Shown one piece after another: positions 1-64,000 of a stretch of DNA of 64,000 nucleotides. The translations under genes and the position numbers were made by a program. Origin of the DNA: Mytilus galloprovincialis (taxonomy: Eukaryota; Mollusca; Bivalvia; Mytilida; Mytilidae). Location: assembly GCF_965363235.1 (NCBI RefSeq), contig NC_134846.1, forward strand, positions 3,415,001 through 3,479,000, in the 5' to 3' direction. Below the pieces are notes generated by a model. It was given only the letters and a program-made list of their open reading frames with translations, ran no database searches and was not told where the DNA came from. Numbering within the stretch: the stretch's first letter is position 1; every line of letters starts with the position of its first letter.

Positions 1-1196
1 TTCATTTCAGTTACCTTATTCCTATTGTCACGTTCGTAACCTTCATTTAAGTCGATATCATCATCACAATTGCTGTCAATATCGCTAGCGTCATCGAATA
101 TTTCGTTTTCCCGTGCGGTAGGTTCGGGGCTGTAGAACAGTTCTAAGTTTACATCAAACTTACTACTTGTCAAGTCTCCTTTTTTCTGTGATTTGGCCTG
201 TTGAAGGAAACTTTTGAACCAATTCTTTTCCAAATTTTTACCATATTCTTTTCTAATCTCAAAATTACTTTTGTGTTCCTTCACTACATTCAGTTCATTT
301 GCAGATTCGTTGGCAGACGACACAAGAAACCCCATGTCACCATTTGCTGTTGCACGTCTCAGTGAAATTGAAGCTGGATTTTTACTTCTCTCAATTAAAT
401 CATCTAGTTCTGATTGGTTTGGACGTAACTTTAGTTCTCCTGTGAATCCATGAACTGCTTTCCCCCTACTGTGACGAAAAGCCAAAACTTGTTTCTGATT
501 AGCGTAAACGTCGTGTATTGTTTCTTCAACTCGATCCAGGCTTTTTTCAAGCAGTTCGTTTTCTTTTTCATTGTTCTGTCTTTCGTTTATTCTATCGTTC
601 CTTTTCAGTAACTGAATTGGCGGAAGCTGTTCCAGAGAAATTGAATTATGGTGCGATTTAGAGGCACCAAAGGTCATGCGTTTTTTCATACGATTATCAG
701 TGGACACTTTGTGCAGCGGTGGCAAATTGCATGTTCGATTCGCATACATTTCAGGCATATCTGTTTTTGATCGCTTGAAAGCTTGTTGATAAATATTAGT
801 TTTGTTTGATCTGTTGCCAATACTATCCTTCGTCAAGTTCGAAAATGCACGGCGGAGTTCCATCGCTGTAGTCCGTTCACTGGCTGCACTGTGTTCGTCG
901 ATGAAATATGCTGTTTGTTTTAATCCCGTTGAATTATGTCCGGTACTGATATTGAACTCTGGATTATAAAATCGTCCTGTTGGAGATTTTGATAACTGTT
1001 TGAAATACTCGTTGTCAAAGTTAACAAGTTTTTGCAGTTCTTGATTTGTTAGTCCAATTAATGAATTAGCACGAAGATCGAGAACTTTTTCCGCCTCCTG
1101 CAAATGATTCGATGAACGGCGTTTCTGGAAAATTGCGGTAGATGCTTTAACATTGTCGCCTGTCACAGCTATATTGTTTTTCGTAGTTTTTACCAT
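1..1196 (-). CDS. Uncharacterised protein, 5' exon open to the left edge
   Basis: Read on the minus strand from ATG at 1196, the frame stays open for 398 codons to the window edge, far beyond chance in DNA this AT-rich. An in-frame TAA lies three codons upstream of the ATG, which fixes the start. The product is hydrophilic, rich in Asn, Ser, Lys and Glu, with no signal peptide or membrane segment. A charged Glu/Asn/Lys stretch near residues 200-220 could form a short coiled coil, and residues about 370-390 are strongly acidic (Asp-rich). A good donor (AAG|GTAACT) lies at 13-14, so the exon may end at 15 and the gene continue leftwards out of view. I recognise no family. A disordered scaffold or cytoskeletal protein is possible, but nothing proves it. 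Confidence 0.75.
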   Translation of the reverse strand, partial: MVKTTKNNIAVTGDNVKASTAIFQKRRSSNHLQEAEKVLDLRANSLIGLTNQELQKLVNFDNEYFKQLSKSPTGRFYNPEFNISTGHNSTGLKQTAYFIDEHSAASERTTAMELRRAFSNLTKDSIGNRSNKTNIYQQAFKRSKTDMPEMYANRTCNLPPLHKVSTDNRMKKRMTFGASKSHHNSISLEQLPPIQLLKRNDRINERQNNEKENELLEKSLDRVEETIHDVYANQKQVLAFRHSRGKAVHGFTGELKLRPNQSELDDLIERSKNPASISLRRATANGDMGFLVSSANESANELNVVKEHKSNFEIRKEYGKNLEKNWFKSFLQQAKSQKKGDLTSSKFDVNLELFYSPEPTARENEIFDDASDIDSNCDDDIDLNEGYERDNRNKVTEM

Positions 1197-2004
1197 TTTT
1201 CTTTACTTTTTTCTTAAACTAATTAATTAGTCCTATTGTTGCGACCGTCCAAACCGACATGCCGTTAAGAATGACCAAGCTGTTAAATTGCCGATTGAAA
1301 ATAACTGCATTTTGGGAGACATTTTTATTTGTTACACGTAAAAAGTATATAACACATCCTATCAAATAAAATATTCAATATTGAAATATATTACAAGTTA
1401 ATTAAAAGTTTAGTTTATTTTCTCACACCTCAGATAACACATAGAGAAACGGTGGCATTTGATGCAATATTATAAATGCTTATTACACACATTAATTGAT
1501 TTCATTTTGATCTTAGGAACAAGATAAGTCACTTCAAAAGTAACTTGATGCGATCGATCAGCAAAACATATAGTTACAATGTTTTAGTTTTTCATAAAGC
1601 AAACGTATAATAAAACGAATTAAAATGCTATTTAAAACAAAGATATGAAATCATTTTTATATTTTATTAAAAATGTGTCCGATCCTTATAAATGATCATG
1701 AATTGGCTGTAATATTGTAAGATAGATTTGGTTTCTTCTTTTTAAAAGTAGAATCAAATCACCGTTTATAGAAATGTCTCGTTAATTCAGAATTATGCCG
1801 AGCGGTCGTCCATTTTAGGATTATGCAGAAAGCTTTTAAGTAGCCATGTGGAAACGCACAATAATAGGAACCTCAATGGAAAAAAAACAACACTTTCTAA
1901 ATTTTATGAATACAAATATTTCCCCTGTAGCAATTTCGTTAAAAACCAAAGCGCTGTAAGCGCTGAGGGCAGTTAACCAAAAACCAGGCAAACGTAATTA
2001 TGTG
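1197..2004. other. Intergenic, upstream of the left-edge gene
   Basis: AT-rich sequence with stops in all frames and no repeat I can define. It should hold the promoter of the minus-strand gene starting at 1196. A TATA-like string (TTATATAC on the minus strand, near 1345-1352) is present but is weak evidence. Confidence 0.4.
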
Positions 2005-2159
2005 CAGTGGCGGATCCAGAAATTTTCATAAGTGGGGGCCCACTGCCTGCCTAACAGGGGACCTGCTCCAGTCATGCTTCAGTGATTCCCTATATAATCA
2101 ACCAAATTTTTTCTCAAAAATGGAAGGGGGCACTGAAAAACCCTCTAAATCCGCCTCTG
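2005..2159. mobile_element. Short MITE with CAGTGGCGGATCCA-type ends
   Basis: The left end reads CAGTGGCGGATCCAGA and the reverse complement of the right end reads CAGAGGCGGATTTAGA, an imperfect 16-bp terminal inverted repeat. The element is bounded on both sides by an exact ATGTG (2000-2004 and 2160-2164), the target-site duplication. At 155 bp it has no coding capacity. CAGTGGCGG-like ends recall hAT elements, but those normally make 8-bp duplications, so the superfamily is open. A decayed relative lies at 24112-24190. Confidence 0.75.
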
Positions 2160-2548
2160 ATGTGGCATTAAACATTCATATATTGTATATTGTACATTTA
2201 TGTTTATCAAATGAATTAATTATTTAGGCAAATAATTTATATGTTATCAAGGTTTCAATAGCAATGAAATTATAAATGTATATTTTTTATGGTGAGTCTG
2301 CAGTGGTACAAGTTCGCAATGATTGTAGTTGTTCTAGTTGGTAGTTAACGTTGGTTTTAGTTGACTGTTCTAGTAGTACGTGTTGACTTAGTACGAACAT
2401 GTAATAGTATGAATGGACTGGTTTCCCTGTAAAGAAAACTGAGTATGTGTTCTATAGTACAATAGTTATGCGACACAAATCAGACAAATGTTCACCACTG
2501 CAAGGATCAAAGGTGAGGTCTGACTGACCTGCCCATAGTAAATGTAAA

Positions 2549-3032
2549 TGATTTGTTATATTGTCCCATACATGAATATATATGGTTTAGGGGTGGGGAT
2601 CTCGAGGGTTTTCAAGTTCTCAAACAGGAAGGGATAGGATGACCCCAGGGACTTCCCCTATATTTCATTTGATTTGTTATATTGTCCCATACATGAATAT
2701 ATATGGTTTAGGGGTGGGGATCTCATCGGTTTCCAAGTTCTCAAACAGGAGGGGGTAGGGGGACTCCCCCTATATTTCATTTAATTAGTTATATTGACCC
2801 ATACATGAATATATATTGTTTAGGGGTGGGGATCTCGACCGTTTCGTAAGTTCCCAAACAGGAGGGGTGGGTCACCCCATGGACTCCCCTTATATTTCAT
2901 TTGATTAGTTATATATATAGTCCCATACATGAATGTATATGGTTGAGAGGTGGGGATCTCATCCGTTTCAAAGTTATCAAACAGGAGGGGGTAGAGTGGC
3001 CCAAAGGACGCCACCTGTATATCATATGATTT
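2549..3032. repeat. Tandem array, four units of 112-126 bp
   Basis: Units begin at 2549, 2670, 2782 and 2902 with TGATTTGTTATATTGTCCCA or a close variant, and each contains a G-rich core (GGGGTGGGGATCTC) and an AGGAGGGGG-like block. The last unit ends near 3030. The copies differ by small indels, so the array is moderately old. The open frame across it at 2820-3014 on the minus strand is a by-product of the repeat. Confidence 0.85.
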
Positions 3033-3708
3033 GCCTACATTCAGGTAGTTATTTGTGAAAATAAAGTAAGAATCTTCCAGCTACTTTAACTGACCCTTCA
3101 AAATTGAGAAAAAAAAATTACCCCTTCAAAATTGCAGTAATATGTTTACACTTTAAAAGCATCTTACATGCATTATCAACATTTATCACTAATAAAGAAA
3201 ATTTATACTGTGACCAGGAACATATATAATGTTAGATATACTGTTCCCAGCTATCACATTGTATTGGATTTTGACATTAAAATTTGTCAAAAGTAATTTT
3301 GAGTTTCTGTTTAAAATATTTTCTGCTTTTTTTTTCTTTTACATATATCTTTTGGTTTTCAATTCTAGTGTTTATATTCATTTACCATGCATAGATGTAT
3401 TTTGTCACCTGCCTGGATTCGCCCAAAACCCGGAATTACCCTTATCCGCTTCCGGAATCGGATCCGAAATTGTAATTGTCTTTTCACGGCAGCCATTGTC
3501 ATTGTGTTCCAATGTTGTTTTAGTCAGTCAGGTACGATTTTACTCGTATTAGGTAACACATTTGTTGTCGGCGATTTTCTGTATATAGCTAGCGATTGAA
3601 CAAAATTGACATCGCTGTCATGAATAATAATGATTAAAATAAGTTTTGAGATCGTTTATTTGGAGACTTTGGCGAAAAGGTTTGCAAAGCTATTTTTATT
3701 TTCTTTCA
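3033..3708. other. Intergenic, nothing recognised
   Basis: Short overlapping frames occur at 3229-3599 but have no splice context, codon bias or family resemblance. No repeat or RNA gene was seen. Confidence 0.4.
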
Positions 3709-3715
3709 AGTGGAA

Positions 3716-3750
3716 CTGAGACTACTATAAATGTGATATAGTTGTCTCAG
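3716..3750. mobile_element. 35-bp palindromic insertion with 7-bp target duplication
   Basis: The arms CTGAGACTACTATA and TATAGTTGTCTCAG pair with one mismatch around a 7-nt centre. AGTGGAA lies immediately on both sides (3709-3715 and 3751-3757), an exact 7-bp duplication. The terminal sequence is the same as in the copy at 11405-11437, which also has its own 7-bp duplication. Confidence 0.75.
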
Positions 3751-3757
3751 AGTGGAA

Positions 3758-5243
3758 GGCCCGTCGGGCGCGGCTAGTAACCAAGTCGAAAGTGGAAGGT
3801 CGCGGATCTCGGACCACCGCTAATTTGAACCCCTGCCTCCAAATTGAAAAGATACGAATTTCGTCTTCTAATTTGAAATTGCCGCCAACAGCATGAACAG
3901 TTGAAATTATTATATAATAGACTACTGACGTAGTTGTACTACGTATTGACGACAAACAATATTCCTACGACTTTTGCCAAACTACTTGTCTTAAAAGATT
4001 TTCGGCGATTAAATATTTCGTACTAATGTTTTTTTGACATCTTAGCCAAAAGCACAGGCAATAATAAACTACATAAGAATTCCTAATGAGCACTACTTCC
4101 TATGTGCAACTTCAAAAGTTTTGGGTGATTCGACGATCATTTAAGGTTTTTCTAGTCATATTTTTTGTAATCCAGAATTAAAAGTATTAAAAAAGTGTTC
4201 AATTAGTTATATATAACATAGTAGCCAGATAGATAATAACAATGGCCAGTATTTTTAATAGCATTTATTGGGTAGACCACAAATCTAGGGGGCTCGCATA
4301 ATGCAGATTAACTGCATAAAAACGACCTAATAAACGGTCTTTTTCCGTAACGGCTAATTCTGGTAAAACAAACCTGACAAAGTGAATTCCAAGACTTTTA
4401 AAAATGTTGTTGTGAAAACATAGTTTAAACCAATTTTAATATTTGTATCTATTCCTACAAAATAAATTTTCCGTAATCATAGACTAAATTTTGTAAAAGC
4501 CATATAGGTGTCAAGGTTTTAAAAGAATACAACACAAACTGCCTTCAATTTACTTAAAACTTTTCTTGTCAATCGTCTACGGACAGGACAGAAAATATCA
4601 TTGGCCCCCCTTTTTTTTCATTTTTCAAGTTCTGTTTTAGAAAGCTACTTATTCTGTTAAAATATTTCACGAGATTTGAAGTTTGTTTAGATGATTTTCA
4701 AAACCACTAATTTTAGCAACTGGGTGAGGTGAGGGGGTAAACTTTCTGTTATTATTTAAATATTGTAATTATTATTCACTTTGCAGGTGTTCCGTACAAC
4801 TAATTTTGAGTTTTTTAGTGCCTGCGACAACATGACCCATGATGTACACATGATGCATAGAAATCTAGCGATTGACAGCATTTATTCTATGAATGCTAAA
4901 TACTGAAATGCATATATCTGCATTTTCTGCAAAAGTGATGCAGACGCAGAAGAAACACGCGTTATGTTCAGTTTTTGTCTCTTGTGGCAGCACCTTACTG
5001 GTGCCATGCAGACAGACTTAAAAGAAATTTACCAACAAGCACTGGCACAGGCACTGGTTTTGTCACGTTCGTTTTAGCAGTTTGTTGTTGTTGGGTATTA
5101 CTTTTTGTTTCAAAACTAATAGGAAAAGTTCAGAATGTCAATATTTTATATGGGTTAATTTGTATGCTTTGCTTATGCATGGGTATTATATGTTTTTTTA
5201 AAAGACGTAATTTTAGTCTTCGTATTAAAGAAAAATGTACTAG
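3758..5243. other. Intergenic, nothing recognised
   Basis: AT-rich sequence. A 105-residue frame at 4975-5292 has a hydrophobic stretch, but it runs into the MITE at 5252 and shows no homology I recognise, so I do not call it a gene. Confidence 0.4.
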
Positions 5244-5251
5244 TATCAATT

Positions 5252-5513
5252 GGGCACAGGACGTTTGCGATTTTTTACCTGTTAAACGATAGGACATTTG
5301 TGCTTCAAATACTATGGACATTTCCGCTTTTTTGGCAGGTCAAACATGCGGGTCCCAAGTCCGGATAAAAGAGGAGGATAGTCATAAAAACCAAATATTG
5401 CAAAAGCGCAAATGTCCTATGTAAAAAGCGCAAATGTCCTATGATTTAAAGCGCAAGTGTCCAAAACAAATAAGCGCAAATGTCCTATTAAAAAGCGCAA
5501 ACGTCCTGCGCCA
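5252..5513. mobile_element. MITE with GCGC-rich ends and internal GCGCAAATGTCCTAT repeats
   Basis: The left end GGCACAGGACGTTTGCG mirrors the right end CGCAAACGTCCTGCGCC with one mismatch. TATCAATT occurs on both sides (5244-5251 and 5514-5521), an 8-bp target duplication as hAT elements make. The right half (5402-5511) carries five copies of a motif close to GCGCAAATGTCCTAT, itself resembling the terminus. A central block near 5350 (CCCAAGTCCGGATAAA) recurs in a related element at 41900-42536. Confidence 0.7.
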
Positions 5514-5521
5514 TATCAATT

Positions 5522-7555
5522 TTAATATTTATGCTTTATATTAGACTTCCTATTAAAGAAAAAAGTACAAGTATCAATTTTGATAGTTATGCTTTTTTGT
5601 CAGTTAAATATTTTAAAAGGACACGTTTTTGGAGACTACTTAATATTGTTAAAGTATAGAATATCAATGTATATTCATGTTTTGTATAAATGTTAACTTT
5701 AAAGAAGACATATTGGTAAATAGATTTCTTATTAAAGTGTACGTTTTTATAGTCTATTCTTAATTTATATACTTCAATTTTAAACATAAATAAGACCGGC
5801 AATATAGCTAAACTCTATATAAATCGCTATTTTACCAGAGCTGGCAAAATAGCGCCAAAAACGGGCCTTACGAAAAACAATCCTTTACGAAAGTAAAAAG
5901 AAATAAAATAATATAAGAAATTTTACGGTTAGATGTTTATTTTTCGTTCGTTTTTTGAACATTAAAGGGAAATTCCGCGATTTTTTACTTATCATCTAAT
6001 TATGTTCATCTTAACATAAAAAACACATTTGCAAAGTTTTAAATTTATATTCCTTCTAATAACGGAGAAAATCAAGTATTTGTAACTTTTTTGGTTGAAT
6101 TCTCGAGTGGGTCGTGACGTATTAGCCCGATTTATTGAATTCTGGGAAAAAATAAAATCTGTTTAACTCTTATAGCTTATCGACAATATACGTAATTAAA
6201 AGCGCACAGCTGACGAATGGTCGAAGTTATTAACCACAATATAAGAATGAACGAAAATGAATATGCATATACCGTTTTGTATTGATTGAATTAAACTCCT
6301 ATAAAATTATCTCTAGTAAATGTTTTTGAATAAATTAAATTAATTATTGTTGAGATTTTTTTCATAAAATATTTATTGAACATTTTTACTGATATTGAAC
6401 TGAAAATATTTCAGTTCTTTTTACCGTTATTGTTTTGATAATCATTTCAATGCAACTAATGTGTGAGCAGAGTGTGTATATTATTTTGTAAAGGTCACTG
6501 TATATTTCTCGGCTTGAGGTCAATTCGTTTACCTTGTAGCTATTTAGCCGCAGGTGTGAGTTCAAGCGTACACAGGTATAAATGTTGTTATTTGGAAAGG
6601 ATAAACAGAAAGGATTAGAAAGAGTATGCTGTCACGATGTCAATACACTAAGATTTAATACACGATGAGAATAAAGATACAATAATTAAATTGTGTAAAT
6701 TAATTGAAAATAAAATTCAGATTCGTAATTCCGAAAGTGTATAAAAATAAAAGGAAACAATTTTTGATTACTTTCTTAGCGGCAATTGGCGTAAAGATTC
6801 AAATATGAAGCAAAAAATAGTAGTTTTAATCTTTTATAAAAACTAAATGCAATATTACCCAATTTGATATACCATTGTACATCTGTTTGATATCATTGAC
6901 TTTACCGGAATTTCTTAACTTGTATTCAAATCTGGCTGTGTATAAATGCTAATAAAACTATTGCAATTTTAAAGTTTTTAATTGACAAAAAAATACAACA
7001 TACAACATGCATGATTTTTTTTTAGTTTCTTTTTAACATTTTATTCTTACATAATTAAATTCATTTGACAATCATTTACACGAACTTTTTGTGAAAAGAA
7101 TATCAATTATCTAAGCTAAGGCATTATTTCTTTTGAGGATTTTTGAGGATTTTTTTTTTAAATTCTATGATAATATTTGTGCAATGTTGAACATGATAGC
7201 CGTCATTAATCCAAATAAGTAATACAGTAGTTGTAATAAAAGTTATATTTTAGTCATGCATAACTGATATTGACGAATTTATAATAGTTCGTCCATGCAT
7301 CGTTGTTCTTGAAACAATCATTATTAGTATACATGTAAGTTTCCTGACGTATAAGAGCCATTGAGGATGAGCTCCAGAGAAATCAGACTAGTGGCGTTTC
7401 GTTCGTTTGTTTGTTGGGAAAGTAGAGGAAATGCAACCGCTTGTACAGACAAGAGTGCACACGCTGAAATGTCTCGCCTTCTATACTAATCATTGATATT
7501 ATGTTGATAGTCCTAAGTATAAAGCTTTATTACAACTGTCTCATAAACTTAACAT
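5522..7555. other. Intergenic, only a short hairpin seen
   Basis: AT-rich, no convincing gene. At 5825-5854 an inverted repeat (CGCTATTTT / AAAATAGCG) could fold. The rest shows no repeat that I could delimit. Confidence 0.4.
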
Positions 7556-8684
7556 TAACCAAGATAACTAAACACAGACCAATGAACCATGAAAATGAGG
7601 TCAAGGTCAGATGAACCATGCCAGGCAGACATGTACAGCTAACAATGCTTTTATACAACATATATAGTTGACCTATTACTTATAGTTTAAGAAAAATAGA
7701 CCAAAACACAAAAAATTAACACTGTGCAATGAACCGTGAAAATGAGGTCATGGTCAAAAGAAACCTGCGCTACTGACATAAAGATCATAAAATATTTCCA
7801 TACACAAAATATAGTTGACCTATGGCATATAGTATTAGATAAATAGACCAAAACTCAAAAACTTAACTTTGACCATTGAACCATGAAAATGACGTCAAGG
7901 TCACATGAAATCTGCCCGCTAGACATGTACACCTTACAATCATTCCATACAACAAATATAGTAGACCTATTGCATATAGTATGAAAAAAACAGACCAAAA
8001 CACAAAAATTTAACTATAACCACTGAACCATGAAAATGAGGTCAAGGTCACATGACATCTGCCCGCTAGACATGTACACCTTACAATCATTCCATACAAC
8101 AAATACAGTAGACCTATTGCATATAGTATGAAAAAAACAGACCAAAACACAAAAATTTAACTATAACCACTGAACCATGAAAATGAGGTCAAGGTCAGAT
8201 GACACCTGCCAGTTGGACATGTACACCTTACAGTCCTTCCATACACCGAATATACAAGCCCTATTGCTTATAGTATCTGAGATACGTACTTGACCACCAA
8301 AACTTAACCTTGTTCACTGATCCATGAAATGAGGTCGAGGTCAAGTGAAAACTGTCTGACAGACATGAGGACCTTGCAAGGTACGCACATATCAAATATA
8401 GATATCCTATTACTTATAATAAGAGAGAATTCAACATTACAAAAAATCTGAACTTTTTTTTCAAGTGGTCACTGAACCATGAAAATGAGGTCAAGGACAT
8501 TGGACATGTGACTGACGGAAACTTCGTAGCATGAGGCATCTATATACAAAGTATGAAGCATCCAGGTCTTCCACCTTCTAAAATATAAAGCTTTTAAGAA
8601 GTTAGCTAACACCGCCGCCGCCGCCGCCACCGCCGGATCACTATCCCTATGTCGAGCTTTCTGCAACAAAAGTTGCAGGCTCAA
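7556..8684. mobile_element. Tandem-core repeat element (seven ~147-bp units, CCG tract, terminal hairpin)
   Basis: Seven diverged units each contain CCATGAAAATGAGGTCAAGG or a variant, near 7588, 7731, 7881, 8026, 8174, 8323 and 8475. They are followed by a (CCG)n tract at 8611-8636 and then by a hairpin-forming end near 8661-8678 (CTGCAAC / GTTGCAG). I recognise this repeat as widespread in molluscs. The order of tandem core, microsatellite and hairpin terminus recalls the pearl or Helitron-like non-autonomous elements of bivalves. The minus-strand frame over 8469-8687 is spurious. Confidence 0.75.
8611..8636. repeat. (CCG)n microsatellite
   Basis: Nearly uninterrupted CCG triplets, GC-rich against the surrounding AT-rich DNA. 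It is part of the tandem-core element. Confidence 0.9.
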
Positions 8685-10857
8685 CAATAAACGACAGAAT
8701 TACCATACAAGCATTTATAGTCAACACAATCAGAAAGAGTTCCCATCGTTAGACGGGGAATATGAAGGCTTCCAAGAATGAACAAGTGACATGTTTAACT
8801 CTGTACAGTTAGAAAACAGACTATCGACATCGACCGCTTGTTCTTAATATTTGAAACTGTATGCATATATATACGTATACGTTTATGATATATATAGTGA
8901 TGAGTTCTTGCGTCTGACAAAAACTAAATTCCTTCAAGGTTATATCTTGCCATACGTTTATATTGGTTTGTAAGGTGATTACTCACAATCGTTATTTGAA
9001 AATCCTGTTTGTGAGATGTAGATTCATTTCAATACAGAAATTTCGTCTATATATTTCACAAGTGTATAACACGGAGAAGCTCTGAAGGTCCATTACTCCA
9101 ATTTTGTTTGGGTGTGAACCATCGATGTTTACAGCAATATCACAGAATAAGATGATGATGGTAGAAAGAACTATGGGCGTCATGTGGCAAATATTACATG
9201 CATATCGGACAATGAGTTGTCAATCTGTATGAAAAGATTTCCAATACAACCATATTATTGAGAAGGAATGTTTACATGCTATACTCTCGTACTAGTATTA
9301 CAGGGTTCTTGTGGCGTTCACCTTAGACACACATCTTTTTAACGATGTTTAAAAAAAAGACAGAACCAATTTAATGTCATATTTCCCTATTTTTTAAATA
9401 TAACTAAAAGTCTTTTATCTGACAAGAATACCCCTATTTAGCGAACAAGTAATTTATTCTTTTTTCTGTTATTGAATACCAAGAAAGAAAATAAATCCCG
9501 AAATTAATTTGAAACTTTGATACTCAAAAGTTTCCCAGCAAAATATTCACATTCCCTGGGGATAATTAGTGTTCGTCCAGTGGCATATATAACAATTGTG
9601 ATGACGAATTACTTCCTTTGTTCGAGAACAATCTTATTGAAATATAAATCTGTGATTTTACTAGGTCCACAGCTTCAATGAACCAAAGCAAAAGTTATAC
9701 ATCGACCTGTATTTAAATCAAATTGGTTCTCTTTTTCTTCTGGTATACAATAGTCTATCGACATTCGATGATTACATACTGTTGGCATACGTGGACTAGT
9801 CTATTTACAACACTTTTACCCCTATTTATTCAAAATATATGTTTTTTTCTTATGTTCAATGTATACATGTATATATTTTAAATTGCGCTATAGTTCCGTA
9901 ACTTTCTATCCAGTCGTATAAACGAATCGTCGGCAAGTGCGTACATTTTTTTAAATCAATATTTCTGGTCTGTTCCAATCTGTCCTTCACTATTGACAAT
10001 GACTATATATTACATTTTCCCAAATTCACCCTTGGAAAAAATATTTAAATAGATTTTAATTTCATCAAATCTTATTTTTTGGGTATTATTTATATGTTTA
10101 TGAATTATATTCTTTACACCAGAAATGTTATTTATAAACAAGCGTATGAGTTTAGTAATGACAAGTAAGACAGAGTTGTATATTATTCATCTGATAGTTC
10201 AAAATGGAAAGTTATAAGTTATAAGTTATCAGCCGTGTACACTGATCAATACCTACAGAAGTGAAACGATGCATGAACTTGCAAGCCCGACAGGAAATCG
10301 CTTGAATACCTGGAAGTGTCACCTCACACCCCTCACAATACCTTTGGAAGTAATACCTTTAGCCATGCTGGTGACCAGAGGAGGGAAGATCAAAATATAT
10401 TTGTTTATTACTTTAAAGAATTATGAACAAATTAGATTTTCGAAAACAATTTTCACGGAACACTTATTTATGATTTCAACTTTGACTTTTCACCTAATTC
10501 CAATATCAACAGTTTAAAAACAACAGACCATGGTAATTTAAAAAAAGTAAGAATATTTTTCGTATCAAGTTAGTTAGTCGGATAAAATAACCGTGCGGTT
10601 GACAAGATATCGACACGCAATTACGACTACATCGGTTACTGTAGTTTTGTTTCTTTGTGGTTTATAGACATATCGTTTTTATTAATCGGGAAAGAAGACA
10701 AAATGGCGGATCGCAGAGAATTGATACTCTAAAATTTAAAATCGATGGTGATCGCTTATCTAGCGGAATAAAACTTTAATATCTATGAATTTGAGCATTT
10801 TTATACAGAATGAACATAATATCAATTTTTGATTTTTTTGCGAAGTTTCCCTTTAAT
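8685..10857. other. Intergenic, nothing recognised
   Basis: No gene-like frame with splice context, no RNA gene and no delimitable repeat. The short frames at 8992-9183 and 10269-10517 have ordinary AT-rich composition and no family resemblance. Confidence 0.4.
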
Positions 10858-11046
10858 TAGGTCGTTAGTTTTCTCGTTTAGAATATTTTACATTTGTGAT
10901 TTCAGGTCTGTAACAGCTGACTATGCAGTATGACTTTTGATCATTGTTGAAGGCCGTCCTGTGACCTATAGCTGTTAATTACTGTGTCAGTTAGTCTCTT
11001 ATGAAGAATTGTCCTATTAGCTATAATACCACATCTTCTTTTTTTT
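10858..11046 (-). repeat. Family M dispersed repeat, reverse orientation
   Basis: Matches 57952-58136 over about 185 bp: GTTAGTTTTCTCGTTT, GCTGACTATGC, TTGTTGAAGGCCG and a final ACCACATCTTCTTTT occur in the same order. Family M is named here by its other end, AGAAGATGTGGTATGA, so this copy is in reverse orientation. I recognise it as a common mussel repeat. Confidence 0.8.
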
Positions 11047-11340
11047 TTATATTTAATGAAATTTAATGAAAATTGTAGAAAAAAATCTTTTAAAAATTAA
11101 ATTTATCAGATTATCTTAATAAGCTTTTTAATTGTCTTAATTTCATGTGAACTTTTTTCCTGCGACTTTTTCCATGACCCTAGGCCTTTTCTATATTTTA
11201 ACAAACGTAAATGCTAAACCAACTAACAACTGACCGCCTTGTGTTAAGTTAAACTTATAATTATCAATAGAACATGCCAATATAAAGGGGGGTTAATTTT
11301 TGGGAAGGGCGGGGCAGTTCACAACAGCGTAGTGCAAAAA

Positions 11341-11495
11341 GTCAATTTGCATATTGACGTTTTGTAACTTGTCAATTAATAAATTGTCAATTTGTATATT
11401 GATGCTGAGACTACTATATGTGTTATAGTAGTCTCAGATTGATGTTTTGTAACTTGTCGATTCCTAAATTGTCAATTTGTATATTGTGAATTTGT
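11341..11495. repeat. Short AT-rich tandem repeat, interrupted by a palindrome
   Basis: About three copies of a unit near 45 bp containing GTCAATTTGTATATTGATG and TTTTGTAACTTGTC. The 33-bp palindrome at 11405-11437 splits one unit cleanly, which gives an independent view of the empty site. Confidence 0.7.
11405..11437. mobile_element. 33-bp perfect palindromic insertion with 7-bp target duplication
   Basis: CTGAGACTACTATA and its exact reverse complement TATAGTAGTCTCAG flank the 5-nt centre TGTGT. ATTGATG is present on both sides (11398-11404 and 11438-11444). It lies inside a tandem repeat, and removing the palindrome plus one ATTGATG restores the unit. No known mobile unit this short comes to mind; it may be an extreme deletion derivative. 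See 3716-3750 and 23907-23966. Confidence 0.8.
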
Positions 11496-13142
11496 TATGT
11501 AGTTAAATCAGCCCTTTAGCTTTCTCGTTTGAATTGTTTTCATTTTGCTTATCTTTGTCTTCATTCAGTCTCCGGTAAAACAATGGCTCATTAACATTCA
11601 CACCCCATCTTTTTTTTCATATACTTTCATTTTTCTAAGTGTGTTTTATATCAGCCTTTTTGTCAAAGAGTATTTGACAAACATGTGAAAATATACCAAA
11701 CACCATTTGGATGATCAAGTGAGCTTACAAAATGTATGCTGCTTCCCTATAATTAGCTCACATCATTCTGATAAATTGATCCATAATTCAGGTATGGGGT
11801 CTTTGTGATAAGAACAGAACTTGTTAGCCCTCATCTTTTCAGAGATGGAACAATGTGTGAGGAAAAGTTATCAAGCGTTCTTTTGTCGACAGCGTTAACG
11901 GTCCAAGTGAAAAGGAAAAGATAAAAAATAGCACTATAAACAGATAATCATGATTTTCGGAATATACATCATGAAATATCAGTCGCTGCAAACAATATGA
12001 AGCTTTAATATCTGTTTACTACCCTAACTAGCCACAAGTGTAAACTTGAAAATTGACATGTGTTCCTTTCTGTAAAAATAAGGTGTTTATCAGAATCTTT
12101 TCAGGTAGATGTAGGATCACATATATTCATGTACTGTAATCTTATGAAAATCCTGCTAAGTGGTGACATTCAAACACAAACACATAACCTTAACATCTTC
12201 TTATCCTGATATACATGTAATATTTGTCACTGGACACTAAAACACAAATTCATTATAATCATCATTTTTGTCTTACTTTTTTACAGGAATGTACTGAAAA
12301 TTCAGATAAGGAGGCTAATGAGTCACATAAGGTAGTTTAATGATAACATCTAGCTCAGTACCGTATGTTAAAAATAGCTGTATTATAGCGAAAAAAAATG
12401 TATTTGACCAGTACAACATATATATTCTTTATACGAAATAATGAAAAAAAAAGACATCAGTTATAAACTGATAAAATCAAACATTCAGACAAAACAACAA
12501 ACAAAACTGTTATAAACATAAACATTTAATACATCAAGTCTATACTGGACTGTTTTATATGTCATTAATTCTCCTGATTGTTTATTTTATGGCCAAGAAT
12601 ATATTTATCACAGTCATGACAGTTTGAAGCATTGTATTTAAATTCTACTTTTCAAATAAATATCCATTTTTGATAATTTTTCAACCTTTTTAACCTTACC
12701 ATCAATTATTCATGTACAAAAAAAAAACACCAAAAAAACAGTCTTGCCATTTAATTTCAACTGAAAATGTGGATATTTTATACAAGAATTTGTATAGTCT
12801 AAATAGGATTCAATGTAGACAAACTGGCTAACTTTAAAAAGTTTGTTTTTCTTTTCCAATCAGTGATCAAGAAATATTTGAAATAATGATGAACAAAAAG
12901 CTGTGTACAGTAAGCAGGCACACTTGTTATTTTTGCCTAATACATGTACAAGCAAATAAGTGATGTGTTAATATATATATAGCATGTTGTCATAATGTTG
13001 TTAAAACTCATAAAACAGAAAAAAAAACAATGAACATGATGAATCCAGGTACAAATATGTAAATTGTCAATAATCACAGATGGAAATTCACTGTCCAGAT
13101 CAACTTCAACGGTCAGAATGTACTGTTTGTTTAAATCAAAAC
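11496..13142. other. Intergenic, downstream of the GHITM-family gene
   Basis: AT-rich. It includes the region just past the 3' end of the minus-strand gene ending at 13156. No second gene or defined repeat was seen. Confidence 0.4.
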
Positions 13143-13148
13143 TTTATT
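13143..13148 (-). terminator. Polyadenylation signal of the GHITM-family gene
   Basis: AATAAA on the minus strand 8 nt beyond the stop codon at 13156. It is close to the stop, so a later signal may be the one used. Confidence 0.5.
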
Positions 13149-13155
13149 TGAATGT

Positions 13156-16100
13156 TTATTTTCTCTTTCCACCTCCACCTGACAAGATCATAGCTATACG
13201 AATAAATATGTTGACTGTGTCCAAGTATATTCCAATACATCTGAAATTACAAAGAGTAAGGCATTATTTCAAATACTAAGAAGAATTAAAAGAACTTTTA
13301 TGAGAAAGCTTTTATTAATAGAAAAACAAAAGATACGAGGCATCCATACAGTACACAAAATAAGTATATATGCACAGCAAATAAGCACATAAAAAGCAAA
13401 GAAATAGCGCTTTTATTGCTGTTTTTAATCTCAAATTCAAAATGAGGCCTTCAATACAGAGAAAAATAAAAAACTCTCATCTTACTGCAAGTTTAAGACA
13501 ATGAAATCTGAGATAGTTTTACAAGTCACCATTCCCTCCAAAAAAAATCCCCAACTGCAGATTATTTTCAAGATTGAGCTAATACAACATTTTAATAGTT
13601 GCAAATTTATATAGGACCTCAGAAGAAATGAAGGCGCTATCCCAGCAACAAGATTAACAATGGAATAAGTTGCTTTCCCGACCATTTCAGATTTCTCTTT
13701 TTATCAAACTCAACAGAGGACCATGATTATAATGATAGAAAAACCTTTCTAAAAATTTGAAAATAGTCTGATAAGAAACAAAGGTATTCAGACAAGAATC
13801 ATTATTCAATATTTTTACTAGACCACCTTCCCCAATAAACAGTAAACATGGTAAAAGTGATAAAACTTGCAAAGGTTAATTATATGTGTACCTTTTATAG
13901 AAAATATAGGTGTGTCGCAGATCTGAAAAGTTCTTGCAACTTACAACTCATTATAGTCGAGCTGCAGAAAAAATTGTTCTCTCAAACATGTCAAATAGTT
14001 CTGGATAAAAGTGTGACAAATTTATTTTTACTATAATAAACATTGTGAAAGGGTCACATATATGAATATTCACATCATGCATTATATATTACCTAGGATT
14101 ATCCAATTATCTTTATAATCATCTACGGTAATCAACAAAAGTGATAAAACTTCAAAGGCTTATTATAGGTAAAAAAAAGAAAGTCATGAAAGTGTCACAT
14201 ATGAAAAGTGCTCATATGTTACAACTCATTAGGGTCAAGCTGCTCTTGAAATATGAACTACTTTTCAATTGTTCCTGAGAAAGTGTGAAAAAAATGTGTA
14301 CCGGTACATGTGAAAAAAAGAAGCCAAAGATAACCATGTCACAATCAAACTCAAAAGTTGAAAAATAAACTGATAATTGATAGAAAAAGTGAATGCAATA
14401 ATATAACCGCCTAATTGGCAGAAATCAATCATAAACACAGGTGATTCCAGGGGTTTCATTATCTTTCATGTTGACTGGTACTTTCCACGTTTCTAGGTGG
14501 TACTTTTCAATTTATTCCATGAATATCTTATATAAAAATTCCTACATTTAGGCGGTACTTGTCAATAGCATAGGAGGTTAAAGTACAGGGTACCGCCTCC
14601 TAATGAATGGCCTGAGGTGATAAAACTTCTGTAGAATAATTATTTGTACCGTTTTGCCATAGTTATAAATTAACTACTGTGGATTCATTATTATTCGTTA
14701 GATACCAATTATCTTTGATTTCGATGGTACAGTTGAACCACAAATTTAAATGTTCAACAAACTGTATATTTTCTGTAGGTTTGAATGTAGACTTTGGCAA
14801 AACCACGAAATAAAATATCCACTAAAAGACAGGTATTCCTCGATCCACAAAAAATTGGTAACCACGAAGATAAATGAATCCACAGTGATTAGTGCAGGTG
14901 TTGAAAAATAAGTTAAATATAAACTTGCAAGGTTGAAAGTTATTTTAGTTAAAAAGATTACTTGTGAAAAGGCAGAAGAGTACTTATATTTGTACTTTTA
15001 TGTCAGTCAATTAGTGTCGACAGAAATTTAAACTAGAGGCTCTAAAGATCCTGTGTCGCTCACCTTGGTCAACAAAGGACACAGATGGATTCATGACAAA
15101 ATTGTGTTTTGGTAATGGTGATGTGTTTTTAGATTTTACTTTACTTAACATTCTTGCTGCTTACAATTATCTCTATCTATAATGAACTTGGCTCAGTAGT
15201 TTCAGTGTAAAATGTTTGTGAAAATCTACAAGTTTTATGAAAATTGTTAAAAATTGACTACGAAGGGCAATAACTCCTTAGGGGGTCAATTGACCATTTT
15301 GGTCGTCGTGACTTATTTTTAGGTCTTACTTTGCTGAACATTATTGCTGTTTACAGTTTATCTCAATCTATTATAGTATTCAAGGTAATAACCAAAAACA
15401 GCAAAATTTCCTTAAAATTACCAATTGAATTCAGGGGCAGCAACCTAACAACAGGTTGTCCGATTCATCTGAAAATTTCAGGGCTGATAGATCTTGACCT
15501 GATAAACAAATTTACCCCGATCAGATTTGCTCTAAATGCTTTGGTTTTTGAGTTATAAGCCAAAAACTGCATTTTACCCTTATGTTCTATTTTTAGCCAT
15601 GGTGGCCATCTTTGTTGGTTGGCCGAGTTACCGGACACATTTTTAAAACTAGATACCCCAATGATTATTATGGCCAAGTTTGGTTTAATTTGGCCCAGTA
15701 GTTTCAGAGGAGAAGATTTTTCTAAAAGATTATCAAGATTTACGAAAAATGGTTAAAAATTGACTATAAAGGGCAAAAACTCCTAAAGGGGTCAACTGAC
15801 CATTTCGGTCATGTTGACTTATTTGTAGATCTTACTTTGCTGAACATTATCGCTGTTTACATTTTATCTCTTTCTATAATAATATTCAAGATAATAACCA
15901 AAATCTGCAAAATTTCCTTCAAATTACTTATTTCGGGGCAGCAACCCAACAACGGGTTGCCCAATTCATCTGAAAATTTCAGGACAGATAGATCTTGACC
16001 TGATTAACAAATTTACCCCATGTCAGATTTGCTCTAAATGCTTTGGTTTTTGAGTTATAAGCCAAAAACTGCATTTTACCCCTATGTTCTATTTTTAGCC

Positions 16101-19100
16101 ATGGCGGCCATCTTGGTTGGTTGGCCGGGTCACCAGACACATTTTTTAAACTAAATACCCCAATGATGATTGTGGCCAAGTTTGGTTAAATTTGGCCCAG
16201 TAGTTTCAGAGGAGAAGATTTTTGTAAAAGATTACAAAAATTTACAAAAAAATTGTCAAAATTGACTATAAAGGGCAATAACTCCTTAAGGGGTCAACTG
16301 ACCATTATAGTCATATTAACTTATTTGTAGATCTTACTTTGCTGAACATAACTGCTGATTACATTTTATCTCTTTCTATAATAATATTCAAGATAATAAC
16401 CAAAATCTGAAAAAATTCCTTCAAATTACTTATTTCGGGGCAGCAACCCAACAACCCGTTGTCCGATTCATTTGAAAGTTTCAGGGCAGATAGATTTTCA
16501 CTTGATGAACGATTTTACTCCTGTCAGATTTGCTCTAAATGCTTTGGTTTCAGAGATATAAGTCAAAATCTACATTTCACCCCTATGTTCTATTTTTAGC
16601 TATGGCAGCCATCTTGGTTGGTTGGCAGGGTCACGCCACATATTTTTTAAACTAGATACCCCAAAAATGATTGTGGCCAAGTTTGGATTAATTTGGCCCA
16701 GTAGTTTCAGAGGAGAAGATTTTTGTAATAGATTATCAAGATTTACGAAAAATGGTTAAAAATTGAGTATAAAGGGCAATAACTCCTAAAGGGGTCAACT
16801 GACCATTTCGGTCATGTTGACTTATTTGTAAATCTTACTTTTTTTAACATTATTGCTGTATCTGTAATAATATTCAAGATAATAACCAAAAACAGCAAAA
16901 TTTCCTTAAAATTACCAATTCAGGGGCAGCAACCCAACAACCGGTTGTCCGATTCATCTGAAAATTTCAGGGCAGAGAGATCTTGACCTGATAAACAATT
17001 TAACCCCATGTCAGATTTGCTCTAAATGCTTTGGTTTTTGAGTTATAAGCCAAAAACTGCATTTTACCCCTATGTTCTTATTTTTAGCCATGGCAGCCAT
17101 CTTGGTTGGTTGGCAGGGTCACGCCACACATTTTTTAAACTAGATACCCCAATGATGATTGTGGCCAAGTTTGATTAAATTTGGCCCAGTAGTTTCAGAG
17201 GAGAAGATTTTTGTAAAAGTTAACGACGACGGATGACGACGACGACGGACGCCAAGTGATGGGAAAAGCTCACTTGGCCCTTTGGGCCAGGTGAGCTAAA
17301 AAAGGGAAAAGTAAAAAAAAAATTTTAAAAGGCAAAGGGTGCATTTTTTGGCTTTGAAGAAAAAAGAAAGGCTACGGGCACCAATGGTGGCCCATCTTTC
17401 TGTATAAGGCAGACAGACACACTGTCAATACAATACTATCTCCTCAGTTTTATATAATTGCTGAAACAAAAATTCAAATAACAATTTTTGAAATCAAAAC
17501 TTACGCATTTATAGGATCAAACTTTTGCATATCGTAGGGTGGATGACTTTCTGCTTTTTTGATGATTTTCTGTGTGTCATATAATAAGAACATTCCAAAC
17601 AGGACTAATCCACCATAGACACTTATTGAGTATAAACCTGCTCCTAAAGCTGTGGTGGGTGGTAAAAACATACTTCCTGAAAATAAACAGTAGACTTATA
17701 CATGTTATAGTTTTAGGAGTCACCACAATAATTGTCATGCTTTAAAAAGTCTGACGTCCAAGGCTTGAAAAATTGCTTTCAGACTTGTGAAATTCTTCTC
17801 TACAAGCCAACAGAATCCAACTAAAAACTTTGTAAAATTGAGCTTAGGGCTTGTCGATCTAAAATTTATCGTAAAGACTGCCACAAAATAATGCTTAATT
17901 GGTTTTCTTATTTTGTCAATTATGTTTTCATCATGAAATTACGATAAACCTTGCAAATTGTGTTAGCACGTGAACATTTCTTAAATACAAAATGACATGT
18001 GTTGACTGACTGATACTATTTGAAATAAATAAGGTTTATGATCATAAATGACCCCTCTGTTGATTAGCTGGGTTTGTAAACAAACCATAAGCCTCATGTA
18101 GCATTATTGTTATACACTTTACAAAAGAATGTCACTTACCAAGTGAAGATGCAAATACAAATCCGAGACCAATAGCAAGAGGTCCTCCCATATTCAGGAA
18201 CTTCTCACTTGGAGCACACATTGCAACTGTAGAAAGACCTGTTTGAATGCAAACACATAAAGTATTAATTTTTAACTATAAACAGAGAATATATTTTTTA
18301 CTATAAATTTAGTCTCACAGTCAAAATTATTGAAAGATTTCTTTTGTTTAATCCAAAACAAATTGGGACTCGTTGCTTTATTCCCCCCCCCCCCCCCCTT
18401 TTTTTTGTTTCAAATACTGTGGATTCATTTATTTTCGTGGGTACCAATTTTCTGTGGTTTGAGGAAAATTTGCATATTTGTGGATATTTAAATTTGTGGT
18501 TTTGGCAAATTCTGCATACATTCCTGTAGACAATTTGTAATTCGTTGAACATTTGAATTTGTGATTCTCCTGTACCCACGAAATCCATGAATATTAGTAT
18601 TCAACGAATAATAATGAATCCACAGTATTTCAATCCAAAACAAATTAGGAATCTCATTGCATTGTCATTTTTGAGTATTCTATTCTTTATGGTTTTCAAG
18701 TGCAAATGTACTTGTATTTAATATTTAATGTAGACTAGGAGTTTACTTTTTTGGCCCCTTACATGTAAAAATTAACCACAGTACACATATTTTAAATCTA
18801 TAAATAACATACGTGAAGTTGTTCATAAAACAACATTACCTCTTAATACAATGGTACTTGTATTTTATATTTGTAAATTGTCTGTTTTATATTGTGTATA
18901 TATTATTTATGTATTGCAAGAAGGGAAACTATAATAAAATATTGAATCTGAATCTCTTCCTACATTTCTTTTCTACATTTAAAAATGGAAGGCTGTACAT
19001 TGACATATAATGATTTACTTTTTTTAAATTGTTATTTGGATGGAGAGTTGTCTCATTCGTACTCACACCACATCTTCCTATAACTGTAGTAAGTCAGGAA

Positions 19101-21928
19101 TATGACAGTTGTTGTGCAATCGTTTGATGTGTTTTGCCATCTGATTAGAAACTTTACGATGCATTTTCCTCGGATTTCAGTATTTTTGTGATTTTACTTT
19201 TTCCTTTAAAAACTTACCTCCTACTACTCCTGCTGTGTACCAAGCTGCTCTGATTAACAAAGGTCCACCCATAAGGGTCATAGGGGCCAAAACAGCACCG
19301 AAAATACCACTGTAAGCTATCCATGCTAACTGTTTGGAACCAAAGCCTTCTTGGTATGGAATTGACCGACAGACCATTCCTGCACCGATTACTGTGGCAA
19401 AGGTTACACCAATGGCCTATAATAAACATGATAAAAGCATTGTCTTTTATAGTGATCCAATATGTAAGGTATAATTTTTTTTCTTAGAAAAAGTCTGCAT
19501 TGAAGATTATTATAATAATAAAATTAAAACTGTCTAACATGTAAAATAAACAGTAAAAGGGAACTAACTCAATCTTTATTAAGGTTATTCATTTTTTGAA
19601 CATTTTCAATGTCCTTTTTTTATTGAGAAAATATGTTTTATCTTCTCGTTCATTTCAATCTATTTAGATGTTTCTTTATTCAAGATTTAATCTGATGTAG
19701 ATAATTTTCTCAATAGGGCTCTTCACGGTTAGTTCGGCCATATTGGATAGGGGGCAGATTTTCATAATAGAGGTAAAAATGGTGTGAAAAATACGGGAAA
19801 ACATCATTAAAACAGAGCTGTTGCTTGGAAACACACATAGGATTTCCCACACTTTCATACCATTTCCACCTCCTTCCAAAAAATCTGCCCCCTATCCAAT
19901 ATGGCCGAACTAACCGTGAAGAGCCCTATTTATATTTTGGGATGAAAATTTAATTTAAAATATGATCTTTTTAATTTCTATAGTTATAGCATACCATCCA
20001 TGAATTTTTCATCATCAGTGACATGAGTCTTGGGTTCCTACTGACAGCTATTGCAGATGCCGCTGTGATTGCCACACTGCCACCAAAATACATGTATGTA
20101 TCTCTGATCCTTTGTCGTACTTCCTGGGGCCACAACCTGTAAAAGATTCTAAATATAAATGATTTGTTCAATAAAACAATAAGCTTCTCTTAATAAATCT
20201 AATCAATATTTCAGATAAAAATTCTCTTAATATACTGGAAGAAATTAATCATTTCGTAGGACCTTTGCTTATAAGCTAAGATACTATTTCTAAATAAATT
20301 AAGTATAAATGAAAGTAGAATTTCTTCAAATTCTAAGAACATACAAGTATTATTAAACATGTTAAAGTTGAAACCTTTGAAATTGATGGCTTCAAATTTT
20401 AGTGGAAAATCTCAAAACTGGTCAGCTATCTCCTTGTGCTTTGTCATTAGACGAACTTTAAATAAAAATGGAAAACTTGTCCCAAGTTTTTACTTGTTTA
20501 GAAAAATTGAAAAATTATATTAATTTGCTGTCCATTATTAAACAATTGCAGATGTCACCAGAAATCATAAAACATAATTGTATCTTACACTGCTCTATCT
20601 ACAGCTCCAAGCTGACTGGACATTCCGAGGCCATAGTAACATAAAGCTCCAAGACCAAGAACTGAACCTCCAGCTACCAGTCCTTTCCCTACACTAAAAG
20701 CTGAAAATAACAAATAAAATAAAAACACATGTGTATTACTTACATGTACATTTTAAGGCATATTCAATGTTTACATGTTGAAAATTATTTAGATTTAAAG
20801 CACCCACAAAAACATTTGTTAACAAAATACAGACTCAGCAAACACTGTTTCAGAATAGAAACTGGCAGACATGAACGAATTACCAATGTATGTGGTAAAT
20901 ATGAAATATTACCTCCACATGAGAGTATATGTTTATATTGTAATTCAAATTGTATTGAAAATGAAATGCACTTTCTTCTGGAATGCCCTCTTTACAATAA
21001 CCTCAGAAGAGATCGATGTGACTGATTATATAAAAAAATACCCCAGTTTAGATAATTCAAACAGAAAAGATCTTTTTTCATGGATCATGATTAATGAAGA
21101 TATTTTATGTGCATACCTTGATAAAGGCCTGCAACTTAGAAAATCAGAAAATTAGTTTACTTAAATACTCTAAAAGATATCAAAATTATCTCCCCTTGAC
21201 CACTGATTCTTTCCTCATGCATTTGAATTATTATTTTATGTTTAATCACTCTGTAATGTTTATGTCATGTTGTAATTAATGTTATGCTCTTAATGAGCCC
21301 TTTAATTTAGAAAATAAAAATATCTATCTATCTATAATCAGATAATGGTTTACTTTTAAAAATTAATTGTGACTTGGATGGAAAGTTCTCTCATTAGTAC
21401 TCATACCACAGCTTCTTATATCTATGAAGGATGAATAAAAAATGTTATTCATAGAATCAACTAATGTTATATAAGACATACTCATTAGTGGCTCGGTTTT
21501 AAATCTTATACAAGTCATGCATGTAATAAAAGTATAAATGCATATATATAATATATATCAAATTTTTTAGAATACTCAAATGATCAATATACAATGTATA
21601 ATAATATAATCAACAGGGTATCAATTGTAGTAAAATCTATATAAACATGATAAAATATTTATGCATTAATCTGATTAATATTCATAGATTAGAATAAACA
21701 GACTGAAATCGTTATTTAAATACCTCCAGGTCCTGCAGGGGCCATAGCAATCTCCTTTAGTGACCTTCTTTTTGCAGCCCTTCGTGTGGCAGTTTTGGTT
21801 TCATTAGCATACATCTGAAATCGTGCCATGGTATTCTGTGTAGGTCTTAGTAGGGATGGCTTGGCAAAGCCAGACACAAAAGTTGTGAGTGTAATACGAG
21901 TAAGGCCTGCAGCCATCATGGTGGACAT
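13156..21928 (-). CDS. GHITM: Growth hormone-inducible transmembrane protein (TMBIM5/MICS1 family), seven exons
   Basis: Coding exons on the minus strand: 21724-21928, 20589-20700, 19995-20136, 19218-19416, 18140-18238, 17505-17676 and 13156-13240. All junctions are GT-AG, phases agree, and the 1014 coding bases give 337 residues, close to the vertebrate protein. The first 65 or so residues are basic and Ser/Thr-rich, as in a mitochondrial presequence. About seven hydrophobic segments follow. Family blocks include WPQEVRQRIRDTYMY (about 107-121), CRSIPY, GGPLLIRAAWYTAG (about 203-216) and LLYDTQKII. In the family this is an inner-membrane BI-1 (UPF0005) protein linked to cristae structure and mitochondrial calcium/proton exchange. 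An in-frame TGA two codons upstream supports the start. A TTGCAG acceptor before 21961 suggests an unseen 5'-UTR exon. Confidence 0.95.
13851..14640. repeat. Degenerate tandem repeat in GHITM intron 6
   Basis: Blocks starting AAAGTGATAAAACTT at about 13853 and 14137, with a weaker start near 14614, share ACAACTCATTA and a GTCAAGCTGC-like block. The unit is about 285 bp and the copies are strongly diverged. Confidence 0.55.
14676..14886. mobile_element. 211-bp MITE with ACTGTGGATTCATT ends
   Basis: ACTGTGGATTCATT at the left and AATGAATCCACAGT at the right form a 14-bp terminal inverted repeat. The second copy at 18416-18626 has the same length and the same ends. It lies in GHITM intron 6 and has no coding capacity. 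Confidence 0.8.
15036..17299. mobile_element. Large tandem-core element in GHITM intron 6
   Basis: Four diverged units of about 485-500 bp each contain GGGGCAGCAACC, AACAACNGGTTG and CATCTGAAAATTTCAGGGC-like blocks, near 15435, 15937, 16438 and 16922. They also share GGCCCAGTAGTTTCAGAGG. A GAC/GACG triplet tract at about 17224-17252 follows, then the hairpin AGCTCACTTGGCCC / GGGCCAGGTGAGCT at 17267-17297, then CTAAA. I recognise the family as common in molluscs. The order of parts matches the element at 7556-8684, and a Helitron-like (pearl/HINE) origin is plausible. The short frames in it (15331-15558, 15465-15677, 15979-16179) are repeat by-products. Confidence 0.75.
17748..17880. mobile_element. 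Decayed MITE, relative of 23054-23213
   Basis: Shares CTACAAGCCAACAGAATCC-like and TTGAGCT..GGGC blocks in the same order with 23054-23213. The right end CGTAAAGACTG is well kept and the left end is eroded. It lies in GHITM intron 5. Confidence 0.6.
18416..18626. mobile_element. 211-bp MITE with ACTGTGGATTCATT ends, second copy
   Basis: Terminal inverted repeat ACTGTGGATTCATT / AATGAATCCACAGT, the same length as the copy at 14676. Flanking bases make TACTGTGG...CCACAGTA, compatible with a TA target duplication. A 15-nt poly(C) tract lies just to its left. Partly matching flanks (CAATCCAAAACAAATT at about 18631 and AATCCAAAACAAATTG at about 18350) show an older local duplication around it. 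It sits in GHITM intron 4. Confidence 0.8.
19025..19082 (-). repeat. Family M fragment, reverse orientation
   Basis: GGATGGAGAGTTGTCTCATT followed by ACCACATCTTC matches the end of family M. It lies in GHITM intron 4. Confidence 0.7.
19716..19926. mobile_element. MITE with 47-bp perfect inverted repeats
   Basis: The first 47 bases, starting GGGCTCTTCACGG, are the exact reverse complement of the last 47. TA flanks both ends (19714-19715 and 19927-19928), the duplication expected of Tc1/mariner-type elements. Perfect arms imply a young insertion. It lies in GHITM intron 3. Confidence 0.85.
20760..21337 (+). mobile_element. 5'-truncated LINE 3' end in GHITM intron 1
   Basis: The frame at 20729-21025 encodes the C-terminal part of a non-LTR reverse transcriptase polyprotein: a knuckle-like CLYCNSNCIENEMHFLLEC (about 20920-20976) preceded by basic residues. 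After a frameshift near 21020 the reading continues in the next frame to 21155. The 3' end has an A-rich stretch and a (ATCT)n tail at 21316-21337, as LINEs of the CR1/L2 type often do. It is antisense to the host gene and starts about 60 bp upstream of the exon 2 acceptor. It is non-functional. Confidence 0.7.
21366..21424 (-). repeat. Family M fragment, reverse orientation
   Basis: TGACTTGGATGGAAAGTTCT and CATACCACAGCTTCTTAT align with the family M end. It lies in GHITM intron 1. Confidence 0.65.
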
Positions 21929-21960
21929 TTTTCAATGTTATCTTCTCTTAATAAACAAAT

Positions 21961-23053
21961 TCTGCAAAAATAAATTGTAATCATGGTAATAAGACCTTTG
22001 CATTGTCTTAATAAAAAGGTACAACACAACATACATAATACATGTAGCTTAATCATTATCATGATTATGAAACTAACAAAAAGTGCAAGAAAATCTTCTG
22101 TGATAGTTGATTTGACATATTCATACTAGAGCTTAATTGATATCCATGAGAACAGTGATAAACTAACATGACTAACTAGCCTGATGCCTAAGCAGTGTTT
22201 CATTTAAAGCAATTTAGCATGGCACAATACCATGCCCTTTGTCTTTCAAAAATTTGATGCCATGTGTCCTTTTATCATGTTTATAGCGTTATCTGGATCT
22301 ATATCGGGTTGCGGTATTGAATTTTTTGCTGATTAAAAGGCAACAAGCATTGACTTAAGATGATTGTATGTTATTTCATGAAGACAATATATTTATCACT
22401 TCCACGAGACTTGAGAGCATAAATCAAATCATTCTTGGTTTCTACAAAATAAGTGTGATACTTCATTGGATTGTGGAGAAAAATTTGTAGTCAATTAAAT
22501 TGATTGTAATGACATGATTAACTTGAGGGCAATCACCTGGTATCATATTGTAATTTAACTTTGTGATAAGAAATTGATGAACAAAAGGCAATTTTACCAA
22601 AACGGCACAAGGCTTTTTTGGAAAAAGGGGTCTGGGCAGAAGGTAGTGGATGAAGGCACCCAGGGCGCAGCGCCCTTCTATTTTGGGCGAACGAAACCAC
22701 TGCATTTATTGCATTAAAAACGTCATATTCCTTTCCAAATTGCGTGCAAAACATCGTATATTTTTGTAACTCGTCTGCCAATGAAATATTGTATGATTAT
22801 CATGATTATGTATAATATCAATATTAACATGATTAACATGATCAATATACATTCATGACATTATAAATTACATGCATGTATATATTTTTACTCCTGTTTT
22901 AAATATTTTTTATTGGGGCCAGATCCTCTTTAAATATGGAGACTGATATACATGTATGATTATGTAGTGTCCCTTTTAGTTTTGACTATGGAAGTGTATA
23001 TATCTATCAAAATTGTCTAAAGGTTGTAGCCAAAATAAATTTCTTGAGTTTTG
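21961..23053. other. Upstream region of the GHITM-family gene
   Basis: It holds an acceptor (TTTTTGCAG ending at 21962 on the minus strand) for a likely 5'-UTR exon whose donor I could not place. Minus-strand frames at 22463-22781 have no domain or splice support. The promoter lies here or further right. Confidence 0.4.
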
Positions 23054-23213
23054 CAGTCTTCACGCTGAGTGGCAGCCCAGGCAGCCCAGGCTTGTAAAAT
23101 TGCTCTCGGGCCTGTAAAAATCATATCTACAGGCCAACAGAGTCTAACTAAAAATTTTCAAAAATTGAGCTCTGGGCCTGTAGTGTAGATTTAAAAGTTC
23201 ATCGTGAAGACTG
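23054..23213. mobile_element. 160-bp MITE with CAGTCTTCACG ends
   Basis: CAGTCTTCACG at the left and CGTGAAGACTG at the right are perfect inverted repeats. GTTTTG lies on both sides (23048-23053 and 23214-23219), an apparent 6-bp target duplication. The internal CTACAGGCCAACAGAGTC block is shared with 17748-17880. Confidence 0.75.
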
Positions 23214-23269
23214 GTTTTGTTCTTGTTATTTAAATTCAAAAATGATCAAAATAAACTGTGCATCTAATA

Positions 23270-23714
23270 TGGGGACGAAGTCCCCTATTACAGTAGAAAA
23301 TTCAATAAAAAAAAAAAAAAAAAAAATCAGGGAAAATTTCCCGAATTTTTCATTGTACTAATGAACTCAAAATCGTTCAATTTTTTTTGGTCGCGTTTTT
23401 GAATTTCTGGATTGACGCAGAAATCTACTTCCGTTTCTGGTCTTGTTTACATGAGACTTTGAATAAAATGTATATTTATCAGTCTAAGAAAGGAACTAAT
23501 ACTAATTCATTTAAAAAAAAATGTTTGTTATTAAAAAAAACGTTACCTGATGACAGCGTTTCTTTGTTTACAATATTGAATATGACGTCATAACTTAAAT
23601 AACGTCACAACTAAAATCCCTGACAACAGAACCAAAATCGGAAACGTTACGGTATTTCCGTTTCTCTTTTTAACATTGTTGATTTAAAAAAAATATTCAT
23701 AGACTTCGTCCCCA
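23270..23714. mobile_element. MITE-like element with TGGGGACGAAGTC ends
   Basis: TGGGGACGAAGTC at the left and its exact reverse complement GACTTCGTCCCCA at the right bound 445 bp. A poly(A) run lies near 23308-23326. No target duplication is clear. The short frame at 23387-23593 inside it has no recognisable product. Confidence 0.7.
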
Positions 23715-23906
23715 TTCACAGGTAATTCCTGCCTCATATTAATAACAATATTGTATTAATTTAATTTTTTAAATCATGTAAATAGGGACCATCGTTTATT
23801 TTTTGTTCTTTAGAACATTAACTTCACTATGTTACAAGTCCTTTGTTTGCATGTTTATACTGGCTTTAAGCCCGATTTTTCATCTGAAAAAAACCCTGGT
23901 AGAAAT

Positions 23907-23966
23907 CTAAGACTACTTTAACAAGCTAAAAGGAATTGACAAATCTCTGTGTTATACTAGTCTCAG
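23907..23966. mobile_element. 60-bp relative of the 7-bp-duplication palindromes
   Basis: The ends CTAAGACTACTTTA and TATACTAGTCTCAG match the 33-35 bp palindromes with a few changes, but 32 nt separate them. Flanks TAGAAAT (23900-23906) and TATAAAT (23967-23973) agree at 6 of 7 positions. This may be a longer, older form from which the short ones are deletion derivatives. Confidence 0.5.
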
Positions 23967-24111
23967 TATAAATCAAATATATTTTATGGTATAAACATGA
24001 AACAAATTTAAAGTTTAGTTGGCTGGAGCAGCACAAGCAGCAGTTGGTCCATATAAACAAAAGCACATTTCTGTAACAATGTACTACATGACATCTGGTT
24101 TTGAGTATATT

Positions 24112-24190
24112 CAGTGGTATATCCAGAACTTTTTATAAGGGATTCCCTATTTAATCACCAAATTATTCCCTCCTTCATGTCTGGAAGCAG
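24112..24190. mobile_element. Decayed copy of the 2005-2159 MITE (left part)
   Basis: CAGTGGTATATCCAGAACTT followed by TTCCCTATTTAATCACCAAA parallels the left and middle of the intact copy. The right end is missing where the next element begins. Confidence 0.6.
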
Positions 24191-24349
24191 GACAAATTGC
24201 CCCACTGGCAGAACGCCCCAAACCAAATCGCCCCACTTTTTCACCAAAGTTGGTAAACAAGAGTGGGGCAATTTTTTAGAAACTGGGGCAAGTTTGTAAA
24301 AAAGTGGGTCGATTAGGTGTGGGTCGATTTGCCAGTGGGGCGATTTGTC
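24191..24349. mobile_element. 159-bp MITE with GACAAATTGCCCCACTGGC ends
   Basis: GACAAATTGCCCCACTGGCA at the left and TGCCAGTGGGGCGATTTGTC at the right are inverted repeats with one mismatch. The inside consists of further inverted GCCCCACT / AGTGGGGC blocks, so the whole unit could fold. It appears inserted into the decayed element at 24112. Confidence 0.75.
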
Positions 24350-24961
24350 ATGGATTCACATATATGTCTTACATGTCTTATGTGAACACAAACTATAAAA
24401 TTTTAATTATATATACGAAAAAACTGCAAAAGTTATTTTTACAGGCAATTTTATCAAAACAATTAACTTGTATAATCCAATTCCACTACATACAATGACA
24501 TATACATTTTTACCATGTTTACATTGATAAGTCTTTTACATACATGTATATTACATGTATTATTTGTAATTGAAATATCTATTTAACATGTTTAACATAA
24601 ATGTCATTATTTACATATATAACCTACAACTCATATTATCATATATTGTTATCAGGTTATGAAATGTTTCAGTTACAAAATCAACTAGTTAGTTACGAAA
24701 TTTGGCTAGTTACGAAACCACCAGGTTATGAAACAACCTGCACCCACCAAGACTTAGTTGATCAGTCCCCATTATGGTTTTCCCATTATTTCCCATATTT
24801 AGTAGAAGCACAGGTTTTTGATTTTTCATGTCTTAGACTTAATCAATCAGTCCCCATATTAAAAGAGGATCCAACCCGTCACTTGGGGCTGTAGTCCAAA
24901 TAATTACATGAATTCTGATGTCTTGGAAGGCTAATATATATATTTTTGCTTTGACACCTTC
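24350..24961. other. Intergenic, nothing recognised
   Basis: AT-rich. A 97-residue frame at 24601-24894 contains a run of GGTTATGAAA / TTACGAAA near-repeats but no recognisable protein. Confidence 0.35.
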
Positions 24962-25079
24962 CCACAGGCACTTGTTTCTATCCATAGGAAGGTCTTCTAT
25001 CCATAGGAAGGTCGACTATCCATAACTTCTATTTATATGGATAGTCGACCTTCCTATGGATAGAAACAAGTGCCTGTGG
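24962..25079. repeat. Long hairpin: 44-bp arms, one with an internal duplication
   Basis: The right arm (25036-25079) is the reverse complement of the left arm (24962-25024), except that the left arm holds an extra 19-bp tandem copy of TTCTATCCATAGGAAGGTC. The arm end CACAAG..-type motif ACAAGTGCCTGTG also appears alone at 42887-42899, so this may be the terminus of a dispersed element. Confidence 0.8.
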
Positions 25080-25097
25080 CTGTATCAACATGAAAAA

Positions 25098-26907
25098 GGG
25101 TTACACTAAAGACCTGAAAGTGGACCTGAAAAGACCTGAAAAGACCAGAAAATGTACGACTAAAATTATTCAAGTTGCAATAACTTTTTTATTATCGGAT
25201 GGAATTTCTTCAAGTTGGAATTTTAGTAATTGTTAATATCTATATTTCATTCAATGTAATTGTTTTAAATTAAAAACATTTTTTTGATGCCAAAAGTTGG
25301 ACCTGAACGGAGAAATGAAAAGACCTGAAGGGACCTGAAAATCTATGGTTATGGTCGGACTCGTTCTAATTGCAATAACTTTTTTTAATATTAAGTGGGT
25401 ATCTTTCAACTTTTGATTTTGTGAAACAAAAAGTTCAATATAATGATAATATATAAAAAAAAAATATATAAAAAATATTGTTGGATGTCAAAACTCGGAC
25501 CTGATCGGAAAATAAAAAATCTGAATGAGTCTAAAATTCCGCTAATATTATTTTAAAACGAAAAAAATAAATGTAGACGAAAAATATGGTTGTTAACTTT
25601 TCATGCTGGTTGTCATTTGGTCTCTTGTGGAGATCTGTCTCATTGGACTGGAGATACCAAAGAATAATCTAAACAATTAAAACTTATAAGTCAAAGAGGC
25701 CATATTTTTCAAATAAAAGAAGTGTCTTCGGATTTTTTTTACATACCATACACATGATTGCATTCTTAGGCTTTTCTTTCATGGAAACCATATATATTGA
25801 TTATACATGTACCTATATGTTGTAAAACATTTGGTTAATAAAGAATTGAATTGTGAAACAAGATATAGTGATTATTCAATTAAAGTGAAATGTTTATTTA
25901 GACTAATGATCCAATTATCACCTAATATCAATACAAGGTGTGAATTACAACCGGCACACGTTCACGTAATTAAACATGCCAATCGACGAACAAACGTCCT
26001 TAAAGAACATATGGTTTATGGGGAATTTAAGCAATACTATTTTTTTCATTTTTCAAATAAAACAGTTTAAGACCTGCTTTAATATATATTAATGCAGTTT
26101 AAGCAAGTTGAATTAGTTTGAATAATTTCAACGGACAATCTTCTTTTTTAATCCTTAGGTACAGGATTCATTATCAACAATTTGTATTCAAATATATTCC
26201 TGTATAAATATAAAAGTTCTCTTCAATAGACTTTTGTCTAAAATAAAAACTAATCTATAGAAAATACAATGTTACATGCATGCGACTTTAAATACATCTA
26301 CCCCTATGATCCATTCATGTCTTTAATTTCCCCGACAAGGTCCGAATTTAGTATATTTCGATAAAATTCTTTATCATTTCAAAGATATATTATACCTTTC
26401 CTTTAACAAAATTCATATTTCAAGGAGATTGATTTAAAACAGTTCAAGATCTTGAATAAAACTGACCGCATTTTTTTCAAGCCAATTTATGTTATTTAAT
26501 TTTCCGTTCAGGTCCGAGTTTTCACACTCCAAAGATATTTTTCATATCATTTTTTAAAATTTATCATTATACTGAACTTTTGGTTTCACAAAACCAAAAG
26601 TTAAAAGATAATCATTGAATATTAAAAAAGTTATTGAAGTTAGAATGAGTCCGGCCATAGATTTTCAGGTCCCTTCAGGTCTTTCCATTTCTCCCTTCAG
26701 GTCCAAGTTTTGGCATCAAAAATTTGTTTTTTAATATAAAACGTTTTGATTTTAATGACATATGGATATTAAGAATTAAAAAAAATCCAATTTGAAGAAA
26801 TTTCATCCAATAATAAAAAAGTTATTGCAATTTGAATAATTTTAGTCGTATATTTTCAGGTCTTTTCAGGTCTTTTCAGGTCCACTTTCAGGTCTTTAGT
26901 GTAACCC
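25098..26907. mobile_element. 1.8-kb Mutator-like non-autonomous element with ~415-bp inverted repeats
   Basis: The left end GGGTTACACTAAAGACCTGA and the right end TCAGGTCTTTAGTGTAACCC are exact complements. The similarity continues about 415 bp inwards on both sides at high identity, with repeated AAGACCTGAAA blocks. CATGAAAAA lies on both sides (25089-25097 and 26908-26916), a perfect 9-bp target duplication. Long terminal inverted repeats with a 9-bp duplication are the mark of Mutator-like elements. The core (about 25520-26490) carries a family M fragment at 25608-25655 and an 87-codon frame at 25807-26070 without recognisable domain. I see no transposase. Confidence 0.85.
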
Positions 26908-26916
26908 CATGAAAAA

Positions 26917-27448
26917 TCAAAAAAAAAAATCAGTGCTTCTACTTCTACTTCTACCATAACCATTTTATTAAAATAATTAGCCATATTTGAGTAAATTATC
27001 AATCAATTTATTGAAGTAAATTTTTGCATCATTTCAATGAAAGTAAAATAAGTTTGCTCGATTAATCATACAAAAACAGTTAGGCCTAACTGTAATACGA
27101 CTTACGTAAAAAAAAAAAAACGTTATTTAATGGAAATGCTTGAAAATTAATATTTACAACTTATTCAAGACAAATATGAAGTGTGTTGGATACATTTTTC
27201 AAATTTATCAAGATACCTGTTATCCACTGAAATAAATAATGTGTAGAAATCCTCGAATTACCAGAAACGCAATGTCAAAACCTGATGCGAAATTTTAAAA
27301 CATGACGAGTTGTCGTTCTTTATTTGGCTGACGAAATGATGTCGCTAAAAACCGACAAGAAGAGTCTAGAATACACGAAGAAAAGTCGACATGACAGAAG
27401 ACAACGACGATTACTATTCAGCGATAAAATATATAAAAAAAAACTAAA
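26917..27448. other. Intergenic, nothing recognised
   Basis: AT-rich, with an A run at 27109-27120. A less AT-rich stretch at 27280-27420 has no open frame worth calling. Confidence 0.35.
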
Positions 27449-27518
27449 TGTCCGTGTCATTTTGGTCTTTTGTGGATAGTTGTCTCATTGGCAATCATAC
27501 CACATCTTCTTTTATATA
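27449..27518 (-). repeat. Family M fragment, reverse orientation
   Basis: GTGTCATTTTGGTCTTTTGT, GTTGTCTCATTGGCAATCAT and ACCACATCTTCTTTT occur consecutively, the canonical end of the family. Confidence 0.85.
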
Positions 27519-27629
27519 TTTAACACACCATATTGTTATATATATCGGTATGTATGGTCAGATTATGTTTAAGAGAGAGATGTTCCCCTTTTGTCAGTAT
27601 TTTGTATCTATGAGGGTTTGGATGGGGTT

Positions 27630-28038
27630 AAATGATTAAAGAATAATGCCCTTAAAAAATGAAGATTAGAGAATAACGGGCAAAAAAATGAAGATTAGAG
27701 AAAAAAGGGGTTAATTTTTGGAAGATTAGAGAAAAAAGGGGTTATTTTTTTAAAGATTAGAGAAAAAAGGGGTTAAAATTAAATGTTTACAGAATAACAG
27801 ACCCCCCCCCCATCCAGACCCTCATCTATGTTTGTGACGTCATCTTGGTCTGATTAAAATGTAGAAATGGAAGCTGATGTGTTTTATGTGTCCGTATGTA
27901 ATCGCCTCCATCCATGCTAGGGGCTAGGATGAAATTTAAAAAAAATAGGAGTTTTGAGTAAAAAAAAGGCAGGATGAGACACTTGCAAACAAAAAAGTCA
28001 GGACGAAAATTTCGGTAAAAAAAATCAGGATAAACTAT

Positions 28039-28069
<31 letters not shown>

Positions 28070-28140
28070 GGACGGAACGGAGTGAAAAATAAAAAGGCAG
28101 GACAGAGATTACAGCTAAAAAAAATGCAGGACAAAAATTT
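27630..28140. repeat. Low-complexity AG-rich and poly(A) region
   Basis: Repeated GAAGATTAGAGAA..GGGGTTA blocks at 27660-27790, then AAAAAGGCAGGAC / AAAAAGTCAGGAC repeats to 28130 with a long poly(A) run near 28037-28064. The Phe-rich minus-strand frame at 27826-28134 is an artefact of the poly(A) tract. Confidence 0.75.
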
Positions 28141-29495
28141 TCATCATTATTTAAACTCTGGCGATCTACATTTTCTGCGTTCTAGTATCCCAAACTAGTA
28201 TGTGACGAAAACACCACGCAAACATAATCATGAATGATCATATTTCACATAACTGCGAAGTACAGCAGCTGCATATCGACGTGAAAGCGGGTTCGAGGAT
28301 AAATTGTCACCAGGTTAAAAATTCTTTGCACACTAAATATTTTTATTTACACTGATCAAATGTTAAACCGTTAAGGGAACCAAAGCGTGAAAATAATTCA
28401 TTGTTTCTGGATCTACATGCCCTTTATGTGTAATTTTAAATCGCAAACGTGTCATTCGATATTTGTTTTTTAAATGTTTACTTTTAATTCTTTCAAAGAC
28501 GAATATTCTTTAGAACAGGTAAAATTTCTTTTATTATTGATAATTTGCATATAATTACTTGGATTACAAATCAGCATACCTCTATCAAGGTATCATCCGT
28601 AATAATTCTAAAAACAGTATTTTTCTTCTAAGGCTAGTTTTTTTTTATTTCGTGGTTTCATTCAAGAGTAAAATTTTAAAAAAATTATGTCATGATTTTA
28701 CACTTCAATTACAATACTTAAATGATATTACGAAATTCAACTGCTTTGAAATTACGATAATAAGACAAGACCCAACAACAGCAATAACACAACAAAAGAC
28801 AAAAAGAGAACAACAGTAGACACAACTTAATGGATTGTCTTCGTCACCTCAGTCTAATCAAAAAGTGAACCAAAAAAATACAAGGACTACACAAGATTTA
28901 ATTGCAAGAAATCAGGATCAAAGATATGGAAACTAGTATTTATTAATACTATATACACTCCCACTTTTTTCATTTATTCTTGTAATATCAGAGAATTCAA
29001 CGAAAATTTAAAGGTACTATGAAAATAATTTAGTTCAGAAAAATACATTACTGCGCAAAGTACTGTTCAGTAGGAATCTTTATTTAATGTTTTGTGACTC
29101 CGGTGTTTGTCTTTCCGCCCCCCCCCCCCCCCCCCCCGTTTCTTGTCTTGGTTTTGTCGTTTTTCCTTTGTAGTTGTAGTCTCGTTGAAATTTCTATCAT
29201 TATAAAAAAAAAGAGACGTGTGATTGCAAAGTAGACAAATATCCACCACACTTCAAATAAAGTAAAGCTAAGCAATAATGGGCAACTGTACAGCCTTTAA
29301 CAACGAGAAAGATGGGCAAAACATGAACCGGATCCACTGTTATATACATTAGTAACAATATGTATATCATAACTATATTTTAAAGGTATCAACGACATGA
29401 TATGATTGGTTAAAAAAAGGAGAATAATGACTTGCTGTGCAGAAACTTAAACCACTGTCCAGTCTTTTAACTCCGTAACTTGGTGAATAAAATCC
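28141..29495. other. Upstream region of the NHL propeller gene
   Basis: Mostly AT-rich, with a C tract at about 29117-29137. In-frame stops precede the gene start at 29496, and no RING, B-box or coiled-coil exon was found here. Confidence 0.45.
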
Positions 29496-30275
29496 ATGGA
29501 AATGGAATCTAAATGGATGATGAAGAAAAATCTACAAATACAGAGAGGCATAGAAGATCTGTGGATTAAAAGTTGTGCGATATTACCGAATGGAAAGTTA
29601 ATGTTCGTCGACCAGGGAAACAATAGATTAATATTGCACCACCAAACTGGTTCTTTTGACAAAGAAGTCAAGTTACAATATACCCCGTTCGACATAACCG
29701 TCATCAAACCGGAAATGTATGCTGTTACATTCGGAAAGTACCGAACCCTTCAGATTTTTGACACTACCGAGCACACGCTTTGCCATGACATTAAATTTGG
29801 AAAAAGCTGTTGGGGTGTCTCGTACTCGGATGGAAAGTTATATGTAGTCGTTTTTCAGAAAGGAATAGAAGTTCTCAATCTGTTTGGTATGAGAATAAGA
29901 ACTATCGAAGTAGACGTTCTCATTGAAAAAGGCTGCTACTGTACCGTTGACAAAGACCGGATATACTATACAGGCAACTTTTGGGGCGTGGTTAATTGTT
30001 GTGATTTAGAAGGTCGCCCAAATTGGCAATTTAATGACGACATTTTAGCATCACCCTGTACCATTTCTGTTTTGACTACTGGGGATATTTTTGTCGTCGG
30101 CTACGAATCTCACAATGTCGTCTCTATCAGTCGTGATGGGAAAAGAAGAAAGGTTATTCTCCGACAAAGTGATGGTTTAAACTATCCGGAGGCCATTTAC
30201 TATGATGTAGCTAGAAAATCTTTGTTAGTTGCAAATTCCTGGGGAGGGACTGCCATTTTATATAACATAGTATGA
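29496..30275 (+). CDS. NHL-type beta-propeller protein (TRIM C-terminal-like), intronless
   Basis: One frame of 259 residues. An in-frame TGA four codons upstream places the start at 29496 or at Met3. The sequence shows propeller-blade features: ILPNGKLMFVDQGNNRLILH (about 28-47), then repeats of a hydrophobic strand, a polar turn and a strand, with Gly-Lys or Gly-Asp turns, and a closing LLVANSWGG near 246-254. It resembles the NHL-like C-terminal halves of TRIM proteins (TRIM2/3/45/56/71-like), which are strongly expanded in bivalves and bind RNA or protein partners. RING, B-box and coiled coil are absent, so it is a propeller-only protein, a partial gene copy, or the last exon of a gene whose start I missed. 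Location is probably cytosolic. A poly(A) signal follows at 30476. Confidence 0.75.
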   Translation: MEMESKWMMKKNLQIQRGIEDLWIKSCAILPNGKLMFVDQGNNRLILHHQTGSFDKEVKLQYTPFDITVIKPEMYAVTFGKYRTLQIFDTTEHTLCHDIKFGKSCWGVSYSDGKLYVVVFQKGIEVLNLFGMRIRTIEVDVLIEKGCYCTVDKDRIYYTGNFWGVVNCCDLEGRPNWQFNDDILASPCTISVLTTGDIFVVGYESHNVVSISRDGKRRKVILRQSDGLNYPEAIYYDVARKSLLVANSWGGTAILYNIV

Positions 30276-30475
30276 TAGTTTTTAAAAACTTTTATGTTCG
30301 TCATGATTGTCCAACTGAGCCCCGTAGAAGGATAAGGGAATACGATTTTGCTAAGCAAATACGACGATAACAATACGTACGAAAATTAATTTATTAACTT
30401 GTAAATTAAAAAAAAATGTATATGTTTGATTACAGATTTTAACTATTAGAAATATCTTGGCTAAATATTGTTTTA

Positions 30476-30481
30476 AATAAA
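30476..30481 (+). terminator. Polyadenylation signal after the propeller gene
   Basis: AATAAA about 200 bp after the stop codon at 30275, the first in this strand past the gene. Confidence 0.5.
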
Positions 30482-31135
30482 AGAAGTGTACTTATTTATG
30501 TTTTATTACATTAATTTAGTATTCGCTGGTTAAGATATAATAAAAAAGTTTCTCAAGGTTGTCTATGTTAAATTAAAAGAAAATGACATATATTCCTAGA
30601 ATTAAGTTCAACTATGAAATGTGTAATAGAATATATTGTATAATTCAGGGTCATTAACTTAGTTTGTTCATATCCAAAGGGAAGAAGCGAAAATTACTTT
30701 TAAAAGTGTCAAGACAAATTCAATGCTGATGAAAAATTGAAAAAAAATAAACACGATAAACTCATTAATTTTCATCCTTACTGTCTGTGACATTTTAAAT
30801 ATTTCATTTATCATTTTTAAGCCGAAAACGATTCACAAATTTTCTACCAAATTGACGATATATCTAATTCTTGGAAAAAAGCTATTAGCCACAATATTTA
30901 ACACAATAAAGCCCTCCCACATCATCAATGAAAGAATATGATGTTTTCTTTAAAACATTTAGTGGTTTTATAATACGTTATTTTTTTGCATGCCCACATC
31001 ATTTTTACATGTGGTGCCATTTAAGATGCGCTTGAAAATTCCATTGAAAATATATCATAATGTAAGTTAGCCCTTGCGAACTCTTTTTCGAATTAAGACT
31101 GCATGAACGAGTTGTCATTTACCGTGTTTAAACGT
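30482..31135. other. Intergenic, nothing recognised
   Basis: AT-rich with no supported gene or repeat. Confidence 0.35.
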
Positions 31136-31206
31136 GAAATTAATATGGACATAGTGTAGGTCTCATGAAATTAATATGGACACAGTGTAGGTCTCACGAA
31201 ATTAAT
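31136..31206. repeat. 31-bp tandem repeat, about 2.3 copies
   Basis: GAAATTAATATGGACAYAGT followed by GTAGGTCTCAY repeats at 31136, 31167 and, partly, 31198. The two full copies differ at very few bases, so the duplication is recent. Confidence 0.85.
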
Positions 31207-31337
31207 TGAACTTGTTCAATCCTACATCATGTCTGCATGTCAACGTTGTACATGTAGCAATAGAAGAAAGACTCCATTTTTATTGTATAAATATACGAAA
31301 TCGCACCAATTGGAGATCGGTCATCTGTTGTTAATTT

Positions 31338-31402
31338 TTTGTGTCCATTGATCTCTCCTGGAGAATTGTCTCTCATTTGCAATCAATGCCACATCTTCTT
31401 AT
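31338..31402 (-). repeat. Family M fragment, reverse orientation
   Basis: GTGTCCATTGATCTCTCCTG, AATTGTCTCTCATTTGCAAT and GCCACATCTTCTTAT match the family end with small changes. A weaker match follows at 31685-31760. Confidence 0.65.
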
Positions 31403-31760
31403 TTTTATATTTGAACTAGTTTTCAGTACAAAGGAGACTCTCCCGTCGGTTCATGTACATTGTGTTGTTTAATTTTAGTTTTTTTTTGGTGTGTTTTGTG
31501 CAGATTTGACAAGTCTTATAAATAATCTGATTTGATATAAAGAGCAATACATTTATAACTGTCCTTCTCTAGATAAATATCGGCTTTCACATATTGTCAC
31601 ACCGGGGTGTTTTAGCTTGCAGTACGGTATAAGTTTAAACTTGTAATCATTGACGAATAAAGCCCGTACGACGCTGACCCATATTACACCCTCGTCTGTT
31701 TGTCATTGTTGGGTAGCTGTCTCATTTTCACTCCCACAACATCTCCGTGTTTATAAATCT

Positions 31761-34700
31761 TAACAATCGAGCTAGTAAGAATCTCGATCAATACATGTAC
31801 ATATGAAAATGAATAACTGTTTGAATGTACTTTATCAACAAATTACAATGTGTGTACTAGTTTACAAAAAAAAAAACCAACAATATAACATCACCTCAGA
31901 AAATAGTACTGCAATGGTATCTTTAAACGTTCTGTATATATACGTTGTATTGTATTCACGGTAATAGGTGTGACAACAAAAAGAGAGAAAAAAAGATATG
32001 ACAAGATTTATCCTGTAAAACAATTAAAGAATTGAAATGACGAATGCACTCTAATTTGACATTTAGTTTCTGATCGATGCATCATTACACGGAACCACTT
32101 ATTAATGGTTGATCTTCTAGTGTTATGACCAGGTAATAAGTGTATAAGTATTGTCATTAATTACCAGTAAACAAAGTATAACGAGAGACATTGTAAGGTA
32201 GGTTTTATCTAAACAAATTTTATATTTAGTATATTTGTATTTACTACTAATGATATGAAAAAGTATCATCTTAACTTTATTGGTATAAACTATCCGATCT
32301 AGTCCTATGATATAAGCAATCGTAGGTCCATATCGTTTGCTTTTAACTAAGTTAAAACGTTTTGTATTTAACGTTCATTATTATAATAGAAAATACTCCG
32401 ATAAAAAAATCAGTTTCAATAGCAAACGATTTGGACATTATATTTATAGAACTATATACGAACAAGAAGTTTTGTATTTACTTGCTGAATTCTATATAAA
32501 AAATAAGGAGGTATGGCAAGATTGCCAGTGCCACAATTATGGATCAACGATCAACGTACTGACTTCAACATAAAGCAAAACCTAGGCCGCATAATTAACA
32601 TATAGCTATGAACTAAAGAAATATCCGGACATATCAACTTGTGAAACGATTGAATGAGAAAACTAACGTATTAAAAAAAGTGAATTTAAAAAACCCATAA
32701 GAGACAGCAATCGCCCAACACTGAATACAACATAATATTGATTCGAATAGTGACAGGCCTTATTAGCGATCAGACTCTCCTTTGACATACCCTTCCTTAA
32801 CATAGTTTTAGTCAATGGTGTCACAGCACAACATTAAACAAGACAAGCTATTCGATCGGCACGGAGCCAACAAAAACACAAGTTGTCAAAGTAACCCGGA
32901 AAGTACTTGCAGCTTCTGAAAGCCAGTACCAACTAATAAAGGAACCATGTTTTCTAAGACTATAATATCAAGTACATATCTTAAGTATTAGTGTAAAAGT
33001 CTTAGAAAATCATAACCTGGCGCATTGCTAAAATAAAAGTATTGACAGCTAGGATGCGGGATTTGAAGTGTGATTAACTGACAAAGAGCTCCTGTGTGAA
33101 ACTGAAATATCGAAATATAAACAAGAACAACTACTGTATGTTGTCTTTATTAAAGTTATTTCAAAAGTATAGTTTTCGTGTTAGTGGTTCTTAAAGAATC
33201 GAGGCTGTTATCAAAGAAGTGCAATTGTGCCCATAGGAATATCTACAACTGATCCGTACAGGTTATTGCTGAAATTCACATCAATGTACGCAATGAGAAA
33301 AATCAACAGCTTTAATCGTTTCATCACAATCACAGCATACATATGTATGAAGAATTTATCTAGCATATGTATTCTTTTTATGTACTTTAAATGTGACAAA
33401 TAAGTATGAAATTATAATTTTCAATTGACCATTTAAATAAATAGGAAATCTATACAGTTTGACGAGATTATGTGGAAGTGTAGTGTTGAAAGTCGAAAAG
33501 TCAGCACTGTCACCAATGATTTACTTATATTGCCAACACCTACTTCGTTAAACGTTGGGATGGAGAGCAAAACATTGGGAGTTGTGACCTAAATTAAAAA
33601 AAAAATATATTAATATTAAAAAATAGAAATTACTAGAATATAATTTGAAATAAACTGTTAAAGTTTTTGATGTATATTAGATAATTTTTGATTTACGATC
33701 ATACTAAATTATAATTATGAAATGTTGTATCCGGATTTGTTTTTTTTTTCTATTTCAATGACAAATTGTTAAATGAGAAAGAAATATATGAACATGACAC
33801 TTATATTAACATATATACTATAAATCATTTATAAAAAGTATCGAAATTGATTTGAAGACAGTTTTGAGTAAAAATTATGTCACAAATCAAAAATAAAAAG
33901 TTTTCATAAATTGATGTACTTTTTAATCGTAAAGGAATTTGTTTAATGCAATCATTACATTTGGAAGAAATATATTAACATAAACAGGTAATTTTAATTG
34001 GACCAATACTGTTATACGTTTAGATATATATATCATCATGATCATTCATTTCAAAGCATAATAAACTCTTTTGAATCCAACTATCTAAATCATCTTTAGT
34101 CACGGCTTAGGGTTTGTCAGAGGAGGGAGGACCGGAGCGGCTGGGTCTTATCGGGGCGAATCTTAAGAATTTATAGACCAGTGAATACATTGACACTAAG
34201 TAATTTCTCACCCCGTCGAGAGAAATTCAATGAACATTAACAACTAAAAGTCATTATGAAATCAATGTTATGTATCCTCATACCATCACAATGTTCTTAT
34301 TCTGGTAGATAATGACAATTACATATTGCAGCTTTTTGACGGTCAACAAAATTTCAGGTTTTGTTCAGACGTACGGAAAAATTAAAGGAAAAGCCAATAT
34401 AAAAATATGTTTGGTCGCTTTGAACAATTCTGGGCTGGGAGAAAAAGGAAGGTCCATGGATAACACGTAGTAACTTTTACCATCAATTAATAAAGGTCCA
34501 CAAATGGTTTACAAGTAGTTGTAAATACAAAGGATTGTCTTACCACGATAATTATTTACAAATTAATGATGATTACGAAAACAACAACAAAGTGTTGAAC
34601 TGTGAAAAAGGGCGTGGTATCTTTTTAATGCATACGTATTGTACATAGAACAAGGCTAGGCGTAACATAAATTAAATCTTCCACTATGATCGTCACTGTG

Positions 34701-35095
34701 GTTCTTTGAAATTATTGTTCATGTCAAAAATGTCTGCTATCAAAGTTAAATGGTTTTTTTTGTGTGTGTATTTTATATTGTTTGTGAAGAAATTTAACGT
34801 TTCTACGTATCTCTATATAATTATACATTTCGTGTTGTTGTTTTTAGGGAACGACCATTCAACTTCAAGAGATACAAATGTACGTGGGAGGGTAATCATT
34901 TTTGACTAAATTCTGTTCCCAAATTTGCTGAAAGAAAATATTGTAGTCAAGCGGATGACCAAAAAAAATCTGAGTCCAGATTTCCTTAGTAGTGTTTTAT
35001 CTTAAATAAGAATAATTTGATGATAACGTCGAAAAACATAAATAATGTTAACGCTTTGTGCTTACAAAGTTTCTGACTTAAACAAAAAAAAAACA
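31761..35095. other. Long intergenic stretch, nothing recognised
   Basis: More than 3 kb of AT-rich DNA. Small frames (32337-32573, 33211-33399, 34706-34909) have no domain, splice context or Kozak support. A less AT-rich patch is seen near 34110-34165. Confidence 0.4.
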
Positions 35096-35099
35096 TACC

Positions 35100-35330
35100 C
35101 ATGCTGGCCGGTATAACAAGTCAACAACCCGAGCAAAGAGCTGAAAACATCCCAAGGCCACCGATGGGTCGTCAACGCAGCTTGAAAATCCCGGACCCGG
35201 AGTTGGGCTTCAGCCGGCCTCTCACTAGTAATGTATTATATTAGTTATGGGAAATGGAAGCCACACTTAACTCTGAAACATAAAAATGATCTAAAACTAA
35301 AACACACAAGACTATCACGATCTTGATGTT
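35100..35330 (+). repeat. Family N dispersed repeat
   Basis: CAACAACCCGAGCAAAG, AAGGCCACCGATGGGTCGTC, AACGCAGC and CCACACTTAACTCTGAAACA occur in the same order as at 47771-48066 and 43630-43870. It lies just upstream of the secreted modular gene, probably in its 5'-UTR intron or promoter. Confidence 0.75.
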
Positions 35331-35411
35331 TTTGACTTTGAACAGTAACATAAATGTAGACAACTTTTTTATTTTGTTATAATTTGTCATTGCAGGGTTA
35401 AACACAGCATC

Positions 35412-37280
35412 ATGTCGATTCAAAAGAACGTTGTAGCAATTTTATTATTGACCTTGGTCAAATCAATTTCGACGATACAACTCGAAGCAGAACTCTTCAC
35501 ACTGGCCAAAACAATGAATATAAAAGAACGATCGTCAGCTTCAAATGGAAAAACACTTCAAATGACAAACCAAGATGCCCTGCAATACGAACTGTGTATT
35601 AAAAATCCAATGAAATTGTTTATCAGCTTGAGGTATTCTAACACAGAGAATAGTACACATGTCAAAGTATTAATTGATGGTCAACAAGCATGGTCATTGA
35701 ACGCGTCCACTACCAGCCATTCGTTTTCATTTGTAACAAGCGATTCGCTCGATCATCCTATACTACTAGTCGATGGCCGTTATACTCTAACTGTTGTGAT
35801 AGAAACACCAGAGGATGCTGCATTCGAACTTGATTATCTTGAACTCTCAAGCCACGAAACCACTAAACCACAAGATATGATCTGCATGCCAAATCGAAAA
35901 CAAGTTCATATAGAAATCGAAGACTTTTCTGACTTTGATGTCAGTAAAATCATGCGACGGTCTGGTGCGTCAACTTCTAGGACTGTTCTGCTTTTTCAAG
36001 GTCAAACAATAAAATACAAAATATGCATTGATACCACAATAATTATTGATATTCAAGAATTGGTTTATTCAAATGACGGTAAATCTGATTTCATAGTTAT
36101 CAAAATTGATGACAAAATTATTGGTTCTTTTAGTACTATGGCTATTTCTAGTAACGGACGCGCATGGAACAATTTCAAAACCAGTGGTATAATTGGAAAA
36201 GGAATAAGACTTGACTCTGGCGTTCATGAAGTGGAGATTTCTGTTGTTTCAGCCGATAGTTTTGGCGTTGAGTTGGATTACATGACTTTTAGTGTTGAAA
36301 CCTTGTTACCTGATAAAGAACCTCTTAAATGTGTATCAAAGAAACAGTTAGAAGCAGAATCTTTTAAAGGTGGCGAAAGAATGCGACTACGGGAAGCGTC
36401 GAAGGGCTATGCAATAAATCTTAAAAATGGAGAATTCCTACAGAAGAATATTTGTTTGCGTGTAGACACTGATGTGACTATTGATAAAATTGCGTATTCT
36501 GATCGTGGAACATCTAACACGTTATCTGTTTATGCAGGTGCAACCAAAATAGTTACTTTATCAACTGGTACTATTCTGTATTCAAATGACTCAATTTCCA
36601 GTACATTTTCTACAAATGGCCCGCCTATTGTTCCAACGTTACCGCCAGGTTTTACAAGCAATGGTGGAGTTAAAAAGAACAATATAACAACATTAACTCT
36701 TCCAGAGAATAGAATCAAATTATCAAAAGGACTACACGCTATGAGTGTGGTTGTTGAAAATTCCGATGTTTCTGGCATCGACTTAGATTTCCTGTCATTG
36801 ACTTTTAATTTTGGAAATAACCTATTACAAGGAATAGAATGTCTGAGTCATGAACGTGTTTTGATGGAAGCTGAACAATTTCCTTTGGAAAGTACTCGGG
36901 GGCTCCGATTCAGATCAAATGCATCATCTAATAGAACTGTTTATATGAAACAGGGAGACATCATAAAACGGTCGGTATGTGTAACTGGTCGAGTTAAAGT
37001 TTCTACGACAACAATTTTTTTTTCTAATGATGGACTTGCTGATCAGATTTCCATACAGTTTCAGTCTATCCCCATGGGAACTTTATTGACAAGCGTAGAT
37101 TCTAATAACGGAACAGGATGGAATGATATTGAAAGTAAAAAAATAGATAGCGTGCTCTTCCTCCGTGAAGGGGAATATGAACTGCAGGTTGTGGCTGCAA
37201 ACACGGACAAATATGGAATCGAAATAGATGCTTTGATATTAGACATCTCTACCTTCGATGGGTCGTTAGTGCCTTGCTGA
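35412..37280 (+). CDS. Secreted four-module carbohydrate-binding-like protein
   Basis: Single-exon frame of 622 residues. Residues 1-21 form a signal peptide (VVAILLLTLV core) and no other membrane segment is seen. Four related modules follow, roughly 22-158, 159-307, 308-477 and 478-622. Each starts with an EAExF-type strand (EAELF, EIEDF, EAESF, EAEQF), has a YSNDG-like turn (modules 2 and 4), and ends with a GxExD or GxDxD strand. This resembles the galactose-binding-fold sandwich of CBM6/CBM35 domains, which bind glycans with calcium. The protein has exactly eight cysteines, two per module, and the last residue is Cys622. Module 3 has a Pro-rich insert near 398-412. No catalytic domain is present, so a lectin, matrix or mucus role is likely. 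A strong acceptor (GTCATTGCAG, ending 35395) suggests a 5'-UTR intron. Confidence 0.8.
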   Translation: MSIQKNVVAILLLTLVKSISTIQLEAELFTLAKTMNIKERSSASNGKTLQMTNQDALQYELCIKNPMKLFISLRYSNTENSTHVKVLIDGQQAWSLNASTTSHSFSFVTSDSLDHPILLVDGRYTLTVVIETPEDAAFELDYLELSSHETTKPQDMICMPNRKQVHIEIEDFSDFDVSKIMRRSGASTSRTVLLFQGQTIKYKICIDTTIIIDIQELVYSNDGKSDFIVIKIDDKIIGSFSTMAISSNGRAWNNFKTSGIIGKGIRLDSGVHEVEISVVSADSFGVELDYMTFSVETLLPDKEPLKCVSKKQLEAESFKGGERMRLREASKGYAINLKNGEFLQKNICLRVDTDVTIDKIAYSDRGTSNTLSVYAGATKIVTLSTGTILYSNDSISSTFSTNGPPIVPTLPPGFTSNGGVKKNNITTLTLPENRIKLSKGLHAMSVVVENSDVSGIDLDFLSLTFNFGNNLLQGIECLSHERVLMEAEQFPLESTRGLRFRSNASSNRTVYMKQGDIIKRSVCVTGRVKVSTTTIFFSNDGLADQISIQFQSIPMGTLLTSVDSNNGTGWNDIESKKIDSVLFLREGEYELQVVAANTDKYGIEIDALILDISTFDGSLVPC

Positions 37281-38173
37281 AAAAATCAATTTATACTCAT
37301 GTCACTACTAAACAATTCATTTCGCTAAAAAAGGTGACAGCTCTAAAAAAAACGTTTAGATTTAAGAAGTTTGTAAATATTTTACGCGTCATTTGTATAC
37401 TGTTTAATACAAAAAATCTATCGACGAAACATAACCTTATGGAAATGCGTGCCGACGCAGAGTTTACAATTTAAAGCTAGATGAATGTATTTATGAAATT
37501 TGTATGAATATTACAATAATACCTCCATATATCTGTAACATGAATATAAACAATACGATGACTATCTTACTGAAAGCAATCATGTATTGGTTAGAATTTA
37601 CCTATGTGACTTATTTATTACCCCCCCCCCCCGACATTTTCTTATACCATTATTTGTATAAAAATGATATTTGATATTTTTATATGTGTACATTGATGTT
37701 TTGTATAAATAATTGAACTTGCTTATCTGATATTATATTTATTTTTTTAACTTATGTTCACTTGTTTCCTTCCTTAGTCCAATAACTTTAGATTTTTATA
37801 CCAACCAATGATACACATTTTACATCTAAGTTTTCCCGCTTTATTCAGAAACTTATTGCAATATTGGGAAGTGTTTGAATAAAATTTTGATGCAGTCTTA
37901 ATTTCATTGAGTTTTTAATGGGTTGTCTTTCTTTGAACAAAAAAAAATAAAAAAATACCCAAACGATGCTTCATATAGTTGTTCTTGAATATAGTTAGCT
38001 ACTAGAATTACTACCTAGACACTCAAGTTAAAAAAAAAACACACAAAAAACCAGACAGACAGAAAGAAAGAAAGACGGACGGATAAGAACATTAAGGGCT
38101 AACTGCAAGAGCATTTTAGTTTCATTCAATCAATCAACCGGTGGTGTCGTAGACTAATTGCTGCTTCTCCTCT
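37281..38173. other. 3' flank of the modular protein gene
   Basis: The likely 3' UTR. AATAAA at 37878-37883 is a candidate poly(A) signal. A 12-nt C tract lies at 37621-37632. Between 38034 and 38080 is an A/GA-rich low-complexity patch. The frame at 37274-37474 overlaps the stop codon and is not supported. Confidence 0.45.
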
Positions 38174-38276
38174 TAGCACGCAGCATTAATGTGTAAGCAC
38201 TATATATGACTGGTCGGCTAAGCTGCTTAGCACGTGGCATTAATGTGTAAGCACTATATATGACTGGTCGGCTGGA
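38174..38276. repeat. Tandem duplication of about 54 bp
   Basis: TTAGCACGYRGCATTAATGT followed by GTAAGCACTATATATGACTG and GTCGGCT occurs twice in direct succession with very few differences. Confidence 0.85.
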
Positions 38277-39560
38277 GCCAGAATGAGGTGTTCGAGAAAG
38301 GTTACATAGCAGCATGTCTTTTTTGCGATTTTCATTTTGTGAAATAGTACATCCAAAATCCTAATATATGATGGAAGTGTTTAACAGCCTTGATTGGCTT
38401 TACAGCCCTCACACGGTCGATCCGAATAAGTGTTTCGGTCAACATGGTCAAGTACAAAACAGTGTTTATAAGTACTTATATCGTATTTGCATGTCTTCGT
38501 CCAAATACGTACTAAATTTGCCACGAGTCATCATCAACCAATCAATCGAAATATGTTCTTCATTTTAAATCAATGTTGAGTAAAGAAATACATGGCATTG
38601 CTATGTTGAATTCCAAAAGAAAAAAAAAGCAAATTGAATTTGGAAACTGACAGAATTGTTATTTCATAACATGTGTATGACTTTTAGATTGAATAATTTT
38701 AACAAATGATTTAAAAGGTGATTGTTTCAGCAGTAATTTCAATTAAGAATGACTTTCTTATTCTTAAGAGATCACAAAAGACGCCATTATGTATGGATTC
38801 CAAGTGCAAGTCGCTTATTTCGTGACATATTTAATAAAATTATTACAGATGGGTTGCCATCCTCCGGAGGGATACAGGTTAACAGATAAATATAGTCTTT
38901 AAACCCGTCAAAATTTAATCTAAAAACAAAATAATTACATTTTGTCTCCTTAGCATTCTCAAGAAGACAAAGACGTTCATGTTATGCAGATACAATTGAT
39001 TTAATTATGAATTTATGCCATTAACAAGTAGTCAAGTTTGACTTATCATTTCACATAAAGGCCATCTTACAAAAAGTCTTTATTGTAATTCAAATTATTT
39101 CAGATATTTTATTGCATGGAAACACAAATTACGTTTAATATAGAATCGGCTTTGAATTTTATAATTTCAAAATCATGTCCGGTTTTATAATTTCAATGTG
39201 AAACTGGATTAATTAGACATTTTTCTTAGAATACTGTTTAAGCAATATGGAGATGTTGGCTATAACATCAATTCAACAACAAAACTTCGGTTATAGTCAC
39301 CGGATATTCGTATTGCTTAATCTTTAACAAATCAAGAAAGTGTTACACAGAAAACAAGTCGTTTCTGGGTTGTTTTTTTTAATGTTTTTTGCCATCGCGT
39401 TGTCAGTTCTTCTTTCACTTATGAAATATGAAAGCCCCTTGGTCTCTTCTGCCGTATTTAATTAAAAAAAACCTTTAGCCTGTAACAAAAGGAATTTTTT
39501 GGTATTTAGACGGAAACTGCCACAGCTCCTTGTGTTAAGCGATACGTGTTGGCCACAGAT
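38277..39560. other. Intergenic, nothing recognised
   Basis: AT-rich, no supported gene, no defined repeat. Confidence 0.35.
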
Positions 39561-40167
39561 GTAGAGTGGGGTGCTCATTTTCGCCACATCTTTCCATGTT
39601 TTCTACAGTTTATGTTCAGGTCTAAATGTTTTTGAAGTATACCGATATTTCTATATGAAGATAACTTCAATAGCAAAATAAACTTAAGCTTGAAAACCGG
39701 GTGTTTTAAGAAAATCATCTGAAAAGTTAGATTAAAGGGTGTTTGAAATTTCCGGATGTTTTGTCAATGGGGGACACATATTCGCCGTTTTTACACATCT
39801 ATTTAAAACCAAATAACCGCAGCTTTTAACAATTTTTATCAAATCAATTGCATTATAGATGAATAGCAGACATTTCAAAGGTATAAAGAATTCAAAATTA
39901 GGGCATTCAGTCAAATATTTACTTAGAAATACTTCTTTGAAATCGTGTTTTTTAATCAGGAAATTGTCCGAAAATCGTTGTCCGTTTTTCGGTCATTTTC
40001 GGTAGGAGCCGCAATTTTGTCTCAGTTTAAAAAAATATTATTTTTGTTATAAAAATATAATTTACGGGTACATTTCTTCCATTTCAGCCATCCTTTGAAG
40101 TTTTTACACCTCAAAATCCTTAAACAGCGAAATTGTGTCCCCGGCGAAAATGAGCACCCCACTCTAC
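39561..40167. mobile_element. 607-bp element with 25-bp perfect inverted repeats
   Basis: The left end starts GTAGAGTGGGGTGCTCATTT and the right end finishes AAATGAGCACCCCACTCTAC; the 25 terminal bases are exact complements. No target duplication is obvious. The inside repeats CGAAAAT / ATTTTCGG and GGGGACAC-like blocks inwards from both ends, suggesting longer decayed arms. No transposase. Confidence 0.75.
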
Positions 40168-40198
40168 CTTTACGCTTCTGACGTACCATGTTGTAATA

Positions 40199-40440
40199 GA
40201 AATAAGATGTGGTATAAGTGTCAACGGGACAACTCTCCATCCAAGTCACAATGTGTAAAAAGTTATTAATCATAGGTCAAAGTAAGGCCTTCAACACCGA
40301 GCCTTAGCTCACACCGAACCCCAAAATTCCTAGTGTTAAACAATCCAAACAGGAAAACCAACTGTTTAATCTATATAAAAAACAAGAAACCAGACACAAA
40401 ACATTTAAAGAGTGCAGGTTTACAACCACTGGGTTGATGC
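40199..40440 (+). repeat. Family M copy, forward orientation
   Basis: TAAGATGTGGTATAAGTGTC, ACAACTCTCCATCCAAGTCA, CACAATGTGTAAAAAG, GGCCTTCAACACCGAGCCTT and CTCACACCGAAC occur in the usual order. Confidence 0.8.
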
Positions 40441-41899
40441 CAATACCAGTGGACGTATCGTCTCAGAGCAGACGTACGGACTTTTGTGTAAATGTAAGTT
40501 TTCTGTTTATGTTATGTTGAATAGTTTGAAATATTAAGTTTTTGTATCCACAGACAATTGCAAAGGTAGCTGTAGTCGTATTTGTCATAACTGTCCGAAT
40601 TTGTGGGTTTGAAATATTCTCTTCAGTTTCGTGTTTTATTTTGACTTTCAACTGCATGTTTTGTTTCGAGCACCTCTAATGAGTAGGAGTCCTTTTTAGA
40701 CAAAACGCTTTGTCAAGCGTACCAAATCAAGTTATTATTTGCGTGATACCTCTGTGGAGTTTTTAATGTCCTGTTTCTTTTACAGGTCTCATTGGCATAT
40801 AAACCACATCTCCCTATTTTATCATTGTATTTGTTTTTATACAATATGCCCTTGAACTTTGAATTATATACTTTCATATACTATACATGTGTTATTGAAG
40901 GTTGAATTATCAGCAGTATATCACAGTGAAAATTGTACTGACAGTGATTAGTTAATTAATAAAATATGACAAGTTGAAAAATCATGTAATATTAACTTAA
41001 ATTAAAGCCATCAATGTACGGAAGCCTTTTAGGGTCACGTTATTTTACTTTTTCAAAATTTGATTTACACATAAAATAATAATCTAGCTGATATATCAAA
41101 TTGAAGAATTCTTATATCAAATAGATAGTTTGTTATATCAATTTGTAAATCTGTTAAAATAAAATCATTAATTTGTTATATCAAATTGGACAAAGTAAAT
41201 TATCATGGGACTAAAAGCCAAGCCGTCCGTAATAATCAATGCGTGACCACGGATTTTTCTTTAAAATAAGTAAACCATTGAAAGGATGTTAAGTCGATTT
41301 TTCTTCCTTAAAGTCAAGTCAATGAATCTAATCTAAAATGAATATATTTTTTATTAATCAAAAATCGCATTTGAGATAGTAAAATAATTTGAGGTGGTAA
41401 AACGGTTTATGACTTTTAATAAAATTAACGATTGGAAACTTTTGACATTACAAATAAAAGCTATTACATCTACTTTCGTCTAAAAAAACTAAAAAAAATT
41501 ATATATATAAATTGAGATCATATAAAAACCTATCGGTATCCCTGTAGCCTTTAAAAAACTATTTTAAGATAGATAGACCTCTTTGCACCTTTTTGTTTAA
41601 AGCATGAATTCAAATAAAATTATATGTACTTGAATTGAACATTTTATCTTTTTATTTTGTGAATGGCAATTTAATCATGGTCAACATATTTTTAAAATTT
41701 CCCAGCAGCGTTTTTATTTTTACATATTTAGAATATTTAAAGCTTTTACGCCTTATTGCTTCAAAATGTCTTCTTTCAGTCTATTTATGAACTAAAATTG
41801 TCAGTATTGATTCGTCTATTAGGTCTAAAGTAATAATATATTTCCTTACTAAAGGGACAACAGTCCTTTTGCACAAATTACTGTTTTTCAGGGGTATCA
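40441..41899. other. Intergenic, minor AT-rich repeats only
   Basis: A short reverse family M trace at 40770-40815 and four scattered TATATCAAATTG-like motifs at 41092-41185. No gene supported. Confidence 0.4.
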
Positions 41900-42536
41900 T
41901 TTGCGCCAAATTTTGTTTTCCAAAAGTGTCACTTGCGCAAATATTTGGAACTCATTTGCGCCAATTTACCTGTACACATAACTATCATAAATATAAATGA
42001 TTAATATTTATTTATTCTTATGTTTGGCTAAACAAGTATATATGTTCGGAGATATTTCACCATGAAGATGAGCATCTGGACAGATATTACAAAATGCATT
42101 ATATATATATATATAGACAGTCTATGTACAGAGAAGAAACCGTATTGCTTTGCTGAATATTTAATATAAGATATCCCAAAGGTAAGAACACATAATCTTT
42201 TGTTGATTATGTTTTAGTCACATAAGTATGTTGATGACACAGTGCTTTGTTTCAACCATGCGTATGCGCTGAAATTATATACCGCAAGACGTACCAGTAA
42301 TGGAGCAGAAGCATTCCACAAGAATTATAATGAATAGTTTTATATATATTAAGATATATTTCAGAAAAGGAAATATTTGCCGTGTAAACTGCCGGTTCCA
42401 AGTCCGAATAAAGGAAGAGTGAAGTCATTTCTCTTCTAATTGGAGCAATCGTAATACTATGTTTTATTTTTGGCGCAATTGATACCAATGTTATTTTAAA
42501 ACAGGTGGCGCAAAAGTACGCATTTTTTGGCGCAAA
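41900..42536. mobile_element. Probable element related to the MITE at 5252-5513
   Basis: Bounded by TTTGCGCCAAA on the left and TTTTTTGGCGCAAA on the right, with extra GCGCAA motifs near both ends. The central block near 42390 (TTCCAAGTCCGAATAAA, then AAGTCATTT) parallels the one near 5350. Arms are short and diverged, and no target duplication was found. Confidence 0.45.
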
Positions 42537-43629
42537 CGGATTTCCTTAGAAAACCCATTAAAGGTTAGTGAAACATTTTACCTCAAAATATACAATATAT
42601 AATGGAAATACAAAATTTCATTTCAGAAAACTTGTTTACCAGACGCCTTTCGGAAAACATTTAGGATACATATTTTTACGATGCTTAACCAAAAAAATGT
42701 CCATAAACTACATGTATGTATGAGTGGGCATGTAGATATAGATCGAGTCAGGAACATACAATGACCAAGAGTATAGAGAATAAAGATAATAGGCGACCAT
42801 AAATTAAAGAATAGAGAATAATGAGGTTCTAAAATATAAAGAATAGAATATATATATATATATACCTAGGAAGTTTGTTGTCTGAGACAAGTGCCTGTGA
42901 AAATAAATGGGGAAATTCATCTAGAATACTGATTTTTTAAAATACACGTAGAACTGATGACGTCCCCACTAGCTATAGACCCTTATATATTCTAGTGATT
43001 TATGGTTTAAATTATTTTTGCAATTTCAAGGACGAGCACTTAAGTACAGCTGACTTGTCTTATGCAATGTAAAACGTTGCATAGAAAGGCCATAACAGAA
43101 TATAAACCGATTATTTTTCTAAATTGACAAATCTAATACCTTCTCATTAAGAATGTCTGGACTAACCATTATCACGGCTTGAACATCTCAGCAAGGCCTT
43201 AAAATTTTCACAATTTGGCGATAAATCATCCATTTTTAATTAGACATTGACATATATCTAATTGGTTGAAATCTATCTAATTGAAGTTTAAATATAGACG
43301 TAGCTTCCAGTTCTAAAATGTCATTTAAAATAACATTTTCCGAACAGACTGTATCAAAATTAAAATTAAAAACCGGAAAAGAAATGAAATGAAAAGAAAG
43401 CATGTAATGTTATGCCTTATAAATGTTTTCTTGTATACATGTAACCATTGATCATTCGGTGAAATGCAACATTCAGACATATGCGAGATTTGACTTTGAT
43501 ATAACTTTTAAATTACGCACCAACACAAATATATCAAGTAAATAAGATGGGATTGGGGAGTAAATGCAAATATTACACAATCTGAAAAAGAGAACAAAAT
43601 GCCAACAACATACAATAATTATAATAAAT
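42537..43629. other. Intergenic, nothing recognised
   Basis: AT-rich, with a short (TA)n tract at about 42849-42864. ACAAGTGCCTGTG at 42887-42899 matches the end of the hairpin at 24962-25079. Confidence 0.35.
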
Positions 43630-43870
43630 TGGGGATTTGTCAAAGAGACAACAAGTTACTCTGACTAAAGAACAGAAAACAGCCGAAGGTCATTAATGGG
43701 TCTTCAATATAGCGAATTAAGACGCCTACTTCATCAGGCCCCTAAACAAAAGTATGTACTATTTCAGTGACTTCATACTAAACTCCGAAATATAATACTA
43801 AAGAAACTAAATTCAAAAATCATACCAGACTAATAAAAGCCAAAGGCTCCTGCAACAATTAAAGACGGGA
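43630..43870 (+). repeat. Family N dispersed repeat
   Basis: TGTCAAAGAGACAACAAG, CAGCCGAAGGTCATTAATGG, GTCTTCAATATAGCG and AAGCCAAAGGCTCCTG align in order with 47771-48066. Confidence 0.75.
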
Positions 43871-44573
43871 GTATGTACATAATGTCAATACATACCATTC
43901 TCCGAATGAAAAGGTAATCAGATGATATTTCCCCTTTCAACCATACTGTCGATTTGTTGTACCTTTAGACAGGTACAAAGCATAACGCAGGACTTTACAA
44001 TTTTTATTGAAAAAAATCTTTTAAAAATCATTTAATAAAAAAAAAAAAGATATTTCGATAGAAAATCAATTAAGACTGTCATGGAATATTGTAAATTTTC
44101 GATTTGACCTGGGACCAATATATTAATGTATAAGTGCCAGACACATGTAAGGAAATGAAAAAAATAAACATATTAATTTCCGTCTGTATATGATTTTTCT
44201 AATCTGGAACAAAATTTGTATAATTCTTTTGTCATTTGCACTAAAAAACTAATATGAATACGAAAGTTTATTTTGATTCGGTTCACATATACAATACACT
44301 CATAAGCTATTGAGAGTTTTTAATATGGAACGCCATGACTGTCTTCTGATGTTGATTGTCAAATTTGTTACAAACTATAAAATAACATATGGACAAGATA
44401 TAAATAATTAAGCAGCATTTTGTTTTGCATAGAAACAGCACTGGCATATTCAAATACATGCAAAGCATTTCTTAAATACATATCTAAACATGCAAAATTA
44501 ATACTAGTATGTCTGTACTCGACCTCGAAGAGGACACTCATCATAATACATATATGCACAATTACAACTGAAA
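43871..44573. other. Intergenic, nothing recognised
   Basis: AT-rich, no supported gene or repeat. Confidence 0.35.
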
Positions 44574-44800
44574 TAAGAAGATGTACGTGGTATTAGTGCT
44601 AATGAGAGACAACTCTCCACCCATGTCACAGAGTGTAAAAAGTAAACAATTATAGGTCAAATTACCGCCCTTTAACACGAAGCCTTTGCTCACGCCGAAC
44701 AGCAAGCTATAAAGGGACACAAAACGACTAATGAAAAAACAAATCAAACTGGAAAATCAATGGTTTTATCTACTTTAAAAAAGAGAAACAATAAACCACT
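44574..44800 (+). repeat. Family M copy, forward orientation
   Basis: AGAAGATGTACGTGGTATTA, AACTCTCCACCCATGTCACA, TATAGGTCAAATTACCGCCC and CTCACGCCGAACAGCAAGCT. It is followed at once by a reverse-orientation family M end at 44812-44880. Confidence 0.8.
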
Positions 44801-44811
44801 TTTGAACCACA

Positions 44812-44880
44812 TTCTGTGTCATTTGGTCTCTTGTGAAGAGTTGTCTCATTGACAATCACAACACATCATCATTTATATAT
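44812..44880 (-). repeat. Family M fragment, reverse orientation
   Basis: GTGTCATTTGGTCTCTTGTG, GAGTTGTCTCATTGACAATC and ACACATCATC. It abuts a retroelement fragment at 44890. Confidence 0.75.
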
Positions 44881-44889
44881 ATATCACCT

Positions 44890-45048
44890 GAGCACGCACA
44901 AGCTGATCTCAAAAACCTTACCATCACAATCATAGACCACAACGAGGGTTGGTCGAAGGTCGACAGAGTAGCTCGGGAAAGATTTTGGATAAGACAGTTA
45001 AGGACAGTTTCCCCAAAGGGCATAAATGAAAAAAAAAACATAGAATGA
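44890..45048 (+). pseudogene. Penelope-like GIY-YIG endonuclease C-terminal fragment
   Basis: The frame ending at 45048 encodes a segment with W, then RERFWIRQLRTVSPKGINEK. The arrangement of W, RExFWIxxL, a Pro and GxN is typical of the C-terminal half of GIY-YIG nucleases in Penelope-like retroelements. Only about 50 codons remain. The 5' side is cut off at the family M junction, and the upstream Met at 44833 belongs to that repeat, not to the element. Confidence 0.5.
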
Positions 45049-46494
45049 GTCACTCATTTTCCTGTCATCACTTGTTTCCAGTAACTCTGGCTCCGTACTG
45101 GCTTTACAGGTCGAAGATTTTTTTTTTACAATACCAGTTTAAATTACAAGGCTCCATTTATTTGGGATGGATGTATAAGTACGTAGCCACGTTCAATTAT
45201 TTTACCTTATTAGATAAAACTAATTTTTCTAATCATTATTAAACTGCTATTCGTTTGGGAGGCTTAAATATGTAGTTTCTGTTGCAATTGCCCTACCGTT
45301 GTCAAATCTGAAATATTATACCAACTTGGATCGGTTAGGGCATTTTTGATTGTTTTGTTTGAGGACTGCCCTCCATGCAGTTATAAACTGTCAAAACCTT
45401 TGGAAATTTAGAGTTGTGCCAGTTCACATCGCAAATAACTATTTTTATTTGGCATATCTTTGTAATCTTTGCGCCTTGTTTGGAAATTTTAAAATTGTAC
45501 TAGCGTCTGTGGTGTTCGCCTAAATTGTATACATTTCAAGATTTTGATAGTTTCCAGTTTGAATATATTGACTTGATTCATATGACATCGTTCTATTATT
45601 GAAGAAGGATATCTGTTATCCGAAATATCTAATATTTGTTCATTTTATAGTTATTTAATGGTGATGTTGTACCCTTTTTGACTTGTTATATATATAATTT
45701 ATATAATTTATAGTTTCTAGGAAAAATAGATAAGAAAGAATGTAATCACAGCCTGAACATCGAGTTTTTGCTTGGTGTTATTTTAGACTTTAATAATTAT
45801 TGATACGATAAGTACAAAATCAGACGTTGTATTATGGTGAAACAATCAAATTCAAATTTATTTCTATTTCTTAGCTTTCTTATATGTCAATTGTATATTT
45901 GGATGCATCGTTTTCCAATTTGTAATTATGTTTAAAATTTAATTGTTATCCAACTGCACAGTAAAGTTAAAAATTCAAATATCTTTCTTCATTTTAAAAC
46001 AGATTATTTATGGACAGACTAAATTTGTTTTCTGTCTTTGTGAGAACAGAATACATTCTATAAAAACTACCTATTAGAAAACATAAAAAAAAATCATAGT
46101 TTCCGTATTTTGTTACACACATTCACTGTGATAAATTCATAAAATCCCGCTAAAAAAGTAAACAAATGTAGGCGTACCGGAACTAAAAATCTTGAAGTAA
46201 ACAATGTTTTTTTTTATGAAAGCAATTTTATGAAGTAAGTATTTTAATACATTACTATTTAGAGAGTATATTAGTTATACAGTCATGCACTTAAAAAAAC
46301 AGACATGCATAATTTCTATCAATGTTGTGGTTATTATATTAAATCAAAATAGGTTAGAATTAAATATGTTAAAGGTCAACGTGCTTCATTATTGACTGAA
46401 TAAACATAGATAATTTCTATAAATAATTATACACTGTTAAATATTCCACAATTTCAATGTACTTTCTGTATTTTGGTAAACTATACTTGATTAT
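45049..46494. other. Intergenic, possibly retroelement 3' flank
   Basis: AT-rich. The stretch to about 45720 may be the 3' untranslated part of the Penelope-like fragment; this is inference. Nothing else recognised. Confidence 0.35.
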
Positions 46495-46539
46495 TTGTCC
46501 AGTCGCTCTTTTATAACCAGCCTTTGTATGCCGATGACG

Positions 46540-46810
46540 TCACAGGAGGGGGCATTTAGTGTTATACCCTTGCCCTTTCCGTCTGTCTGTCTGTACGTCC
46601 GTCCGCACGCACGCACTAACGTCCGTACATTCTTATATTGGTTTCTATTCTGTAACTTTAGTTTGCCTCAACCAAATGTAATGCCACTTATACAAAATGC
46701 TAATTACCACATCATACAGACCTAGTTAGAATTTGGGTGTCGTTACTTTTGCCGTTTTATGACCATTTATAAAGTTATATATAATTATGCAAGCGGGGGC
46801 ATCATCTCCA
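46540..46810. repeat. Dispersed repeat with GTCTGTCT/GCACGCAC tract
   Basis: AGGAGGGGGCATTTAGTGTT, then a run of TCTG, TCCG and CACG repeats (about 46579-46620), and a GCGGGGGCATCATC block at the end. It resembles a mollusc repeat family I recognise, and the frame at 46495-46725 across it is not a gene. Confidence 0.5.
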
Positions 46811-46914
46811 TTTATGTATAACCAGTTTAGTACTGCAATCCCATTCTTGATTTAGAAAAAAAATATATTCAAAGAATATTTAAAGTAGAGCGTGATTGTT
46901 CTTCAATAGTAACA

Positions 46915-46985
46915 ACTGCGTCACCGGGGATCGACGCAGGGACCACTACGACGTTACAATGTAATCTACTACTCTACCAACCCAA
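46915..46985 (-). other. tRNA-like sequence (SINE head or tRNA pseudogene)
   Basis: On the minus strand TGGTAGAGTAG (46969-46979) fits an RNA polymerase III A box, and GCGTCGATCCC (46927-46937) fits a B box, with normal spacing. The anticodon stem does not pair well, so it is not a working tRNA. A tRNA-derived SINE or a decayed tRNA copy are both possible. Confidence 0.4.
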
Positions 46986-47770
46986 ACCTTAGGAGAGGTG
47001 TTGCTGATGGAGGTTGGACACATATCTATTAGTTCAACTGAAGCACCTCAGTACAACACCAACTTACTAGTATTCTGATTTCATTTGAATGTATAAATGG
47101 TAATTTTCGACATTAAGCACTCACTAAACTCAGTTTTTCGTTTGAAGTACCAATAGTAGATAAGTAGTTTTCTTCCAAACTTGATCACTTAACACCTTAA
47201 ATAGAAGATGGAACCCCTAACATGGCATTGTAGTTAACCAAATGTCTTTCACTGAACTATAATTCACAGGCGGAGCTTATGGAGTAAAATGACTCATACA
47301 CCGATCTTGTTGTTTTTTCTACAAGCACAACCACTTTCTATCATGCGATTTTGCATACTTAGTTTGACAACGTTTTATACGGAATAGTCACAGACATTGA
47401 GTCATGAATTCATTTGATATCGATCTTAGTTTACATAAAGTAATAAGAGTAAAGGTACTGTTTAATATATAAAACTATTAGGATTGAGCTAGTAATGATA
47501 AAAACAAGGATGAAACAATATAGAAATATTGTATTGCAAAATATCTGTCACTTAAAAAGTTATCCGTAAATGATTCCCATATTATCGCTTGTCGAAAAGT
47601 TATTTTGCAAGGCAAAAATTAACAAGAAAACCCGTTGCAGAACTGATGCGAATAGTGACTTCAAATTAAGATTTTCATCGTTTTAAGTAGACTCTACTTG
47701 TCTCTGGTGTGGAGTGTGTAATGTGTTTTCTAAATGTCGGCAATTTTCTTAAAAAAGAGATATAAAATTG
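46986..47770. other. Intergenic, upstream of the P450 gene
   Basis: AT-rich, no supported gene. It may contain promoter sequence of the P450 gene, though a family N copy stands between. Confidence 0.35.
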
Positions 47771-48066
47771 AGAATGGAAATGGGGAATATGTCAAAGAGA
47801 CAACAACCCGACCAAAGAACTGTTACAGACAACAGCCGAAGGCCACCAATGGGTCTTCAACGCAGCGAGAAAATACCGCACTTGAAGGTGGGCCTCAGCT
47901 GGCTCCTAAATAAAATTGTGTACTAGTTCAGTGAAAATGCACGTCCAACTTAACTCCAAAACATATACATGTAAATGAACTAAAATTAAAAAAACCCATA
48001 CAAGACTAACAAAGGCCAGAGGCTCCTGACTTGGGACAGGCGCAAAAATGCGGAGGGGTTAAACAT
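47771..48066 (+). repeat. Family N dispersed repeat directly upstream of the P450 gene
   Basis: ATGTCAAAGAGACAACAACC, CAGCCGAAGGCCACCAATGG, GTCTTCAACGCAGCG, TCCAACTTAACTCCAAAACA and GAGGCTCCTGACTTGGGACA in order. It ends about 120 bp before the chosen start codon. Confidence 0.85.
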
Positions 48067-48185
48067 GTTAAAACATAAACATTTGTTTACACATGGTTAA
48101 GGACTGGCAAACAAAAAGCATCCCCATCTTTTATTATACCAAGGATTTTTTCTATAATAAACAGCTTTTGAATATAATTCCAGAT

Positions 48186-51100
48186 ATGATGAATGTGCAC
48201 AGAATTCTTCAGCCAAGTTCAAAGTTTATAAAGGGCTTAACAGTACAGTGCTATTCATGTCGTACTTCCACAACCATTGCAGATGCCAGAAATGAACCAC
48301 CGCTATCTGCGGATGTTAAACCATTCAATCAAGTCCCTGGGCCTCGAGGACTTTATAACATACCTTACCTTGGCGCGGCATTACATTTTAAACCTTTTAG
48401 TAAGTATACGGATGGAGTGTAATATCTTTGCACATGGTATTTTAAATATTGTTTTGAGACCGAGATAGGTTTTGATACGACATATTTAAAATTGAAATAT
48501 TAATCTGTGATGCAGTAGGACAACAGGATGTGCCTTTTTGGCCAAAATGTGATTCGGCGGCGCTCAGTAGTCAAACAATGGCCGCCATTACGTATTGACA
48601 ACGTCGTTGGGTGAAGCGTATCACTTATCCTGGTTCCCGGTACTACGATTCAGGTATTAGCTGATAGCCATACGCTATATTGGTATATGTGTAACATACT
48701 GAATATTGCGATCGGGAACCAGTCTACGTATCACTGAGCACCGAAATCCTTACTCAGTCGCTTCCAGTTATCCTATTAACGTGTCAATATTGGTACATAT
48801 GAAAATCAGCTCAATGACGATAATCACTTAGGGACATACATGTATGTCAGGTGAAGTTTTCGTATGGCTAGTCGAATTTTTATCGAAGTTGATTTGATAT
48901 CAAATTGAATAAATATAACCGGTCAACAGTAAGTATATCTTGTTTCGATAATCAAATTTCATATATAATAGATATAAGAAGATGTGGTATGATCAGTGCT
49001 AATAAGACAACTCTCCATCCAAGTCACAATTTATAAACGTAAACCATTATAGATCAAAGTACGGTCTTCAAAACGGAAACTTGGCTAACACCAATCTAAT
49101 TAAAAACCGATCTCTCATCGCTCCTGTTTCTGATATGTCGCGTGGGAGATCTAACGAAACCGGCTTTGAGGTCACATGTGAGTGAACTAAAAGTCATGAA
49201 TTTATAAAGATATGCAAATGAGTTGACGACCTATTAATAAGCCAATCAAAAAAGTTTATGAATTATTATGACTGACGATTTCGTCGTAAATAAAATGAGT
49301 TACATCCCTTTGCCTTACGTTAAACTTCCAAGATCGTGGAAGACTCAATTTCATTGGTCGAAAAAGACACACCTACGAGGTCACTCACATGTGACCTCAA
49401 AGCGGGGTTTCGTTTAACTTAGATCTCCCACGCGACATATCAGAAACAGGAGCGATGAGAGATCGGTTTTTAATTAGCGACATATCAGAAACAGGAGCGA
49501 TGAGAGATCGGTTTTTAATTAGATTGGGCTAACACCGACCAGCAAGCTATAAAAGGCCGCAAAAATGACAAGTGTAAAACCATTCAAACGGGAAAACCAA
49601 CGGTCTAATCTATATAAAACTTGAAACGAGAAATATGTATGAACCACATAAACAAAGACAACCACTGAACACCAGGTTCCTGACTTAGGACAGTTGAAAA
49701 AAAATGCAGTGGGTTTAAACGTTTTAATGTACAACCTTCACTCTTATCTGAAACAATAGTGTAACATCACAACATAGTAAGACACACTATATAAAATATC
49801 AATTGAAATTGCTTAAATTAACTGAATCAAACGACATATTAACACAAACGTTAAGTGAATATACACTGAACGAATAAATTTGATCTATAATTCAATGTTA
49901 ATACAAAATCAATCAAATAAGGGATGAAATGTTAAACAATTTCAGAAACACAACCATAACCTTGAACAAAATGGCCGCCAAATAGAATAATATACACATG
50001 ACATTATATATATAATGAGGATCATATGTTCAAGAAGGTAACGAAAGAGTTTTAGCTTTGCATAATTGATAGTATGGGTCATTTGAAGAACAGAAATATA
50101 TTTTCCTTTTTTATATCTGCTAAACAATCATCATTGTACATTGACCGCAGAAATTGTATTTAAAAAACCCCCAACATTTCAACAATTTATGATTCGTTTC
50201 ATAAAAAATAAAATGATTTGTTATCTTTTATTTATAGGTAAATATCAACCAGGTGATGTCAATATTGTACTGGACAACTTAAAACAAAAATACGGGGATA
50301 TATACAAGATACAATTTGGACCAAACAAGATGGTAATCCTAAGTCACCCAGACTATGCTAAAACCGTCCTTCAAGCACATTATGAGCAGCATGAGAAGAT
50401 TGGTTTTGATATAAGTAACATTTTTCATAAGAGAACTAAAACCACAAAGGGAATGGTTTTACTGTAAGTATGACGTTAATGTTGAGAATCATATGGAACA
50501 TATCATGTCTTCTTTTTGTTTTTTTTGCATCTACAGAAAACCCTAAATGCGCGAAACTGCGGATCAATATCTAAAACTTAAATCAAAACAGAAAATCTGG
50601 CACCTACAAACTCACAAAATACCATCAGATATTAAGTAACGATAAAAATAAAAAATTGAACTTGGAACAAAAACTATGCAGCAAACCACTCCATCCACAG
50701 TATCAGATATGTCAACTATTGACCAATGAAATGCGATGTGAGAAAGTTTGTTTTTGTGACACCAAAAAGTATGTTACGATATAAATCAAGTTGTTGATGA
50801 AGATGATGATATGATTATGGATAAACATGGCAAATGTCACATGCATATCAGGACGAGAACTTGTTAATGTGTCACTGATATAAGCCTGGTTTTAACGAAC
50901 TTACTTGCTCACAAGGTTACCTAGACCCGGACGCATGGTTTGAATCCGAACTGTTTAGTCGTTGGTGGTCTTGCTCCTAATGCCGCGTTCATAGCGCGGA
51001 AACGCAGCAAATTACAACTTAACCTTTGACCTAACCGAGTCATGATACTTTTACGCTGACGTAATATTCATTGTCCTTCATTTTCCGCTGTTATATTAGA

Positions 51101-54100
51101 CTGCTTTATTTATTTTGCGGTTTTTTATTTTGTAGACAATTATTTCCTGCAAATGGCTGTATTTTGCATTGCAGAATATTCATTTGTATCCTTTTTAGGC
51201 AACTTATTCGTTTTCATTTCTTACCCAGGCCAGCATATTCATTTCACAACTCTTAATCCAATCAGAGAACCAAATGGTCGTCCCCTTGATGATGGGTAAT
51301 TTTTGACGTCCTGGATATACAAGAATTATTTTCCACTTGACGTACATCAAGCAAAATAGAATTATTATTGATTTTTTTCTCATCATTTTATAGAAATGGA
51401 CAAGAATGGGCAGAACGAAGAAAACCAGCACAGGAGAAAATGTTACGTCCAGCCGTTGTAGCTAGTTATGTCCCCTTAATCGAATCGGTTACAGACGATT
51501 TCATAAAAGTGTTACGAAAGAAAACTAAAGTTGACGATCTTCTCTATGAACTTCTAAACTACACAACTGAAAGTAGGTAAAATATACACAGTATTGTGTT
51601 GATTGTTTAAAGTTTTAAGTGTGGTCTATTCTTATTATTTTCCATACTAGTAAGTAAAAGAGAGGCGAAAGATACCAAAGTGAATTTCAAACTCGCGAGC
51701 CGAGCCGAAAACAAACTTACGATGTCATTGAGTTAAAACAAAAGACGAGTGTCGTAAATCGATTAGTATGGAACTTGGTCAATGGTTGTCATATATATAA
51801 AGGCTTTTGAAGTTGTTTGGTTTGTAAATAGGAGTAATTTGGTATAAATAGCCGATCTTTAATAGTTTCTGGTGAATCCATTTACCAATTTTCTAGACAA
51901 TCAAAAGTTTGAAATATTAAGTAGACACTTTTTTGATGTTGATGTTGTTTGCTGACTTCTATGTGTCTATTGGTAATGGCGTTGGGTTGCAGCCATATTC
52001 CCTAGATCCCCTTTTAAAGTTATTTATAAAAAAAGAAGATGTGGTATGATTGCCAATGAGACAACTATTCACAAGTGACCAAATCCCATAGAAGTTCAAA
52101 CTATAGGCCACCGTACGGCCTTCCACAATGAGCAAATCCCATACCGCATAGTCAGCTATAAAAGACCCAAAATGACAAATATAAAACAATTCAAACATAA
52201 AAACTAACGGCCTAGTTTATGTACAAAACAGAACAAAAGACACATGATGATATACAGCAACAAACACTAAATTATAGGCTCTTGACTTGGGACAGACATA
52301 TACACAATGTGACAGGATTAAACTAGTTTGTTGTCACTAAACCCTCCCGTAACCTGGGACACTGGTGTAACAGTACAATATAAGAACAAACCATAAACAT
52401 GAGTTGAAAAGGGCTTAACTCATCAAATCGATGCGAAGCGGAAAAAACATATAAAAAACACACACCGGACGTGGCATTGTTTTAAAGCATCCCCACAACA
52501 ACAAAAAAAAAAGACACTCAGAGATCTTAGAATACTCGCAGTTACTGACAGCTAGTTCCAAGCCAATAACAAATAATAACAAAATTATGCATCTAAGACT
52601 AAAACATCAATCAGTTCACACCCAACATCCAATGGATTTTTTTTAATACGTCATTAACAGTCAGGGAAAAGAAAGATACATGTATCGATAGATTGTAGAT
52701 CCACAAATGTTCATATGTATATAAAAATAACAATTAGCTTATTTTTATCTTCATACTCAACATTGACTTTAGATATTTTTTTGTTTACCGTTACTGAATA
52801 CATCTTAGATGAAGTAAGTTGAACAGCTTTGAGGCATTTCGGAAAATCCAAAGCAAATAGAATTTATGTTCTCTCTAGTGCCGAACGTAAGTATACTATA
52901 GAATAGAAAAAGGCAATATTATTAAACCGAGAGTTCCAAATGGTGAAGCTGAAATCATCCCTTCGTAAGTTTTACGGACGCCATCACCAGTTGGTTGACC
53001 GTTATTGAATATCCGTTCTCGTACCCTTTTCCCGAATGTGAACTACCGAATTAAGACTGATTAGTGGGTTTGTACTAACATGAGTAACATGACGAATGCC
53101 ACATGTGGAGCAGAATCTGTTTACCCTTCCGGAGCACCTAATATCACCCACAGTTTTTGGTTGGGTTTATGTTGCTCAGTCTTTAGTTTTCTATGTTTTA
53201 TTTTGTGTACTATTGTTTGTTTGTTAGGTTTTTTTTAGCCATGGCGTTGTTAGTTTATTTTCAACTTAGGAGTTTGAATGTCCTTCTGGTACCTTTCGCC
53301 TCTCTTTTATTCAAATATATAGTTTTCTGCTCTTTGGTTGGGTTATTTTCGTTTTGACACATTTCCCGTTTCCATTCTTTATTCTATAACAATGGAATAT
53401 TTCTTTGAGTAATAATACTTATTGATATTTTTCAGGTGTAGGGATGTTGACCCTTAATAAAAGACTAGGCTGCTTAGATACTGAAAAGAACACGCCAGCA
53501 GTTGTAGCATCAATTATACGAAATGTGCTTGATATGTTCCAAGAAGCTTTGTTTATGCCATTTAAATCTTATTTGTACTTTAGAACACCATTTTATAAAC
53601 GATTCGAGGAAAATATGCTTACATTTGGCGAGTAAGTGTTTTGTATAGTTTATAGTCAAGCAATTCACATTATAAATAGAAGTAAGAAGATGTGATATGA
53701 GTGCCAATCAGACAACTTTCCATCCATGTCACAATGTGTAAAAAATAAACAATTATAGGTCAAAGTATGGCCTTCAACACGGAGCCTTAGCTCACACCGA
53801 ACAGCAAGCTATAAAGGGTCCCAAATGACAAATGTAAACAATACAAACAGGAAAACCAACGGCCTTCAACACGGAGCCTTAGCTCACACCGAACAGCAAG
53901 CTATAAAGGGTCCCAAAATGACAAATGTAAAACAATACAAACAGGAAAACCAACGGCCTAATCTACATAAAAACACGAGAAACACTTATGAACCACAAAA
54001 ACCAACGACAGCCACTGAACAACAAACTTAGGACAGGTGCAAACACATGTAGCGGGTTTAAACGTTTTAACACGCCCCAACCTTCACCTGAAATTGAAAC

Positions 54101-57100
54101 AGAAGTGTAACATTACAACATAGAAAGACACTTTATAAGATATCAATTGAAATGGCTTAACTCGATCGATCAAAATGACATATCATAATTAACAAAAACA
54201 AGTAAACATACACTGAAAAAATAAATTTGACCATGACACAATATAAATACAATTTAAAAAAAAAGGGGGGATGTAAAATAATGTCAAAAAGACAACTCTA
54301 ACCTTGGACAAAACGGCGTTTAATAAGATTACGTACACAGGTAAATCTAAATATAATTATTTTGTTTTTAGGAGTAAGGAAATATCTTTAACAAAATAAA
54401 TTTGATGTTCTTAGTACCAATTGTTCATGAAATTCATCAAAGATGTCAGGCGTTAAACCTGCGAAGCATGTTTTGTTTAAGAATCATCAGTAACTGTGGC
54501 ACTCAAACCTAACAGTTGGAAGGCCACATTGATTACAAAGAGACAGAACACACGTCTTACAATTAGACGCCAGACACACGTTGTGTCTGCTAGACTCATC
54601 AGTGAAGCTCGAATCACATAAATGCAAAGTACAAAATACGCATTAAAATTTATCAGGTTGAAAGATTATATCATCAATTTAAACACAAAAATTGTTTTTA
54701 CAGAATAGTAAATGCTGAGCTAGCATTACAAAAAGATTTCTTGACAAAATTACAACACGAAGGTAAACTGGATGAATATCTTGAAAAAGAACCGAACTTT
54801 ATGTACTCTTTACTTTCCGATAGCAGAGTAACAGATGATCAAGTTAACAGTATTGTTATGGACTTATTTGGTGCAGGTATTGACTCGGTAAGTTCGGTCA
54901 GGACATGACTAAACTTATTAAACTGTTTCTGTTAAATTCGGATTCCCCTGCAATATAATTACGGAGATATAATAATTAAATAGAATTATTATAGACATAA
55001 TAATTAAATAGAATTATTATGTAATAACTTCCAACATTCATGAATTTCTCTATTTAGCATAAATTAACAGAGCTCAAGGGTACCTCAAAATAATTATGTG
55101 CAGAATGTACTGTCGTATTCTCTGGGCAATCTGATGACCGTACTTTGACCTTTTATACACTGTGACTTTGATGGAAAGTTGTCTCATTGACACTCATACC
55201 AAATCATTTTATATATATATATGAATTGTGTGACTTAAAAACCGAGTTTTTATGATACGATGTGGGTTGCAATCGAAGATATCGCATGTTGTCTTCATAA
55301 AATTTGACGTCACAATCACAGTACTGATTGCGGTCTATGTCTCATTCATTTATCTTAGATAAAAAGTAATATTTGAGATCGCACTGAACAGGCATGCGCA
55401 TTAAATATTTGTCATTAAACCAACGCCAATCAATCATTCAGTATATTAAAGATTTGAAAAGTTGATACATTCCATTATTCTTTATCTGTTAACACCATAT
55501 GATGTTTGCGACAAACAACAAAATTAATGTTGACCATGAACATATCATTATCTTTAAAAATAAATAGAAATGGCTAAATAGCAAAAAAGATCAAAGCTTG
55601 GTATAATCTAAACTTAAATGTTTTTTTGCATGCAGTCTGAGAACATTTTTTTCAACGTCTCATTGTTTCATTGATGTCATTTTATTTGAAAACTTGAGAA
55701 TTTGGAAGCAATATCACAATATCATTAATATGGATGTTCGAGGAATTTTCATGTAAAATTCATAGATCTGATAAGTATTATGTTGAAACAAATCATTCAA
55801 AAATCGATGAAACCAGAATTTTGGAGATACAAATAAAATCAAATCAAATTAATTTGACAATTTAAAAAATAATTCTGATAAATAAAAATAACAGTTTATA
55901 AGATATTTGCGTCCGAAGCCCTTTTCAAAATTTATTTTTACTTTCATCAAAAACGCTCACACATAAACCTGAAATCAATTGAATACTTGAATTATATGAC
56001 CACACAGAACCAACAAGAAAAGCCTTAGCCATCAAAGGTCATGTTTGCAACTTTGTCAATTATACAATTTGAAAGTAATTTGTTATTTTACTTCTTGCCA
56101 TTGTAGAGTGCCAATACACTGGTGTTTTTATTATATCTATTAGCTGTCAACCAGGACAAGCAAAGTAGTCTGTTTGAAGAAATAAAAAAAGTTGTTGGTA
56201 ATAGCCAAACATTGACAAAGGAACACCTTGCTAACATGTCGTACGTGAAAGCATGTCTAAAAGAATCTCATAGGTATACTAATCGTATTTATCCTGCAAT
56301 CAGCCTTATATTGTACAAATAACAGGTATACAAATAATATTTTGCTTTATTTGTACATGTACAAATACAATCTCCTGTAGTCTGTTTCCCGGCCGTTATT
56401 GAAATTCTTTATATTTGTATATTCCGAAGGCATACTGAATGTTTTACGGAGGGGACCAATCTTAATCTCCTGTTACCCGCTTTGACGTTGAGCAAGCGGT
56501 AAGACGGGTATTTCTTTCTTGGTAACAGTTCATTTTGGGGTCCTCATTGCGGTCCGCGTTTCAACTATGTCAATTTCTTTGAAAAATCAAAAGCAATAAT
56601 TTCGATATGAACAGCTGATCTCAAGTACTGGGTGTAAATTTTAGGATAAAAACAATATATGTACATTGTCGGAAAATATAGAATAAATTTGTACTCGCTA
56701 CGAAACAGGAGAAAATCTCGACAGAGCCTCGCTTTTCATCATGTTTCTAAAGCAGGTAAAAATAAATTATATATTTTCCAACAATGTACATGATATTGTA
56801 TATTTATCCGAGTAAAAGAATAGCAAAATATGACGAATGTGTGAAAACGGACAGATTTTGACAAGTAATTGAATTTGTGATATATGTATTTTGGCATTTT
56901 TTATTTCTTTGGCTTTATTTGAAATATAATATTTTGCACTCTTTGAAATTATTACTACGCCTTGGAAGTTTTAGACTGCATTTGCAAGTACACAAAGTCG
57001 ATAAGATATGTTTATAGCACTGGGGCTATTAATATATAGCATACTTTACCAGCATTAGCTTCAATCGTAGACCTAATGGGTCTGTAAGTGACATTTACCT

Positions 57101-60100
57101 GCTCGTATTGTAAATGCTTATCTTACAAAATCCAAACAATTTGACAGGGATGATACTATTACGCCTTGGAAGTTTTAGACTGCACTTGTAAGAAAACAAA
57201 GTCGTTAAGGTAATGTTTACAGCACTCGATCTATTAATAGCGTAATAGAACAGCATTAGCTTCATTTGTAGACCTAATGGACCTGTAAGTGATATATACC
57301 TGCTCGTGTATTTAAGGCTAAGCCTACAAAATCTTAACAATTTGACAGAACAGATTTTCATTTTTAAGTTTGATTTTATGTCCGTCAATGTTTTCCTTTT
57401 ATTGCAGCATAATTATATTGTATTTGTTGGTTTCTTCAATTTCTTGATATAGTCCAATCAGAGTCACGATTAATGACATCATGCATGCTGTTTCCATAGT
57501 TCGGCGTCCTTAAGGTCAAATTGAACAAACCAAAACTATACCTAACACCTTCAGTAAATACTCACCAATGCAAAGATACCATGCTTAAAAATTAGCATGC
57601 CATACTCGCCATACACGCTTTTCTTCTACACAAGGCTAATCAGTGGCAATGTAATAAAAAAAAGATGCAATGTAAAATTATATCGGAGAATTAAAGTACG
57701 GTTTAATGTATTAACTTTTCCATATCATTTTTTAAAATGTTATTTTGTTCTACAGGGTGATCTTTCCAACTTCAGGAGGATTAGCACGTGTTATAGAATC
57801 AGATTTAGTAATTGGAGGGTATCGGTTACCTAAGGACGTAAGCTAATATCTAATATCACATGAAGTGCTCGATAGACTTGATTACATACAATTAAATCAG
57901 GAATCTGTAATTCACTGGTTGTCGTTTGTTTTTCGTTCATTTTTTTACATAAATGAGGCCGTTAGTTTTCTCGTTTGAATTGTTTTACATTGTCTTATCG
58001 GGGCTTTTTATAGCTGACTATGCGGTATGGGCTTTGCTCATTGTTGAAGGCCGTACGGTGACCTATAGTTGTTAATGTGTTTGGTCTTTTGTGGATAGTT
58101 GTCTCATTGGCAATCATACCACATCTTCTTTTTTATAATTAAATGTTTTGACAGTCGTACATGTTGTAAGTACTAAACTTAGCACGCATCATATGTCTAT
58201 TGTTAAAAATCCTGAAGGTATATAGATATAGGAAGATGTGGTATGAGCGCCAATGAGACAACTCTCCAACTAAGTCACAATTTATAAAAGTAAACCATTA
58301 TAGGTCAAGGTAAGGCCTTCAACACGGAGCCTTGGCTCACACCGAACCGCAAGCTATAAAGGGCTCCAAAAATTACTAGTGTAAAACAATTCAAACGGGT
58401 CAACCAACGGTCTAATCTATATAAAAACGAGAAACGAGAAACACGTATGAACTACATAAACAGACGACAACTACTGTACCTCAGATTCCTGACTTATGAC
58501 AGGTGCAAACATTTGCAGATGCATATTGAACATTTAAGATCTGTTTGTATCATTCGGTTCTGCCATATTGACGTATTTCATAGACTCTCCTTATTGCTTA
58601 GAGATTTTAAAAACAGTAAAAAGGGGAAATACAAAGGGGAGAATAAAAAAAACCATATGACGAAAAAAGAAGAAGACAAAACCATGACTTAAAAGATGAA
58701 AACCGAAAAGACAATAGTCAACCAATCACATTACAGAAAGGTAATGATTTAGTAACCTCCCCTCCCAAGAAAAACCAGACACAAACTAAATTGCTCCAGA
58801 AAGGTAGGCAGTATTTCGTAATAAACTAGTGACATCCCTCGTGTTGATCATGGCAAGTAAAAAAATAGGTGATATGCCGCCGAGTACGGGAAAAAGTAAA
58901 ATAACAAAAATACCGAACTCCGAGGAAAATTCAAAACGGGAAAGTCCATAGTCAAATGGCAAAATCAAAAGCTCAAACACATCAAACGAATGGATAACAA
59001 CTGTCATATTCCTGACAACATTTTCTCATGCCGAAAATGGTGGATTGTAGCTACTACATGTAGAACACAGATTTCATTTGATATTTAAAATTTGCTGGCG
59101 AGAAATGTAAAATTGCATTTAAAAGTTTAACATTGAAAGTTGAATGTCATATTCTTAAATTGCTGCAGACACTTAGCAGATCAAATCCCAGACTTGAAGC
59201 GGACTTTACCGTGTGTCATGCATGTCACTTGTATAATTGTATAAGTAACGACAGGGGACTGTAATTTAAGCAAACCAATCCCTTGGTACTTATAAGGAAG
59301 TAAAAGTAGATAAAAAACTGATGAACCTATGTGAAAGTTTAACAACCTGACATATCATTGATTTGTGCACTAAATAAGCTAACCCACGCATAGTTATTGG
59401 GTTTTCAACACTTGCCGCCACTATTGTGATTTGAAGAAATTTTAGCTGAAATAAGCTGTTGGTTTGGCTACATGTACATATTCTATTTGGTAATACATAG
59501 GTACTTGGATAGCTTTAGTACAAATGTAATGCTCGTAATGTGACAGTGACCGTCTGTCATTGTTGTTTTAAGGTGCATTCACGTTCGAATCGACTTTATT
59601 TTGTAGACTTGGAATTAAAATTCAAATTACGTGGTTTTTTGTCTGTCGACTGCCGACAAAAAATCTAGATAAATTATATTAAAAACAGTTTTTAATATCA
59701 TATACACTTTACTTGCCAAAAAAAAAAGTCAAAACATCAAAATGATGTATTATTATTTATGATAAAATAAAGGCAACAGTAGTTTATTGTTGTTTAAATC
59801 TCATTAAGAAGATGCACATTAAAGCATGCATCATCTGCCATGCAAATCAACTCTCACATGGCTATTATGGTATTGAATGATCTAAAACTCGAAAACACAT
59901 GTGGCTATTGAGTTGCAACACATTCGCTGTAGACATAAGGTAAATCAACGTGTTTTCTTTTGCAGACATTAATGATCATCAATATGAGTTCTATGTCAGC
60001 AGACGATCGGTTTTTCTCACAACCGACCGAGTTTCTTCCAGAAAGATGGCTGCGGAATACAACCGATGAACTAGCAAAGAGCAAGGAATTTCTATTTGCA

Positions 60101-61347
60101 CACAAGCCATTTGGTTTTGGTCCAAGATCGTGTATTGGTCAAAGATTTGCCGAAAATGAAATATTCATTTGTCTGACAAAGGTAATTTAATCATATTTCG
60201 TCTCCTATATTTACCTGTCTGTTCTTTTACTTTATTGATGCCATAAACCATGCTATTTTGTCCTCAATGGACTTTTCATTACTTCAAAAACAAAGTTTGA
60301 CGAGACCATAGGACGGAATGTTCTGTATTGAAGGTTAAAATGATTCTACAATCTTTTATTATTCTAAGGTTTATTATTTTAATATTGTTTATTTGGTGCT
60401 TGCTAATAATCAACATGACCGCTCGTGGATTACATTTATTATATTATTGGGTAAATTTTTGAAAAGGTGATTTATTTAATCTTCTTACATAGTTAAAATG
60501 ATATACAGCAACACGATATGCAGATGTTTTGCTTTTATAACAATCATGTCTTTTCATTTGAAACTTTTATAATTACTTTGATGACGATGCTGAAGCTGTG
60601 GCTGATGATTAATACAAAAATGATAATGATGATGAAGATGATGGATGGATGTTTTACGTTCATTGGCAACGATTACATGCATATCCAGACGAAAACCTGT
60701 TAGGCGATGTTAATATGAACCCCACATTGAACACCCATTTTTAAGGACTATTTCTCACAGTAGCAAGCAGTCCACAGACACCCTTTAATATATTCTCCGA
60801 CTCCTTAAATCTGCATGAGAAGAAGAACTAGTAGATTCCAATTTTCAGGTCTCTGTTTTGACCCGGCCAAGGACAAAACCTTCCGCACTCGAAGCGAACA
60901 CACCGCTGGCATGATGCCATGAAAGCAGTTCAATCTCTTTGCAAAGCCATCATTGTAGCCAATGTTTTTTGACATAAATCAAGGAAGATTGAGATGATTT
61001 GGATCTATTTTTCTCAAAAAATGTATTTTAGATTCAAGACTCAATGATCATCTCTGTATCGTAGCAAGTCAGTAGACTTGTATATAAATATTCAAAGTTA
61101 AAGCGACTTTAAAAGTAGTCCCAAAAATGATATTTATTTTTCATACAGTCATTCCAGTAGTGCTCGCACCTTTTGATACTTAATAAGAATTTTTCAAAAC
61201 ACATGTTGTGTTTTTTTTCTCTAGATTATTCAACACTTTCAAGTATCGGTTCCAACAGACACACAAGAAATGAAAACAACAGTACAGCTATTTACAACAC
61301 CTGTTGACAAGGTCAAGATGACTTTTACACCAAGGAAGAAAATTTAG
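48186..61347 (+). CDS. Mitochondrial-clan cytochrome P450, nine exons
   Basis: Coding exons: 48186-48399, 50238-50463, 51394-51572, 53436-53631, 54704-54887, 56107-56273, 57756-57837, 59966-60181 and 61225-61347. All junctions are GT-AG with matching phases; 1587 bases give 528 residues, a full-length microsomal/mitochondrial P450 size. The Arg/Ser-rich, acid-free first 30 residues look like a mitochondrial presequence, followed by the PGPRG hinge (51-55). The I-helix AGIDSSANT is at 329-337, the K-helix ESHR at 386-389, PERW at 441-444, and the heme loop FGFGPRSCIG at 465-474 with Cys472 as iron ligand. RFAENE after it fits the mitochondrial clan, which takes electrons from adrenodoxin. The substrate cannot be read from sequence. 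The start may instead be 48093 (31 more residues), but the inner Met gives the better presequence. Confidence 0.95.
48976..49735 (+). repeat. Family M copy in P450 intron 1, split by another element
   Basis: AAGAAGATGTGGTATGATCA, CTCTCCATCCAAGTCACAAT and TAAACCATTATAGATCAAAG on the left. After the insertion at 49092-49526 it resumes with ACCGACCAGCAAGCTATAAA, GGAAAACCAACGGTCTAATC and CCTGACTTAGGACAG. Confidence 0.85.
49092..49526. mobile_element. 435-bp Mutator-like MITE nested in family M, 9-bp target duplication
   Basis: The left end starts CAATCTAATTAAAAACCGAT and the right end finishes ATCGGTTTTTAATTAGATTG, exact complements, and the arms continue about 95 bp. GGCTAACAC lies on both sides (49083-49091 and 49527-49535), and removing one copy with the element restores the family M sequence. 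The right arm carries an extra 45-bp copy of its outermost part (from about 49480), a partial terminal duplication. The 9-bp duplication points to the Mutator superfamily. Confidence 0.85.
52034..52440 (+). repeat. Family M copy in P450 intron 3
   Basis: AGAAGATGTGGTATGATTGC, CAATGAGACAACTATTCACA, GGCCACCGTACGGCCTTCCA and CATACCGCATAGTCAGCTAT, in the subfamily represented in reverse at 57952-58136. Confidence 0.85.
53684..54160 (+). repeat. Family M copy in P450 intron 4 with internal 102-bp duplication
   Basis: AAGAAGATGTGATATGAGTG opens it. The block from GCCTTCAACACGGAGCCTTA through ACAGGAAAACCAAC is present twice in tandem (from 53770 and from 53872, period 102), nearly identical. The frame at 53825-54031 is a product of this repeat. 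Confidence 0.85.
54568..54617 (-). other. Decayed hammerhead-like motif
   Basis: On the minus strand CTGATGA (54602-54596), a GTC-TAGCA-GAC stem (54595-54585) and a GTCTGGCGTC block align with the motif at 63657-63713. The core GAAA has become ACAA, which would abolish a hammerhead. It lies in P450 intron 4. Confidence 0.4.
55156..55215 (-). repeat. Family M fragment, reverse, P450 intron 5
   Basis: TGTGACTTTGATGGAAAGTT, GTCTCATTGACACTCATACC and AAATCATTTTAT match the family end. Confidence 0.65.
56957..57355. repeat. 204-bp tandem duplication in P450 intron 6
   Basis: ACGCCTTGGAAGTTTTAGAC opens both copies at 56957 and 57161. CAGCATTAGCTTCA, GTAGACCTAATGG and TTTACCTGCTCG or close variants follow in both. 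The copies have diverged by substitutions and small indels. Confidence 0.85.
57952..58136 (-). repeat. Family M copy, reverse, P450 intron 7
   Basis: GAGGCCGTTAGTTTTCTCGT, GCTGACTATGCGGTATGGGC, TTGTTGAAGGCCGTACGGTG and ACCACATCTTCTTTTTTATA: the longest and best kept reverse copy here. Confidence 0.85.
58230..58520 (+). repeat. Family M copy, forward, P450 intron 7
   Basis: GGAAGATGTGGTATGAGCGC, AACTCTCCAACTAAGTCACA, GGCCTTCAACACGGAGCCTT and TTCCTGACTTATGACAGGTG in order. It faces the reverse copy ending at 58136, so the pair could form an intronic hairpin. The frame at 58447-58692 starts inside it and is not a gene. Confidence 0.85.
58521..59965. other. Rest of P450 intron 7
   Basis: Mostly unique AT-rich DNA. 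A start fragment of another mussel repeat (AATAAAGGCAACAGTAGT, at about 59767) is the same as the one opening the copy at 62411. No alternative exon recognised. Confidence 0.4.
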
Positions 61348-61714
61348 TTGCAGTACGTACATGACTTGTACAGCATTCGACCATTCCATCGTGTTTTGTT
61401 TTTATTAAACTGTGTTACCAACTTTAACATTATCAGTGACAATATATTTAAACAACTTTTACATATAGGATCATATAGTATGAATGACATCTACTTTACT
61501 GTGCGGAAGAAGATTCATGATTGTTTATCATTGCATGATTTTCATAATTCCAACCTTTGTCAGATGCAGATTTTATCTTTTATTAGATTGCTTGTATATA
61601 GATATTAGAAAATGTGATATGAGTGCCAATGCTTTTATATCATTATATATGAATTTGTAAAGCTGTGATGCATAGGTACTATATTTATCGCGATACAATT
61701 GAATGATACACTAC

Positions 61715-62410
61715 TTGTTTTATTATCCAGACTATAAGGGCCCCATCAAAAATAAACCTTTTTGCTTTCAAGGGTCACCTTTCACTTTAGGCATTATGTA
61801 CTTAGAGTCACAACCATTACACTATCTATAGGTTGTATTTAGCCACGTTTTTAACTTTCATAATGTTATGTATAAATATTGTCTTTACCTGAATAATCAT
61901 TACTATTAATATCCTTATTTTATGCATAACTTACATATTCATTTCCGCAAACGAAAAAGTGTTCTCTGAAAATAACGCCATCCTTGTGACTATTAAGATG
62001 TTTAACAATCAGGACCCCATTGGAAATAAGCCTTTTTGCTTTCATTGGTCACCCTTTACTTTAAGCATAGTGCACCTAAGGTCACAACCATTACCACATC
62101 TTTAGGTTGTATTTAGCTAAGGTGCTAACTTTCAATTGTTTTATTACCCAGACTATAAGGACCCCATCAAAAATAAACCTTTTTGCTTTCAAGGGTCACC
62201 ATTCACTTTGGTATTATGTACTTAGAGTCACAACCATTACACTATCTATAGGTTGTATTTAGCCACGTGTCTAACTTTCATAATGTTATGTATAAATATG
62301 GTCTTTACCTAAATAAACATTACTATTATGATTATTATTTTATGCATAAATTACATATTCATTGTCACCAACGTAAAATACCGTTATCCATGTGACTATT
62401 AAGATGTCTA
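61715..62410. repeat. Tandem repeat downstream of the P450 gene (two units plus a partial)
   Basis: AGACTATAAGGRCCCCATCA, TTTTTGCTTTCAAGGGTCAC and CTATAGGTTGTATTTAGCCA begin at about 61728 and again at 62149, a period near 421. A partial, more diverged unit (AGGACCCCATTGGAAATAAG) starts at about 62011. Each full unit ends with a TGACTATTAAGATGT block. Confidence 0.8.
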
Positions 62411-62850
62411 AAATAAAGGCAACAGTAGTATACTGCTGTTCAAAACTCGTAAATCTATGGACAAAAAACAAAATCGGGGTAACAAACCAAAACCGAGGGA
62501 AACGCATTAAACACAAGAGGAGAACAACGACACAACATTAAAGTGTAACACACACAGAAACGGACTAAGCATTAGACAAAATCCGATGAGAATAACAAAT
62601 ATAACATCAAAACCAAATACATGAATTTGGGATAGAAAAGTACCGTGACACGTCTTATAGTAATGTGAATTCATACTAAAATATAAGAGAAAACAAACGA
62701 CACAACGGAAACACAACGTAAAAATGATACACACACAGAAACGAACTATGATATAACAATGGCCATTTTCCTGACTTGGTACAGGACATTTTTAAAAGAA
62801 AAAAATGGTGGGTTGAACCTGGTTTTGTGGCATGCCAAACCTCGGACTTT
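62411..62850 (+). repeat. Dispersed mussel repeat (AATAAAGGCAACAGTAGT family)
   Basis: AAATAAAGGCAACAGTAGTA opens it; GAGGGAAACGCATTAAACAC and two ACACACAGAAACGRACTA blocks follow; ACAATGGCCATTTTCCTGAC and GGTTGAACCTGGTTTTGTGG close it. I recognise this as a frequent repeat in mussel DNA. The frame at 62759-62956 overlaps its end and is not a gene. Confidence 0.7.
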
Positions 62851-62956
62851 AATCAACAATCAACTTCGGAAGCATTCTTGTCTTGTCACGTCGTTACGCT
62901 GCACGAATTATGTATTTTGCAGTGTATCAATTGCAGAAGAAGATAAATGTTGTTGA

Positions 62957-63364
62957 TCTTTTTGACATTCTACGCTATTTGTTTTTTCTTACAATTTCGT
63001 ATTCACGCTTCTATGTAAGGTTCCGATGCTAAAATTGGATTTCTTTGTAACAATAACAGTAAACGAATCACAACATAGAAAACAAATGACTGATTAGTTG
63101 TATTCCTTTTCAATAGGATCTCTGTAAATATTCATTGCGTCACAACTAAGTGGTGTTCAATCGATCAATAAGAGTAATTTTATCCATATTAATTGAAAGG
63201 TTTCTTTTATTGTATCATTTTAAGAAAACGTTCTAAAATATATATTGGTATGAATGGTATGACTAGTTGGTACATAATATGACGGTTTAATCTTACTTAC
63301 AGCTTTCCATGATTTGGTCGTAATAGATTTAACTATTTTGTCCCCCAAAAATGACAAACCAAAC
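62957..63364. other. Intergenic, nothing recognised
   Basis: AT-rich; no supported gene or repeat. Confidence 0.35.
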
Positions 63365-63742
63365 CTGGTACCTTTGATAACTATTTACACCACCGGGTCG
63401 ATGTCACTGCGGGTGGACGTTTAGTCTCCAAGGGTATCATCAGCCCAGTAGACAGCACTTCGGTGTTAACATACATATAAGTTATATGGTCATTTTTATA
63501 AATTTCCTGTCTTCAAAAGTATGAATTTTTCGATATACTAAGGATTTTCTTATCCCAGGTATAGATTTTCTCAGCCGTATTTGGCACAACGTTTTTGGAA
63601 TTTTGGGCCCTCAATGCCCTTCAACTTTTTACTTGTTTGGCTTTATAACTATTTTGATTTAAGCGTCACTGATGAGTCTTATGTAGACGAAACGCACGTC
63701 TGGCGTATTAAATTATAAGCCTAGTACCTTTGATAACTAACT
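63365..63742 (+). repeat. ~356-bp dispersed unit bounded by direct repeats
   Basis: TACCTTTGATAACTA is present exactly at 63369-63383 and 63725-63739, and similarity extends a few bases on both sides. Inside are GTCGATGTCACTGCGGGTGG, TCATCAGCCCAGTAGACAGC and a hammerhead-like motif just before the right direct repeat. I recognise this unit as abundant in mussel DNA. Confidence 0.7.
63657..63713 (+). ncRNA. Hammerhead-ribozyme-like motif
   Basis: The plus strand reads CTGATGA, then stem II GTC/GAC around a 7-nt loop, then GAAA, then stem III CGC/GCG around a 7-nt loop, then TA. Every conserved core position of a type I hammerhead is present, including G10.1-C11.1 and the A15.1-U16.1 pair, with GUA as cleavage triplet. 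ATTTAA (63657-63662) and TTAAAT (63708-63713) can pair as stem I, but six bases (GCGTCA) separate the 5' strand from the core, which is abnormal. Activity is therefore uncertain. Confidence 0.45.
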
Positions 63743-64000
63743 ACTAACGCCTCGTCACCTAAAGTCTACGAACGAAGACGTAACAGCATGGACTTGCCAA
63801 TGAATAATTCCTTTTTAATTTGAAACCGACAGATACATGTACCTATATATGCATATATCTAGTAAATGTCACCAGACGTACGGTGTTTCAGTGTAGATTG
63901 TTTTAGCATGAACGATATAAACATCTATTACGCGGATTTACAGGGAAAATTGAAATTTACGAAAACAGAATGTGTAAAAAAACATGACAGAAGGAATGAT
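63743..64000. other. Right edge, nothing recognised
   Basis: AT-rich sequence without a supported frame or repeat. Confidence 0.35.

Follow-up and report, generated by a model that had tools for sequence, protein, structure and literature searches.

What process leaves a 33-bp perfect palindrome between two identical 7-bp sequences, inside a tandem repeat? The palindrome lies in the window, the whole 64,000-nucleotide stretch of Mytilus galloprovincialis DNA analysed here, in which positions 11398-11444 read directly as ATTGATG, 33 bp, and ATTGATG (47 bp in total). Its composition is CTGAGACTACTATA TGTGT TATAGTAGTCTCAG, that is, 14 perfect pairs about five central bases. The evidence described below makes it very probable that 11405-11437 is the excision scar of a cut-and-paste transposon of the P superfamily, in which the two remaining end stubs were end-joined.

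The insertion site

An earlier note on this DNA had described a 33-bp perfect palindrome with an exact 7-bp target duplication in a tandem repeat that reveals the empty site, and each of these points holds. The arms pair exactly over 14 bp. The left (11398-11404) and right (11438-11444) copies of ATTGATG match at the 7-bp offset only, with 0–4 bases matching at offsets of 4–6 and 8–11, which bears out a target-site duplication of that length. The 33-bp insert is hosted by a 45-bp tandem repeat; when the insert and one duplicate are deleted, the remaining sequence is identical at 40/45 positions to the adjacent insert-free unit (11341-11385), which serves as the empty-site comparator.

Genome-wide distribution of palindromes and target-site duplications

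The earlier note had proposed a genome-wide search for the arms, and in the 1.385-Gb assembly of the host this search returned many copies: at least 707 palindromes of 20–50 bp and 38 of exactly 33 bp, with none found by the reversed-pattern control in either case. Flanks were compared in 74 candidate units, found mechanically in the sampled loci and in the window. The 7-bp duplication is perfect in 39/74 and matches at six of seven positions in 13/74, and it falls below 6/7 in the other 22. When the comparison is shifted by 1, 2, 3, or 5 bases, matches of at least 6/7 occur in 1, 0, 0, and 0 of the 74 units, respectively. Coincidence, which the same note had associated with few copies and unduplicated flanks, is thereby refuted. 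The 7-bp duplications read nTTnAAn, a palindromic target motif, with T at −3 in 31/39 sites and A at +9 in 29/39 (unsymmetrised counts).

Ends were also sampled individually by mechanically sorting the first 100 of the 2,024 places that match the terminal 14 nt, all of them on contig C1. Sixty-two of these ends fall in 47 distinct palindromic units with a 6–7/7 duplication, 11 occur in palindromes lacking such a duplication, and 27 lack any partner within 110 bp. Of these 27, 23 retain no more than 20 nt of the terminal repeat and four retain at least 21.

A hairpin or cruciform process, or chance, could in principle generate palindromes without any transposon. The units are near-perfect hairpins, and eight palindromes with matching arms, unrelated to those of the mussel, turned up on bacterial and viral contigs in scans of prokaryotes and viruses. 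However, these eight show no 7-bp duplication by eye, the reversed controls for the palindrome pattern returned nothing, and long elements share both the ends and the duplications of the short units (see below). An origin of this kind is already refuted by the duplications and the long elements, and the chance that it applies is negligible; the hairpin-resolution process raised in the earlier note is set aside on the same grounds.

Long elements that share the palindrome ends

The ends of the palindromes also bound long elements. L043 (3,494 bp) and L099 (5,927 bp) have inverted ends of 32 bp and L100 (4,466 bp) has inverted ends of 35 bp; their 7-bp duplications match at 6/7, 7/7, and 7/7 positions, respectively. 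With L101 (7/7) and L102, where a duplication was looked for and none was found, four of the five long pairs checked carry the duplication, three perfectly and one at 6/7. Long ends are scarce, with 42 exact matches to the first 31 nt of the terminal inverted repeat (TIR) and 76 when up to three mismatches are allowed. None of the four long copies L043, L099, L100, and L101 contains an intact transposase. A Pfam comparison of ten reading frames, taken from these long copies (L043, L099, and L100), yielded one match above its cut-off, a C2H2 zinc finger (PF00096), in addition to weaker ones that fell short of theirs.

Three further loci show rearranged or composite structures. At L102 (G000 C4:7036700-7037680), several family ends are nested in a stretch of ~830 bp together with inverted copies of flanking sequence. 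The locus at C1:24763454-24773393 (L044, L045; G000) was considered as an autonomous copy and rejected, as it consists of two stubs of 16–17 nt with a 6/7 duplication that enclose 9.9 kb with scrambled L100-like pieces; perhaps this was a break filled by template switching. Finally, a 190-bp derivative present in at least two copies (L050:3885-4074 and L096-L097) combines a long terminal repeat on the left with a palindrome of ~39 bp as its right end; a scar may have been incorporated into a mobile unit.

When the 32-bp TIR of L043, L099, and L100 is aligned to the palindrome at 11405-11437, the left 14 nt (11405-11418, forward strand) are the first 14 nt of the TIR and the right 19 nt (11419-11437, reverse strand) are its first 19 nt, joined without filler (14+19=33). 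The window contains two further copies. CTGAGACTAC, with at most one mismatch, occurs 11 times in the window compared to 1.65 expected, and none of 100 shuffles reaches 11, so the palindromes exceed chance. Five of these matches sit in an unrelated repeat of ~500 bp at 15–17 kb, and the remaining six correspond to the two ends of each of three palindromes: 3716-3750, 11405-11437, and 23907-23966. The first of these, a 35-bp scar, is flanked by AGTGGAA at 3709-3715 and 3751-3757 (7/7). By our own reading of the letters it consists of 15 nt, 1 nt, and a 19-nt stub (17/19 identical); its computed TIR retention is 15 and 14 nt. The third palindrome, which is absent from the earlier note and was found in this analysis, is a 60-bp remnant between TAGAAAT (23900-23906) and TATAAAT (23967-23973; 6/7). 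It contains a short left stub and about 36 nt of the right TIR, with 91.7% identity to L043 over 36 bp, and is a longer derivative, unlike a plain two-stub scar.

A 19-nt limit on retained terminal sequence

In the genome, the first 14 nt of the TIR are matched exactly at 2,024 places, the first 19 nt at 769, the first 21 nt at 67, and the first 31 nt at 42, all of these counts being lower bounds; the corresponding reversed-pattern controls number 9, 0, 0, and 0. Ends are thus lost unevenly along the repeat: 62 percent between 14 and 19 nt, 91 percent between 19 and 21 nt, and 37 percent of the remainder between 21 and 31 nt. The same cliff is present in the first 50 of the 707 palindromes in genome order, for which the search pattern bounds length at 50 bp; of their 100 ends, 30 keep exactly 19 nt, two keep 20 nt, and none keeps 21 or more. 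In the overlapping set of 52 units with a 6–7/7 duplication (104 ends, one mismatch allowed), 19 nt are kept at 30 ends, 20 nt at three, and more at two, the latter belonging to L053 and the 60-bp remnant at 23907-23966. A stop at 19 nt points to a long staggered cut at the donor site that would leave tails of terminal repeat; the strand polarity of this cut is our inference.

Three short remnants keep more than 19 nt at one side, namely the 60-bp remnant in the window, L053 (89 bp), and L048 (99 bp, with a duplication of 4/7 only), indicating that some are other than plain scars. These could be products of aborted gap repair, in which copying from a sister copy stops early and end joining leaves internally deleted elements. 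Aborted gap repair is reported to account for most wild-type products of P{wa} excision in flies (PMC2895639), and it fits all three remnants, including the approximately 36 nt of right TIR in the window copy. However, it predicts lengths past 19 nt, and just 67 of the 769 19-nt ends reach 21 nt. It would therefore describe a minor class, and as the general explanation of the short units it is highly unlikely.

Junction diversity and the proposed excision scar

The 50 palindromes comprise 42 distinct sequences with lengths of 24–48 bp. Their 42 distinct junctions divide into four with overlapping stubs, five that are blunt, 11 with 1–3 extra nucleotides, and 22 with at least four. Identifiable classes include 19+19 (38 bp), 14+19 (the 33-mer at 11405-11437), 13+19 in which the stubs share one base (31 bp), and a form of 24 bp with a TATA overlap; some junction sequences repeat, up to four times among the 50. 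The filler is templated: the longest word that an insert has in common with the 19-nt tail averages 5.65 over 20 distinct inserts, compared to 3.81 in shuffles, and none of 3,000 shuffles reaches the observed value. In a few cases, part of this filler may be mutated arm sequence. Stub overlap in 4/42 junctions and templated filler are both of the type associated with polymerase theta, and the repair route may have been polymerase-theta-like end joining.

The parent element, with inverted ends of 32–35 bp that start CTGAGACTACTATAACACAGAGATTGGTCACT, would have inserted and duplicated 7 bp of target. On excision, its transposase would cut the transferred strand at the edge of the element and its partner strand 19 nt further in, at either end, so that each flank would retain 19 nt of terminal repeat as a 3' tail. 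Such tails would be near-identical and non-complementary, and would for that reason be sealed by error-prone end joining, with trimming, short homologies, or templated filler. As both stubs derive from inverted ends, the product would be a palindrome between two target duplications. In the case of 11405-11437, one tail would have been cut back to 14 nt and the other kept at its full 19 nt, with no filler added.

Short palindromes with target duplications might also be read as an ultra-short mobile element, an inverted-repeat-only unit of 33–38 bp that resembles a minimal MITE and is copied in trans. MITEs, of which human MADE1 is an example, are short, have inverted ends and a target duplication, and occur in many copies. 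The mussel units likewise have many copies, the majority of those read have their own 7-bp duplication, an identical 31-bp unit occurs in L028, L047, and L056 with differing duplications, and a few centres are common to most of the 38 units of 33 bp. The P-MITEs of Anopheles (PMC1562414) are similar in being short and numerous with inverted ends and target duplications, but MITEs are mobile and have a common internal sequence, whereas the mussel units share end stubs and have mostly private centres. No MITE-type internal sequence common to the units was found, given 42 distinct sequences among 50 and their range of lengths; filler is templated, 27 of 100 ends lack a partner, and retention stops sharply at 19 nt throughout the genome. 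The units also hold less end sequence than insect P elements are reported to need: the minimum for mobility of deleted P elements in D. melanogaster is 138 bp and 216 bp of end sequence, and a requirement of about 100 bp at each end is suggested for Anopheles (PMC1562414).

We consider an ultra-short mobile element very improbable. The earlier note had offered both this possibility, a 33-bp unit mobilised in trans, and the footprint of an excision; the former is not supported, given the diversity of sequences, the partnerless ends, and the 19-nt stop, and the latter gains from the same stop and from the diversity of junctions. Mostly private centres, ends without partners, and a fixed limit on retention are what the joining of cleavage stubs should produce, and a single sequence that replicates should not. 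The scar reading also carries a warning that "MITE-like" palindromes of very small size, even with target duplications, can be gravestones instead of movers.

The excision scar reading has a close counterpart in laboratory flies. P{wa} excision junctions described in 2010 consist of an 8-bp duplication, up to 17 nt of one end, an insert or microhomology, up to 17 nt of the other end, and the duplication again (PMC2895639). The order of parts, duplication, stub, optional microhomology or templated insert, stub, and duplication, is the same in the mussel. However, the P{wa} junctions (PMC2895639) arose from breaks at a single site in laboratory flies, where the tails are 17 nt and the duplication 8 bp long, whereas the mussel palindromes number in the hundreds, are natural, and have stubs of up to 19 nt and 7-bp duplications. 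This kind of scar is thus already known; what is new is its occurrence as a natural archive, the stop at 19 nt, and the numerical excess of scars compared to elements. A search of the PMC-licensed literature recognised no catalogue of natural P-type scars by title or opening of the abstract, which leaves the absence of one unproven, and the main text of a paper on bivalve transposons (PMC10294476) contains neither "P element" nor "footprint". If the scars are real, a single assembly would reveal both the cut position of a transposase and the repair habits of the germline without experiment, and the reading predicts a stagger of 19 nt beside the known case of 17 nt.

Probable relationship to the P superfamily

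The parent family has a 7-bp target duplication, terminal inverted repeats of 32–35 bp, and a palindromic target motif. Within the P superfamily, terminal inverted repeats are 13 bp long in zebrafish and 31 bp long in Drosophila (PMC7776569 for the latter). The Drosophila P element, with its 31-bp terminal repeats, long 3' stagger, and target consensus, resembles the parent family as proposed here, and differs in its 8-bp duplication and 17-nt stagger (PMC7776569) and in its ends, which start CATGATG (PMC2895639). 1360 (PMC3276498) and Galileo (PMC4168063) are members of the superfamily with 7-bp duplications and with the targets GTTNAAC and GTATTAC, which are near the nTTnAAn of the mussel family; Galileo differs in having long terminal repeats. 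Neither a scar catalogue nor a cut position was found in the passages on 1360 and Galileo that were consulted (PMC3276498, PMC4168063).

The P-transposase domain PF21787 occurs at 51 places in the genome. One family with this domain encodes a 917-aa frame with three TNP-like domains. An RNase H domain and a GTP-binding insertion are present in this frame, which matches the solved P transposase structure 6p5a (E 9e-14). The right end of this element, located where two copies diverge and read on the reverse strand, is CAGAGACATGTATACTAAAGAGATG; it agrees with the family TIR at 21/32 positions in a fixed register, a score reached by none of 200,000 shuffles, the comparison being of the right end only. 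The two families also have a second gene in common. The C2H2-coding fragment of L100 is found at 43 places. At eight of them a PF21787 match lies no more than 10 kb away, on the opposite strand; another eight are within 10 kb of a long end of the palindrome family, five of these inside a pair. In the copy on contig C11, the fragment is internal to the P element, at a distance of about 0.4 kb from its right end. The sister family itself accounts for only two palindromes, one of which keeps exactly 19 nt on one side. Based on the 21/32 end match, the shared second gene, the duplication length, and the palindromic target, the parent element probably belongs to the P superfamily.

Four of the P elements (L103-L106; G000 C11:21217119, C5:8634294, C4:40717541, and C12:21432759) are about 99 percent identical, with stop-free frames of 908–917 aa, and are probably young. 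Three of the four have a match to the C2H2 second gene downstream on the opposite strand.

The scars could instead derive from cut-and-paste elements outside the P superfamily that likewise have 7-bp duplications and a long stagger. In favor of this possibility, no transposase was found in L043, L099, L100, or L101, and even the closest of the 51 PF21787 matches is 119 kb away from any of the 76 long-TIR ends. Moreover, none of the eight P-transposase frames of L103-L110 matched L043, L059, L099, L100, or L101 at better than E 2, or any of the loci L009-L102 at E 0.001. The similarity of the TIR to that of the P element and the common second gene argue against it, as does the combination of a 7-bp duplication and a palindromic target that is also seen in 1360 and Galileo. 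We regard a superfamily other than P as improbable. Dada, which makes 6–7-bp duplications, inserts in small-RNA genes, and has described families without terminal inverted repeats (PMC3706591), was rejected, as the parent elements have long terminal inverted repeats and an Rfam search of the window returned no match at the gathering threshold.

Excess of probable scars over long elements

The pattern that found the 707 palindromes would count 34 of the 52 duplication-bearing units, which extrapolates to roughly 1,100 two-ended scars, or about a thousand genome-wide; this estimate is rough and depends on an uneven sample. As at most 76 long ends were found, scars outnumber long elements by about tenfold or more, both figures being lower bounds. 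On this reading, the ratio of excision to retention of a cut-and-paste family becomes countable. Candidate causes of the excess are a purge, poor repair from a template, and age. We tentatively suggest the first of these, a doubtful but not negligible possibility, in which a P-type family was cut out almost wholesale and the inheritance of cuts far exceeded that of reinsertions or of repair from a template. The agent could perhaps be a transposase supplied in trans by a sister element, or a domesticated one. If a purge did occur, the scars would record both the cut (19 nt compared to 17) and the germline repair pathway.

Other repeats in the window

Three other repeats were identified in the window. 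At 49092-49526, a 435-bp inverted-repeat element with CAATCTAATTAAAAACCGAT ends is flanked by a perfect 9-bp duplication, GGCTAACAC; its end sequence recurs inside L059. A 160-bp unit at 23054-23213 has CAGTCTTCACG as its inverted ends and is flanked by a 6-bp repeat, GTTTTG. The region 15001-17260 contains a tandem array of the ~500-bp repeat followed by a TTGGCCCTTTGGGCCAGGTGAGCT palindrome.
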